Assembly: GCA_003142575.1 (NCBI GenBank)
Contig: PLMS01000030.1
Location: 1 to 47,055, forward strand
Length of the DNA: 47,055 nt
Direction of reading: 5' to 3'
From: Ignavibacteriota bacterium
Lineage (GTDB): Bacteria > Bacteroidota > Ignavibacteria > UBA10030
Both the position numbers and the translations under genes were made by a program. The notes beneath the pieces are model-generated. The model searched no databases. It worked only from the letters and a program-made list of their open reading frames with translations, and had not been told where the DNA came from. Of the stretch, positions 1-47,055 are shown piece after piece (position 1 is the stretch's first letter; every line of letters begins with the position of its first letter).

Positions 1-1361
1 ACGCGGTTCCTTTCACCGCCGGAGAGTTTCCCGACCGGTTTTTGTTGATCGGTTCCGCTGAAATTGAATCGTGATACATACCCGCGCGAGTTTACTTCGC
101 GGTTGCCAAGCATAATAAGATCTTCTCCACCGGAGATTTCCTGCCAGATTGTTTTGTCCGGATCAAGAGGCCGCATTTGATCGACGTAGGCAAGTTTCAC
201 TGTATCGCCAATCTTGATTGTTCCCTCATCCGGTTGCTCCTGTTCGATAATGAGTTTGAAGAGAGTGGTTTTACCGGCGCCGTTGGGACCGATGACACCA
301 ATAATACCGCCGGGAGGGAGTGAGAAGTTCATATTCTCGAAAAGAATCCTGTCGCCATACGCTTTTGATATTCCAACTGCTTCGATGACAACATCCCCCA
401 ACCGTGGACCGGGTGGAATATAGATTTCCATCTCTTCGTCGCGTTTATCGGATTGTTCGGTAAGCATCTTTTCATACGCAGCAATACGCGCTTTACTTTT
501 GGCGTGACGTCCCTTTGGATTTAAACGCACCCACTCAAGTTCTTGTTGCAGCACACGCTGACGTTTTGATTCCCGTTTCTCTTCCACTTCCAATCGACGT
601 ATCTTTTGATCGAGCCATGAGGAGTAATTGCCTTCAAAAGGAATTCCTTCGCCGCGGTCAAGTTCAAGAATCCACCCGGCAACATTGTCGAGAAAATATC
701 TATCGTGGGTGACCGCGATGACAGTACCTTGGTAGAGACCTAAATGATGTTCCAGCCAGGCAACTGATTCAGCATCAAGATGATTCGTCGGCTCGTCAAG
801 CAGCAACACATCGGGTTCTTGTAACAAGAGACGGCAGAGTGCGACACGACGGCGCTCACCGCCGGAGAGTACATTGATGAATGTTTCTGGCGGCGGACAA
901 CGCAGCGCATCCATCGCCTGCTCAAGTTTACTGTCGAGATCCCATGCATTCAGGTGATCGATTTTTTCCTGGAGTTTACTTTGTTTTTCCAGTAATGTAT
1001 CATAGTCAGCATCCGGTTCGGCAAGCTGAAGATTCACGGCTTCGTATTCCTTCACCAAATTTACAATTTCCTGCACGCCTTCTTCAACAATGTCCTTGAC
1101 GGTTTTTGTTGGATCAAGTTCCGGTTCTTGTGAAAGAAACCCAAAGGTAATTCCTTTTTGCGCCGTGATTTGGCCGAGATAGTCTTTGTCGATACCGGCG
1201 ATGATACGCAAGAGTGTGCTCTTGCCTGCGCCGTTCAATCCGAGAACGCCAATCTTTGCACCGTAGAAAAAAGAAAGATAAATATCCTTCAGAATTTGAC
1301 GGTTTGGTTTCACAACCTTTCCAACACCGATCATGGAAAAGATAATTTTATTATCACTCAT
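1..1361 (-). CDS. ettA: Energy-dependent translational throttle protein EttA (ABC-F ATPase), C-terminus cut by window edge
   Basis: Read on the minus strand from the ATG at 1361, the frame stays open to the window edge: 453 codons of a family that is usually about 555 residues. The N-terminus (MSDNKIIFSMIGVGKV) is typical of EttA. The first ABC domain has Walker A GLNGAGKST at residues 41-49 and signature LSGGER at 165-170, followed by LLDEPTNHLD and the THDRYFLD H-loop. The linker carries EWVRLNPKGRHAKSKAR. The second domain has Walker A GPNGAGKTT and signature LSGGER from residue 446, just inside the edge. ABC-F proteins have no membrane domain. EttA binds the ribosomal E site and gates the first elongation step according to ATP/ADP level (established for E. 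coli). The missing part is the second Walker B/H-loop and the tail. It is divergent from the Sel1 gene. Confidence 0.95.
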   Translation of the reverse strand, partial: MSDNKIIFSMIGVGKVVKPNRQILKDIYLSFFYGAKIGVLGLNGAGKSTLLRIIAGIDKDYLGQITAQKGITFGFLSQEPELDPTKTVKDIVEEGVQEIVNLVKEYEAVNLQLAEPDADYDTLLEKQSKLQEKIDHLNAWDLDSKLEQAMDALRCPPPETFINVLSGGERRRVALCRLLLQEPDVLLLDEPTNHLDAESVAWLEHHLGLYQGTVIAVTHDRYFLDNVAGWILELDRGEGIPFEGNYSSWLDQKIRRLEVEEKRESKRQRVLQQELEWVRLNPKGRHAKSKARIAAYEKMLTEQSDKRDEEMEIYIPPGPRLGDVVIEAVGISKAYGDRILFENMNFSLPPGGIIGVIGPNGAGKTTLFKLIIEQEQPDEGTIKIGDTVKLAYVDQMRPLDPDKTIWQEISGGEDLIMLGNREVNSRGYVSRFNFSGTDQQKPVGKLSGGERNR

Positions 1362-1521
1362 AGGTTTTTTTCAAGAGGGAGTCAATAAATCTCCTCCACT
1401 CACGAGACGAGAGGAACGAAGTATTCCTCTGCCCGTCTAATTATGACCATTCGTCCATTGAGAACAGTCGGATATGGCAATTGCGTTGATAATATACGAA
1501 ATTGTACACACGGTTACTAAA

Positions 1522-3069
1522 ATGAGATTGGAAATTCAAAGACGAATCCATACCATTGCGTGCGCCGCATGCACATTCCTACTGCTTGCGCCCAGCCTGC
1601 TGCTGTGCCAGCAACAGAAAAAACCACAGGCGTTCAAAAGTGCAGAGACGGGGTTTGCTCTTCCATTCGTTCTTCCCTCAACGCTGGAGTATCAGCTTCT
1701 CGAGGAATTCGTCCTTATGCAAAAAGCGAACGCTGGAGAGGCTCCTGCACAGCATGAGCTAGGATTGCGCTATTTGCTGGGGAGAGGATTTCCTGTCGAT
1801 ACCCCGAAGGCTGTGTACTGGATTCAGCGGGCAGCCGATCAACAGCTTCCGCTGGCAGAATTCAATCTCGGACTGCTGTCAATCAACGGCGACGGCGTTG
1901 ATTGGAATCCATTCAAGGCGTTCAAGTATTTTCGCGCAGCTGCAACACAGGAAGTTCCGCAGGCAGTGTACGTCCTCGGTTTGCAATACACGGAGGATTT
2001 TGTCGTTCCGCGCAATTGGTCAAGAGCCTATCGCTATTTCAAGAAGGCGGCGGAACTCGGATTTGAAGATGCAAGACAAACGATGAAAGAAATGCAGCGC
2101 CGTGGATTCGATACAGTAGAAACAACCACTGCGCCTGATGAAAAAAGCACTACCACACACCGCACGGCAGCAGATACGGGTGTCGCGCTTCTGTTCATCG
2201 ATTTTCACACGGACACGGCAACCAGTGTTGCGGACACAACATTGATTCGCGAGGCGTACAAAGCCGGCGGTGTACCGGCGGTGAAACAACCGGTTGCAGG
2301 CGAAGAAGCACCGGCAATAGATTCGAGTGCACACTCATTCTTCCTTGCGTCGGCGGAAGCAGGTAATCCTGAAGCCCTGTGCTTGCTCGGTCGATGCTAT
2401 GAACATGGATTGAATGTCCGGAAAGACCCTCTCCTTGCCGCGGTGTATTACCTTCGCGCACTTCATCTGGATTCCTTTCGTGCGCCGGCATTGCTCTGGA
2501 AGCTGACGAATTCGGAAGAGTTCGGGCGGGAGCTTGAATTGCAGTCATCGAAAAGAAATCCGGACGCGCTGTATGTGTGGTCGGGATTAACATCGTTGGG
2601 TTTCAGCAAAATGTTGAATGAGAAACAAGCGTTTGAATTGCTTTTGAGTGCCGCTGTGATGGAACACGTTCCATCGATGGTGGAATTGGGTTCATGCTAT
2701 TTCGTCGGACGATGGACGAAGCAGGATCGCACGAAAGCTGCAGAACTATGGACACGGGCCGCGGCTTTAGGAAGCCGGGAAGCGCAGGTCCGTCTTGCGA
2801 CTGCGAATGTGATAGGTCAGTTACGCACACAGGATGCCGATACGGCGCTGGCATTCCTTCACACCATGGCAAAACAGGGATCGTTGCTTTCAGGCTTGAC
2901 GCTTGCCTATTGTGCTGAGCATGGAATATGTGTGCCGCTCAACATAGGAGAGGCCTACCGCGAGTTTCACAAGTGCATGGAACGGGGAAGCGAGACCGCA
3001 TACCGCGCTCTTCGCAGCATGCATGACGATATCCGCCCGCCGGATAAAGAATTTCAGATGACAGACTAA
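1522..3069 (+). CDS. Secreted Sel1-repeat (SLR/TPR-like) protein
   Basis: A protein of about 515 residues with an N-terminal signal peptide (basic MRLEIQRR, hydrophobic CAACTFLLLAPSLLL, then Q-rich mature start). Three consecutive Sel1-like repeats follow (for example ELGLRYLLGRGFPVDTPKA and NLGLLSINGDGVDWNPFKA). A low-complexity Thr-rich linker leads to about four further degenerate repeats (LLGRCYEHGLNVRKDPLLAA, ELGSCYFVGRWTKQDRTKAA). Sel1 repeats are alpha-helical solenoids used for protein-protein binding; the partner is unknown. I chose the ATG at 1522 because it starts the signal peptide cleanly; an in-frame ATG at 1474 would add 16 residues. Neither start has a convincing ribosome binding site. 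No enzymatic motif was seen. It probably stands alone between divergent ettA and the propeller genes. Confidence 0.8.
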   Translation: MRLEIQRRIHTIACAACTFLLLAPSLLLCQQQKKPQAFKSAETGFALPFVLPSTLEYQLLEEFVLMQKANAGEAPAQHELGLRYLLGRGFPVDTPKAVYWIQRAADQQLPLAEFNLGLLSINGDGVDWNPFKAFKYFRAAATQEVPQAVYVLGLQYTEDFVVPRNWSRAYRYFKKAAELGFEDARQTMKEMQRRGFDTVETTTAPDEKSTTTHRTAADTGVALLFIDFHTDTATSVADTTLIREAYKAGGVPAVKQPVAGEEAPAIDSSAHSFFLASAEAGNPEALCLLGRCYEHGLNVRKDPLLAAVYYLRALHLDSFRAPALLWKLTNSEEFGRELELQSSKRNPDALYVWSGLTSLGFSKMLNEKQAFELLLSAAVMEHVPSMVELGSCYFVGRWTKQDRTKAAELWTRAAALGSREAQVRLATANVIGQLRTQDADTALAFLHTMAKQGSLLSGLTLAYCAEHGICVPLNIGEAYREFHKCMERGSETAYRALRSMHDDIRPPDKEFQMTD

Positions 3070-3482
3070 AGCAGAATAAAAACGGAGAAGAAAAAACTAT
3101 TCGCTTTCCTACATTAGCATCGTACTGTCACATTCGGAATTCATATCGAAAAATTATTGCCTGAATAGTACAATATAAACGATGTTTGCATTTGTTTGTC
3201 GTTATCGCTGATTATATCGCTATCCTCGGGCACAACTATACACTCCTAACAATAATCAATTTTGCTTTGATAGTGTTTGGCATCCCGTTTGCATTCTATA
3301 TTATTGATTGATGTCCATGTACCATATTCTATTGCCAAATATATGTATATAAAAGACTTATGACGGCAAGTTCTTCTATTCTTGATGTGATAGAGTAAGT
3401 ATCGATGTTTTTTTGTAGAGAATAAAAAGATGACGAGCTGAATGAACTTTTGGCCCAAGGATATGTTTTGCGAAAAATATCT

Positions 3483-3512
3483 TTGACATTTTAATTCAAA
3501 TAGCATTATGTT
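3483..3512 (+). promoter_or_regulatory. Candidate sigma70-type promoter for the first propeller gene
   Basis: TTGACA at 3483-3488 is followed after 17-18 bases by TTATGT or TATGTT (3506-3512). The same TTGACA with similar spacing occurs before the genes at 9971, 36213 and 44787. It lies in the AT-rich 450-bp gap (3070-3544) after the Sel1 gene, where I see no other feature. The predicted transcription start would fall near 3519, so the ATG at 3521 would be almost leaderless, while the ATG at 3545 would have a short leader containing AGGA. Confidence 0.4.
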
Positions 3513-3544
3513 TCAATATAATGACAAGCAATAGGATTATTCTG

Positions 3545-6148
3545 ATGCATGCAAAGAGTATAATATTGCGTCGGTTGATGTTGTTTATCTTCACCGGTTT
3601 GTTTGTATTTTCCAGAATTCACGCACAAGAACCCCATACAAGTCCGCTTCTACAGTACATCCACAAAATATACACAAGCGACGACGGGTTACCGCAAAAT
3701 AGAAGCAGGGTACTTGTTCAAACACGCGATGGATTTCTCTGGATTGGCACACAAGATGGCCTTGCCAGATTTAATGGCACGGCTTTCCAAGTGTACGATA
3801 AAGAGAACACACCAGCATTAAAACACAACGATATCACATCACTCTTTGAGACTGAAGATAGCAGTTTATGGATTGGAACATTCAATGGACTGACACAATT
3901 AAAGAACGGCGTTTTTACTTATCACCCAATACATACAGGCCCTGTCCGAGGATTAACCGCTGATCGTGCAGGAAACCTTTGGATAGGCACGATGAATAAT
4001 GGAATCTATAAGTATAAGGATGGAAAATTTGATTCCATTACAACAGCGCAAGGCCTGAGCAACAACTCATTGAATATTCTTACAGTCGATAATCAAGGAA
4101 ATCTTTGGATAGCAATTAGCGGGAAGGGTCTCAACGTTTATCGGCATGGCACATGGTCGTTTTATAATACGAGAAATGGTTTCCCAAGTAATTCAGTTCG
4201 GAGTTTTTGTGTTGCATCTGATAACACTGTATGGATAGGTACAGAGAACGGACTTGTTAGATGGAAGAGTGGTTCATTTCGTACATATACAACTACAAAT
4301 GGTCTTTCCGATAATATTATTGCTTCTCTCTGTGAAGATAGATCGGGTGCATTATGGATAGGAACCGAGCGCGGTGGAATATGTCGATTGAAGAATAATA
4401 TATTCACCTCCTATCGTACCATGGATGGCCTTTCAGGTGACTACGTCACAACTATATTGGAAGACCGTGAAGGAAGTCTATGGGTCGGTACGTATAATGC
4501 AGGATTAAATCAATTTTGGAAAGGTAAATTTCTAAACTATACAATTCGTGATGGGGTGCCTATCCGCACGATTCGCGCAATGCTGACAGCCCATGATGGT
4601 ACCGTTTGGGTTGGAACGGAGGGCGGCGGCGTGTTGCATTTTGACGGGAAAAAATTTGTGACATTTAAAAAGAATAAACTTCCCAGCGATTATATCCGCT
4701 CTCTCTTTGAAGATTCACATGGCAACTTTTGGATTGGCTTGCGCGAAGGACTTGCGCAGTACCGTAATGGTAAATTTCGTACCTATACAACAAAAGATGG
4801 GTTGTCGCAAAATTTTATCCGTGTGATGGAAGAAGACCATGAAGGATATATCTGGGCGGGAACTTATAATAACGGTATGAATCGATTTGAAAATGGACAT
4901 TTTGTTAATTACCAAAAGAAAGGAATGCCGGTCAATTTAATTCGTTCCATCCTTGTCGATCATACAGGTGTCGTCTGGATTGGAAGTAACGAAGGGCTTC
5001 TGCGGTGGCAAAACGGCTCAGTAACAACGTACACAAACAAAGATGGACTGCCTTCTGATCCTATCTTCGATATGATTGAAGACAGCGAACACACAATTTG
5101 GATGGGGAGTTATGGCGGCGGACTTGTACGGCTGAAAAATGGGAAATTTACTTGTTATACAATGGCACAGGGCTTGTTCAACGATGTGGTACTGAAAATT
5201 CTTGAAGACAACTATGGCAATTTATGGCTGGGGAGCATGAAAGGGATAAGTTGTGTCAGTAAACAGATGCTTGACGATTTCGCAAGCGGAAGGATTCACA
5301 GCGTTCAGTGCACTTCCTATAGTTCTTCTGATGGTATGATTGTGAGCGAGTGTACTGGTCCATCCGGATGCAAAACTTCTGACGGACGTCTTTGGTTTCC
5401 GACTCCAAGGGGTATCGTTGTTGTCGATCCAAAAAAATTACAGAAAAATAATCTCCCGCCACCGGTTGTTATTGAAAGAGTTGTCGTTGATAGAGTAGAT
5501 TATTCGCCTTACAATTACGGACATTTTTCCCCTGGCAATGGACAAGCAGAATTCCATTATGGAGGAATGAGTTTCATAGCACCGCATAAAGTAAATTTCC
5601 GTTATATATTAGAAGGATTTGAAAAAGAATGGAGAAGTGCGGGAACAAGACGCAGCGCTTTTTATACAAATTTATCTCCAGGAAAATACACTTTCCGCGT
5701 TACCGCTTGCAATAGCGATGGAGTTTGGAATGAGACTGGAGCTAGTTTTGCGTTCGAGCTGGAACCGCATTTCTATCAAACTTCTTGGTTCTATGGTATT
5801 GCGGTCATTCTTATGTGTGGAGCCGGCATTGGCTTGCATCATCTTCGTGTGTGGCGACTGGTAGCAAAAGAAAAAACGCTTAAAGTATATGTTGCGGAAG
5901 CTATAACGAAAATAAAAGTACTCAACGGACTTATTCCGATTTGTTTCAAGTGTAAAAAAGTGCGGGATGATCAAGGCTATTGGAAAGGGTTGGAACGTTA
6001 CATTAAAGAAAATTCCGAAGCAACATTTAGCCATGGTCTTTGTCCAGAATGTGCAGAAAAATTACGCGAAGAATTTCTTTCAAAAAACAATGAAAAGTTA
6101 GGGGGTATTTTATCTCAATTTCTTCCTACAGACTTACCAAAGGACTAA
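3545..6148 (+). CDS. Two-component-regulator propeller (Reg_prop/Y_Y_Y) membrane sensor with C-terminal Cys4 module, no kinase
   Basis: The protein has 867 residues from the ATG at 3545. This start has AGGA eight bases upstream and begins a signal peptide (MHAKSIILRRLMLFIFTGLF); the ATG at 3521 would add eight residues. Fourteen Reg_prop repeats of the LWIGTxxGGLxRxKNG type cover roughly residues 40-630, enough for two seven-bladed propellers. A Y_Y_Y domain follows (FRYILEGFEKEWRSAGTRR), then one transmembrane helix near 745-765 and a short basic or coiled segment. Most relatives continue into HisKA/HATPase. This one instead ends in a module beginning LNGLIPICFKCKKVRDDQGY, with Cys800/Cys803, His830 and Cys833/Cys836, which looks zinc-binding. 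I infer a periplasmic ligand sensor whose cytoplasmic output goes through this module. The next gene is a paralogue of the same layout. Confidence 0.85.
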   Translation: MHAKSIILRRLMLFIFTGLFVFSRIHAQEPHTSPLLQYIHKIYTSDDGLPQNRSRVLVQTRDGFLWIGTQDGLARFNGTAFQVYDKENTPALKHNDITSLFETEDSSLWIGTFNGLTQLKNGVFTYHPIHTGPVRGLTADRAGNLWIGTMNNGIYKYKDGKFDSITTAQGLSNNSLNILTVDNQGNLWIAISGKGLNVYRHGTWSFYNTRNGFPSNSVRSFCVASDNTVWIGTENGLVRWKSGSFRTYTTTNGLSDNIIASLCEDRSGALWIGTERGGICRLKNNIFTSYRTMDGLSGDYVTTILEDREGSLWVGTYNAGLNQFWKGKFLNYTIRDGVPIRTIRAMLTAHDGTVWVGTEGGGVLHFDGKKFVTFKKNKLPSDYIRSLFEDSHGNFWIGLREGLAQYRNGKFRTYTTKDGLSQNFIRVMEEDHEGYIWAGTYNNGMNRFENGHFVNYQKKGMPVNLIRSILVDHTGVVWIGSNEGLLRWQNGSVTTYTNKDGLPSDPIFDMIEDSEHTIWMGSYGGGLVRLKNGKFTCYTMAQGLFNDVVLKILEDNYGNLWLGSMKGISCVSKQMLDDFASGRIHSVQCTSYSSSDGMIVSECTGPSGCKTSDGRLWFPTPRGIVVVDPKKLQKNNLPPPVVIERVVVDRVDYSPYNYGHFSPGNGQAEFHYGGMSFIAPHKVNFRYILEGFEKEWRSAGTRRSAFYTNLSPGKYTFRVTACNSDGVWNETGASFAFELEPHFYQTSWFYGIAVILMCGAGIGLHHLRVWRLVAKEKTLKVYVAEAITKIKVLNGLIPICFKCKKVRDDQGYWKGLERYIKENSEATFSHGLCPECAEKLREEFLSKNNEKLGGILSQFLPTDLPKD

Positions 6149-6298
6149 AAATAAATCTATATTGAATGACATTCTCACAATCATTGTTCGTTTACATGTG
6201 GTTTGATTCATAAGCAAAACCTTTTGCATTTTTTATGTTATATTTATCATATAAATATGGAGGCTGATATTCGAATAATAGAGTCTCGGAGTTATTGT

Positions 6299-8899
6299 AT
6301 GCGATGGATAAAGAGGATCCCATCGAACGTTCTTGTTGGGTTCTTCCTCATACAAGTGTGTATGTTCCCCTCTTCCTTTGCACTTGACCCGCACAAAGCT
6401 ATCTCGCAATATAGTCGTACCAACTGGGGTACCGATGAAGGATTACCACAAATCGCAGTGCAATGTATTACTCAAACACGGGATGGATATATCTGGCTCG
6501 GCACCCGAGAAGGTATTGTCCGGTTTGATGGTGTGAAGTTTACTGTCTTTGACAGAAGCAATACACAAGGAATCAATCACAATAGCATTCAATCTCTCCT
6601 GCAGACTGCTGATGGAAGCTTATGGGCAGGAACCGAAGATGGTCTCACACGAATAGTTGGCGGTAGATTTGTCACCTTTACAAAGGCAGACGGTCTCTTG
6701 AGTAACAATGTATTTGGTCTCTACGAAGATGCCCAACAAAATCTTTGGATTGCTACAAATGGTGGTGGTTTGAATATATTGAAGGATGGTAAGTTTAAAG
6801 CATTCACAACAAAAGACGGACTCGTCAACAACTATGTGACAAGCGTGACTGGCGGAAAGGATGGAACCATTTACTTCGGTACAAATGCGGGTTTGGTGAA
6901 GTATGCCCATGGATCCTTTACCACGTACTCCACTGCCAATGGTCTTGCCGACAATGATGTCAGATCGGTGTATGTTGATCCCAACAATATTCTGTGGGCT
7001 GGAACAAATTCCGGACTTTGCCAATTGAAGAACGGGAAATGGACTATCTTTACAACAAAAGATGGGTTAGTGAATAATCGAGTAAGAAGTATTTGTACGG
7101 ATCGGGATGGAAATTTATGGATTGGAACGTACGGAGGAGGCCTTAGCCGGATGTGGGGCACTACGTTCTCTTCCACGACCGCCTATGATAGATTGATCGA
7201 TGCTTTCGTTTCGTCATTATGTGAAGATATCGAAGGGAATCTTTGGGTGGGAACATCGGGCGGCGGAGTAAATTGTTTCAGCGATGGGAAGTTCACTGTG
7301 TTTGGTGAGAAAGAGGGACTGGTACAAGATAATACCCGTGGTGTGTATGAGGCGCGCGACGGTTCGGTATGGGTCGGGTCTGATAGTCATGGGTTTACGC
7401 GTTTTAAAAATGGTTCATTAACAGTATACGTGCCAACACAAGCCATTGCTAACTTTGGATCTCGTACTTTCTGCGAAGGTCCGGATGGTTCGTTTTGGAC
7501 TGGAACGTACGGCGGCGGCCTTTGTAGATTCAAGGATGGAACATGGAGTACCTTGACTACGAAAGACGGTTTGGCACATGATAAAATACTCTGCGTTTTC
7601 ATGGCAAAGGACACCACCCTTTGGATCGGGACACGTGGTGGCGGTGTCTCTGCATTGAAGAATGGAAAATTCAAGAATACGACAGCGAACGATGGCTTAG
7701 CAAACGATATCGTTCGAATGATTCTACAGACAAACGACGGAAGTGTTTGGATGGGTACTGATAATGGATTGAACAGATTCAGAGATGGAAAACTGACGAA
7801 CTACACCACTAAAGATGGGCTTTCATACAACATCATCTACTCTCTCTTTGAAGATGAAGACAAAACTCTTTGGATTGGGACCTATGGCGGCGGCCTGAAC
7901 AGATACAAAGATGATCGATTTACGGCTCTCACAACGAAAGAAGGTATGTATGACAATGCTGTGTTTGGGATTCTTGAAGACAAGCAAAAAGATTTATGGT
8001 TAACTTGCAATCGGGGGATCTACCGTGTGAGCGAGAAGGAGTTGAACGACTGTGCCGACGGAAAAATCAAAACAGTTCACTGCACGGTATTTGGAACAGC
8101 AGACGGACTGAGAAGTGCTAAGTGCAACGGAAGTGGACAACCAGCGGGAGCGCGTACAAAGGATGGAAAACTATGGTTTCCAACAATGAAAGGTGTGGCA
8201 ATCATAGACCCGACAAAACTTGTACAAAGCAAGCTTTCTCCACCGGTGTTTATCGAGCAAGCGATATTCGAAAAACAGAAAGTACAGATCGATAGTCTGA
8301 TACAAATAGGACCAGGAAATGGAGATCTTGAGGTTCATTATACAGCACTAAGCTATGCAGCTCCGCAGCGTGTGAATTTTAAATATATGCTCACCGGGTT
8401 CGACAAAGACTGGATCGATGCCGGTACACGACGGGTTGCTTACTATACCAAAATCCCACCTGGTAACTACACATTCAAAGTCATTGCTTGCAATAACGAT
8501 GGTGTTTGGAATATGAAAGGTGCAACATTGAGATTGAACCTTGCTGCGTATTTCTATCAAACGAATTGGTTTCGCGGTCTTATGATTCTTTTGGTAATTC
8601 TGATCGGCTTTGGTGCATATCGATTGCGTGTGTGGCAGCTTTTAGAAAATGAAAAAGAACTCAAAAAGCGTGTCGATGAGTCATTAGCCAAAATCAAAAT
8701 ACTCGATGGTCTTATTCCAATTTGTGCAAGTTGCAAGAAAATACGAAACGATAAAGGATATTGGAGTCAATTGGAAGAGTACATCAATGAACACTCAGAA
8801 GCGACCTTCAGTCATGGTGTGTGTCCGGAGTGTGCAGAAAAACTCTATGGCGGGTATCTTGCAAAAATGAAAAAACAACAGGAAGGTACTGCATCTTAA
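6299..8899 (+). CDS. Second Reg_prop/Y_Y_Y propeller membrane sensor with C-terminal Cys4 module, tandem paralogue
   Basis: The protein has 866 residues from the ATG at 6299, which has GGAG seven bases upstream and starts a signal peptide (MRWIKRIPSNVLVGFFLIQV). A longer frame back to a TTG at 6203 is unlikely. The layout repeats the upstream gene: fourteen Reg_prop repeats (such as LWIGTYGGGLNRYKDD), a Y_Y_Y domain (FKYMLTGFDKDWIDAGTRR), one transmembrane helix (RGLMILLVILIGFGAY) and a C-terminal module with Cys809/Cys812, His839 and Cys842/Cys845. The C-terminal 45 residues are the most similar stretch between the two proteins. No histidine kinase, AraC, LytTR or GGDEF output domain is present. 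About 150 bp separate the two genes, so they may be transcribed together or separately. The ligand is unknown; oligosaccharides are typical for related Bacteroidota sensors. Confidence 0.85.
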   Translation: MRWIKRIPSNVLVGFFLIQVCMFPSSFALDPHKAISQYSRTNWGTDEGLPQIAVQCITQTRDGYIWLGTREGIVRFDGVKFTVFDRSNTQGINHNSIQSLLQTADGSLWAGTEDGLTRIVGGRFVTFTKADGLLSNNVFGLYEDAQQNLWIATNGGGLNILKDGKFKAFTTKDGLVNNYVTSVTGGKDGTIYFGTNAGLVKYAHGSFTTYSTANGLADNDVRSVYVDPNNILWAGTNSGLCQLKNGKWTIFTTKDGLVNNRVRSICTDRDGNLWIGTYGGGLSRMWGTTFSSTTAYDRLIDAFVSSLCEDIEGNLWVGTSGGGVNCFSDGKFTVFGEKEGLVQDNTRGVYEARDGSVWVGSDSHGFTRFKNGSLTVYVPTQAIANFGSRTFCEGPDGSFWTGTYGGGLCRFKDGTWSTLTTKDGLAHDKILCVFMAKDTTLWIGTRGGGVSALKNGKFKNTTANDGLANDIVRMILQTNDGSVWMGTDNGLNRFRDGKLTNYTTKDGLSYNIIYSLFEDEDKTLWIGTYGGGLNRYKDDRFTALTTKEGMYDNAVFGILEDKQKDLWLTCNRGIYRVSEKELNDCADGKIKTVHCTVFGTADGLRSAKCNGSGQPAGARTKDGKLWFPTMKGVAIIDPTKLVQSKLSPPVFIEQAIFEKQKVQIDSLIQIGPGNGDLEVHYTALSYAAPQRVNFKYMLTGFDKDWIDAGTRRVAYYTKIPPGNYTFKVIACNNDGVWNMKGATLRLNLAAYFYQTNWFRGLMILLVILIGFGAYRLRVWQLLENEKELKKRVDESLAKIKILDGLIPICASCKKIRNDKGYWSQLEEYINEHSEATFSHGVCPECAEKLYGGYLAKMKKQQEGTAS

Positions 8900-8914
8900 T
8901 CTCTTCCGACAGAT

Positions 8915-9805
8915 TCACCGAAGGAATAAGATTCCAACTCCTGCCACCGCCACACATGCTCCAACGACAGCCTGCCACGATAGCCGTTCACGAAAGAGAA
9001 TCCACACGGTTGGCAGCATGAGGATAGGAACAATCGACATAATTGTTGCGGCGATTGCAACATTGGTCATCGAGATTGCAATAAGACTGAACGTCACGCC
9101 AAGGTAGGGACCAAGAAAAGCACCAAGCAACGTAAAAGCCAATGCTTTCGGATTATTCGAAAATACGGCTGCCGGCCGTCTCAATCGTCTTGTAAAGTAA
9201 TTCAGTGGTATGAGCACCAAGGTGGCGGCAAATGCTCTGATGAACGTAGCGATAAATCCATTCATTGGCCCTATGACGAATGCGAGCTTTGCCAGTACCA
9301 ACCCGCCCGCTTGACCCAACGCACCGAGAAAAGCGTAGAATACTCCCGCCATTGATACAGGTAAATGATGCGTCGACGATTCCTTACGTTCAAGTATAAC
9401 TAACATAATACCTGTAAGTGTGACGGCCATGCCAATAATGCCCATGGACGTGAGTGTCTCGCCGAGAAAGAGAAATGCGAGCAGCGCAGCCACTGCCGGT
9501 GCAACCGACATAATAAGCATGCCGATCCGTGCGCTGTTATATTCAAATGATTTGAAAAGGAAAGTATCGCCGAAAACAAACCCGACCAAACCGCTCACGA
9601 CTAAATATCCGGTCTGCATAATTGAAATGTCATCACGGATGTTCCCAACAACAATTGTAACAAAGAGGAGTATAACAGCAGCAAGAAGCCGCACAACATT
9701 CACATAGACTGATCCAACACGAGTAGTTGCAGCAGCGAATGCAAGCGCGCTTCCCGTCCACATGATTGCGGTAATAAGAGCGCTCAGCTCGCCGGCATAA
9801 GACAT
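8915..9805 (-). CDS. EamA/DMT-family permease (drug/metabolite transporter superfamily)
   Basis: A 296-residue, very hydrophobic protein with about ten transmembrane segments arranged as two EamA repeats (from around residue 5 and residue 150). The length and the pattern (MSYAGELSALITAIMWTGSA; LFLGETLTSMGIIGMAVTL; ILFRERLSWQAVVGACV) fit the DMT superfamily, where each half ends with a conserved Gly/Glu segment before the last helix. It is an inner-membrane exporter or importer of small metabolites; the substrate cannot be read from the sequence. It is convergent with the second propeller gene (15 bp apart) and divergent from the DUF5700 gene, so it is probably monocistronic. Confidence 0.9.
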   Translation of the reverse strand: MSYAGELSALITAIMWTGSALAFAAATTRVGSVYVNVVRLLAAVILLFVTIVVGNIRDDISIMQTGYLVVSGLVGFVFGDTFLFKSFEYNSARIGMLIMSVAPAVAALLAFLFLGETLTSMGIIGMAVTLTGIMLVILERKESSTHHLPVSMAGVFYAFLGALGQAGGLVLAKLAFVIGPMNGFIATFIRAFAATLVLIPLNYFTRRLRRPAAVFSNNPKALAFTLLGAFLGPYLGVTFSLIAISMTNVAIAATIMSIVPILMLPTVWILFRERLSWQAVVGACVAVAGVGILFLR

Positions 9806-9918
9806 AAATTTTTTAAGAATTTAATTCAAGAAATCAACGTTATCTCATTGCATGAAATGTATGGAAATGTTGTAAGAAAGAAAAATTATATTGGAGCAAG
9901 AAAAAGAAACACTGCGGT

Positions 9919-9947
9919 TTGACATCCTTCTCCTTTCCTCTTACCTT
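9919..9947 (+). promoter_or_regulatory. Candidate sigma70-type promoter for the DUF5700-like gene
   Basis: TTGACA (9919-9924), a 17-base spacer and TACCTT (9942-9947). The predicted start near 9954 leaves a leader of about 17 bases before the ATG at 9971, with no Shine-Dalgarno sequence. The element closely matches the one before the gene at 36213. Confidence 0.5.
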
Positions 9948-9970
9948 TTCTATAAGCGTAGAGAAATAGT

Positions 9971-11110
9971 ATGAACTTTGCATCATATACTATCGTAACC
10001 ACAATTGCAGCAATACTGCTGTTCCTTAGTCTGACGACTGAAGTTTTGCGTGCACAAACACATCCGAACTTCGAGTTCTCGTTAGGAGTCGACTACAGTG
10101 CCGCCGAGCAGACACTTGATTTTTTTGATCACCGTATCGGCGATGCAGATCGTGTTGCGAAACTTCGCGGTAATCAACTTGCAGCAGCAACAAGCGTGAT
10201 GCTGGCACGTACAGAAAAATCCCGCGATGACTTTCGTGACCAGCTTGAGCTAGCGCGGAATATTACGAGATTCGAAAGTGATGTGTATGGCTTTTTCCCT
10301 GCAAAAAATCACATACCTGAGCTTCGAAAACTTCTCAACAATATTAAACAACGACAGCTTGATCGTCGTATTGTAGCAACGATCGCCTCATTTTTTCCGG
10401 AACAAGCAAAAATTTCTACTCGATTTTCGGTGTATCTTGTTGTGATTGGAAACGAACGAGCCTCAGCGTTCGTGCGCCGTGTTGTATGGAATTTTGACAC
10501 TCCCACCTTTGTCAATGATGAGGAAGGGGAGCCTGTTATTGTTGTCAATCTTGCTCGCATGGTTGAAGGGCCGCCAAATGAACAAGCTCAGTTCATTGAA
10601 GTGCTGAGCACCACAGCACATGAATGTTTTCATGCCGCATTTTCCGTGCTGCAGAAATCCCTCCCTGATTCATTAAGACCGAGAAACATTGCCGATCAAC
10701 TTCTTGACATCGTACAGAATGAGGGTATTGCGTACTACCTTTCTCTGCAAACGCATCTTGGAGGAGAGACGCCTTCCCGAAAGTGGTTTGACGAAACATC
10801 AAAAGCAGTGGACATACTCAACCGTGTCCTTGGGGAAATGCTGTCGCCGAATCTAACACATGCACGCGCACAGGAACTTATCATGGATGCAAATCTTTCT
10901 GGTTCGTTCGAAGGCAATTACGGAGCTACTTCCGGTCTTCGGATGGCATACGAAATTGACGCGCACCTTGGCAGGCCGGCGCTTACGGCAACATTAATGA
11001 ACGGAGGCCGCTCTTTTGTTTTGACATACCAGCAAGCATGTTTGCGGGATGGTAGTCTGCCCCAACTCGATAAACGGGTTCTGCAATTCGTAGGACAAAG
11101 TAGTCGATAG
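9971..11110 (+). CDS. Exported DUF5700-like putative zinc-dependent peptidase
   Basis: A 379-residue protein with an N-terminal signal peptide (TIVTTIAAILLFLSLTTEVL, cleavage near RAQ). The key feature is an HExxH motif, TTAHECFHAAF, with His217, Glu218 and His221. A second acidic residue is at Glu251 in NEGIAYYLS, thirty residues downstream: this is a gluzincin-like zinc site. The pattern and length resemble the DUF5700 family of putative Zn-dependent proteases. It should act in the periplasm or outside; the substrate is unknown and proteolysis is inferred only from the motif. It has its own promoter-like element and is convergent with the spermidine-synthase-like gene, so no operon partner suggests a pathway. 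Confidence 0.75.
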   Translation: MNFASYTIVTTIAAILLFLSLTTEVLRAQTHPNFEFSLGVDYSAAEQTLDFFDHRIGDADRVAKLRGNQLAAATSVMLARTEKSRDDFRDQLELARNITRFESDVYGFFPAKNHIPELRKLLNNIKQRQLDRRIVATIASFFPEQAKISTRFSVYLVVIGNERASAFVRRVVWNFDTPTFVNDEEGEPVIVVNLARMVEGPPNEQAQFIEVLSTTAHECFHAAFSVLQKSLPDSLRPRNIADQLLDIVQNEGIAYYLSLQTHLGGETPSRKWFDETSKAVDILNRVLGEMLSPNLTHARAQELIMDANLSGSFEGNYGATSGLRMAYEIDAHLGRPALTATLMNGGRSFVLTYQQACLRDGSLPQLDKRVLQFVGQSSR

Positions 11111-11125
11111 AAATCGAGAAAAAAG

Positions 11126-13372
11126 TTAGAAACTTCTCTGAGTAAATATTGCTGCAATAATTGCTGGTACGAGGACGAGCGATAGGAACATGGTCATTTC
11201 TTGAATTCCCAGTACCGGCAGGAGCACAGAACACGCTATCAACGCACCGACAGAAGAGCCGAGCACATCATAAGCATAGATACTACCAAGATCTTTTGTG
11301 TGATAAGAATAAAGCCGATTGACAATCCCAAACAACATTCCGATGAGTCCGCCGCAGAACATAGTGATGATAAGTGTGAATGGCATGGAATGCACGCGCA
11401 ACAAGAGATGTAACAACTGCGGCAATAAAAGCACAACACTTACAAGCGCACTGAGAACAACAAGCAAGAGGAACTTCATCTTGTGCTTCTGAGTGATTCG
11501 TACAATAACCATCGCCCCCAATGCCAACCCAAGCATGGACACAGCCGTCATCGCACCGAGCATTTCATAAATAGATCCGAACGTTTCCTGGAAATTCAAT
11601 AAGAGGAGAAGATTGAGCGCCATGCCGATCATTCCACCACAGGCGATAATGATAGCGAGTGCGTTCCGCTCCCGTTTTTCTATTTGCCTGCGACGTACAA
11701 GGATGATGATGAACAGAATTCCCACAGCAAGAGCGCCAACAGCAAATATCCCCGTACGAGTAATGGAAGAAAATAAACTGTTGTCTCCGTGCAGAAATCG
11801 ATTCCAGAGCAATAAGTCGAAATAGTATGTTACAGGATCTGTATCGGTATTGATTCGATAATTTTGTACAGATTCCAGCATGTTTGTGATATACCTGATT
11901 CTATCAGGTGGCATCTTTTCTTCAAACATGTATTTGGAAAAGTACTCTGTTGAAATTTTGGTCATCGCATAGAGATGTGCAAGCGAATCAGGATCTTGTA
12001 TGAACGGTCTTTTACTCCGCGACCCTATCAAAATGGCGTGATCACCGGGAATGACTAGTACATTCTTGAATACCTGTTTGAATGTATAATAGATGGAAGC
12101 ATTCAGGTTTTTCATCTCATCGGTAATATATTCGGCGGAGGAAGGGACAGAAAATGCAAGAATACCATCTGATGTCAATCGGGTTGAACATTGCTGATAA
12201 AATTCCAAGGTAAAGAAGCGATTCAAGCTTGCCGTCGACGGTTCTCCAATGTTCAGGATGATAACGTCGAAGGAACGCTGCTTTCGAGATAAAAATTCAC
12301 GCCCATCTCCAGACATAATCTTAACTCGAGGATCTCGAAGCGCTTGCTGATTTTGCTTATCCAATACCGGTTCGACAAAGGGAAGAAGTGCGGGATCGAT
12401 CTCTACATATTCTATCTCTTGAACAGGATATTTCAAGATTTCTTTGAGTATGCCGTTGAATCCGCCGCCGAGAATAAGAACACGCTTTGCATCAAAACGG
12501 TGAACCAGAATGGAATGTATGAAGACTTCGGCTTCGTAGGTGTTGGGGATGTTGTACGCCGGACGCCCGTCTGTGTAAATCGTATGTTGATTTTCCAGAC
12601 GGAGAAGCGAGAGATTCTGGTATTTTGAATCAATCGATCGTACGAATGTGAGTTTATCATTGATGAGTGACCACTGGTATGCATCCATCTGGTGTTCAAG
12701 CGTACGGATTGGCTGGAGAAGAATATAATACACGACGATGATGCAAAGAAAAGCGACTGTCTTGAACTGTTTCTTGCTCTTCAAACCATGCCAAAGCGCC
12801 ATACTCCAAGTAATGAAGAGTAAAAAACACACAGTTTGCAGAGTTGAGAGTAATGATGCAAGTACACATGAAAAAAGCAATCCACCTGCGACACTTCCGA
12901 CAGATTCCAGTACATACGCCTTGTTCACACCTCGCCAGAGTTCTTCTCTTTCTGATGAGAGCATCTTTGCACCAAGCGTAAACAGCATCCCCCACAAAAG
13001 GCATCCAACACTAAGAACCGAAAATGAAAATCCAAGGAGTTCCATCATGGAGAGAAATTCACCGGTTGGAGTGTGTATAAAACCGCGGACAAATTTCACA
13101 GCAAGAATTTGCATGAACGTTACGAGTGGTGTTAGGGCAATGAGAACAATGAAGAGACTTAAAATGCTTTGTAATCTCTTGATCACCTTGTTTCCAACCG
13201 CACTCCCGATGCCGATCCAAACCAACCAGCAGGCAAAGATTATACCGATGCTTAGTTCGTTGCCGTAGAAACTGACGAGGAATTCACGAACAAGAAGAAT
13301 TTGTGAGAGGATGGAACCGAAACCGATATAAAAGAGAGATACGTGCAGTTTGAGTGTATGTGGTCGATTCAT
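11126..13372 (-). CDS. Membrane-embedded spermidine/spermine synthase-like protein, third gene of the exported AmmeMemoRadiSam operon
   Basis: A 748-residue protein with multiple N-terminal transmembrane helices (from LFYIGFGSILSQILLVREF), a central Rossmann methyltransferase-fold domain of the spermidine synthase type near residues 230-470, and a second C-terminal set of helices. The central domain has VLILGGGFNGILKE near residue 300, VEIDP for nucleoside binding, GDGREFL, and FDVIILNIGEPSTASLNRFF near residue 368. True aminopropyltransferases have a D(S/T)xDP catalytic stretch at the last site; here it reads NIGEP, so the canonical catalytic aspartate is absent. Bacterial fused MFS/spermidine-synthase proteins commonly deviate here. 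The gene starts six bases after amrS and is probably its operon partner. The actual reaction is unknown; polyamine synthesis should not be assumed. Confidence 0.75.
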   Translation of the reverse strand: MNRPHTLKLHVSLFYIGFGSILSQILLVREFLVSFYGNELSIGIIFACWLVWIGIGSAVGNKVIKRLQSILSLFIVLIALTPLVTFMQILAVKFVRGFIHTPTGEFLSMMELLGFSFSVLSVGCLLWGMLFTLGAKMLSSEREELWRGVNKAYVLESVGSVAGGLLFSCVLASLLSTLQTVCFLLFITWSMALWHGLKSKKQFKTVAFLCIIVVYYILLQPIRTLEHQMDAYQWSLINDKLTFVRSIDSKYQNLSLLRLENQHTIYTDGRPAYNIPNTYEAEVFIHSILVHRFDAKRVLILGGGFNGILKEILKYPVQEIEYVEIDPALLPFVEPVLDKQNQQALRDPRVKIMSGDGREFLSRKQRSFDVIILNIGEPSTASLNRFFTLEFYQQCSTRLTSDGILAFSVPSSAEYITDEMKNLNASIYYTFKQVFKNVLVIPGDHAILIGSRSKRPFIQDPDSLAHLYAMTKISTEYFSKYMFEEKMPPDRIRYITNMLESVQNYRINTDTDPVTYYFDLLLWNRFLHGDNSLFSSITRTGIFAVGALAVGILFIIILVRRRQIEKRERNALAIIIACGGMIGMALNLLLLLNFQETFGSIYEMLGAMTAVSMLGLALGAMVIVRITQKHKMKFLLLVVLSALVSVVLLLPQLLHLLLRVHSMPFTLIITMFCGGLIGMLFGIVNRLYSYHTKDLGSIYAYDVLGSSVGALIACSVLLPVLGIQEMTMFLSLVLVPAIIAAIFTQRSF

Positions 13373-13378
13373 GAGGTA

Positions 13379-14518
13379 TTACCACACACCGGAGATTTTT
13401 TCTCCGCAGAATTTGCACTTCCCCTTCACGATGTGATTGCTTAGGATTGTGAACACGCGCCGTTCAACGATGATTTTCTTGCACTTTGGGCAGTATGTGT
13501 TTTCTGCCCAGTGTCCGGCTGCGTTGCCAAGATAGACAAACTTGATTCCTGATTCTTTTGCGATTGTGTGCGCCTTTTCCAGCGTTTCAGTCGGAGTTGA
13601 AGGAAGCTGGCTGAGTTTATAAAGCGGCGTGAACCTGCTGAAGTGCAGCGGCGCATCCGATAGATTGTTGGAACATAACCATTCGCACATTTGTTTGATC
13701 GTATCGAAATTATCTGTCCATGTCGGAATAACAAGATTGGTAATTTCTAACCAGACTCCTTCCTCCCGGAATACTTTAAGCGCTCTCAGCACGGGCGCAA
13801 GTTTTCCAGAACTGATTTTTTTATAAACTTCGTCATCGTAAATTTTCAGGTCGATGTTTGCTGCATCAAGTACTTTGCACAATTGTCGAAGCGGCTTTTC
13901 GTTGATGTAACCGTTAGACTTCCACAGGTTATGAATTTTCCGCTCTCTTGCAAGCTTCGCTGTATCATATGCGTACTCATAAAAAGTTGTCGGCTCGGAA
14001 TACGTATAAGCAATTGATTCACATTTGGCTGCTATGCAAGCTTTGACAACCTCTTCAGGCATTAAGTCGACGTTGTCGGAGTCCTTTGGACTGATCTGCG
14101 AGATCTGCCAATTCTGACAATTGAGACAGCGGAAGTTGCATCCCGCAACAGCAATAGAGAAAGCGTGTGTTGTCGGAAGAAAATGGAAGAATGGCTTCTT
14201 TTCGATCGGATCGATATGCACTGCGCACGGATTGCCGTATGCAATGGAATATATTTTTCCATCGTTTGCAACTCGGCTGCGGCAGAATCCGGTATCGCCG
14301 TCATTCAGCAAACATCCCTGCGGACATTTTTCGCATTGTAATCCATCGGAGGTTTTTGTGTAGAAGAGTGCTTCCCTGCTAAATTTTCCTAAATCAGTGT
14401 CCGATGAACTAGAAAATATATTTGATCTGTACGCGCCAAGCGCAAGTCCTCCGGCACACAGAGTGCATTGACGAAGAAACTCGCGCTTGGAGATTCTTTG
14501 GGATTCTTTCTTTAGCAT
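13379..14518 (-). CDS. amrS: AmmeMemoRadiSam system radical SAM enzyme (AmrS) with Tat-like leader
   Basis: A 379-residue radical SAM protein. The N-terminus is an export-like leader with a Lys-Arg form of the Tat motif (SKREFLRQ) followed by CTLCAGGLALGAY. Next come a Cys-rich segment (CEKCPQGCLLNDGDTGFCRS) and the [4Fe-4S] motif CNFRCLNC (CxxxCxxC) at about residues 127-134. The C-terminus has a zinc-ribbon-like CPKCKK...CKFCGEK pair. This arrangement is that of the radical SAM enzyme genetically linked to Memo and AMMECR1 proteins. It lies seven bases after the Memo-AMMECR1 fusion gene and six bases before the membrane spermidine-synthase-like gene. The substrate is unknown. The leader suggests a folded, cofactor-loaded protein at or across the membrane, but with KR instead of RR export needs proof. 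Confidence 0.88.
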   Translation of the reverse strand: MLKKESQRISKREFLRQCTLCAGGLALGAYRSNIFSSSSDTDLGKFSREALFYTKTSDGLQCEKCPQGCLLNDGDTGFCRSRVANDGKIYSIAYGNPCAVHIDPIEKKPFFHFLPTTHAFSIAVAGCNFRCLNCQNWQISQISPKDSDNVDLMPEEVVKACIAAKCESIAYTYSEPTTFYEYAYDTAKLARERKIHNLWKSNGYINEKPLRQLCKVLDAANIDLKIYDDEVYKKISSGKLAPVLRALKVFREEGVWLEITNLVIPTWTDNFDTIKQMCEWLCSNNLSDAPLHFSRFTPLYKLSQLPSTPTETLEKAHTIAKESGIKFVYLGNAAGHWAENTYCPKCKKIIVERRVFTILSNHIVKGKCKFCGEKISGVW

Positions 14519-14525
14519 TATAGAG

Positions 14526-16037
14526 TCACTTGCCTTTCAATTCCTTTTCCCCAAACACGAGCGCCTCGTAGACATACAACTCGGCATCTTTCCAGCCGTT
14601 CCAGCCTATGCCAGCTTTATCCTGTGCGCAGTGGCCGAGGAATTCTTCCTTTGTCCATCCGGTTTCGGTAGCGACTTGCGGCAGAAATGTTCCGGAGTTC
14701 TGCCCTTTTCTGATGTAAATGCCATGCTTCCCTAATTCGATTTCATCTACGGATTGAATGCGCCGCATTGGTGTAAGCACGGAGATCTCGATTTCCAATT
14801 CCGGAATTTCATCGGTCACAACTGGTGGGAATCGATAATCCTGTGTTGACGACGCGATTGCCATGTCCTGCACTACTTTGTACAGCGGCTCGCTTGCATC
14901 GAAACGTCCGATGCAACCGCGTAAATCGCTATGCTTCTTCAGCGTGACAAAAGCGCCGCAATTTGTTTTCATTGTCGGTGATAGATCCTTCTCGTCTATC
15001 TCTCGCGTCTTGCGATTCTTCACATATTCAATGATTGTATTACGTGCAATCAGCAGCAGCTCCTTCTTATCTTTTTCGTTGAGCTTGAATTCTGTGCGCG
15101 CCTTTTTTTCCTTCAATGCAATAACAATCGCGTTGTAACCGACAACACGATTTTTTTCGCCGTACTCTGTGTCGCCGGAATTTTTGTATTGAATATGCGT
15201 GAAGGTGATGTCCGGATTATTCTCCGTCATATACATCAGCGTCAGCACACTCGTCCAGCCGCAGAGGCACGTGGCAAGATTGGAAAAACCTTTCGCTTCG
15301 CATGTTTCCATTGACTGAATCAAATTATTCGGCACATTTGTTAGAATTGCATCCGCGGTCGCTTTGTCGATATCCTTTGCATCTTTGTACGCCGGATAGT
15401 GGGAAAAGTCGGTGCTGATAATGAAGAGATTCTTTGTATTCAGATATGGCCGCAACGCTTCGGCAATACGCTGGCAGATGGATGTTGATTGAGTGCCAAG
15501 AATAATAGGAACAATTTTAAAGTTTTTCTTCATCCGGTATTGCAGAAATGGCAGCTGCACTTCCAGACTATGTTCGCTCTCATGTGCATCCGTTCGATCA
15601 GAAAAAAAGCTGTATTTTTTTATAAGCTGATCGGCAAGTTCTGTATTTACTTTTACAGTTCCTATCGGGGTGATGAAGTTGCCGTGAGAGTAGATCGACG
15701 CACCTTCAAAAGCGATATGATGGCTCGAACCGATGACGAAGATATTCTCATACTCTTTTTCCGGGTCAATCTGATTGAAGCTGGATGCCGCCACTTCTCC
15801 CGAGAACACATACCCTGCATGGGGAGAAATAATTGCGATGACGTCTTTAATTTCTTGAGACGGTACTGCCTTGGTAAAGAGTTTCTTCAACGCTGCATTG
15901 AGTTCCTCTTGCTGAGCAGGGTAGAATGATCCTGCAACGGCAGGCTGTCGGTCGATGCGCTCATTTTGTGATTTACAGTCAGTGAAGAAAAAAAGAATAC
16001 AAAAGACGAAAGGAAAGAAGATTTTTGCGGTGTTCAT
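14526..16037 (-). CDS. AmmeMemoRadiSam proteins B and A fused: lipoprotein-like Memo-AMMECR1 protein
   Basis: A 503-residue fusion. Residues 1-21 form a hydrophobic leader ending FFFTDC (Cys21), a relaxed lipobox. A Memo domain follows at about residues 30-310: VAGSFYP, ISPHAGY, GSSHH, EHSLEVQLPFLQ, STDFSHY and TCLCGW, which match the His/His/His/Cys site of Memo proteins. An AMMECR1 domain then spans roughly residues 320-500, with its hallmark LRGCIG, and RFPPV and EIEISVL. Memo and AMMECR1 are usually separate genes; fusion supports their acting together. It is the first gene of an operon with amrS and a spermidine-synthase-like membrane protein. Human Memo binds copper or iron in vitro; the bacterial function is not established. 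Aspartate before the lipobox Cys is unusual, so the lipid anchor is only likely. Confidence 0.88.
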   Translation of the reverse strand: MNTAKIFFPFVFCILFFFTDCKSQNERIDRQPAVAGSFYPAQQEELNAALKKLFTKAVPSQEIKDVIAIISPHAGYVFSGEVAASSFNQIDPEKEYENIFVIGSSHHIAFEGASIYSHGNFITPIGTVKVNTELADQLIKKYSFFSDRTDAHESEHSLEVQLPFLQYRMKKNFKIVPIILGTQSTSICQRIAEALRPYLNTKNLFIISTDFSHYPAYKDAKDIDKATADAILTNVPNNLIQSMETCEAKGFSNLATCLCGWTSVLTLMYMTENNPDITFTHIQYKNSGDTEYGEKNRVVGYNAIVIALKEKKARTEFKLNEKDKKELLLIARNTIIEYVKNRKTREIDEKDLSPTMKTNCGAFVTLKKHSDLRGCIGRFDASEPLYKVVQDMAIASSTQDYRFPPVVTDEIPELEIEISVLTPMRRIQSVDEIELGKHGIYIRKGQNSGTFLPQVATETGWTKEEFLGHCAQDKAGIGWNGWKDAELYVYEALVFGEKELKGK

Positions 16038-16181
16038 GGATGCACCAATAGTTGTTTTATTGTTAGTAACTTAGAGAGAAGAACTCAGAGTTGCAAGATA
16101 TCATTGTTAGCTCCATCCCTTGCCAATGGAGAGGATTCTTCCTACAATACTATAAAAGCTACTTATTACGAAAGAATTAGA

Positions 16182-17627
16182 GTGTCAGACGTTCTTCTTC
16201 TTCATCCTTCTGAACAAGAAAAAACATTCGGCGGCATGCCACCGCTTGGGATGGCATGGATTACTTCCTTCCTCCAATCAAAAGGAGTGCCTACAACCTT
16301 GGTTGATTTGCAGGTAAACGATATCGGTGTTGAAACGCTTCTGCAAATACACAAACCTAAAATCGTTGGTATTGGTGGAACTCCTCATACACGGTTTGAG
16401 AGTTTTAAACTTGCTCATCGTGTTAAATTATATGATCCAGCGATAAGTGTCATCTATGGAGGCTCGCATGCTTCCTTTACCGCAGATGATACACTTAGGC
16501 ACATTTCAGATATCGATATCGTTGTTCGAGGGGAAGGGGAATTAACCACGCATCGAATTGTTTCTCGAGTATTGAAGAGAAGTTTAGACCTTACTGATAT
16601 TCTCGGAATCAGCTATAGACAAAATGGCGAAATTGTTCATAATCCAGATGTAGAGCGTATCAGAGATCTTGATATCCTGCCGTTTCCATACCGCGATCCG
16701 CAAGCGATGAAAAAATACAATCTCCTTCTCGATTTTCTTAATGTGCCTGCGGTTTCGGTGATCAGCTCGCGAGGTTGTCCGGTAAATTGTTCCTTCTGTT
16801 CTGCAAGTGCAATGTTTGGCACTCAACTGACATTTCGTTCTGCTCAACATATAGTCGATGAAATAGAAATTTTACTGAAGGAAAATAACTATCAAGGTGT
16901 CAAGTTCTTCGATAGCACCCTGACACTTCATCGAAGCCATGTGGAGGCACTGTGTGCCGAGATTCATAGGCGCAAGCTCAAATTTCCATGGGAATGCGAA
17001 ATTCGTGTCAATGGAATGTCACATAATTTGTTACGCACTATGAAAGAAGCCGGTTGTTACTATGTAGATTTTGGCGTTGAATCCGCCAGCCCCTCTGTAT
17101 TGAAATCGATGCACAAAGGCATCACATTGGAACATGTCGAGAACGTCTTTCACTGGACGAAAGACCTTGGTATCTATACAAAGGTCTTTTTCACTTTTGG
17201 ACATATTGATGAGACACTTGATGATGCACGCAAGACTGTAGAATTCATGGAAAAGAATGCTCAGTATATAAGTGTGGCGGCTACAGGTATTGGCGTTCGA
17301 ATTTATCCGGGCACTGAGGTAGAGCAATTTGCGCGATCGAAAGATTTTCTAAAGAAAGATTTTTCATGGTCACTTCCTTTCGTCGATCAAAACATTGAAT
17401 CGTTGGGAAATGATCCCTTGATTCCTATATTAATCCAACCTCAATTTGGATGGCGTGAATTTCGGAAGATTGAATTTCGGCTCGCACAATTTTGGTTGAA
17501 AAATCCTCACGCTGCGCTCAGTGTACTCTGGAGTCAAATAAAGCTCGGCAGAAGCCGTGTCCTCCTCCGCTTAGTTCGCCGTTTTATTGAAGTGCATTTC
17601 CTGAATAGAAATTCCTCACAATCTTGA
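16182..17627 (+). CDS. B12-binding-domain radical SAM protein
   Basis: About 481 residues from the GTG at 16182, which begins the first strand of the cobalamin-binding Rossmann domain (VSDVLLLHPSEQEKTFGG). An in-frame TTG at 16104 would add 26 residues without family resemblance. The B12 domain (about residues 1-140) includes KIVGIGGTPHT, VIYGGSHASF and VRGEGE. The radical SAM domain has CPVNCSFCSAS (CxxxCxxC) and the downstream IRVNGM and FGVESASPSVL segments. This is the class that performs methylations or unusual C-C and C-P chemistry, or acts in lipid/hopanoid-type modification; the substrate is not visible. It is divergent from the Memo-AMMECR1 gene and about 115 bp upstream of the DUF4159 gene, with no tight operon partner. 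Confidence 0.85.
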   Translation: MSDVLLLHPSEQEKTFGGMPPLGMAWITSFLQSKGVPTTLVDLQVNDIGVETLLQIHKPKIVGIGGTPHTRFESFKLAHRVKLYDPAISVIYGGSHASFTADDTLRHISDIDIVVRGEGELTTHRIVSRVLKRSLDLTDILGISYRQNGEIVHNPDVERIRDLDILPFPYRDPQAMKKYNLLLDFLNVPAVSVISSRGCPVNCSFCSASAMFGTQLTFRSAQHIVDEIEILLKENNYQGVKFFDSTLTLHRSHVEALCAEIHRRKLKFPWECEIRVNGMSHNLLRTMKEAGCYYVDFGVESASPSVLKSMHKGITLEHVENVFHWTKDLGIYTKVFFTFGHIDETLDDARKTVEFMEKNAQYISVAATGIGVRIYPGTEVEQFARSKDFLKKDFSWSLPFVDQNIESLGNDPLIPILIQPQFGWREFRKIEFRLAQFWLKNPHAALSVLWSQIKLGRSRVLLRLVRRFIEVHFLNRNSSQS

Positions 17628-17742
17628 AAATCCTTGTAACCAATACAGGGTTTATCATCGTTTGATTCTCGCATCACCATTTTCTACATTGATTGTAGTG
17701 ATAATAGAGAATTGAACAATTGTGAGATCGGGCAGTGTAGTA

Positions 17743-18414
17743 ATGAGAATAATGAGTTGTTTGTTGCTCGTTGTTTTGTGCGGATTGCATAGCGTAGATG
17801 CACAACCACGCATAGAATCCCAATTCCGCATTGCACGCCTGAAATACAGCGGCGGAGGCGATTGGTATAATGACCCTTCAGAAGAAGTGAATCTGTTGAA
17901 GTTTATTCAGCAGAACACGAACATCGATTGCGATCCAAGGTATGAATTTGTAGATCTCTCCAGCGATAAGCTTTTTTCATATCCATTCCTTTTTATAACG
18001 GGTCATGGTAATATTGCTTTCTCTGATTATGAAGTGCAGCGTCTTCGATCTTATCTTCAGCAAGGCGGCTTCCTGTATGCAGACGACGATTACGGGATGG
18101 ATAAGGCATTCAGGCGAGAAATGAAAAAAGTATTTCCCGATCAAGAATTGGTAGAATTACCATTTAGTTATGGTCTCTATCATTGCCATTTCAGTTTTCC
18201 GAATGGTGTACCAAAGACGCATAAACACGATGGAAAACCACCACAGGGGTTTGGATTGTTCCATAAGGGGCGTTTGGTCGTCTATTATACATACGAATCG
18301 AATCCAAGCGATGGCTGGGAGGATGATACGGAAGTGCATGGCGATCCGGAACCAGTACGGCAGGAAGCATTGCGATTCGGAACCAACATTGTTGTTTGGG
18401 TGCTGACACATTAA
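17743..18414 (+). CDS. Exported DUF4159 protein
   Basis: About 223 residues from the ATG at 17743, which starts a signal peptide (MRIMSCLLLVVLCGLHSVDA). An in-frame GTG at 17722 would add seven residues. The mature protein shows the DUF4159 pattern: RIARLKYSGGGDWYNDPSEE, YPFLFITGHGNIAFSD, YLQQGGFLYADDDYG, VELPFSYGLYHCHFSF, and a C-terminal segment with FGTNIVVWVL. The fold is thought to be a class I glutamine-amidotransferase-like Rossmann domain; the function is unknown. DUF4159 genes are commonly found with DUF4175, MoxR-type AAA ATPase and DUF58/BatA-like genes in Bacteroidota. Here only DUF4175 follows, 66 bp downstream; no MoxR or DUF58 gene is inside the window. Confidence 0.85.
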   Translation: MRIMSCLLLVVLCGLHSVDAQPRIESQFRIARLKYSGGGDWYNDPSEEVNLLKFIQQNTNIDCDPRYEFVDLSSDKLFSYPFLFITGHGNIAFSDYEVQRLRSYLQQGGFLYADDDYGMDKAFRREMKKVFPDQELVELPFSYGLYHCHFSFPNGVPKTHKHDGKPPQGFGLFHKGRLVVYYTYESNPSDGWEDDTEVHGDPEPVRQEALRFGTNIVVWVLTH

Positions 18415-18480
18415 ACGCGATTGAAGAATAAAGAATTCATGATTTGCGATTGAGTAATTTTGTAATTGTATGAATAAAGT

Positions 18481-21400
18481 ATGCAAGAATCTTCTTCTAT
18501 ATTGACAATGTTGTCGCATCGGTTGCATCTAGTTCGAAACAGACAGAACCGCGTGGATCTCTTTTCGAATACTCTCGTTTTTTGTGCGGGTGTTCTCGTT
18601 CTAACGACCGTTCTTGTTTTCGCAGAGACAGTGTTCGATTTTTCCAAAATGGCGAGAACGATAATTGTTATTCTCTTTACTCTCTCACTTGTGTGTGCCG
18701 GCAGTTGGATGATCGTTCGTCCTTTCCTGCGATTGATCGGCGTACTGTCATCCATCACAGAGGATGAGATCGCAAGACACGTTGGTGCGTTCTTTTCTTC
18801 TATCAAGGATAGGTTGTTGAATGCTCTTCAGCTTGTGAAAGAGATCGATTCCGTTTCAAAACTTTACTCAACAGAATTAGTTGATGAGACATTCAAGGAT
18901 TTTGCCAAAGAAATTCGACCGCTCGATTTCACGCAATCTGTGAGTACGACTCATCTTCCCAAACATCGCCGCTGGCTGTTGATGAGTCTCGGTAGTACGA
19001 TATTGATATTTCTCTTATTTCCTGCATCGATCTCCGGTGCGGCATATCGATTGATTCATTTTTCACGGGAATTTACACCGCCACCGAAATATCAAATTGA
19101 ACTTTCACCAGGGAATAAAGAAATAGTCAAAGGCGAGAATGTTGATGTGCGAGTGAAGGTAACTTCGCTTCTTCCGGCATTCACCCCACGTTCAACGGAA
19201 CTCACCATCGTCCGGCAACAAGAGGGACAGGAGAATTTTGACGAATTGAAAGTGAAACCGGATTCGATTGGTGTGTTCACCACAACATTCCAGGCAGTTC
19301 ACACAATGACAAAATATTTTGCTCAATATGCCGATGCTGAAAGCGAGCGCTACACACTCACCGTGCTAGATCGTCCGTTGATACGGTCATTTCACGTACA
19401 GCTCAATTATCCAGCATATACCAAGATCCCGCCGAAGATGATGGATGAATTTATCGGTGATGTTACAGCGTTGACAGGCACACGTGTTACCATATCAGGA
19501 GCGGCAAGTAAATCATTAAAAGAAGCAGTTGTACAATTTGGGAACAATACAAAGGTACCGCTCACAACGCGGGGTGAAAAATTCTCTGCATCGTTTCCTC
19601 TCTCTTCAGATAACTCATACTTTATCTCTCTTCTTGATGAAGAAGGATTGTCAAACAGCGAACCAGTACATTACCAACTCAAAACGGTGATGGACGAATA
19701 TCCGACTATTGTGATCGTCGATCCAGGCCGTAATATTGATATTGCGGGTGATCAATCGATTCCACTCTTTCTGAAAGCAAAAGATGATTTCGGATTTTCT
19801 AGTATGCGTCTCGGTTATAGGTTGGTGAAATCGCGTTACGAACAGGCACAATCCGAGTATACATTTGTTCCGATTCCATTCTCTGTCACTACTGAGGGAC
19901 AAGTTGAGTTGACCTATATCTGGAATCTTACTAGTCTCAATCTTGTACCGGAAGATGTCGTTGAATACTTTGCAGAAGTTTTTGATAATGATGCAGTCAA
20001 AGGTCCGAAAAGCGGACGCAGCAATCTCTATCTTCTCCGGCTTCCTTCATTAGACGAAGTATTTGCCGATGTTGATAAAGAGCATGAACATTCGATCGAT
20101 GACCTCAAGCAGTCACTTGATGAAACAAAAAAATTGAAAGAGAATATTGAATCTATCAACCGCGACTTGAAGAAGAATAAGGATCCCGATTGGCAGACAC
20201 AAAAAAAAATGGAAGAGATGGCAAAACGGTACCAAGAAGTACAAAAGAAGCTGGAGAACGCGCAATCCCGTGTAGAGCAAATGACACAACAGATGCAGCA
20301 GCAAAATGTGCTTTCGAAAGAAACCATGGAGAAATACATGGAGCTTCAGCAGCTCTTCCAGCAGCTTGATGCCACGGAGTTACAGAAGACACTGAAGCAA
20401 TTGCAGCAGCAGATGCCAAACATGAGCAAAGAGGAGCTCCAGCAGGCAATGCAAAACATGACTTTTTCTGAAGAACGTTTTCGTCAGAGCATAGAGCGAA
20501 CAATGAACCTGCTCAAACGCCTCCAGATCGAGCAGAAAATGGATGAAGTGAAAAAACGCGCTCAGGAATTGGAGAAGTTAGAAAAAGAGTTGCAGGAAGA
20601 AAATTCGAAGGCATCCAACGACTCTCAGAAACAGCAAGAACTGGCAAAAAAACAAGCTGATCTTGCCAAGAAAGAACAGGCCATGGAACGCGAAGCCGCT
20701 GATCTTCAACGCCGAATGGAAGAGTTCTTTACTGAAATGCCTGCAGATAAGATGCAGAAATCTCTGGAGCAATTGCAACAGCAGCAACTGGATCAAAAAA
20801 TGCAGCAAGCGTCGCAGCAAATGCAAATGGGAAAGATGCAGTCTGCACAGCAAACTCAGGAGCAGATTGGAGAACAACTCCAGCAGTTCAGTCAGCAAAT
20901 GGATGCAATGCAGCAGCAGATGCTTCAGCAGCAATCGCAATATGTGGTGAACGAAATGCGCAAAGCGATCAACAATATCTTGGAACTTTCGAAAGATGAA
21001 GAAGCGCTGAAGCTGCAATCACAACAAGCACCGCAGAATTCTCCACAGCTTCGACAAAATGCGCAGGATCAACAGCGTGCCGCTCAAGACTTGAACAATG
21101 TTGTCAAGGGGTTAAGCGAGTTATCGCAAAAATCCTTTGCTGTAACACCGGAAATGGGCAAAGCAATTGGTGAGGCATTGGCGCGAATGAATAACGCCAT
21201 GCGCGCTTTGGATACACGCAATGGTGCAATGGCATCACAGGAACAGGAGCAAGCTATGGCGGCACTTAATCGCGCAGCAATGCAGGTGCAGAATGCGCTC
21301 CAAGCAATGATGAAAGGAGGGAGCGGAGGCAGTGCAGGAAGCCTCATGCAGCAATTGCAAATGATGGCAGGTCGGCAAATGTCTCTCAACATGCAGACAC

Positions 21401-21882
21401 AACAAATGGGCGGGATGTCTCAGCAGCAAGCGGCGGAAGCGGCACGATTAGCAAAAGAACAGGGAGCAATCCAAAAATCACTGGAGGAGCTGAACCGTGA
21501 AGCACAGCAAAGCGGCGACCAGAAAAAATTACTGGGTGATCTTCAAAAAATTGCCGAAGAGATGAAAGAAGTTGTCGGGAATCTCGAACAGAATAATGTG
21601 AATCCAGAAACGATCAAGAAACAGGAACGCATTCTTTCCCGGCTTCTGGATGCTTCCAAATCTACGCGTGAACGTGACTATGAAAAAAAACGCAAAGCAG
21701 AAACCGGTACACAAATAACGCGCCGCAGTCCAAAAGATCTGGATTGGAATTCGCTGGAAGGAAAAAGTCAATTACGGGAAGAACTGCTGAAAGCCCTGGA
21801 GCAAGGGTATTCCAAAGATTATCAGGAATTGATACGAAAATATTTTGAGGAATTGGAAAAAACCGAAAAGCCCGTATATTAG
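18481..21882 (+). CDS. DUF4175 membrane protein with long Gln/Met-rich coiled coil
   Basis: An 1133-residue protein. Two transmembrane helices lie near residues 30-52 and 58-80 and a third near 162-178 (WLLMSLGSTILIFLLFP). A periplasmic Ig-like beta-rich region follows to about residue 530 (PPKYQIELSPGNKEIVKGEN; VEYFAEVFDNDAVKGPKSGR). From about 540 to 1070 there is a very long charged, Gln- and Met-rich helical region (QQMQQQN, LEQLQQQQLDQKMQQ), predicted coiled coil. The layout is that of DUF4175 proteins, which sit with DUF4159 and MoxR/DUF58 aerotolerance-type clusters. I infer an envelope scaffold or chaperone-type role, but this is not established. Frame and codon use are consistent throughout, with no sign of a break in the repetitive part. 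Confidence 0.85.
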   Translation: MQESSSILTMLSHRLHLVRNRQNRVDLFSNTLVFCAGVLVLTTVLVFAETVFDFSKMARTIIVILFTLSLVCAGSWMIVRPFLRLIGVLSSITEDEIARHVGAFFSSIKDRLLNALQLVKEIDSVSKLYSTELVDETFKDFAKEIRPLDFTQSVSTTHLPKHRRWLLMSLGSTILIFLLFPASISGAAYRLIHFSREFTPPPKYQIELSPGNKEIVKGENVDVRVKVTSLLPAFTPRSTELTIVRQQEGQENFDELKVKPDSIGVFTTTFQAVHTMTKYFAQYADAESERYTLTVLDRPLIRSFHVQLNYPAYTKIPPKMMDEFIGDVTALTGTRVTISGAASKSLKEAVVQFGNNTKVPLTTRGEKFSASFPLSSDNSYFISLLDEEGLSNSEPVHYQLKTVMDEYPTIVIVDPGRNIDIAGDQSIPLFLKAKDDFGFSSMRLGYRLVKSRYEQAQSEYTFVPIPFSVTTEGQVELTYIWNLTSLNLVPEDVVEYFAEVFDNDAVKGPKSGRSNLYLLRLPSLDEVFADVDKEHEHSIDDLKQSLDETKKLKENIESINRDLKKNKDPDWQTQKKMEEMAKRYQEVQKKLENAQSRVEQMTQQMQQQNVLSKETMEKYMELQQLFQQLDATELQKTLKQLQQQMPNMSKEELQQAMQNMTFSEERFRQSIERTMNLLKRLQIEQKMDEVKKRAQELEKLEKELQEENSKASNDSQKQQELAKKQADLAKKEQAMEREAADLQRRMEEFFTEMPADKMQKSLEQLQQQQLDQKMQQASQQMQMGKMQSAQQTQEQIGEQLQQFSQQMDAMQQQMLQQQSQYVVNEMRKAINNILELSKDEEALKLQSQQAPQNSPQLRQNAQDQQRAAQDLNNVVKGLSELSQKSFAVTPEMGKAIGEALARMNNAMRALDTRNGAMASQEQEQAMAALNRAAMQVQNALQAMMKGGSGGSAGSLMQQLQMMAGRQMSLNMQTQQMGGMSQQQAAEAARLAKEQGAIQKSLEELNREAQQSGDQKKLLGDLQKIAEEMKEVVGNLEQNNVNPETIKKQERILSRLLDASKSTRERDYEKKRKAETGTQITRRSPKDLDWNSLEGKSQLREELLKALEQGYSKDYQELIRKYFEELEKTEKPVY

Positions 21883-21942
21883 GTCAGCAGATTGACACAG
21901 AGTAGTTGTTTATACTGCAAAGACAACTCAAGAAGAAAGAAA

Positions 21943-22090
21943 ATGAAAAAGTTGTTTAGGGAATTCTGGAGGTTTGTTTTGATTTAGGTTCTTGGTTTTT
22001 TTAGGAGGTATGGTTGCCGGACTGATGGTGTATGGCAGCGAGATCTTCGATCCGCAGTCAGTTGACGTAAAGAAGCGCGAAAAGCATTAA
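21943..22090 (+). pseudogene. Small single-helix membrane ORF broken by a one-base frameshift
   Basis: From the ATG at 21943 the frame reads MKKLFREFWRFVLI and stops at TAG 21985-21987. In the +1 frame from about 21983 the sequence continues as RFLVFLGGMVAGLMVYGSEI, followed by a polar tail ending VKKREKH and TAA at 22088-22090. Removing one T from the TTT at 21983-21985 would join both parts into a plausible 48-residue protein: a basic amphipathic start, one transmembrane helix and a charged end. The A/G-rich stretch before the ATG could serve as a weak ribosome site. This could be a real lesion, an assembly error or chance. The rest of the 415-bp gap between DUF4175 and addA holds nothing I recognise. 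Confidence 0.4.
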
Positions 22091-22298
22091 GCAAAAGAAA
22101 ATATTTCTGGAAAGAAATTTAAGTGACTATGTGGGCAACAAAGACCTGCACAGCCGAATGTTTTTCTTGGTTACTTCTGTCGTTGTGAATTCCCTTCCGA
22201 AGACAACAAGTAGAACTCGTTTTTCCCTTGCATCACCGTTGCAATCCAGCGACTTATTGGCTACATTTTTAATGAAAAATATGATAGCTGACTAAATT

Positions 22299-25200
22299 GT
22301 GATCCCTATTCTTCGTAGTGATGCCGAGCTTCATCTGCCCAATTTTACAGTCGTTTCTGCTTCGGCAGGATCGGGGAAAACGCATACGCTCACGCTGAAG
22401 CTGCTGCAACTGCTGCTCTCTCAGCGTATCCCAAACAATCGGCTGAATAATGTTCTGGCAATGACATTTACTAGAAATGCCGCAGCGGAAATGCGCCAGC
22501 GTGTTCTGGAATACTTGAAGAAAGCATATCATGGCGACCGCGATATTCTCAGACACTTGCTTGCGCTTGTTTCATTGGGCGAAGAACGGCTCCGGGCAAG
22601 ATGCGGAGAATTAATCGATACTATTTTGCAGGATTACTCCGCATTTCAGGTACAGACCATCGATAGTTTTATGGCGCGTGTATTCCGGGCATCGGCGTTA
22701 GAGTTCGGATTTTCGCCGACGCTCGAAATTAAATTGAATAACCGTCCATTGCTGGATGCGGCATTTGAGCAGTTTGCACGCGAGCTTTCCGCTGATCCTT
22801 CAAAGCAGCTCCTCCTTGAGCAACTCACAGACATTCTCGTTGAGAGCCAAAATACTTCTGCACGTTATATCTGGAATCCATTTCAAAGACTCTCGGATGA
22901 AGTGCGAAAACTGTACAACACACTCAGTGCACAAACGAAGGAAATGCTGCCGTTTTCTGATGATGGTCGGCAGGTAAATGCAGTGCGGCAAGAAATTCTC
23001 GGTGCTTTCAATCAACTTCACATGTTGGTAAAAAAATCTGGATTGGAAATAACAAAGAACTTTGAGACTGTGATTGAAATTGCGGCGGCCGGTGATGTTG
23101 ATGAATTGATCTATCGGAAGAGTCTCTATAATATTCCAGTGAAGAAATCAGGAATTACGAAAGTAAAAGCGGAAGAATGGAGTTTTCGCTTTGCTCCGAT
23201 GCAGGAACACATTCTGGGTCTCGCTGCAGAGTATGTTGTGCAGCAAGCGCGAAATTATTACCGCCCGTATGTTGAGGCACACCGGTTGTTTGGCAGCACC
23301 ATAGAGCAGATCATGCGCCGCAACAATCAAGTCTCTCTCACCGATGTTAATCGCTCACTCTTGAAATATATCTCGGAAGAAATTGTGCCGCAGGTTTATT
23401 TTTATCTTGGCGACGCGATCTTTCATTATCTCATCGACGAATTTCAAGATACATCACCGGTACAATGGGAAGCTCTGATGCCCCTATTTGGCGAAGCGCT
23501 TTCCAAAAATGGAAGTCTTTTTGTAGTCGGCGATACGAAGCAATCCATTTATGCTTTCCGTCATGCCGATTGGCGCATTATGAAAAACGTGATGAAAAAT
23601 ATCGTATTTCCGTCTGCGCCGCCTCATGTGCAAGAATTGGAAACGAATTACAGGAGTTTCGAACGGATACTCGATTTCAACAAATCAGTTTTCCATGACA
23701 TTGTGCCCTTAACTATGGGCGGAGATGCACCGCACGCCAGCGGATTATCATCATTCAAACAACAGGTCAAAGAAGGCAGCGAAAAGAAAGGATATGTCGA
23801 GGTTGTTTCGTTTGAGAAAGATATAGAAAAAGCACCGGAGCGCACAAAGATTTTAGAAATTGTGGCTGATTGCAAAAAGCGAGGTTACAGGTACGGCGAG
23901 ATCACTATCCTAACACCAAAGAACGAACATGTCGTTGCGATTAGCGGATGGCTCAATAGCGAACATGTGCCATTCATTTCGCACAGCAGTTTAGATATCC
24001 GTGGACGGAAAATTACGGGAGACATTATTGCCCTGCTTCGGTTTTTGGATTCACCCATTGACGATCTTGCATTTACAACATTTCTCCTAAGCGATACATT
24101 TCATCGGTTGATTTCCACTGCAAGTTTGTCGATAACAAAAGAACAACTTCATTTGTTCATTCTGCAAACCAGAAGAGAAAACCACAAAGCATCATTGTAC
24201 ACATCATTTCGTGCGCAATATAAAGATGTCTGGAAACAATATTATGAAGAGCTGTTTACAGTTGTTGGCTACCTGCCGATGTACGATCTTGTTTCGGAAA
24301 TCTACAAGCAATTCCGGTTGTTTGAATTGGCGCCGGAAGAGGAAGGCACGCTGACAAAATTATTGGAGATCATCAAGAACTTCGAGGATGCAGGCCAGAA
24401 CAATCTCAAAGATTTTTTAATTTTCGCGGATGAAGAAGGAGATGAATCGGAATGGAATATCAATATTTCGCACGGCGCGGATGCCATTTCAGTGATGACG
24501 ATTCACAAAGCGAAGGGATTGGATAACCGCGTCGTGATTGTTCTGTTGGAAGATTCAAAACCAAAGTCTGACAATTTGTTTATAGAAGAAGATAAAGATG
24601 GCATACGCCTTCTCCGCATAACACAAAAGAATGCTGATTTTAGTGACAATATGAGGGCTTTATATGAACGCCGCGTATTTGAACAGGCGGTGGATGATTT
24701 GAATAAGCTCTATGTTGCATTCACACGTGCAAAAGAAGAAATGTACATTATCAGCATCAGAACAGAGTGGGCTGATAAACCTTCAATATTTCTGCCTAAA
24801 ACCGGATATGAGCCTTCAAAAAAACAGAAGGTGGAAAAGCGTGAGAATCCAGGCGAACTAACCGTAGACAAGTACCATTCGTCTGTGCGTAAGCCGGCAA
24901 TCGCTATTTCATCGGAGAAGCTGGCGCTGTATGAACGGCGGCGTGGCGAAGCTATCCACAATATACTCTCGCGTGTGGAATTGGTGGGTGCGGACATTGA
25001 AGAACGCGTTTCATCAGCAATAAAAGAAATTGCAGGAAGCTGGGGTGAACCGGCGGATGCAGCACGTATTCAATTGTTAGTGTTGGAATTTTTACGACTG
25101 CCGGAGATTGCACCATTCTTCACTTCTATCGAAGGCAGAAAGATTTTGAATGAACAAGAATTTGTAAATCCGGATGGACGGTTGTTCCGTATGGATCGCG

Positions 25201-25376
25201 TTGTGGTGGATGCAGAGAGCGTGACGGTACTCGATTTTAAGACTGGAGAGGATAAAGATGTTTATCGTGATCAAATACTTGGCTACATAACCATTCTCCA
25301 GAACTTTTATCCAGGCCGAACTATCCAAGGTATGCTGGCGTTCGTGGACAGGAAAAAAGTACGGGTGGTTGCATGA
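22299..25376 (+). CDS. addA: AddA-type UvrD-family helicase-nuclease
   Basis: A 1025-residue protein starting at GTG 22299 (reading MIPILRSDAELHL). Superfamily 1A helicase motifs occur in order: Walker A ASAGSGKT at residues 21-28; motif Ia MTFTRNAAAEMR; Walker B LIDEFQDTSP with Asp380/Glu381; motif III VVGDTKQSIYAFR; motif IV ETNYRSFE; motif V TIHKAKGLDNRVVIV; motif VI LYVAFTRAKEEMY. The C-terminus has a PD-(D/E)XK nuclease core with RMDRVVVD and VLDFKTG (Asp979, Lys981). This is the AddA/RecB layout: it unwinds and degrades DNA ends in double-strand-break repair and loads RecA. The stop overlaps the next start by four bases (ATGA), so it should be translationally coupled to the AddB-like partner. 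Confidence 0.92.
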   Translation: MIPILRSDAELHLPNFTVVSASAGSGKTHTLTLKLLQLLLSQRIPNNRLNNVLAMTFTRNAAAEMRQRVLEYLKKAYHGDRDILRHLLALVSLGEERLRARCGELIDTILQDYSAFQVQTIDSFMARVFRASALEFGFSPTLEIKLNNRPLLDAAFEQFARELSADPSKQLLLEQLTDILVESQNTSARYIWNPFQRLSDEVRKLYNTLSAQTKEMLPFSDDGRQVNAVRQEILGAFNQLHMLVKKSGLEITKNFETVIEIAAAGDVDELIYRKSLYNIPVKKSGITKVKAEEWSFRFAPMQEHILGLAAEYVVQQARNYYRPYVEAHRLFGSTIEQIMRRNNQVSLTDVNRSLLKYISEEIVPQVYFYLGDAIFHYLIDEFQDTSPVQWEALMPLFGEALSKNGSLFVVGDTKQSIYAFRHADWRIMKNVMKNIVFPSAPPHVQELETNYRSFERILDFNKSVFHDIVPLTMGGDAPHASGLSSFKQQVKEGSEKKGYVEVVSFEKDIEKAPERTKILEIVADCKKRGYRYGEITILTPKNEHVVAISGWLNSEHVPFISHSSLDIRGRKITGDIIALLRFLDSPIDDLAFTTFLLSDTFHRLISTASLSITKEQLHLFILQTRRENHKASLYTSFRAQYKDVWKQYYEELFTVVGYLPMYDLVSEIYKQFRLFELAPEEEGTLTKLLEIIKNFEDAGQNNLKDFLIFADEEGDESEWNINISHGADAISVMTIHKAKGLDNRVVIVLLEDSKPKSDNLFIEEDKDGIRLLRITQKNADFSDNMRALYERRVFEQAVDDLNKLYVAFTRAKEEMYIISIRTEWADKPSIFLPKTGYEPSKKQKVEKRENPGELTVDKYHSSVRKPAIAISSEKLALYERRRGEAIHNILSRVELVGADIEERVSSAIKEIAGSWGEPADAARIQLLVLEFLRLPEIAPFFTSIEGRKILNEQEFVNPDGRLFRMDRVVVDAESVTVLDFKTGEDKDVYRDQILGYITILQNFYPGRTIQGMLAFVDRKKVRVVA

Positions 25377-28150
25377 ACGAACGCATTGTTCTTAGTCCAC
25401 ACGAACATCTAGTCGAAACCGTTGCCGCTCATCTCAGCGCACAGGGAAGAGATTTCTCGGCGAGTGCAGTCGTTTTTCCCGGAAAACGTCCGGCGCATTT
25501 CTTGCGTAAAGAACTTGCTCAGCGCATCGGCAGCAGTTTTATTCCACCCATAATATTTTCCGTTGATGAGTTTATTCTTTTGCTCTATCAAAAACTCCAT
25601 GCTCTGCCGGTGAAAGACTTAGAGTCGATCGATGCCGTGGTTCTGCTTTATCAAATTCACGCCGAGTTGAAAGAGCGATTGGGCGGTGAATACTTTACGT
25701 CGTTGGAAGCTTTCCTTCCTATCGGACTGAAACTATTCGGTGAACTGGAAGAACTACATCTCGCAAATCTTACAGAGCGGAAAATAAAGGAAGAACTTTC
25801 ATCGCTCACATATAACCGGTTGTTCTCACTTGCCGAATATTATACACGGTTCTATGCACTTGCTGCGGAAAAAGGATTTACCACACGCGCTGTTCGCTAC
25901 TCGGAAGTAGCTGAACACATCGGCAAGATAAATATTGACGAATACACGCAGCTTATTGTGGCAGGATTGTATAAGCAGACACATGCAGAGAAGATCATTT
26001 TTGATGAATTGGCAAATCGCCAAAGTGCGTTGTTCGTGTTTCAGACAGATAAGACTGAGCCGGGAACGAAAGAGCCGGAAATTCATTTTTACAAATCATC
26101 CGATACGCATGGGCAGGTGTTTGCACTCTCCGCGATCATCAAAGATCAATTGGAGAAGAACAAATTGCTTGATGAACGCTCGGTGATTGTCCTACCCACG
26201 GCGGATGCACTTTTTCCCGTTGTGCATGAAACGCTTACCTTGCTGCCGGAGGAAGAATACAACATCGCGCTTGGCTATCCCATGGCGCGCACTCCGGTGT
26301 ACGGTTTCCTCCATAACCTGATGGAATTGGTGTGCACAAAGCAAGGTGAACGGTATTCAGCATCGCAGTACTTGAAATTTGTTTTGCATCCATATACAAA
26401 AAACATTCGATTTGGCCAGCGTGCGGATGTCACGCGCATTCTTTTTCATGGACTGGAAACGATGCTGATGGAAGACAAAACAAAAATATTGGTTGCGCTG
26501 GAAGATATCGAGCAAGCAGATGAAGTTTTTAATAATGCAGCATTTATGGCTTCCGAATCAGGCGCTGAAACAACATCAGAACAGTTGAAAGAACATCTTC
26601 GAAGCATTCACGCGCACACTATTCGCGCGCTGGATTCCATGGCCGCATTGAAAGAGTTTGCTCATAAAGCCATTGAGGTGCTCACATACATCTATGACCA
26701 CAGCACCGCTCATTTACATCCGCTTTTCCGTCCGTATGCTGAAGCATTTCTGCAAATGTTTCAGCACCTGGAGCAATCGCTCGCCGGCGGCATTTCATTC
26801 CGTGATGCATCCGGATATTTCAGTTTTCTCCAGCAGTATGTTGCACAGCAAGAAGTTCCTTTTTCCGGCACGCCATTGCGGGGATTGCAAGTGCTCGGGT
26901 TGCTGGAAACGCGCGGTCTTCACTTTGATGACGTCTATCTTCTAAACGTAAACGATGATGTTCTGCCCGGCGGTATCGGCAGTGATATGCTTCTACCGCA
27001 GAAGCTTCGAGAGAATTTACAACTAGAAACGCACCGAGACCGTGACAAACTCAGTGAGCATTACTTCAACCTGCTTGTGCGCGGAGCAAAGCGTGTACAT
27101 CTTTTTTTTTCTGAATCCGGCGAGAGTAGCAAAAGCCGCTTTATTGAACAATTGCTATGGGAACGGCAGAAGTGTGACGGAACGTATTCATCCGACCACT
27201 ACATACAGACGGTTCGTTATAGTGTCAAACTCGCCAATGACGCTGTTCCGGCCATTCCAAAATCGGAAGAATCGCTAAAGGCACTTCGCGGATTTTCCTA
27301 CAGCGCCAGCGCGTTGGATACCTACATGCAATGTCCGATCAAGTTTTATTATCGATACATCATGCGATTGAAAGAGAAAGAAGAAGCAACAGAAGATATT
27401 AACAGCCAAGAGATCGGTAAGTTTGTCCATGAAGTGCTGAATAAATTCTACGAACCTCTCTTAGGAAAAAAATTAGATATACGTGATCTTGATATCATGC
27501 GCATGGAACAGTTGGTGAATGAATCCTTCTCAGAGAAATTTGGAGCAGAACCGGTGGGAGCGTCCTATTTGCTGAAACGGCAAATCCAGAGACAATTGAA
27601 AGTATTGCTTACGGATTACCAGAAACCGGTTATCGAGACGAACAATGTGATCATCACGGGCCTTGAAGAGAAAATATCTATTCGGGCGTTCGGTGCAAAA
27701 TTCGAAGGCAGACTCGACCGCATTGAGCAGCGAGGCAGTTCCGTTGTCGTTCTCGATTATAAAACCGGAGTGCCGCAGAGCAAAAAGCTGATCGCCATGA
27801 ACAAACTCGATCTTAACGAACGCGAAAGCTGGAGCGAAGCGATCCCATCGCTCCAACTGCCGATATACCTGCTGTTATATAGAATTCATTCCGGTTTTAC
27901 AACAGAGCAGATCATTCCTGCATTTCTTTACATTGGCGAAAGCCGCCTGAGCAAGGAAAGCGAAATATTTTTTGTAGAAGATTCTGCTGAACGTGCAGTG
28001 TGCTTTACGCAAGTTCAGAAGGTGATTGAACTCTTACTACAAGAGATGAACAATGCTGCAGTTCCTTTCTCGCCGCCTGCCGACCTCAGAAAAGCATGTC
28101 ACCGCTGCCCGTATACTGCATTCTGCGGCACTTCGTGGGTGCAAAGATGA
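25373..28150 (+). CDS. addB: AddB-type PD-(D/E)XK nuclease/inactivated helicase subunit with Fe-S cysteines
   Basis: A 925-residue protein overlapping addA by four bases. The N-terminal half resembles a degenerate helicase (SASAVVFPGKRPAHFLRKEL; LQVLGLLETRGLHFDDVYLL) and lacks a normal Walker A, as in AddB-like subunits. The C-terminal nuclease domain has SYSASALDTYMQCPIKFYYR (Cys654), EIGKFVHEVLNKFY, RLDRIEQRGSSVVVLDYKTG (Asp795, Lys797) and a final CHRCPYTAFC (Cys909, Cys912, Cys918). One cysteine before and three after the nuclease core is the arrangement that holds a [4Fe-4S] cluster in AddB. With AddA it forms the recombinational end-resection complex. Family length is normally 900-1150 residues. 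Confidence 0.88.
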   Translation: MNERIVLSPHEHLVETVAAHLSAQGRDFSASAVVFPGKRPAHFLRKELAQRIGSSFIPPIIFSVDEFILLLYQKLHALPVKDLESIDAVVLLYQIHAELKERLGGEYFTSLEAFLPIGLKLFGELEELHLANLTERKIKEELSSLTYNRLFSLAEYYTRFYALAAEKGFTTRAVRYSEVAEHIGKINIDEYTQLIVAGLYKQTHAEKIIFDELANRQSALFVFQTDKTEPGTKEPEIHFYKSSDTHGQVFALSAIIKDQLEKNKLLDERSVIVLPTADALFPVVHETLTLLPEEEYNIALGYPMARTPVYGFLHNLMELVCTKQGERYSASQYLKFVLHPYTKNIRFGQRADVTRILFHGLETMLMEDKTKILVALEDIEQADEVFNNAAFMASESGAETTSEQLKEHLRSIHAHTIRALDSMAALKEFAHKAIEVLTYIYDHSTAHLHPLFRPYAEAFLQMFQHLEQSLAGGISFRDASGYFSFLQQYVAQQEVPFSGTPLRGLQVLGLLETRGLHFDDVYLLNVNDDVLPGGIGSDMLLPQKLRENLQLETHRDRDKLSEHYFNLLVRGAKRVHLFFSESGESSKSRFIEQLLWERQKCDGTYSSDHYIQTVRYSVKLANDAVPAIPKSEESLKALRGFSYSASALDTYMQCPIKFYYRYIMRLKEKEEATEDINSQEIGKFVHEVLNKFYEPLLGKKLDIRDLDIMRMEQLVNESFSEKFGAEPVGASYLLKRQIQRQLKVLLTDYQKPVIETNNVIITGLEEKISIRAFGAKFEGRLDRIEQRGSSVVVLDYKTGVPQSKKLIAMNKLDLNERESWSEAIPSLQLPIYLLLYRIHSGFTTEQIIPAFLYIGESRLSKESEIFFVEDSAERAVCFTQVQKVIELLLQEMNNAAVPFSPPADLRKACHRCPYTAFCGTSWVQR

Positions 28151-28245
28151 AGAAGTGCAAGAACTAGAATAAAATTTGTTTGTTGAGAGTCATGAACGTT
28201 TTTTTTACATTAAAGAAGCTTATTCATTAATCATAAGGAGAAACC

Positions 28246-29004
28246 ATGAAAGATGTTATTTTGAGGGGAACGATACTGTTTGTACTGACTATCGCAACTC
28301 TTGGTATTGTTGTTGGTCAGGGATTATACTGGGAAAGCACAACAATAGTACGGATTGCCAACGGAAAGGAAATTCATTCTACATCATCGTATCGTCCGCA
28401 CATGTTCAAGCAATCGTCGGAAAATAATGCGTCGATTTTTCGTCTTGATAAGGAAATGGTGTACTTTATCGACACACAAAAGAAAGAATATTCCGAGATG
28501 ACCTTCGCAGAAATGGAAGCGTACACAAAAAAAGCGAATAAAAAACTGGAAGAGATGAATGAAAAATTAAAAAACCTCCCTCCCGAACAAAGAAAAATGA
28601 TGGAACAAATGATGGGGAAAGCAGCTATGGGAGGACAACATGCTAAAATCGACGTGATAAAAACTGCAGAGAAAAAAAACATCAGCGGGTATATATGTTT
28701 CAAGTATGCAATGAAAGAGGATACCGCCGAAGTGGGAAGCGTGTGGACAACGGCCGATGTGCCCGATTTCAGCAGCATGCAAAAGGACTTTAAAGAATTT
28801 GGTCAACGGATGGCAGCTCAGATGCCAAAGGCGGGAGAAATGGTTGCAGCAATGACGAAGGTAGAAGGATTTCCTGTTCAAACAACCATTGCTGGTATTA
28901 CAACGACTGTTACAAAGATTGAGAAAAAAGTGGTTGCCGCGAGTGAGTTTGAAGTTCCTGTGGGCTATAAAAAAATGGCTCCCAAGAACCTCACGGGTGA
29001 TTAG
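28246..29004 (+). CDS. Exported DUF4412-type protein
   Basis: A 252-residue protein with a good ribosome site (AAGGAG, five bases before the ATG) and a signal peptide or N-terminal helix (ILFVLTIATLGIVVGQG). The mature part fits DUF4412: a beta-rich start (ESTTIVRIANGKEIHSTSSY), a query on bound or oxidised state (MVYFIDTQKKEYSEMTFAEM), a Met/Lys-rich helical insert (EEMNEKLKNLPPEQRKMMEQ), then GYICFKYAMKEDTAEVGSVW and a C-terminal VPVGYKKM. The family is of unknown function; a LolA-like fold has been suggested for similar periplasmic domains, which I cannot confirm here. It lies about 95 bp after addB and 24 bp before the MBL gene. Confidence 0.75.
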   Translation: MKDVILRGTILFVLTIATLGIVVGQGLYWESTTIVRIANGKEIHSTSSYRPHMFKQSSENNASIFRLDKEMVYFIDTQKKEYSEMTFAEMEAYTKKANKKLEEMNEKLKNLPPEQRKMMEQMMGKAAMGGQHAKIDVIKTAEKKNISGYICFKYAMKEDTAEVGSVWTTADVPDFSSMQKDFKEFGQRMAAQMPKAGEMVAAMTKVEGFPVQTTIAGITTTVTKIEKKVVAASEFEVPVGYKKMAPKNLTGD

Positions 29005-29028
29005 TAGTCAAGAAATTAAAAAAGATCA

Positions 29029-29790
29029 GTGCAAATATCACAACATTGTTTTGCTTTATTGGGGTTTGCATATACTCCTCCGTGGAGTGTTAATGCCGGA
29101 TTCATTGTCGGCGATGAAAAAACGCTTATAGTAGATAGTGGTCCAAACACTCTTGCCGCGGCAACGATCAAGGGCTATGCCCAAGTGGTTCGACCATCCA
29201 ATCAGTTGCTTGTGATCAATACGGAACGACATCTTGATCATATAAGCGGCAATAGTTATTTTGCTGATTATGGTATTGAGGTGTACGGTCATGTTGGCAT
29301 TCAACGACAAGACTCTGAACTGAAAAACGATATTGATGAGTATATAGCATGTACTCCAAATGCTGTTCGGCGGGAGCGGCAAGAAGCAGCGATTGTTTTT
29401 ACCGATACAAGAATTGTCAATCCGATTCATAAAATAACAACAGAAATAAAGTTCAATCTGGGAAATCTCAACGCTGAAGTTTTACTTACTCCAGGGCATA
29501 CTCCGACGAATCTCTGTGTGTTTGTGCCTGCGGAACGAATCCTTTTTTGTGGTGATAGTGTAGTCAGTGGATATTTGCCGAACCTCGAGGGAGGCAGTGT
29601 CAAGGATTGGCGGCAATGGCTTTCGACATTGGATCGTATTGCAGCACTTGAGGCAGAGGTGTTGGTGTGCGGCCATGGGCCGGTACTGCAAGGCAACAAC
29701 ATACCGAAAGAAATCCAGCGAGTACGCACAATCATTAAACGTGCTATCCTGGAAGAAAAAGCGCCAACATCATACGAATTGGAAAAATAA
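29029..29790 (+). CDS. MBL-fold metallo-hydrolase with altered HxHxDH motif
   Basis: A 253-residue metallo-beta-lactamase-fold protein, starting at the only usable codon (GTG 29029, just after an in-frame TAA at 29017). Motifs: strand and turn VNAGFIVGDEKTLIVDSG, NTERHLDH (residues 64-71), LLTPGHTPTNLC, LFCGDSVVSG, and VLVCGHGPVL near the end. The usual metal motif HxHxDH reads Glu66-Arg-His68-Leu-Asp70-His71, so the first histidine is glutamate. The remaining ligands look intact. Members of this superfamily hydrolyse esters, thioesters or lactones, or are glyoxalase-like; the substrate is unknown. There is no signal peptide, so it is probably cytoplasmic. It could be cotranscribed with the DUF4412 gene. 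Confidence 0.85.
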   Translation: MQISQHCFALLGFAYTPPWSVNAGFIVGDEKTLIVDSGPNTLAAATIKGYAQVVRPSNQLLVINTERHLDHISGNSYFADYGIEVYGHVGIQRQDSELKNDIDEYIACTPNAVRRERQEAAIVFTDTRIVNPIHKITTEIKFNLGNLNAEVLLTPGHTPTNLCVFVPAERILFCGDSVVSGYLPNLEGGSVKDWRQWLSTLDRIAALEAEVLVCGHGPVLQGNNIPKEIQRVRTIIKRAILEEKAPTSYELEK

Positions 29791-29898
29791 AAGTAGGCGA
29801 ATCACTCGCGTTTATACTTCATTCAGAACTACTTAAATAAAGCATTAACTCATTTTGGATTATGCGCTCACTCAGGATGATTACGCATGAGATGGAAT

Positions 29899-31524
29899 TT
29901 AAGATGTTCCCCATTGTCCGATGCTCTGAACAATATCTGTATCATGCTTGAATTCCGATGTAAGATGAAATACGATATCAGGAAACATCTCCTGTGCTGT
30001 ATGGAATGACCATGTTCCTTCGGCAAGAAAGACGGGATGATCATCTTTGTCATACGCAATATGGGGATTTTGAAAAGAGAGAAAGCGTTCAAATTGTTCT
30101 TTGTTTACCGACGTGAACCAAAACGCCTTATAGATATTGAGCGACTGTAAATCACACTCCGCGCCGTATTCGTGCAGCAATCTAAATTTAATAACTTCAA
30201 ACTGCATCTCACCGACAGTACCGACGATCTTCACATTGCCTTGCTGGCGAAGGAAGAGTTGAGCGACACCTTCATCGGAAAGCTGCCGGATTCCCTTATC
30301 TAACTGCTTGGCCTTGAACGGATTTCTGTTGATAAGCTGCCGGAAGATTTCCGGTGAAAATCTCGGTATCCCTTTAAAAACAAATTGTTCACCCTCTGTA
30401 AGCGTATCGCCGATCTTAAAATATCCTGTGTCATACAGTCCAACCACATCACCCGGCCATGCTTCATCGATGATACTTTTTTCATTTGCCATGAAGCTTG
30501 TAGGAGTAGCGAAGCGAAGTTCTTTTTCTAAACGCGTATGATAATAATATTTGTTCCGCTCAAACTTGCCGGAACACACACGGCAAAATGCAATACGGTC
30601 CCGATGGTTAGGATCGAGGTTCGCATGAATTTTAAAAATAAACCCGCTGAATGAACTTTCTGCCGGATCGACCTTTCTGATACTTGTTTCCCTTGGTTGT
30701 GGAAAAGGAGCAATCTTCACAAAAGTATCCAAAAGTTCTTTTACACCGAAATTATTGATAGCACTGCCGAAAAAAACCGGAGCAAGATATGCCTCACGGT
30801 AATGTTCTTCATTAAACTGCTCATACACCCCTTCAATAATTCCAATTTCCTCGCGTAGCTTTGCTGCGGAATCCGCACCGATATGTTCATCAAGAAGCGG
30901 ACTTGCAATGTCGTCAATGGCAACGATATCATCCGAGATGCGTGTTTTATTGGGGGAGAAGAGCTCTAATTGTTTTTCAAATAAATTGTACACACCCTGA
31001 AATCGCACACCGATGCCTATGGGCCACGTGAGCGGACGCGTATGAATACCAAGTTCTCGTTCCAACTCGTCTAAAAGTTCAAACGGATCGCGTCCTTCTC
31101 TATCCATTTTATTGATGAACACGATCACCGGTATACTTCTCATCCGGCAGACGTTCATGAGCTTTCGCGTTTGCTCTTCTACGCCCTTTACACAATCGAT
31201 CACGAGGATAACACTATCTACGGCTGTAAGAGTTCTATAGGTATCTTCGGCAAAATCCTTGTGACCCGGTGTGTCCAAGATGTTGACCTTGTATCCCTTG
31301 TACTCGAAGCCCATCACCGAGGTCGCTACAGAGATGCCGCGTTGCTTTTCAATTTCCATGAAGTCAGAGGTAGCGGTCTTTGTGATCTTGTTGCTCTTTA
31401 CTGCGCCTGCCGTGTGAATCGCACCGCCGAAGAGCAGCAGTTTTTCTGTAAGCGTTGTTTTCCCTGCATCAGGGTGACTGATGATGCCGAATGTACGGCG
31501 TCGTGTAAGTTCGTTATGTTTCAT
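29899..31524 (-). CDS. prfC: Peptide chain release factor 3
   Basis: A 541-residue translational GTPase. The N-terminus has the P-loop [13 protein letters not shown] (around residues 16-28), switch elements with [11 protein letters not shown], the G3 motif [14 protein letters not shown], and G4 [10 protein letters not shown]. Domains II and III carry [20 protein letters not shown] and the C-terminal [16 protein letters not shown]. Length and the [18 protein letters not shown] block separate RF3 from EF-G. RF3 recycles RF1/RF2 from the ribosome after peptide release. It is convergent with the MBL gene and transcribed away from the glnK-amtB operons. The C-terminus (GQWGTS) looks complete. Confidence 0.96.
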
Positions 31525-31786
31525 GAATAATTAATCTGATTAGAAAGCTTGATTTTTTTTGAGTACAAGAAAAGCGAGGCATGTATAATGCCCCGAAGAA
31601 TAGAGGAAAAGCTACGGTGGTGTAAGTTTTATGTGACTCGAAAGCATGATCATTCTTTTATAAGATAAGAAAAGTTCAGGAGAGAGCCAAATCGATTGAT
31701 TCAAGGAAAAATGTAAAAATGAAAGGGAGAAGTAAAATCCTGTCTGGAAACCCTTACTGGGAGAAGGGTGGACAGTGAACACTTTT
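31525..31786. other. Non-coding gap upstream of prfC
   Basis: AT-rich spacer between prfC and the terminator of the neighbouring amtB gene. It must contain the prfC promoter on the minus strand, but I cannot pick one with confidence. A short hairpin-capable GGCAT-N5-ATGCC lies near 31579-31593. No tRNA or ORF is supported. Confidence 0.3.
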
Positions 31787-31827
31787 AAATAAAACCTGCC
31801 GGAAGATACAAATATATCATACGGCAG
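31787..31827 (-). terminator. Probable rho-independent terminator of the downstream glnK-amtB operon
   Basis: Read on the minus strand, CTGCCG and CGGCAG form a 6-bp stem, extended after an internal loop by GATA/TATC around a 6-base loop. The stem is followed by GTTTTATTT. It lies about 40 bases after the amtB stop codon. Confidence 0.55.
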
Positions 31828-31865
31828 ATTTATTATATATTCATACTTACTGTTATGCTCGGAGA

Positions 31866-33545
<1,680 letters not shown>

Positions 33546-33660
33546 TATGCTTTTTATGGCGTTGGAACAAATATGCATGCACGTAGAAAAAGGTTGATGA
33601 AGATACTAGAAATGTAAAAAGGAGGAAAGAGAATTGTTGGTTATGCGGAAAATAATTGGA

Positions 33661-33704
33661 TACAAAAGGGGGCGCTTTACACACACAACTTCCAAGCGCC
33701 CCTT
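33661..33704 (-). terminator. Rho-independent terminator of glnK-amtB copy 2
   Basis: On the minus strand GGGGCGCTT pairs perfectly with AAGCGCCCC over a 16-base loop, followed by CTTTTGT. It lies 13 bases after the amtB stop. It separates the two tandem glnK-amtB operons, so copy 1 needs its own promoter. Confidence 0.8.
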
Positions 33705-33716
33705 ATGCAGTTCGAA

Positions 33717-34943
33717 TTAGAAGATATAACCGCTTTCACCATGTTGGCTGAGATCCAGTCCTTGCACTTCTTCCTCCTGTTGAACTCGTAATCCCATCGT
33801 CCAATCAAGTACTTTGAGAATAATCCATGTGACACAGAATGCGTACGCAATTGCTACTGCAACGCTTAAGAGCTGGATAAGAAAGAGAGACGGATTACCG
33901 AAGAATGCACCATCTGCTCCGGCAGCATTGATTGCCTTCGATGCAAAAAGACCAGTTGCAAGCGCCCCAAACGTACCGCCGACGCCATGGATGCCGACCG
34001 CATCGAGTGAATCATCATAACCGAAGAAGTTCTTGATATTCACACCAAAGTAGCAAACCGCACCTGCGCCAAAACCAATTGCAAGCGCAGCAAGCGGACC
34101 GACAAAACCGGATGCCGGCGTAATTGCCACAAGACCTGCAACCGCACCTGACGCTGCACCGAGAAGCGTTGGTTTGCCGCGATGTTTCCATTCCACAATG
34201 AGCCACGAAAGTGTCGCTGTTGCCGCTGCAATATGAGTCATTAAGAATGCAGACGTTGCAAGCGCACCTGAGGCAAGAGCACTTCCTCCATTAAATCCAA
34301 ACCAACCGAACCATAACAGTGTTGCACCAAGTATTGTCATGGTCAAATTGTGAGGAGGCATATGTTCATGTCCATGACCTTTACGCTTTCCGATGATGAT
34401 TGCCGCAGCAAGAGCCGACACGCCGGAACTAATATGTACTACAAGTCCGCCTGCAAAATCCAATGCACCCAACGACCGAAGCCATCCGCCAACACCCCAC
34501 ACCCAATGTGCGAGCGGCGCGTACACAAGAGTTGACCAGAGAAGAACGAAAACCAAATATGTGCTGAATTTAAAGCGTTCCGCAAACGCGCCCGAGATCA
34601 AAGCGGGCGTGATGATCGCGAACATCATTTGAAACATCATAAATGCTTGATGGGGTATTGTTGCTGCATAAGCCGGATTGGGTTCCATTCCAACACCTTG
34701 TAAACCAAACCATTGCAAATTGCCGATAAGTCCATGAATATCCGGACCAAATGCAAGTGAATAACCAATCAGTACCCACTGCACTGTAACCAACCCTAAT
34801 GCCACAAAGCTTTGCATAATAGTACCCAGCACATTCTTTTGGCGTACCATACCGCCGTAGAATAATGCTAATCCAGGTGTCATCAGCATAACAAGTGCTG
34901 TGGACACCAACATCCATGTCGTATCGCCAGTATCTATTCTCAT
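33717..34943 (-). CDS. amtB: Ammonium transporter AmtB (copy 2)
   Basis: A 408-residue Amt channel, the same length as copy 1 and highly similar along its whole length (MLMTPGLALFYGGMVRQKNV; DFAGGLVVHISSG; GHEHMPPHNLTMTILG; DDSLDAVGIHGVGG; tail EVQGLDLSQHGESGYIF). Both pore histidines and the GlnK-contact tail are kept, so both copies look functional. The upstream P-II gene overlaps it by four bases, and a strong terminator follows. Differences are concentrated in loops and in the last two helices. The pair is a tandem operon duplication rather than an amtB duplication alone. Confidence 0.97.
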   Translation of the reverse strand: MRIDTGDTTWMLVSTALVMLMTPGLALFYGGMVRQKNVLGTIMQSFVALGLVTVQWVLIGYSLAFGPDIHGLIGNLQWFGLQGVGMEPNPAYAATIPHQAFMMFQMMFAIITPALISGAFAERFKFSTYLVFVLLWSTLVYAPLAHWVWGVGGWLRSLGALDFAGGLVVHISSGVSALAAAIIIGKRKGHGHEHMPPHNLTMTILGATLLWFGWFGFNGGSALASGALATSAFLMTHIAAATATLSWLIVEWKHRGKPTLLGAASGAVAGLVAITPASGFVGPLAALAIGFGAGAVCYFGVNIKNFFGYDDSLDAVGIHGVGGTFGALATGLFASKAINAAGADGAFFGNPSLFLIQLLSVAVAIAYAFCVTWIILKVLDWTMGLRVQQEEEVQGLDLSQHGESGYIF

Positions 34944-35278
34944 AATGCATCTTCTCCTGTTTCTTCTGTTCGTACACGTATAGCTTCATCGGCCGGCATG
35001 ATAAAAATCTTTCCGTCGCCGACCTTACCTGTTTTTGCGATGCGGATGATGATCGAGACTGCTTCATCTACACGTCCATTTGGAACAACGATCTCTAATT
35101 TGACCTTCGGCAAAAAATCTACCTGATATTCGGCTCCGCGATAAACTTCGGAATGTCCTTTCTGCCTGCCAAAGCCTTTGACTTCTTGCATTGTCATTCC
35201 GCGAAACCCGGCTTCTTGGAGCGCCTCCCGGATGTCATCCATGGCATGCGGACGAATTATTGCTTCAATTTTTTTCAT
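34940..35278 (-). CDS. glnK: P-II nitrogen regulatory protein (GlnK/GlnB type, copy 2)
   Basis: 112 residues, starting MKKIEAIIRPHAMDDIREAL, with the same T-loop ([15 protein letters not shown], Tyr51), GKVGDGKIF and [12 protein letters not shown]. It is overlapped by its amtB through ATGA. It is the first gene of the more upstream of the two tandem operons. Near-identity of the T-loop with copy 1 means that each P-II may cross-regulate both channels, and mixed trimers are possible. The upstream region holds a perfect 16-bp palindrome shared with copy 1. Confidence 0.96.
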   Translation of the reverse strand: MKKIEAIIRPHAMDDIREALQEAGFRGMTMQEVKGFGRQKGHSEVYRGAEYQVDFLPKVKLEIVVPNGRVDEAVSIIIRIAKTGKVGDGKIFIMPADEAIRVRTEETGEDAL

Positions 35279-35329
35279 AAAATGTTCTCACTGAATGTAT
35301 TTGTAATAAGGTTTTGGAGTTAAAGCACC

Positions 35330-35388
35330 TTACTATATATAGTAATATATAGATTATTATTAAATAATCAAGGTATTTGTACCTATTG
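35330..35388 (-). promoter_or_regulatory. Candidate nitrogen-responsive promoter/operator of glnK-amtB copy 2
   Basis: On the minus strand: CAATAGG (35388-35382), 8 bases, CCTTGATTA (35373-35365), 19 bases, then the perfect palindrome TTACTATATATAGTAA (35345-35330), and 51 bases to the ATG. The core TTACTA-N4-TAGTAA and the two upstream boxes are the same as in copy 1, while the sequence between them differs. This points to selection rather than simple recent duplication. Confidence 0.5.
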
Positions 35389-35520
35389 TTCACATTATTT
35401 TTAATGTGAACATGACGAGCATACAGAATAGATGAAAAAATAGGGCCAGAGTTTTATTCACGAATGAACACAAAGGATTTAAGAAGGAGAATATGGAGAC
35501 TACCGAAAGGGGTAAAGTTA

Positions 35521-36084
35521 TTACGTATGTTGATATTTCTCTGGCGAGAGTAGTCGAAGCAAGTCGTGGGTAATGAAATAAAATCCAATACCAATTCCAA
35601 TGCAGCAAGTTATGAGACCGGTGATATTGACGATCATGGCGATGTCTTCAGCATATTCCATCGTTCCCATATAGTTCAGGAGCCATCGCCAATCATGGAT
35701 CGCAGCATGGGAGATCAAGTGCAGTCGTTGATAGGGTGCATCACCGATGTAAACGGACACGTTCACCATGCTTTGGCCCGTCCAATACAAAGTAAAGGGA
35801 ATTGATCTCAAGGTTGATAGAGCAAAGACAATGACGGTTGCAACAGGGATGATGATTTGGAATAAAGATCCTCCGAGAAAGTAAATGAATCTTCCAAATA
35901 CACCAAAGATCAAATGTCCTGTTTCATGGATGAAGAGGTCGATGGTATCAATGACCCAAATGACAAACGGAACTTGATTGCGTGTCTCATTCTTTTGGTA
36001 ATTCGTTGCCAGGGAATAAGTGAAATAGCATACGCAAATAATGCAGAAACAATACATTATGAGATTAAAAATATTCATATTCAA
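35521..36084 (-). CDS. HExxH-containing integral membrane protein (M50-like putative metalloprotease)
   Basis: A 187-residue protein with about four transmembrane segments: one at residues 5-26, one spanning the motif, one near 70-92, and one at about 148-172 (MIVNITGLITCCIGIGIGFY). The second segment contains IDLFIHETGHLIFGVFGRFI, an HExxH zinc motif (His53, Glu54, His57) inside a hydrophobic stretch, as in site-2-protease-like M50 enzymes. A following Gly-rich FLGGSLFQ fits that fold. The NPDG-type third ligand of classic site-2 proteases is not seen; His/Asp residues in HAAIHDWRW could substitute. It stands alone, convergent with nothing and divergent from the GH140-like gene. It may be a small membrane peptidase of unknown substrate or a degenerate relative. 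Confidence 0.65.
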   Translation of the reverse strand: MNMNIFNLIMYCFCIICVCYFTYSLATNYQKNETRNQVPFVIWVIDTIDLFIHETGHLIFGVFGRFIYFLGGSLFQIIIPVATVIVFALSTLRSIPFTLYWTGQSMVNVSVYIGDAPYQRLHLISHAAIHDWRWLLNYMGTMEYAEDIAMIVNITGLITCCIGIGIGFYFITHDLLRLLSPEKYQHT

Positions 36085-36175
36085 TTTTTACTCGGAATTT
36101 AATTTTTCCAATGTACGATAATATTAATATACTGATTCTTTCTCTGATGAAACAAAGGGGGAAATACGATATCGA

Positions 36176-36204
36176 TTGACATCTTTACTCTTTCCTTTTA
36201 CATT
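36176..36204 (+). promoter_or_regulatory. Candidate sigma70-type promoter for the GH140-like gene
   Basis: TTGACA (36176-36181), a 17-base spacer and TACATT (36199-36204). The predicted start falls at about 36211, so the ATG at 36213 would be leaderless and the ATG at 36228 would have a leader of about 17 bases. It matches the element at 9919-9947. Confidence 0.5.
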
Positions 36205-36212
36205 ATCTTTGA

Positions 36213-37691
36213 ATGGTAACGAAAACTATGAAAATCTATTTCATGTGTTCTATTCCAAAGACACTATTATTTGTTTTGGAGTTTTGCCTTTCTACTGTGC
36301 TGTTGGCACAGTTGCACACTGGCGACATTGACACTGTACATGCGATAAACCGCAAAGTCATCGTTTCAGAGAATGGACGGTTTCTTCAGTACGAAGATGG
36401 CGAGCCGTTCTTCTGGTTGGGTGATACGGGCTGGCTGTTGTTTGAAAAATTGACTCGTGAAGAGGCAACACGCTATTTGGAAAACAGAAGAGCAAAGGGA
36501 TTTAATGTGATTCAGTGTATGGTGGTTCCTGCAATACCGCTTGTGAATATCTACGGTGATTCGGCGTTCGTAAAAAATAATTTATCTTGCCCGTGTATTA
36601 CAAATGGGAAAAATTTTACCGATGCACGGCAATACGATTTTTGGGATCATGTAGAATATATTATTGATGAGGCGGCGAAGAACGGTATCCGCATTGCGCT
36701 TGTTCCCCTGTGGGGTAAAGTTGCCAAACAGCCGGAAACGACTGTGGAGAATGTAACTCTGTATGCCAGGTGGTTGGCAAAACGTTTCGGTTCCAAACCA
36801 AATATTTTTTGGATTAATGGAGGAGATCTTCGCGGAGATGTTCGTCCGGAAATATGGAAAGCAATTGGAACTGCACTTAAAGCAAACGATCCGAATCATC
36901 TTATCACGTATCATCCGTTTGGAAGAACACAATCATCCACGTGGTTTCATAATGAATCGTGGCTTGATTTTAATATGTTTCAATCGGGACATCGTCGGTA
37001 TGATCAACTCAAAGGCGATGGTGCTGAAAGTTGGAAAGGTGAAGACAATTGGCGATATGTTTTAGAGGATTATACAAAGAATCCGCCTAAGCCAACTCTC
37101 GATGGAGAGCCATCATATGAAAATATACCACAGGGTTTGCACGATACAACTCAACCGTATTGGAATGCACATGACTGTCGTCGATATGCATACTGGTCGG
37201 TCTTTGCCGGTGCGTGCGGACATACCTATGGTGATAATGCCGTTATGCAAATGTACAAGCCGTGAGATAAGAATCGCGCTTATGGCGCACGTAATTATTG
37301 GTACGAAGCAATAGATGATTCCGGATCGTTTCAAATGCGCTATCTTTCAAATCTGGTTTTATCCCGACCGTACTTTGAACGCATATATGATTCTACACTC
37401 GTTGTTGATCAGGGAAAGCGTTATGAGTTTATTGCGACAACAAGGGGTAAAAGTTATCTCTTTGCTTATACATACACAGGACGATCATTCACGATAGCAA
37501 TGGGGAAAATTTCCGGAAGTAAAGTCCATGCCACATGGTATAATCCCCGTAATGGCGCAGTGCAGGAGATCGGAACAATGTACTTCCAACCTCCCGGTAG
37601 CGAGCGGAATGGTAACGATTGGGTGTTAGTGCTTGACGATTCTTCAAAGGGATACTCAAATCCGGAGTATGAAAAGATACATGCGAATTGA
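36213..37691 (+). pseudogene. GH140-like (DUF4038) glycoside hydrolase interrupted by one in-frame TGA
   Basis: The reading frame codes for a signal peptide (from the ATG at 36213 or, better, 36228: LLFVLEFCLSTVLLAQ) and a DUF4038/apiosidase-like TIM-barrel domain (YEDGEPFFWLGDTGWLLFEK; RRAKGFNVIQCMVV; RFGSKPNIFWINGGDLRGD; PTLDGEPSYENIP; FAGACGHTYGDNAVMQMYKP). The frame hits TGA at 37263-37265. It then continues with no further stop as DKNRAYGARNYWYEAIDDSG into the usual C-terminal beta domain and ends at 37691. Total length, 493 codons with the stop, is normal for the family. Homologues carry a glycine at about this place, so GGA to TGA is a likely single change. The gene would have acted on plant-type polysaccharide side chains. 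It may be a recent pseudogene or a sequencing error. Confidence 0.75.
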
Positions 37692-37730
37692 AGTTGATGA
37701 ATAATAAATTAAAAGTATTGAATCTATAAC

Positions 37731-37763
37731 AAAAATCCCGATGCCAAGACTGACATCGGGATT
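37731..37763 (-). terminator. Strong rho-independent terminator downstream of the TPR gene
   Basis: A perfect 10-bp stem, AATCCCGATG/CATCGGGATT, with a 10-base loop. On the minus strand it is followed by a run of T and TTG (the A run at 37731-37735). It lies about 60 bases after the stop of the TPR gene. On the plus strand the tail is not T-rich, so it acts mainly for the minus strand. Confidence 0.8.
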
Positions 37764-37824
37764 CTACGTGTATAGAAAATTTGCGGTTCTTTTTCCTAAA
37801 AGCTACTCCAACGATTTACAGTTG

Positions 37825-38640
37825 CTACTCATCCTTTATTTTTTCTAACAATTCCGTTGCCTCTTTCCTAAAGACGTCATCATCTTCATCTTCTTTCGGT
37901 AGAGAAGCGATCTTCATCAAGTGTCCGCGTGCTTTTTTATATTCATCCATCTCAATGTAAGCACGAGCGCAATCAAGCCGGTACATAATAAAACTCGGCC
38001 GCAGTTCAACAGCTTTCTCATAATTCTTCACTGCATCATCCATATTTGCCCAACCAATTCCAAGCGGCCAGCGGATGAATTTTGGCTTCTCGCACACTTT
38101 CGCATTCGTTCGTCCGAGTACATAATAGGCTCCTGGTCCTGTCGAATCCAAGGTAATTGCTTTTTCACAATCGGCTTTTGTTTGTTTCACGAGATCGAGA
38201 GATTCCCAAATGCCGCGGAAGAGGGCAATGCGTCCATTCGCAATCGCTTCCCGTGTGTACCCCATTGCTCCTTTCGGATTGGCAACGATAGCTTTCTTGG
38301 CGAAGTCCAACGACTTTTCATACCATTCCAACTGTTTTTGTTTCTCCGCATCAGTATTCTTGGGAAGATGTTCGCCGATATCGACGTACGTGCGACTCAA
38401 TCGCCAGAGGATTTCATAATCGTTGGGAGAAAGAGCAAGAGCCTCGCTGTATTTTTCGAGCGCTTTTTGGTTGTCGAATACTTTTTCTGAAAATTCATTT
38501 CCTTGTGCGATGAGTTGACTGACATGAGTGGAATCGTCTGTGGTTAATGCTGCAACCATGCTTGTTACCGGAACGAGAAATCCGAATGCAAGAATCAACA
38601 GGAGAGAATTTGATGTCTGTTTCAATGAATGATCCTCCAT
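37825..38640 (-). CDS. Exported tetratricopeptide-repeat protein
   Basis: A 271-residue protein with an N-terminal signal segment (LLLILAFGFLVPVTSMVAAL) and about four to five TPR-like helix pairs: KALEKYSEALALSPNDYEIL, WYEKSLDFAKKAIVANPKGA, KADCEKAITLDSTGPGAYYV, AVKNYEKAVELRPSFIMYRL and the C-terminal KKARGHLMKIASLPKEDEDD. The middle (WPLGIGWANMDDAVKNYEKA) resembles periplasmic TPR proteins related to the RMD family. No enzyme motif. It is probably a protein-interaction scaffold in the periplasm. It lies 57 bp from the bifunctional nuclease gene on the same strand, so it may be the last gene of the etf operon, and it ends in a clear terminator. Confidence 0.8.
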   Translation of the reverse strand: MEDHSLKQTSNSLLLILAFGFLVPVTSMVAALTTDDSTHVSQLIAQGNEFSEKVFDNQKALEKYSEALALSPNDYEILWRLSRTYVDIGEHLPKNTDAEKQKQLEWYEKSLDFAKKAIVANPKGAMGYTREAIANGRIALFRGIWESLDLVKQTKADCEKAITLDSTGPGAYYVLGRTNAKVCEKPKFIRWPLGIGWANMDDAVKNYEKAVELRPSFIMYRLDCARAYIEMDEYKKARGHLMKIASLPKEDEDDDVFRKEATELLEKIKDE

Positions 38641-38697
38641 GGTAGATGAATGAAAATGAATGGCTCTTGAAGATATGTGAGATTGAATAAGATGTTG

Positions 38698-39288
38698 TTA
38701 CGAATTACGCACTTGCAGCTGCTTAATTTCATCGCGGATCTGTGCAGCTTTTTCATAGTTTTCTTTTGCAATGGCATCGACAAGCTGTTGCTCTAACTGT
38801 TCAAGCTTGGAAAGCGGAGGCTTCGATGTCTCTGGTTTTTCGGGTTTCGCCGTCGGGGGAATTCCTTTTTCTCCTTCTTCACCTTCAGAAAGGAAGGAGG
38901 CTTCTGCCATCACTTTCTCAGCGACAAAAATAGGCGCGCCGTATCGAACAGCTAATGCAATTGCATCACTCGGACGCGAATCGATTTCCTGTGTGTCAAG
39001 ATTAAGACGGGCGAAGAATGTGCCTTCACGCAGCTCGCTAATATAGACATCGACCAGCTCACCGCCCAGTAAATCGATGAGATTCTTCATCAGATCGTGC
39101 GTCAGTGGACGGGGAGGTTTAATGCCTTCCATCTCCAGTGCAATGGATTGTGCTTCGAATGCACCGATGATGATCGGCAGACGACGCGCTCCGTTGACTT
39201 CTTTCAGTATCAACGCGTATGCCCCGCCACTGGATTGACTGCTGGACAATCCCAATATGTCTACTTGAATTCTGTCTTCTGCGGACAT
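38698..39288 (-). CDS. Bifunctional nuclease (DUF151/BFN) domain protein with C-terminal UVR motif
   Basis: A 196-residue protein. The N-terminal DUF151 domain (about residues 5-130) shows GAYALILKEVNGARRLPIII, GAFEAQSIALEMEG, RPLTHDLMKNLI and IDSRPSDAIALAVRYGAPIF. A Pro/Glu/Lys-rich linker follows, then a UvrB/UvrC-type helix pair (LEQQLVDAIAKENYEKAAQI) at 155-190. DUF151 domains have been described with RNase/DNase activity in plants and are very common in this bacterial group; the bacterial role is not settled. It starts one base after the etfA stop, so it is coupled to the electron transfer flavoprotein genes, a linkage with no obvious functional reason. Confidence 0.9.
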   Translation of the reverse strand: MSAEDRIQVDILGLSSSQSSGGAYALILKEVNGARRLPIIIGAFEAQSIALEMEGIKPPRPLTHDLMKNLIDLLGGELVDVYISELREGTFFARLNLDTQEIDSRPSDAIALAVRYGAPIFVAEKVMAEASFLSEGEEGEKGIPPTAKPEKPETSKPPLSKLEQLEQQLVDAIAKENYEKAAQIRDEIKQLQVRNS

Positions 39289-39289
39289 A

Positions 39290-40264
39290 TTATTTTCCGA
39301 GAAGTTTTTTTATTTCCTGCGTCAGTGCAGGAACGATTTCAAATGCATCTGCGACAATGCCGTAATCAGCTGTCTGGAAAATAGGTGCGTCCTTGTCTTT
39401 ATTGATAGCAACAATATACTTCGAGGAGGACATACCTGCAAGATGTTGAATTGCTCCCGAAATAGCAACAGCAACATACAACGACGGTGAAACGGTTTTT
39501 CCCGTTTGTCCAACTTGTTCACTGTGCGGACGCCATCCGGCATCGACCACTGCACGTGAAGCGCCGACAGCTCCGCCGATGGCACCTGCCAGATCTTCGA
39601 TCATTTTAAAATTCTCTGCAGCTTTCAATCCGCGTCCGCCGGAGACAATGATATCGGCTTCGGCAACATCTAGTTTACTGGATGCCTGTGTCGTTTCGAT
39701 TGCGAGTGATATAAAATAAGATTCTGCCAACGGAATATCTACAACTTCAACGTTTGCTGCAGTACCATTGCTCATTCCAGCCGGAAAAACATTTGGGCGA
39801 AGAGTAAACACTTTCACAGCAGAGTTGATTTTTATGTCCGTCAATGCTTTTCCGCCATAGACAGGCCTCGTTGCAATAATGTTTTCGCCTTCTGCTTTCA
39901 GTGCGATGCAATCTGACCCAATGCCGGCATCGAGTTTTACAGCTACACGCGGTGCACAATCTTTGCCCATCGCTGTTGCGGGAAGGAGAACTACCGATGC
40001 CTGTTCCTTCTTGAGCACTTCTGCAATGACTTTTGAATAAGCTGTGGAAGAATATTTTTCCAGCTTCGGTTGTTGGACCGCAAGAACTCTCTGTGCTCCA
40101 TATCCGCCTAATTCACCGGCAATTGTCTGCACTTGACCGCCAATTACAAGCGCAATGACCTCTCCGCCTGTTTGATCCGCAATAGTTCGTGCCGTGCGTA
40201 CAACTTCAAATGCGGACTTTTTAAATTTATTATCTCGTTGTTCTGCAACTGCTATGATTTTCAT
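39290..40264 (-). CDS. etfA: Electron transfer flavoprotein subunit alpha
   Basis: About 324 residues from the ATG at 40264 (MKIIAVAEQRDNKFKKSAFE); a TTG at 40282 would add six residues and is less likely. The C-terminal FAD-binding domain has the EtfA signature IVSGGRGLKAAENFKMIEDL, GGAVGASRAVVDAGW, QVGQTGKTVSPSLYVAVAIS, GAIQHLAGMSSSKYIVAINK and DAPIFQTADYGIVADAFEIV. EtfA carries FAD and pairs with EtfB to pass electrons from acyl-CoA and other dehydrogenases to the quinone pool. It follows etfB by 36 bases. No extra domain or ferredoxin fusion is present. Confidence 0.96.
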   Translation of the reverse strand: MKIIAVAEQRDNKFKKSAFEVVRTARTIADQTGGEVIALVIGGQVQTIAGELGGYGAQRVLAVQQPKLEKYSSTAYSKVIAEVLKKEQASVVLLPATAMGKDCAPRVAVKLDAGIGSDCIALKAEGENIIATRPVYGGKALTDIKINSAVKVFTLRPNVFPAGMSNGTAANVEVVDIPLAESYFISLAIETTQASSKLDVAEADIIVSGGRGLKAAENFKMIEDLAGAIGGAVGASRAVVDAGWRPHSEQVGQTGKTVSPSLYVAVAISGAIQHLAGMSSSKYIVAINKDKDAPIFQTADYGIVADAFEIVPALTQEIKKLLGK

Positions 40265-40300
40265 ATAAATCTTATCTCGCAATAAAAAAAACTTTGTTTG

Positions 40301-41047
40301 TTAAATCACTTTCGCTTCTTCGTGGAGCAAACGTACCAATTCTTTTACTGCGCTCGAATCAGTTCCAACAATCTTGCCGGCGCTCTTTGATGGAGGCTTA
40401 CGCAATGCAACAACCTCAACCTTCGGTTGTGCGACTGTCGGCACTTTCTCTTCAATCGGCTTGCTCTTGGCTGCCATGATTCCTTTGAGTGAAGGATAAC
40501 GCGGTTCATTCAATCCTTTTTGTGCCGTGAACACAGCTGGAAGTGCGGCTTGAACTTTTTCTTTGCCGCCTTCGATCTCACGTTCAGCAATGGCAGCGCC
40601 GTTCGTGATTTCTAACTTGACAGCAACGGAGACAGAGGGCAATCCCAGCATCTCGGCAACCATCGTTCCAACTGCCGCGTCATCCGAATCGACAGATTGT
40701 TTGCCGAAGAAAATGACATCGGGCGAAATTTCTTTCAAATAATCGGCGAGAGCACGTGCAACGGAGAAAGAATCGCGGGGAGAGTCGTCTTTTAAAAGTA
40801 CAGCCTTATCGACCCCCATTGCCATCGCTTTGCGTAATGTTTCCTTATGTGCATCGCCGCCGAGCGAGATGGCGATAACTTCGCCCCCGTTCTTTTCTTT
40901 GAGCCGGAGACATTCTTCAATGGCAATCTCATCGTATGGATTGAGAACGAACGTAATGCCCGTTTTATCGATGTTCTTCCCATCGGCAGCAATAGTGATC
41001 TTTGCCGCGGTGTCGGGTACGTGATTAATGCAAACTGTCAGCTTCAT
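40301..41047 (-). CDS. etfB: Electron transfer flavoprotein subunit beta
   Basis: 248 residues starting MKLTVCINHVPDTAAKITIA. The EtfB nucleotide-binding domain shows FVLNPYDEIAIEECLRLKEK, VIAISLGGDAHKETLRKAMA, MGVDKAVLLKD and FFGKQSVDSDDAAVGTMVAE. The C-terminal arm (LPAVFTAQKGLNEPRYPSLK; GIMAAKSKPIEEKVP) wraps the partner subunit. Bifurcating EtfB proteins have an additional FAD contact; from motifs alone I cannot decide, but the length and lack of a neighbouring dehydrogenase suggest an ordinary ETF. It is the first gene of the etfB-etfA-nuclease(-TPR) operon. Confidence 0.96.
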   Translation of the reverse strand: MKLTVCINHVPDTAAKITIAADGKNIDKTGITFVLNPYDEIAIEECLRLKEKNGGEVIAISLGGDAHKETLRKAMAMGVDKAVLLKDDSPRDSFSVARALADYLKEISPDVIFFGKQSVDSDDAAVGTMVAEMLGLPSVSVAVKLEITNGAAIAEREIEGGKEKVQAALPAVFTAQKGLNEPRYPSLKGIMAAKSKPIEEKVPTVAQPKVEVVALRKPPSKSAGKIVGTDSSAVKELVRLLHEEAKVI

Positions 41048-41385
41048 GTTTATAATTCGTAATTAGTAACTAATGATTGGTTGATTTGCGATATGTATAT
41101 TCTTTTTTACTGACAACTGATTACTGACTGCTTCTTATTCAAAATATGAAAGTTTTTAGAAACGAACAAGTCTTCCTTCGCAAAACAAGTTGTATTCTCT
41201 AACAGTTATGTGAAGAACATTGGTTCCACAATTCCGATGTTAGATGGTGCTGCTGCAAAAAAATAGAAAAACATATTATGTAAGATTGTAACTGGTTCGA
41301 CAAGCGTTAAAGAAAAATATTGATTGCCAAGCGCTTGGTATGGCTGACTGCGTTGTCCGGCATTTGCTGTAGAATTATGAATCGA
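41048..41385. other. Non-coding gap with two palindromes between etfB and the Memo-like gene
   Basis: 338 bp without a supported ORF. It holds ATTAGT-A-ACTAAT at 41062-41074, close to the etfB start, and the perfect 12-bp palindrome CCAAGCGCTTGG at 41327-41338. The latter has no loop for a good hairpin, so it looks more like a protein-binding site than a terminator. The etfB promoter must lie here, but I cannot place it. Confidence 0.35.
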
Positions 41386-42288
41386 TCACCAAATCCAGAG
41401 ATTGAAATAACTTGTGCAAGGATCCTTTAGTTTTCCGCTTTCTATTCCGGAATTTGTATGATGAATGATCTTCAAGTTATAAGTATGAAGCATTTGACAA
41501 GATTCCATTACTGTATATAATGCTATATGCGAATCAACAAATGCCTTCTTATATCTGCTAATATCAAAATGATTGAGAATGTCGATGGTTATTGAATCTT
41601 CACGTTGAGCTATTTCACTGGTTTTATAATGAGAAAAGTCGAGACTGGCAATGGGCAAAACATCTGGGCTTTTCAATGAAATAATGAATTTTGCCAGAGC
41701 CAGTCCTTCTTTTATGGTCGCGTCGGATCGGATAATGATTGTTACTATTCGTGCTTTAGGAAAGTAGTATTTGATAAATGGGACAAGGGCTCCTATCGAG
41801 TGTTCATTATAAAAAGCATTCTCATCATTATCGGCAATACGAGAATCTATGAGTTCACGAACGATTTCGATATCTGGTTGTAATATGCCGAAGGGGGTCT
41901 TCCACGGAAGCTTTGATATTGTTATTTGATATTGGCTGCGGGAGAAATGATCCGGCCCGATAAGAACTATTGTTTTCGGATGTGCAACCTTAGATAATCG
42001 AAGAAAATATTCAGCGATAAGATCCTTTATGAGGAGATGATGCGATACGATACCCCAACGAATTGGTAATACCGTATCAATCGCGATACTTTTATCCCGA
42101 ATTTTTTCGATACTTGAGAGATAGTAATCAGGCCTATCGCTCGATATTGAGTATTGATATTTTAGGTAGTGTTTTTTCGAATTTTCGGTTTTAGGCTTTG
42201 ACTCTATACAAACAGAAAATAATCCGAGTATCCCAATGACAAGTATTAATGATCTCAAATAATGCAATCGCACAAAAAAGTTTCTCAA
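41386..42288 (-). CDS. Memo-family protein (AmmeMemoRadiSam system protein B-like), possibly a lipoprotein
   Basis: A 300-residue protein with an N-terminal hydrophobic leader ending LFSVC (Cys27), a loose lipobox. The Memo fold is shown by WGIVSHHLL, IVLIGPDHFSRSQYQI, NEHSIGALVPFIKYYFPKAR and ASLDFSHYK, equivalent to the ISPHAGY, GSSHH, EHSLEVQLPFLQ and STDFSHY blocks of the larger Memo-AMMECR1 protein elsewhere in the window. The first block is changed (SHHL instead of SPHAGY). A cysteine in MESCQMLH may take the role of the site cysteine. There is no AMMECR1 domain. It overlaps the upstream DUF3160 gene by four bases, so the two are coupled. Function is unknown; two Memo-like exported proteins in one window is notable. 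Confidence 0.8.
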   Translation of the reverse strand: MRNFFVRLHYLRSLILVIGILGLFSVCIESKPKTENSKKHYLKYQYSISSDRPDYYLSSIEKIRDKSIAIDTVLPIRWGIVSHHLLIKDLIAEYFLRLSKVAHPKTIVLIGPDHFSRSQYQITISKLPWKTPFGILQPDIEIVRELIDSRIADNDENAFYNEHSIGALVPFIKYYFPKARIVTIIIRSDATIKEGLALAKFIISLKSPDVLPIASLDFSHYKTSEIAQREDSITIDILNHFDISRYKKAFVDSHIALYTVMESCQMLHTYNLKIIHHTNSGIESGKLKDPCTSYFNLWIW

Positions 42289-44543
42289 TTTATGCGCATT
42301 TGTTTAACCCATTCCGGTTCTTTTGATTTTATTCTTGGATCAATCGTTGGATAGATATTGGTTTTCCATTCGTCGTCATTAAGTCTCTTCGAAAGCGGTT
42401 GAATAAACTCATAATAGGTGTAAACATATCCGATGCAGATTCGCGTTCCACCAGAATTATCTTTTACAGCAACATAAATGCGTTGAGGAATACCGATCCC
42501 CTCTTCAAGAATCATCTGGAATAGATTATCAGTATGCGCATCTGCAACAAGTGCCATTTGCTTGAATTTATCATCGATAATATCGCCAGAACCTTCTGGT
42601 ATCACTATGGAGCTAATATTGCCGGTAAAATTAAGGAGATAATTATATTCTTCTTTTGTTATTTCTGCATTCATCAATTCTTTCCGGACAATGTCACGCA
42701 ATTTGACGACGTGGTCTAAGTATAAACTGAACTTTTTTAAGTATTCATCCGACAGCAGCATATTATCAGAAAATGTTTTCGCTGTTGTTTGAATGAGCTC
42801 AACAAAACGATTAAAGAATTCAAGATCGGGTTCAACATAACTTTTAGGTTGAGGTGGAAGCGGCGGAGCCTCTTCGCCACCTTCTCCCATCTCAGCTGCC
42901 GATTGTTTAGAGTAAAGGATCGTATCGTGTTTAAGCTCTGCCCAGGAAGCAAGCGCAGTCAACAATCTTTTCTTTGACCAGACCTTTCCTCGGAATATAA
43001 TGGGATAGTTATCTCCTTTATCAGCAAGAAGGGCTTTTAATGTGTTAAGCCAGCTCAAGTAAACACTTTGCTTCCAGAATTTTTCTGGATATGCAGAAAA
43101 CTCTGATTTCAAAGCGTGATAATTACTGGAATAATTGGGAATAGCGTCAAATTGTTTCACCATATCGTTTGCAGTGGAAGAACCGAGGATAGCCATAACA
43201 TCAAGGCCTGTAGGAATATTTCTCGGAAGTTTGTCAGAACCAACCCGAGGAGATGTAAGGTCGTTAAATATTTTTGCATCAGGAGTGAACCTTTGACCCA
43301 TAAATCGATATGCCTTTATAGTATCGAGTTTGGGTGCTGGGAGTGATTTTAGTTCGGACATAAATTGATCAAATTTATTTTCATCAGAATAAATATAAGA
43401 ACTGCTCCCATATACCTTGTTGGCGACTCGCTGGTAATCTTCCCAGGTTAAATCGTCAGAGTTGCCAACCAAATAATTGATGGCTCTTGATATACGTTTC
43501 CAAGAATTACCATTATGCGTGTCATCTAGTAGTTCCGTTTGAAGGAGTGCCATCATAGTATAGTCCTTCGAGTCTGCTGGGAAGGAACATTGGCCAAACC
43601 ACATCATCGCTTGAAAATATCGGCTCAGTCGTTTTGTTTTTGTATAATGGCCACGTGGTTTAAATTGCGAATAGTCTTTCTTTTCTTGAAACAACGGCGA
43701 TGAAGCGAAGCCGTCAGCCTTCTGTATTAACTGTAATTCGGCGGACACAATATCATTTACTTCAGGTAACACAACAAATGCTGTATCAAGCAAACTTCCG
43801 GCGACGCTAAAGAACGCAACATTGCCAAGTGCTGCTTTTCGAATTCCAGGCGGAGTTGAATTTCGAATTTGTTTCTTGCTTTCCGCACTAAGGTTTTTTG
43901 TCAGTTGAAGTATTTGAAAATAAAATTTCCTTTCTTCGGCTTGTTGAAGTGCACGGTCAAATACTACGTGATAAACGTGGAGTAAATAGTCTGAAGTTAT
44001 AAAGAGGGGAACCGTGCTATAATCCTGACCATAATTAAACACACTATGGCTGGAATATTGGTCAATCATATCATCATACTGTATGTTTCTAAGAGGTGTA
44101 ATTTCTTCAAGATAGAATCCCTGGTTAGCGAGAAGTTCTTTTTGTTTCTTATTGAATTGTTGACGTGATTTCGGTTGAAAGTAATCCCATTTAAGAGTAT
44201 CAGGTAATTCAGTTATCCCCGGCCGTTCATTATCAGACCAAATCTTTGTCGATGATGGTAGTGATTGAATGGGATCCATTGTCCATACGGCAGGTTCATA
44301 TTCAAGAGGTTCGGGAGATTCTCCATCGCGAGGCATATATTCTTCATTGGACTGATATCCAGCATTCGCAGAGGGAGCACTTTTAACTTGGAGTGTGAGA
44401 CCGTCGGGATTACTATTGTTTGATCCCAATTCGGTTCCAATTATTTTCTCTGATTGTGATAGTTTATGAATGACTAAAAATCCAACAACCACTAGAATTA
44501 TAATTGAACAAGCAACAATTGCCACTAGCACTTTTTTTGACAT
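42285..44543 (-). CDS. DUF3160 protein with N-terminal membrane anchor
   Basis: A 752-residue protein with a good ribosome site (GAGGG four bases before the ATG). One N-terminal hydrophobic helix (VLVAIVACSIIILVVVGFLV, residues 6-25) serves as anchor or uncleaved signal. The rest is mostly alpha-helical and extracytoplasmic. Blocks typical of DUF3160 include VPLFITSDYLLHVYHVVFDR, FMGQRFTPDAKIFNDLTSPR, PTGLDVMAILGS, YHALKSEFSAYPEKFWKQSV, SWAELKHDTILYSKQS and a C-terminal ALVADAHTDN and RICIGYVYTYYEF. The domain has no known function. The gene overlaps the Memo-like gene by four bases, suggesting a shared role on the outside of the inner membrane. Confidence 0.85.
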   Translation of the reverse strand: MSKKVLVAIVACSIIILVVVGFLVIHKLSQSEKIIGTELGSNNSNPDGLTLQVKSAPSANAGYQSNEEYMPRDGESPEPLEYEPAVWTMDPIQSLPSSTKIWSDNERPGITELPDTLKWDYFQPKSRQQFNKKQKELLANQGFYLEEITPLRNIQYDDMIDQYSSHSVFNYGQDYSTVPLFITSDYLLHVYHVVFDRALQQAEERKFYFQILQLTKNLSAESKKQIRNSTPPGIRKAALGNVAFFSVAGSLLDTAFVVLPEVNDIVSAELQLIQKADGFASSPLFQEKKDYSQFKPRGHYTKTKRLSRYFQAMMWFGQCSFPADSKDYTMMALLQTELLDDTHNGNSWKRISRAINYLVGNSDDLTWEDYQRVANKVYGSSSYIYSDENKFDQFMSELKSLPAPKLDTIKAYRFMGQRFTPDAKIFNDLTSPRVGSDKLPRNIPTGLDVMAILGSSTANDMVKQFDAIPNYSSNYHALKSEFSAYPEKFWKQSVYLSWLNTLKALLADKGDNYPIIFRGKVWSKKRLLTALASWAELKHDTILYSKQSAAEMGEGGEEAPPLPPQPKSYVEPDLEFFNRFVELIQTTAKTFSDNMLLSDEYLKKFSLYLDHVVKLRDIVRKELMNAEITKEEYNYLLNFTGNISSIVIPEGSGDIIDDKFKQMALVADAHTDNLFQMILEEGIGIPQRIYVAVKDNSGGTRICIGYVYTYYEFIQPLSKRLNDDEWKTNIYPTIDPRIKSKEPEWVKQMRIN

Positions 44544-44742
44544 ACAACCCTCGTCGATAGTGTTGCTTAATGGATTAAATAAAAAGATTTGTAATGCGAA
44601 AATATACGTAATTGGTTAAAGAAGTTCCATAGGCATTAGTTCTTCAAAATCAAGCAGGCAAATCTGCCTTTTTCCCTTTCATAACTTGGTGTGAAACGTT
44701 GAAAAACAGAGGGAAATTCCTTCTTGAATAAGAAGAAAAAGC

Positions 44743-44772
44743 TTGACACTAAGGTAAAGTTTTTGTAATCTT
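44743..44772 (+). promoter_or_regulatory. Candidate promoter of yerC-like gene
   Basis: TTGACA (44743-44748), an 18-base spacer and TAATCT (44767-44772). The -10 overlaps the first bases of the inverted repeat at 44770-44785, as expected for repression. The leader before the ATG at 44787 would be very short. Confidence 0.5.
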
Positions 44773-44785
44773 TATTAGAGTAAAG
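44770..44785. promoter_or_regulatory. Inverted repeat (operator candidate) before yerC-like gene
   Basis: CTTTATTAGAGTAAAG: arms CTTTA and TAAAG around six bases, one base before the ATG. The same element, differing at two central bases, precedes hisG at 45096-45111. A partial half site (AAGGTAAAG) lies at 44751-44759. Confidence 0.6.
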
Positions 44786-44786
44786 T

Positions 44787-45071
44787 ATGAAAAAACCCAG
44801 CATTAAAGAAATCGACGATCTCTATACCGCCATCCTCCAGTTGGAATCCCTGGATGAGTGCCGCCGGTTCTTCGGCGACCTCTTAACGGAATATGAGGTC
44901 AAAGAATTTGTAAAACGCTGGAAGGCTGCGCGTATGCTGTCAGAAAACATCCCGTACACACAGATCGAAGAGGAAACAGGGCTTAGCACGCGCACCATCG
45001 CCCGCGTAGGCCGGTGGCTTAAGAAGGGCAAGGGCGGATATACGATGATGTTGAAACGAACGACTAAATAA
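44787..45071 (+). CDS. TrpR-like YerC/YecD-family transcriptional regulator
   Basis: 94 residues. The TrpR-superfamily helix-turn-helix is clear: DLLTEYEVKEFVKRWKAARM, then SENIPYTQIEEETGLSTRTI with ARVGRWLKKGKGGYTMML. The start agrees with YerC family length (about 95-105 residues). TrpR itself binds tryptophan as corepressor; YerC-type proteins next to his genes have been proposed as histidine regulators, which I recall but cannot check here. The gene is 41 bases upstream of hisG, and both starts carry the same 16-bp inverted repeat, so self-regulation and control of the his operon are likely. The effector, histidine or an intermediate, is inferred. Confidence 0.9.
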   Translation: MKKPSIKEIDDLYTAILQLESLDECRRFFGDLLTEYEVKEFVKRWKAARMLSENIPYTQIEEETGLSTRTIARVGRWLKKGKGGYTMMLKRTTK

Positions 45072-45083
45072 AACAGATTTTTT

Positions 45084-45112
45084 TTGCACCTTACACTTTA
45101 TTAGGATAAAGT
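45084..45112 (+). promoter_or_regulatory. Candidate hisG promoter with overlapping operator
   Basis: TTGCAC (45084-45089), a 17-base spacer and TAAAGT (45107-45112). The inverted repeat CTTTATTAGGATAAAG (45096-45111) covers the spacer end and the -10. A transcript from here would start around 45119, after the first hisG ATG (45113), so translation would begin at the in-frame ATG at 45134; read-through from yerC would allow the upstream ATG. Confidence 0.5.
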
Positions 45113-45988
45113 ATGTTAGCAACCAATGGAAGAATGAAAATTGCAATTCAACGGAACGGACGTCTCACCGAGGACTCGGTGGCGCTGCTCCGCGCATGCG
45201 GACTGAGCTTCGAATTTCTAAAGCAAAGCCTCTATTCACCATGCCGTAACTTTGATCTGGACGTGCTGGCAATCAGGGATGACGATATTCCTGAATATGT
45301 GCAGGATGGCGTTGCAGACCTTGGTATTATTGGCGAAAATATTCTCCAAGAACGGAATGCACGCGTGCACACACTTGCGCCGCTTGGATTCGGCGGGTGT
45401 AAACTGATGATTAGTGTACCACAGCGGTCGTCTGTTCGTAAAGTGTCCGATCTGAAGGGTAAGCGCATTGGTACAACCTATCCCGTTATTCTCAAGTCCT
45501 TTCTTAAAGTAAATAAAGTGAAAGCCGAAATTATCGAACTCAGCGGTTCGGTAGAATTAGCGCCCAGTCTCAACGTTGCCGATGTCATCTGCGATATTGT
45601 CTCAACGGGAACGACAGCAAAGATGAACGGTTTGCGTACACTCTGCACAGTATTGGAATCGCAAGCGGTGTTGGTAGCAAATCCGACAGCAATGCGCGAT
45701 AAAAAGAAGCGGACACTAATTGACCGATTGATGATTCGTGTGCGCGGCTCTCAAGAAGCACGCGGCAAGCGCTATCTCATGATGAATGCGCCGTCCGATT
45801 CGGTCCAGAAATTGAAACGTGTTATACCAAGTTTGAAAAGTCCAACTGTGGTACCTCTTGCCCAAGCGGGTATGGTTGCTATTCATACAGTGGTAGCAGA
45901 AGATGTATTTTGGGACGTCGTGGAGAAACTCAAACAAGCAGGTGCCAGCGATATTATTGTTGTGCCTATTGAAACCATTATCCGATGA
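45113..45988 (+). CDS. hisG: ATP phosphoribosyltransferase, long form
   Basis: 291 residues. The catalytic domains show MKIAIQRNGRLTEDSVALLR, VLAIRDDDIPEYVQDGVADL, GIIGENILQE, GFGGCKLMISVP and DVICDIVSTGTTAKMNGLR (the PRPP-loop region). The C-terminal ACT-like HisG domain (about residues 215-291) contains LMMNAPSDSVQKLKRVIPSL and SPTVVPLAQAGMVAIHTVVA, so this is the long, HisZ-independent, histidine-feedback-inhibited form. It performs the first step of histidine synthesis. The start at 45113 gives the E. coli-like N-terminal length; 45134 is an alternative. It overlaps hisD by four bases (ATGA) and is preceded by an operator-like repeat shared with the yerC-like gene. Confidence 0.97.
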   Translation: MLATNGRMKIAIQRNGRLTEDSVALLRACGLSFEFLKQSLYSPCRNFDLDVLAIRDDDIPEYVQDGVADLGIIGENILQERNARVHTLAPLGFGGCKLMISVPQRSSVRKVSDLKGKRIGTTYPVILKSFLKVNKVKAEIIELSGSVELAPSLNVADVICDIVSTGTTAKMNGLRTLCTVLESQAVLVANPTAMRDKKKRTLIDRLMIRVRGSQEARGKRYLMMNAPSDSVQKLKRVIPSLKSPTVVPLAQAGMVAIHTVVAEDVFWDVVEKLKQAGASDIIVVPIETIIR

Positions 45989-47055
45989 AGATTTTTCTCG
46001 AAAATAAATTGACGAAAGAAGATCGTCGCTCTCTTTTGCGGCGTGTAAGCCAATTTCAGCGTGAGATAGATACGACCGTTAAAAGTCTCTGTCTTGATAT
46101 CAAACGGCGCGGTGATACAGCCGTGCGTGAGTATACTAAGAAGTTTGATAAGACAGAAGTGAAAGCACTTCGGGTATCAGCGGAAGAATGTGAATCAGCG
46201 AAACGATCTCTTTCTCCCGAATTTATGAGTGCAATAACGATTGCTGCAAAGAATATCCGAACATTCCATGAATCTCAGCGATGCAGCACACAGAAAATCG
46301 AAACCATGGAAGGAGTTGTGTGTTGGCGTGAAACGCGTCCCATTGAGCGGGTTGGCTTATATGTCCCCGCGGGTTCAGCGCCGTTGCCATCAACGGTGTT
46401 GATGCTCGGTATTCCCGCAAAGCTTGCGGATTGTAAACAAATCATCTTATGTTCGCCGCCGAAAGCGAATGGCTCGGTCGATCCATTCGTACTCGCAACT
46501 GCGGCAATGATTGGAATCGATGAAGTGTATAAAGTTGGAGGTGCACAGGCAATCGCAGCATTGGCATATGGAACCGAGACAATTCCAAAAGTAGACAAGA
46601 TTTTCGGTCCGGGCAATCGGTATGTGGCCGCAGCAAAGCAATTTGTTTCAACAGATCCTGATGGTGCTGCGATTGATTTACTGGCGGGGCCGTCCGAAGT
46701 CCTCATTATTGCCGATGATGCAGCAAATCGGGATGTTGTCGCATATGATTTAATCTCACAAGCCGAGCATGATGCAGATGCTCAAGCCGTGCTTGTCACG
46801 ACCAGTGAAGCTTTGGCAAAAGAAGTATTGCGTATCTTGCCACAACGGGTATCCGAATTTCCCCGCAGTGCATTCATTACAGCCTCACTGGAGAGAAGTT
46901 ATATCCTTGTTGCCGAATCGATAGAATCCGCGGTCCAATTTTCTAACGACTATGCACCTGAGCATCTCATCGTAAATATTCTTCATGCAGAAGCCATAGC
47001 TCCGTCTATTGCTCATGCCGGCTCTGTGTTTGTTGGATCATTTGCACCGGTCACA
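45985..47055 (+). CDS. hisD: Histidinol dehydrogenase, 3' end cut by window edge
   Basis: 357 codons from the ATG overlapping the hisG stop, open to the edge; the family is about 430 residues, so some 75 are missing. Motifs: RPIERVGLYVPAGSAPLPST, DEVYKVGGAQAIAALAYGTE, VDKIFGPGNRYVAAAKQ, DLLAGPSEVLIIADD, DLISQAEHDADAQAVLVTTS and NDYAPEHLIV. These include the zinc-site glutamine and histidine (SQAEHD) and the catalytic Glu-His of YAPEHL. It oxidises L-histidinol to histidine with two NAD+. The order hisG-hisD is common in his operons, and more his genes probably follow outside the window. Confidence 0.97.
   Translation, partial: MKIFLENKLTKEDRRSLLRRVSQFQREIDTTVKSLCLDIKRRGDTAVREYTKKFDKTEVKALRVSAEECESAKRSLSPEFMSAITIAAKNIRTFHESQRCSTQKIETMEGVVCWRETRPIERVGLYVPAGSAPLPSTVLMLGIPAKLADCKQIILCSPPKANGSVDPFVLATAAMIGIDEVYKVGGAQAIAALAYGTETIPKVDKIFGPGNRYVAAAKQFVSTDPDGAAIDLLAGPSEVLIIADDAANRDVVAYDLISQAEHDADAQAVLVTTSEALAKEVLRILPQRVSEFPRSAFITASLERSYILVAESIESAVQFSNDYAPEHLIVNILHAEAIAPSIAHAGSVFVGSFAPVT

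Follow-up and report, generated by a model that had tools for sequence, protein, structure and literature searches.

Radical SAM enzymes are, to our knowledge, regarded as cytoplasmic, where SAM and low-potential electrons are. A minus-strand operon in the window (the whole stretch of 47,055 nucleotides analysed) raises the question of whether AmrS, the AmmeMemoRadiSam radical SAM enzyme, may instead act outside the cytoplasmic membrane, and what would be the part of the membrane spermidine-synthase-like protein encoded beside it, labelled SpdM here. If such an enzyme is indeed exported and conserved in several phyla, both SAM and electrons would have to be available beyond the membrane; SpdM is a concrete candidate for the provision of SAM there. 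We consider it probable that the operon encodes a variant AmmeMemoRadiSam system that works outside the cytoplasm, in which SpdM may serve SAM supply or 5'-deoxyadenosine removal. Two members of the Memo, AMMECR1 and AmrS trio have a human counterpart, and open-access PMC text yielded no established reaction or function for the system. The role of SpdM is testable apart from that reaction, because close relatives without the leader and without SpdM exist.

The sequence-only reading had described three tightly spaced genes with these identities, and the ORF check of the window, the intergenic gaps (7 and 6 bp) and the profile scores all agree with it (Table 1). The Memo domain (TIGR04336, 253 bits, cut-off 26), the AMMECR1 domain (TIGR04335, 166.8 bits, cut-off 99) and AmrS (TIGR04337, 332.5 bits, cut-off 220) all score above the curated cut-offs and, with the radical SAM motif and the Memo metal ligands kept, the set resembles the known system. 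It differs in that Memo-AMMECR1 and AmrS each carry an export leader and that SpdM looks like an obligate partner, whereas a second AmmeMemoRadiSam set found in relatives is leaderless, has Memo and AMMECR1 as separate genes and lacks SpdM.

Table 1. Coordinates of the operon's genes and their features, numbered along the window
Feature	Position	Strand	Details
Memo-AMMECR1 fusion (AmmeMemoRadiSam proteins B and A)	14526..16037	-	503 aa; export leader at N-terminus; TIGR04336, TIGR04335, PF01875, PF01871
Memo-AMMECR1 hydrophobic leader MNTAKIFFPFVFCILFFFTDCKSQ	15975..16037	-	residues 1-21; possible lipoprotein Cys21, non-canonical lipobox FTDC
Memo domain stretch with metal ligands H73, H106, C259 and nearby H213	15261..15821	-	alignment
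AmrS, AmmeMemoRadiSam radical SAM enzyme	13379..14518	-	379 aa; TIGR04337; AF2 model
AmrS Tat-like leader	14426..14518	-	residues 1-31; motif S10-K-R-E-F-L at 14491-14474
Radical SAM CxxxCxxC cluster motif (C127, C131, C134)	14117..14140	-	AmrS; unchanged across the 88 homologues aligned
SpdM, 14-helix MFS-like membrane protein with inserted spermidine-synthase-fold domain	11126..13372	-	748 aa
SpdM TM1-7 (MFS-like first half and one extra helix)	12701..13372	-	hydropathy
SpdM spermidine-synthase-fold domain, predicted periplasmic	11789..12655	-	residues 240-528; fold match, charge bias
SpdM TM8-14 (one extra helix and MFS-like second half)	11129..11752	-	hydropathy; internal repeat; weak MFS_1 match

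The iron/copper ligands of human MEMO1 are H49, H81 and C244 (PMC11081632), which align with H73, H106 and C259 of the Memo domain in the window. These three residues and H213 are invariant wherever aligned (64/64, 63/63, 67/67 and 67/67 for H73, H106, C259 and H213, respectively). Unlike the human protein, the Memo of the window is predicted to be exported, is fused to AMMECR1 and lies in a bacterial operon. A scan found a hydrophobic Memo leader in nearly all operon homologues. This leader is kept at four loci where AmrS is leaderless (L099, L108, L110 and L115), a point against the extracytoplasmic reading. The leader Cys is retained in close relatives, but it is suitably placed after the hydrophobic run in 29 of the 61 homologues scanned.

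The best fold for the AmrS core is that of the PFL-activating enzyme (3cb8/3c8f, target TM-score 0.79-0.82; TIGR02493, E 1.8e-16). AmrS reaches only 60.2 bits on TIGR02493, however, against a cut-off of 231.75, and it adds an N-terminal Cys motif, C-terminal CxxC pairs and an export leader. In the leader, ISKREFLRQCTLCAGGLALGA, the Tat motif has KR in place of RR (SKREFL); in the AF2 model (pLDDT 92.4) it forms a helix at residues 11-31, followed by a low-confidence linker at 31-40. The motif S/T-K/R-R-x-F-L/I is conserved in AmrS homologues, with the RR forms SRREFL, SRRTF and TRREFI, and is missing from the cytoplasmic paralogue. The Tat profile TIGR01409 gives 12.9-16.3 bits in four AmrS homologues and is not reported for the AmrS of the window; no AmrS member tested reaches its cut-off of 16.7. 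A chance origin of the leaders is excluded because they are conserved in more than 80 loci. Loss of the leaders in close homologues had been set beforehand as evidence against the sequence-only reading; they were found to be conserved.

SpdM travels with the AmrS leader. Among 61 related genomes, full-length SpdM is present in all 23 with the AmrS type of the window and in none of the other 38. Lack of conservation of the third gene beside amrS had likewise been set as contrary evidence; the gene stays with leadered AmrS across phyla: SpdM is in the genome for 82 of 85 leadered AmrS vs 1 of 9 leaderless ones (Fisher p 1.3e-8, kinship ignored), the exceptions being leadered L079, L091 and L114 without SpdM and the apparently leaderless L123 with it. 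In a phylum sample, SpdM occurs in 4 of 99 genomes, all four with the AmrS type of the window (one AmrS gene is truncated by the end of its contig). Of the remaining AmrS matches, most are without both the leader region and SpdM. When SpdM is not a neighbour of AmrS it is found elsewhere in the genome for 17 of 20 leadered AmrS vs 0 of 9 leaderless ones. Each leaderless group lacks SpdM even in a matching gene setting (L099, L108 and L115 vs L077, L081 and L083), and no spermidine-synthase-like stand-in was detected in the leaderless systems at 1e-10. The operon is present in the cultured Mangrovibacterium marinum DSM 28823 (L094), and Seramator thermalis (L127) has a leaderless system. Leader loss amounts to about three changes on the AmrS tree, two of them on starred branches, which is too few for a sign test. 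AmrS of the same type without a leader do without SpdM. From this we infer that what SpdM serves is the location, by supplying SAM or removing nucleosides, and not the shared chemistry.

Use or supply of an adenosyl substrate by SpdM, as suggested from the sequence, is plausible. SpdM is modelled as an MFS fold of 12 helices, with two further helices flanking the spermidine-synthase-fold domain. Its membrane halves are homologous (hhalign of first vs second half, probability 98.5, E 2.9e-15), it matches the structure of SV2A (9pc9) with Z 25.7 over 349 residues, and Pfam MFS_1 matches residues 572-740 weakly (16 bits, below cut-off). The domain matches 1uir (target TM-score 0.75, Z 29.4) and Spermine_synth PF01564 (88.2 bits, cut-off 22.9), and the positive-inside charge bias of both halves puts it in the periplasm in 50 of 50 sequences. 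Like the fused MFS/spermidine synthases of NF037959 (51.9 bits vs a cut-off of 40; also a match at E 0.001 in 26 of 31 homologues) and the PRK03612-type aminopropyltransferases of NF002956, SpdM combines membrane helices with a spermidine-synthase domain; it differs from both in that the domain sits between the two halves of an internal membrane repeat, is predicted to be periplasmic and mostly lacks the expected Asp.

That Asp bears on a rather unlikely alternative, in which the SpdM domain would be an active transferase of an extracytoplasmic pathway, passing alkyl groups, aminopropyl or otherwise, from a SAM-type donor to the AmrS/Memo product or to a lipid or envelope component. The spermidine-synthase fold (Z up to 29), the gene neighbourhood shared with AmrS/Memo and the retained adenosyl-binding residues (E324 and D356, the same in all 31 homologues) speak for such an activity. 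Position 374, however, corresponds to the Asp of the DSTDP motif, which we take to be catalytic in aminopropyltransferases, and it is Asn in the window; among the 31 homologues it is Asn in 18 and Asp in only 5. SpdM is also far under every polyamine aminopropyltransferase cut-off (NF002956, 167 vs 472; NF002010, 105.2 vs 260; TIGR00417, 85.4 vs 249.55), and the leaderless systems manage without SpdM or a spermidine-synthase-like substitute detected at 1e-10. A canonical polyamine aminopropyltransferase (SpeE) was rejected on the same scores and the missing Asp. Adenosyl supply fits SpdM better than use as an aminopropyltransferase.

The export route was compared with the presence of TatC. TatC was found in 24 of 25 genomes with a Tat-type AmrS leader vs 2 of 10 with a Sec-type leader (p 1.6e-5), and the genome of the window carries it. 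Automatic calls missed or misassigned some leaders, and those of L074, L075, L085, L089, L127, L132, L145 and L150 were assigned by eye; those of them that entered the TatC comparison had been assigned before it was made. The comparison supports a predicted Tat route in most lineages and, in those without Tat, a Sec-type leader. Why an iron-sulphur enzyme should pass through Sec is difficult to explain and counts against this reading. A DsbD-type membrane gene lies in or beside the operon in 5 of 8 operons lacking TatC, and none was found near other loci, which counts in favor of it. The Tat pathway moves folded proteins with cofactors loaded, and AmrS might cross the membrane preloaded with its cluster and SAM for one turnover per molecule, SpdM being an anchor, chaperone or product exporter; the similarity of AmrS to glycyl-radical activases, whose target is a protein partner, would suit this. 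We regard it as unlikely: with a Sec-type leader, as in lineages mostly without TatC, AmrS would be unfolded and carry no cofactors when exported, and the adenosyl-binding domain of SpdM is left unexplained.

The leaders have little length and moderate hydrophobicity, KR is weaker than RR as a Tat motif, and radical SAM enzymes normally depend on cytoplasmic SAM and reductant. The leaders might be tethers on the cytoplasmic side of the membrane only, with AmrS cytoplasmic and the SpdM domain inverted in topology. This is quite improbable, since Sec-type leaders replace Tat-type ones mainly in genomes without TatC, both SpdM halves obey the positive-inside rule with the domain outside, and Memo mostly has an independent leader. 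The sequence-only interpretation is partly supported: its placement of the set at the membrane or in the periplasm is strengthened by this switch and by the predicted SpdM topology, and a modification pathway is a possible role. That this is an ordinary conserved operon in which AmrS export and SpdM are functionally unlinked and co-occur by shared ancestry only would suit the few independent leader changes, but is highly improbable given the retention of SpdM after it has moved away from leadered AmrS and its absence from each leaderless group, same-setting loci included.

In the extracytoplasmic system that we favor, comparative evidence supports export of AmrS, mostly via Tat and via a Sec-type leader in lineages without Tat, and of Memo-AMMECR1 by its own leader with its metal site kept. 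The same kind of evidence supports SpdM as an MFS-fold membrane protein with the spermidine-synthase-fold domain facing the periplasm, apparently tied to the AmrS leader rather than to AmrS chemistry as such. Outside the cytoplasm AmrS would cleave SAM to drive a radical step in which Memo-AMMECR1 is either the target or a partner. The outward-facing domain of SpdM may bind SAM or a breakdown product, and SpdM could carry either across the membrane, as co-substrate supply or 5'-deoxyadenosine clearance. Radical SAM chemistry outside the cytoplasmic membrane, with a dedicated membrane protein delivering SAM to the periplasm or clearing products from it, is a tentative proposal. Open-access PMC text yielded no paper that describes export of a radical SAM enzyme, SAM transport by an MFS-spermidine-synthase fusion or any fused MFS-spermidine synthase; prior notice may exist in a paper of 2019 about Memo-Ammecr1 systems, to which PMC7159879 refers.

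Certain EamA-like carriers transport SAM, and a further candidate for this role was the EamA gene at 8915-9805. It was set aside when clustering of the neighbours of the window's AmrS type gave no such recurrent neighbour. The clustering gave no recurrent fourth gene across lineages except the DsbD_2 gene of five operons without TatC. Further recurrent clusters among the AmrS neighbours represent local synteny.

The three genes proposed by the sequence-only reading, on a common strand with gaps of 7 and 6 bp, were borne out by a sequence check, and by profile scores the 503-aa product is a Memo-AMMECR1 fusion (AmmeMemoRadiSam proteins B and A), the 379-aa one is AmrS, the radical SAM enzyme belonging to that system, and the 748-aa one is a membrane protein carrying a spermidine-synthase domain, here called SpdM. 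Ignavibacteriae/Ignavibacteria MAGs are the nearest relatives with a name in the genome collection. The cluster Cys residues of AmrS are conserved, its model shows a barrel like that of pyruvate formate-lyase activase from which the leader helix stands apart, and Memo retains H73, H106 and C259, counterparts of the MEMO1 iron/copper ligands (PMC11081632); with these residues kept, nothing in the sequences suggests inactive copies.

AmrS scores in 61 related genomes fall into two groups, 315-360 and 255-290 bits, and many genomes carry both types. At 20 inspected loci of the first type every start has a Tat-like leader and SpdM lies on the same retrieved stretch (20/20, usually adjacent), in most cases with the Memo-AMMECR1 fusion; at 20 loci of the second type the start lacks a leader, and neither SpdM nor the fusion was found within about 4 kb. 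The window genome has first-type AmrS only, as well as Memo and AMMECR1 genes without leaders, which form a separate pair on another contig. Of the 61 genomes, a profile search detected full-length SpdM in 23 (22 with full first-type AmrS, and G017, whose AmrS adjoining SpdM is truncated by the contig end) and in 0 of the remaining 38. A wider scan of 84,980 species genomes yielded 80 loci spanning Bacteroidota, Omnitrophota, Thermodesulfobacteriota, Ignavibacteriota, Myxococcota and others. When SpdM does not adjoin AmrS, it is found elsewhere in the genome in 11/13 cases with a Tat-type leader, 6/7 with a Sec-type leader (one a partial match) and 0/9 without a leader. On the AmrS-core tree, leader and SpdM coincide in 82 cases, with 3 leader only, 1 SpdM only and 8 neither (Fisher p 1.3e-8); with only about three changes of the leader on this tree, two of them on starred branches, the association is partly explained by ancestry. 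A phylum sample of 99 genomes agrees with this pattern: SpdM is present in four, all with first-type AmrS (the G017 gene being cut), and was not found where the AmrS match starts downstream of the leader region; among eight AmrS loci opened, the SpdM-bearing one has MNAQNLSRREF and the other seven are leaderless. SpdM goes with the putatively exported AmrS type. Three Bacteroidales loci (L099, L108, L115) share neighbouring genes with L077, L081 and L083, yet their AmrS is leaderless and SpdM missing, despite a hydrophobic leader kept on Memo.

The leader itself very probably serves as an export signal. In homologues its motif reads S/T-K/R-R-x-F-L/I, and RR-bearing members reach at most 16.3 bits on the Tat profile, slightly under the cut-off of 16.7. 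Ten AmrS have a Sec- or anchor-type leader in place of the Tat-like one, counting L145, with its leader in an upstream frame, and L150, assigned by eye. The L145 open frame is apparently frameshifted from that membrane-anchor leader, by assembly error or a real break. TatC was found in 2/10 genomes with Sec/anchor leaders versus 24/25 with Tat-type leaders (p 1.6e-5; some are incomplete MAGs, making individual absences uncertain) and in 9/9 leaderless ones; within Omnitrophota the counts are 1/5 Sec-type versus 4/4 Tat-type. AmrS is very probably extracytoplasmic. A DsbD_2 gene lies inside or adjoining the AmrS operon in five of the eight Sec/anchor-leader genomes lacking TatC, and none was seen near the other AmrS loci. 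DsbD-type proteins carry reducing power outwards, so these genes would fit a system that requires electrons or reduced thiols on the outside.

Coordinates of genes in the window and at AmrS loci of other genomes
Feature	Location	Strand	Remark
EamA-type carrier	window 8915-9805		adjoins DUF5700 gene
DUF5700 putative zinc peptidase	window 9971-11110	+	hydrophobic N-terminus; convergent with SpdM
SpdM	window 11126-13372	-	
AmrS	window 13379-14518	-	
Memo-AMMECR1 fusion	window 14526-16037	-	
B12-binding radical SAM protein	window 16104-17627	+	HpnJ/BchE-like type; divergent from operon
Ammonium transporter	window 31866-33092	-	
Ammonium transporter	window 33717-34943	-	
Third Memo-like protein	window 41386-42288	-	overlaps end of DUF3160 gene
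DUF3160 gene	window 42285-44543		
DsbD_2-type membrane gene	L114:4226-4837		no TatC found in genome
DsbD_2-type membrane gene	L129:4177-4815		no TatC found in genome
DsbD_2-type membrane gene	L136:2714-3364		no TatC found in genome
DsbD_2-type membrane gene	L140:2890-3558		no TatC found in genome
DsbD_2-type membrane gene	L150:4108-4776		no TatC found in genome
AmrS open frame	L145:6211-7484		

In SpdM, hydropathy places seven helices on either side of the soluble domain. hhalign finds the two membrane halves to be homologous (residues 8-202 versus 571-748, probability 98.5, E 2.9e-15); next to the domain, each half has one additional helix outside the alignment. In fold searches with the AF2 model (pLDDT 86.3, pTM 0.88; low confidence around residues 530-560), the soluble domain resembles spermidine synthases (Z 29, target TM-score 0.75), and the membrane part resembles the MFS protein SV2A (Z 25.7, 349 residues). 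Lys/Arg counts of both halves favour the same sides in 50/50 sequences, and the domain is therefore predicted to lie outside. E324 and D356 are invariant in 31 sequences, but where DSTDP has its first Asp, 18/31 carry Asn and 5/31 Asp. SpdM falls below all aminopropyltransferase cut-offs, exceeding only that of a broad fused MFS/spermidine synthase model. Tentatively, the combination of an MFS fold with an adenosyl-binding domain points to SpdM as a protein that may deliver SAM or remove 5'-deoxyadenosine. Leaderless systems with AmrS of the same type manage without SpdM, which is therefore more likely to serve the location than the chemistry they have in common. The comparison shows leaders specific to one AmrS type, a switch between Sec and Tat, a tie of SpdM to the leader and an SpdM domain predicted to face outward; the component families were already known, and the putatively exported form with SpdM is a new variant as far as our open-access literature searches reach.

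Elsewhere in the window, the first start codon of the B12-binding radical SAM gene is 66 bp from the Memo start. The third Memo-like protein (PF01875, 95 bits) is divergent and carries a hydrophobic leader of its own; comparable divergent matches occur in several related genomes. The two adjoining ammonium transporter genes (74% identity over 408 aa) represent a local duplication.
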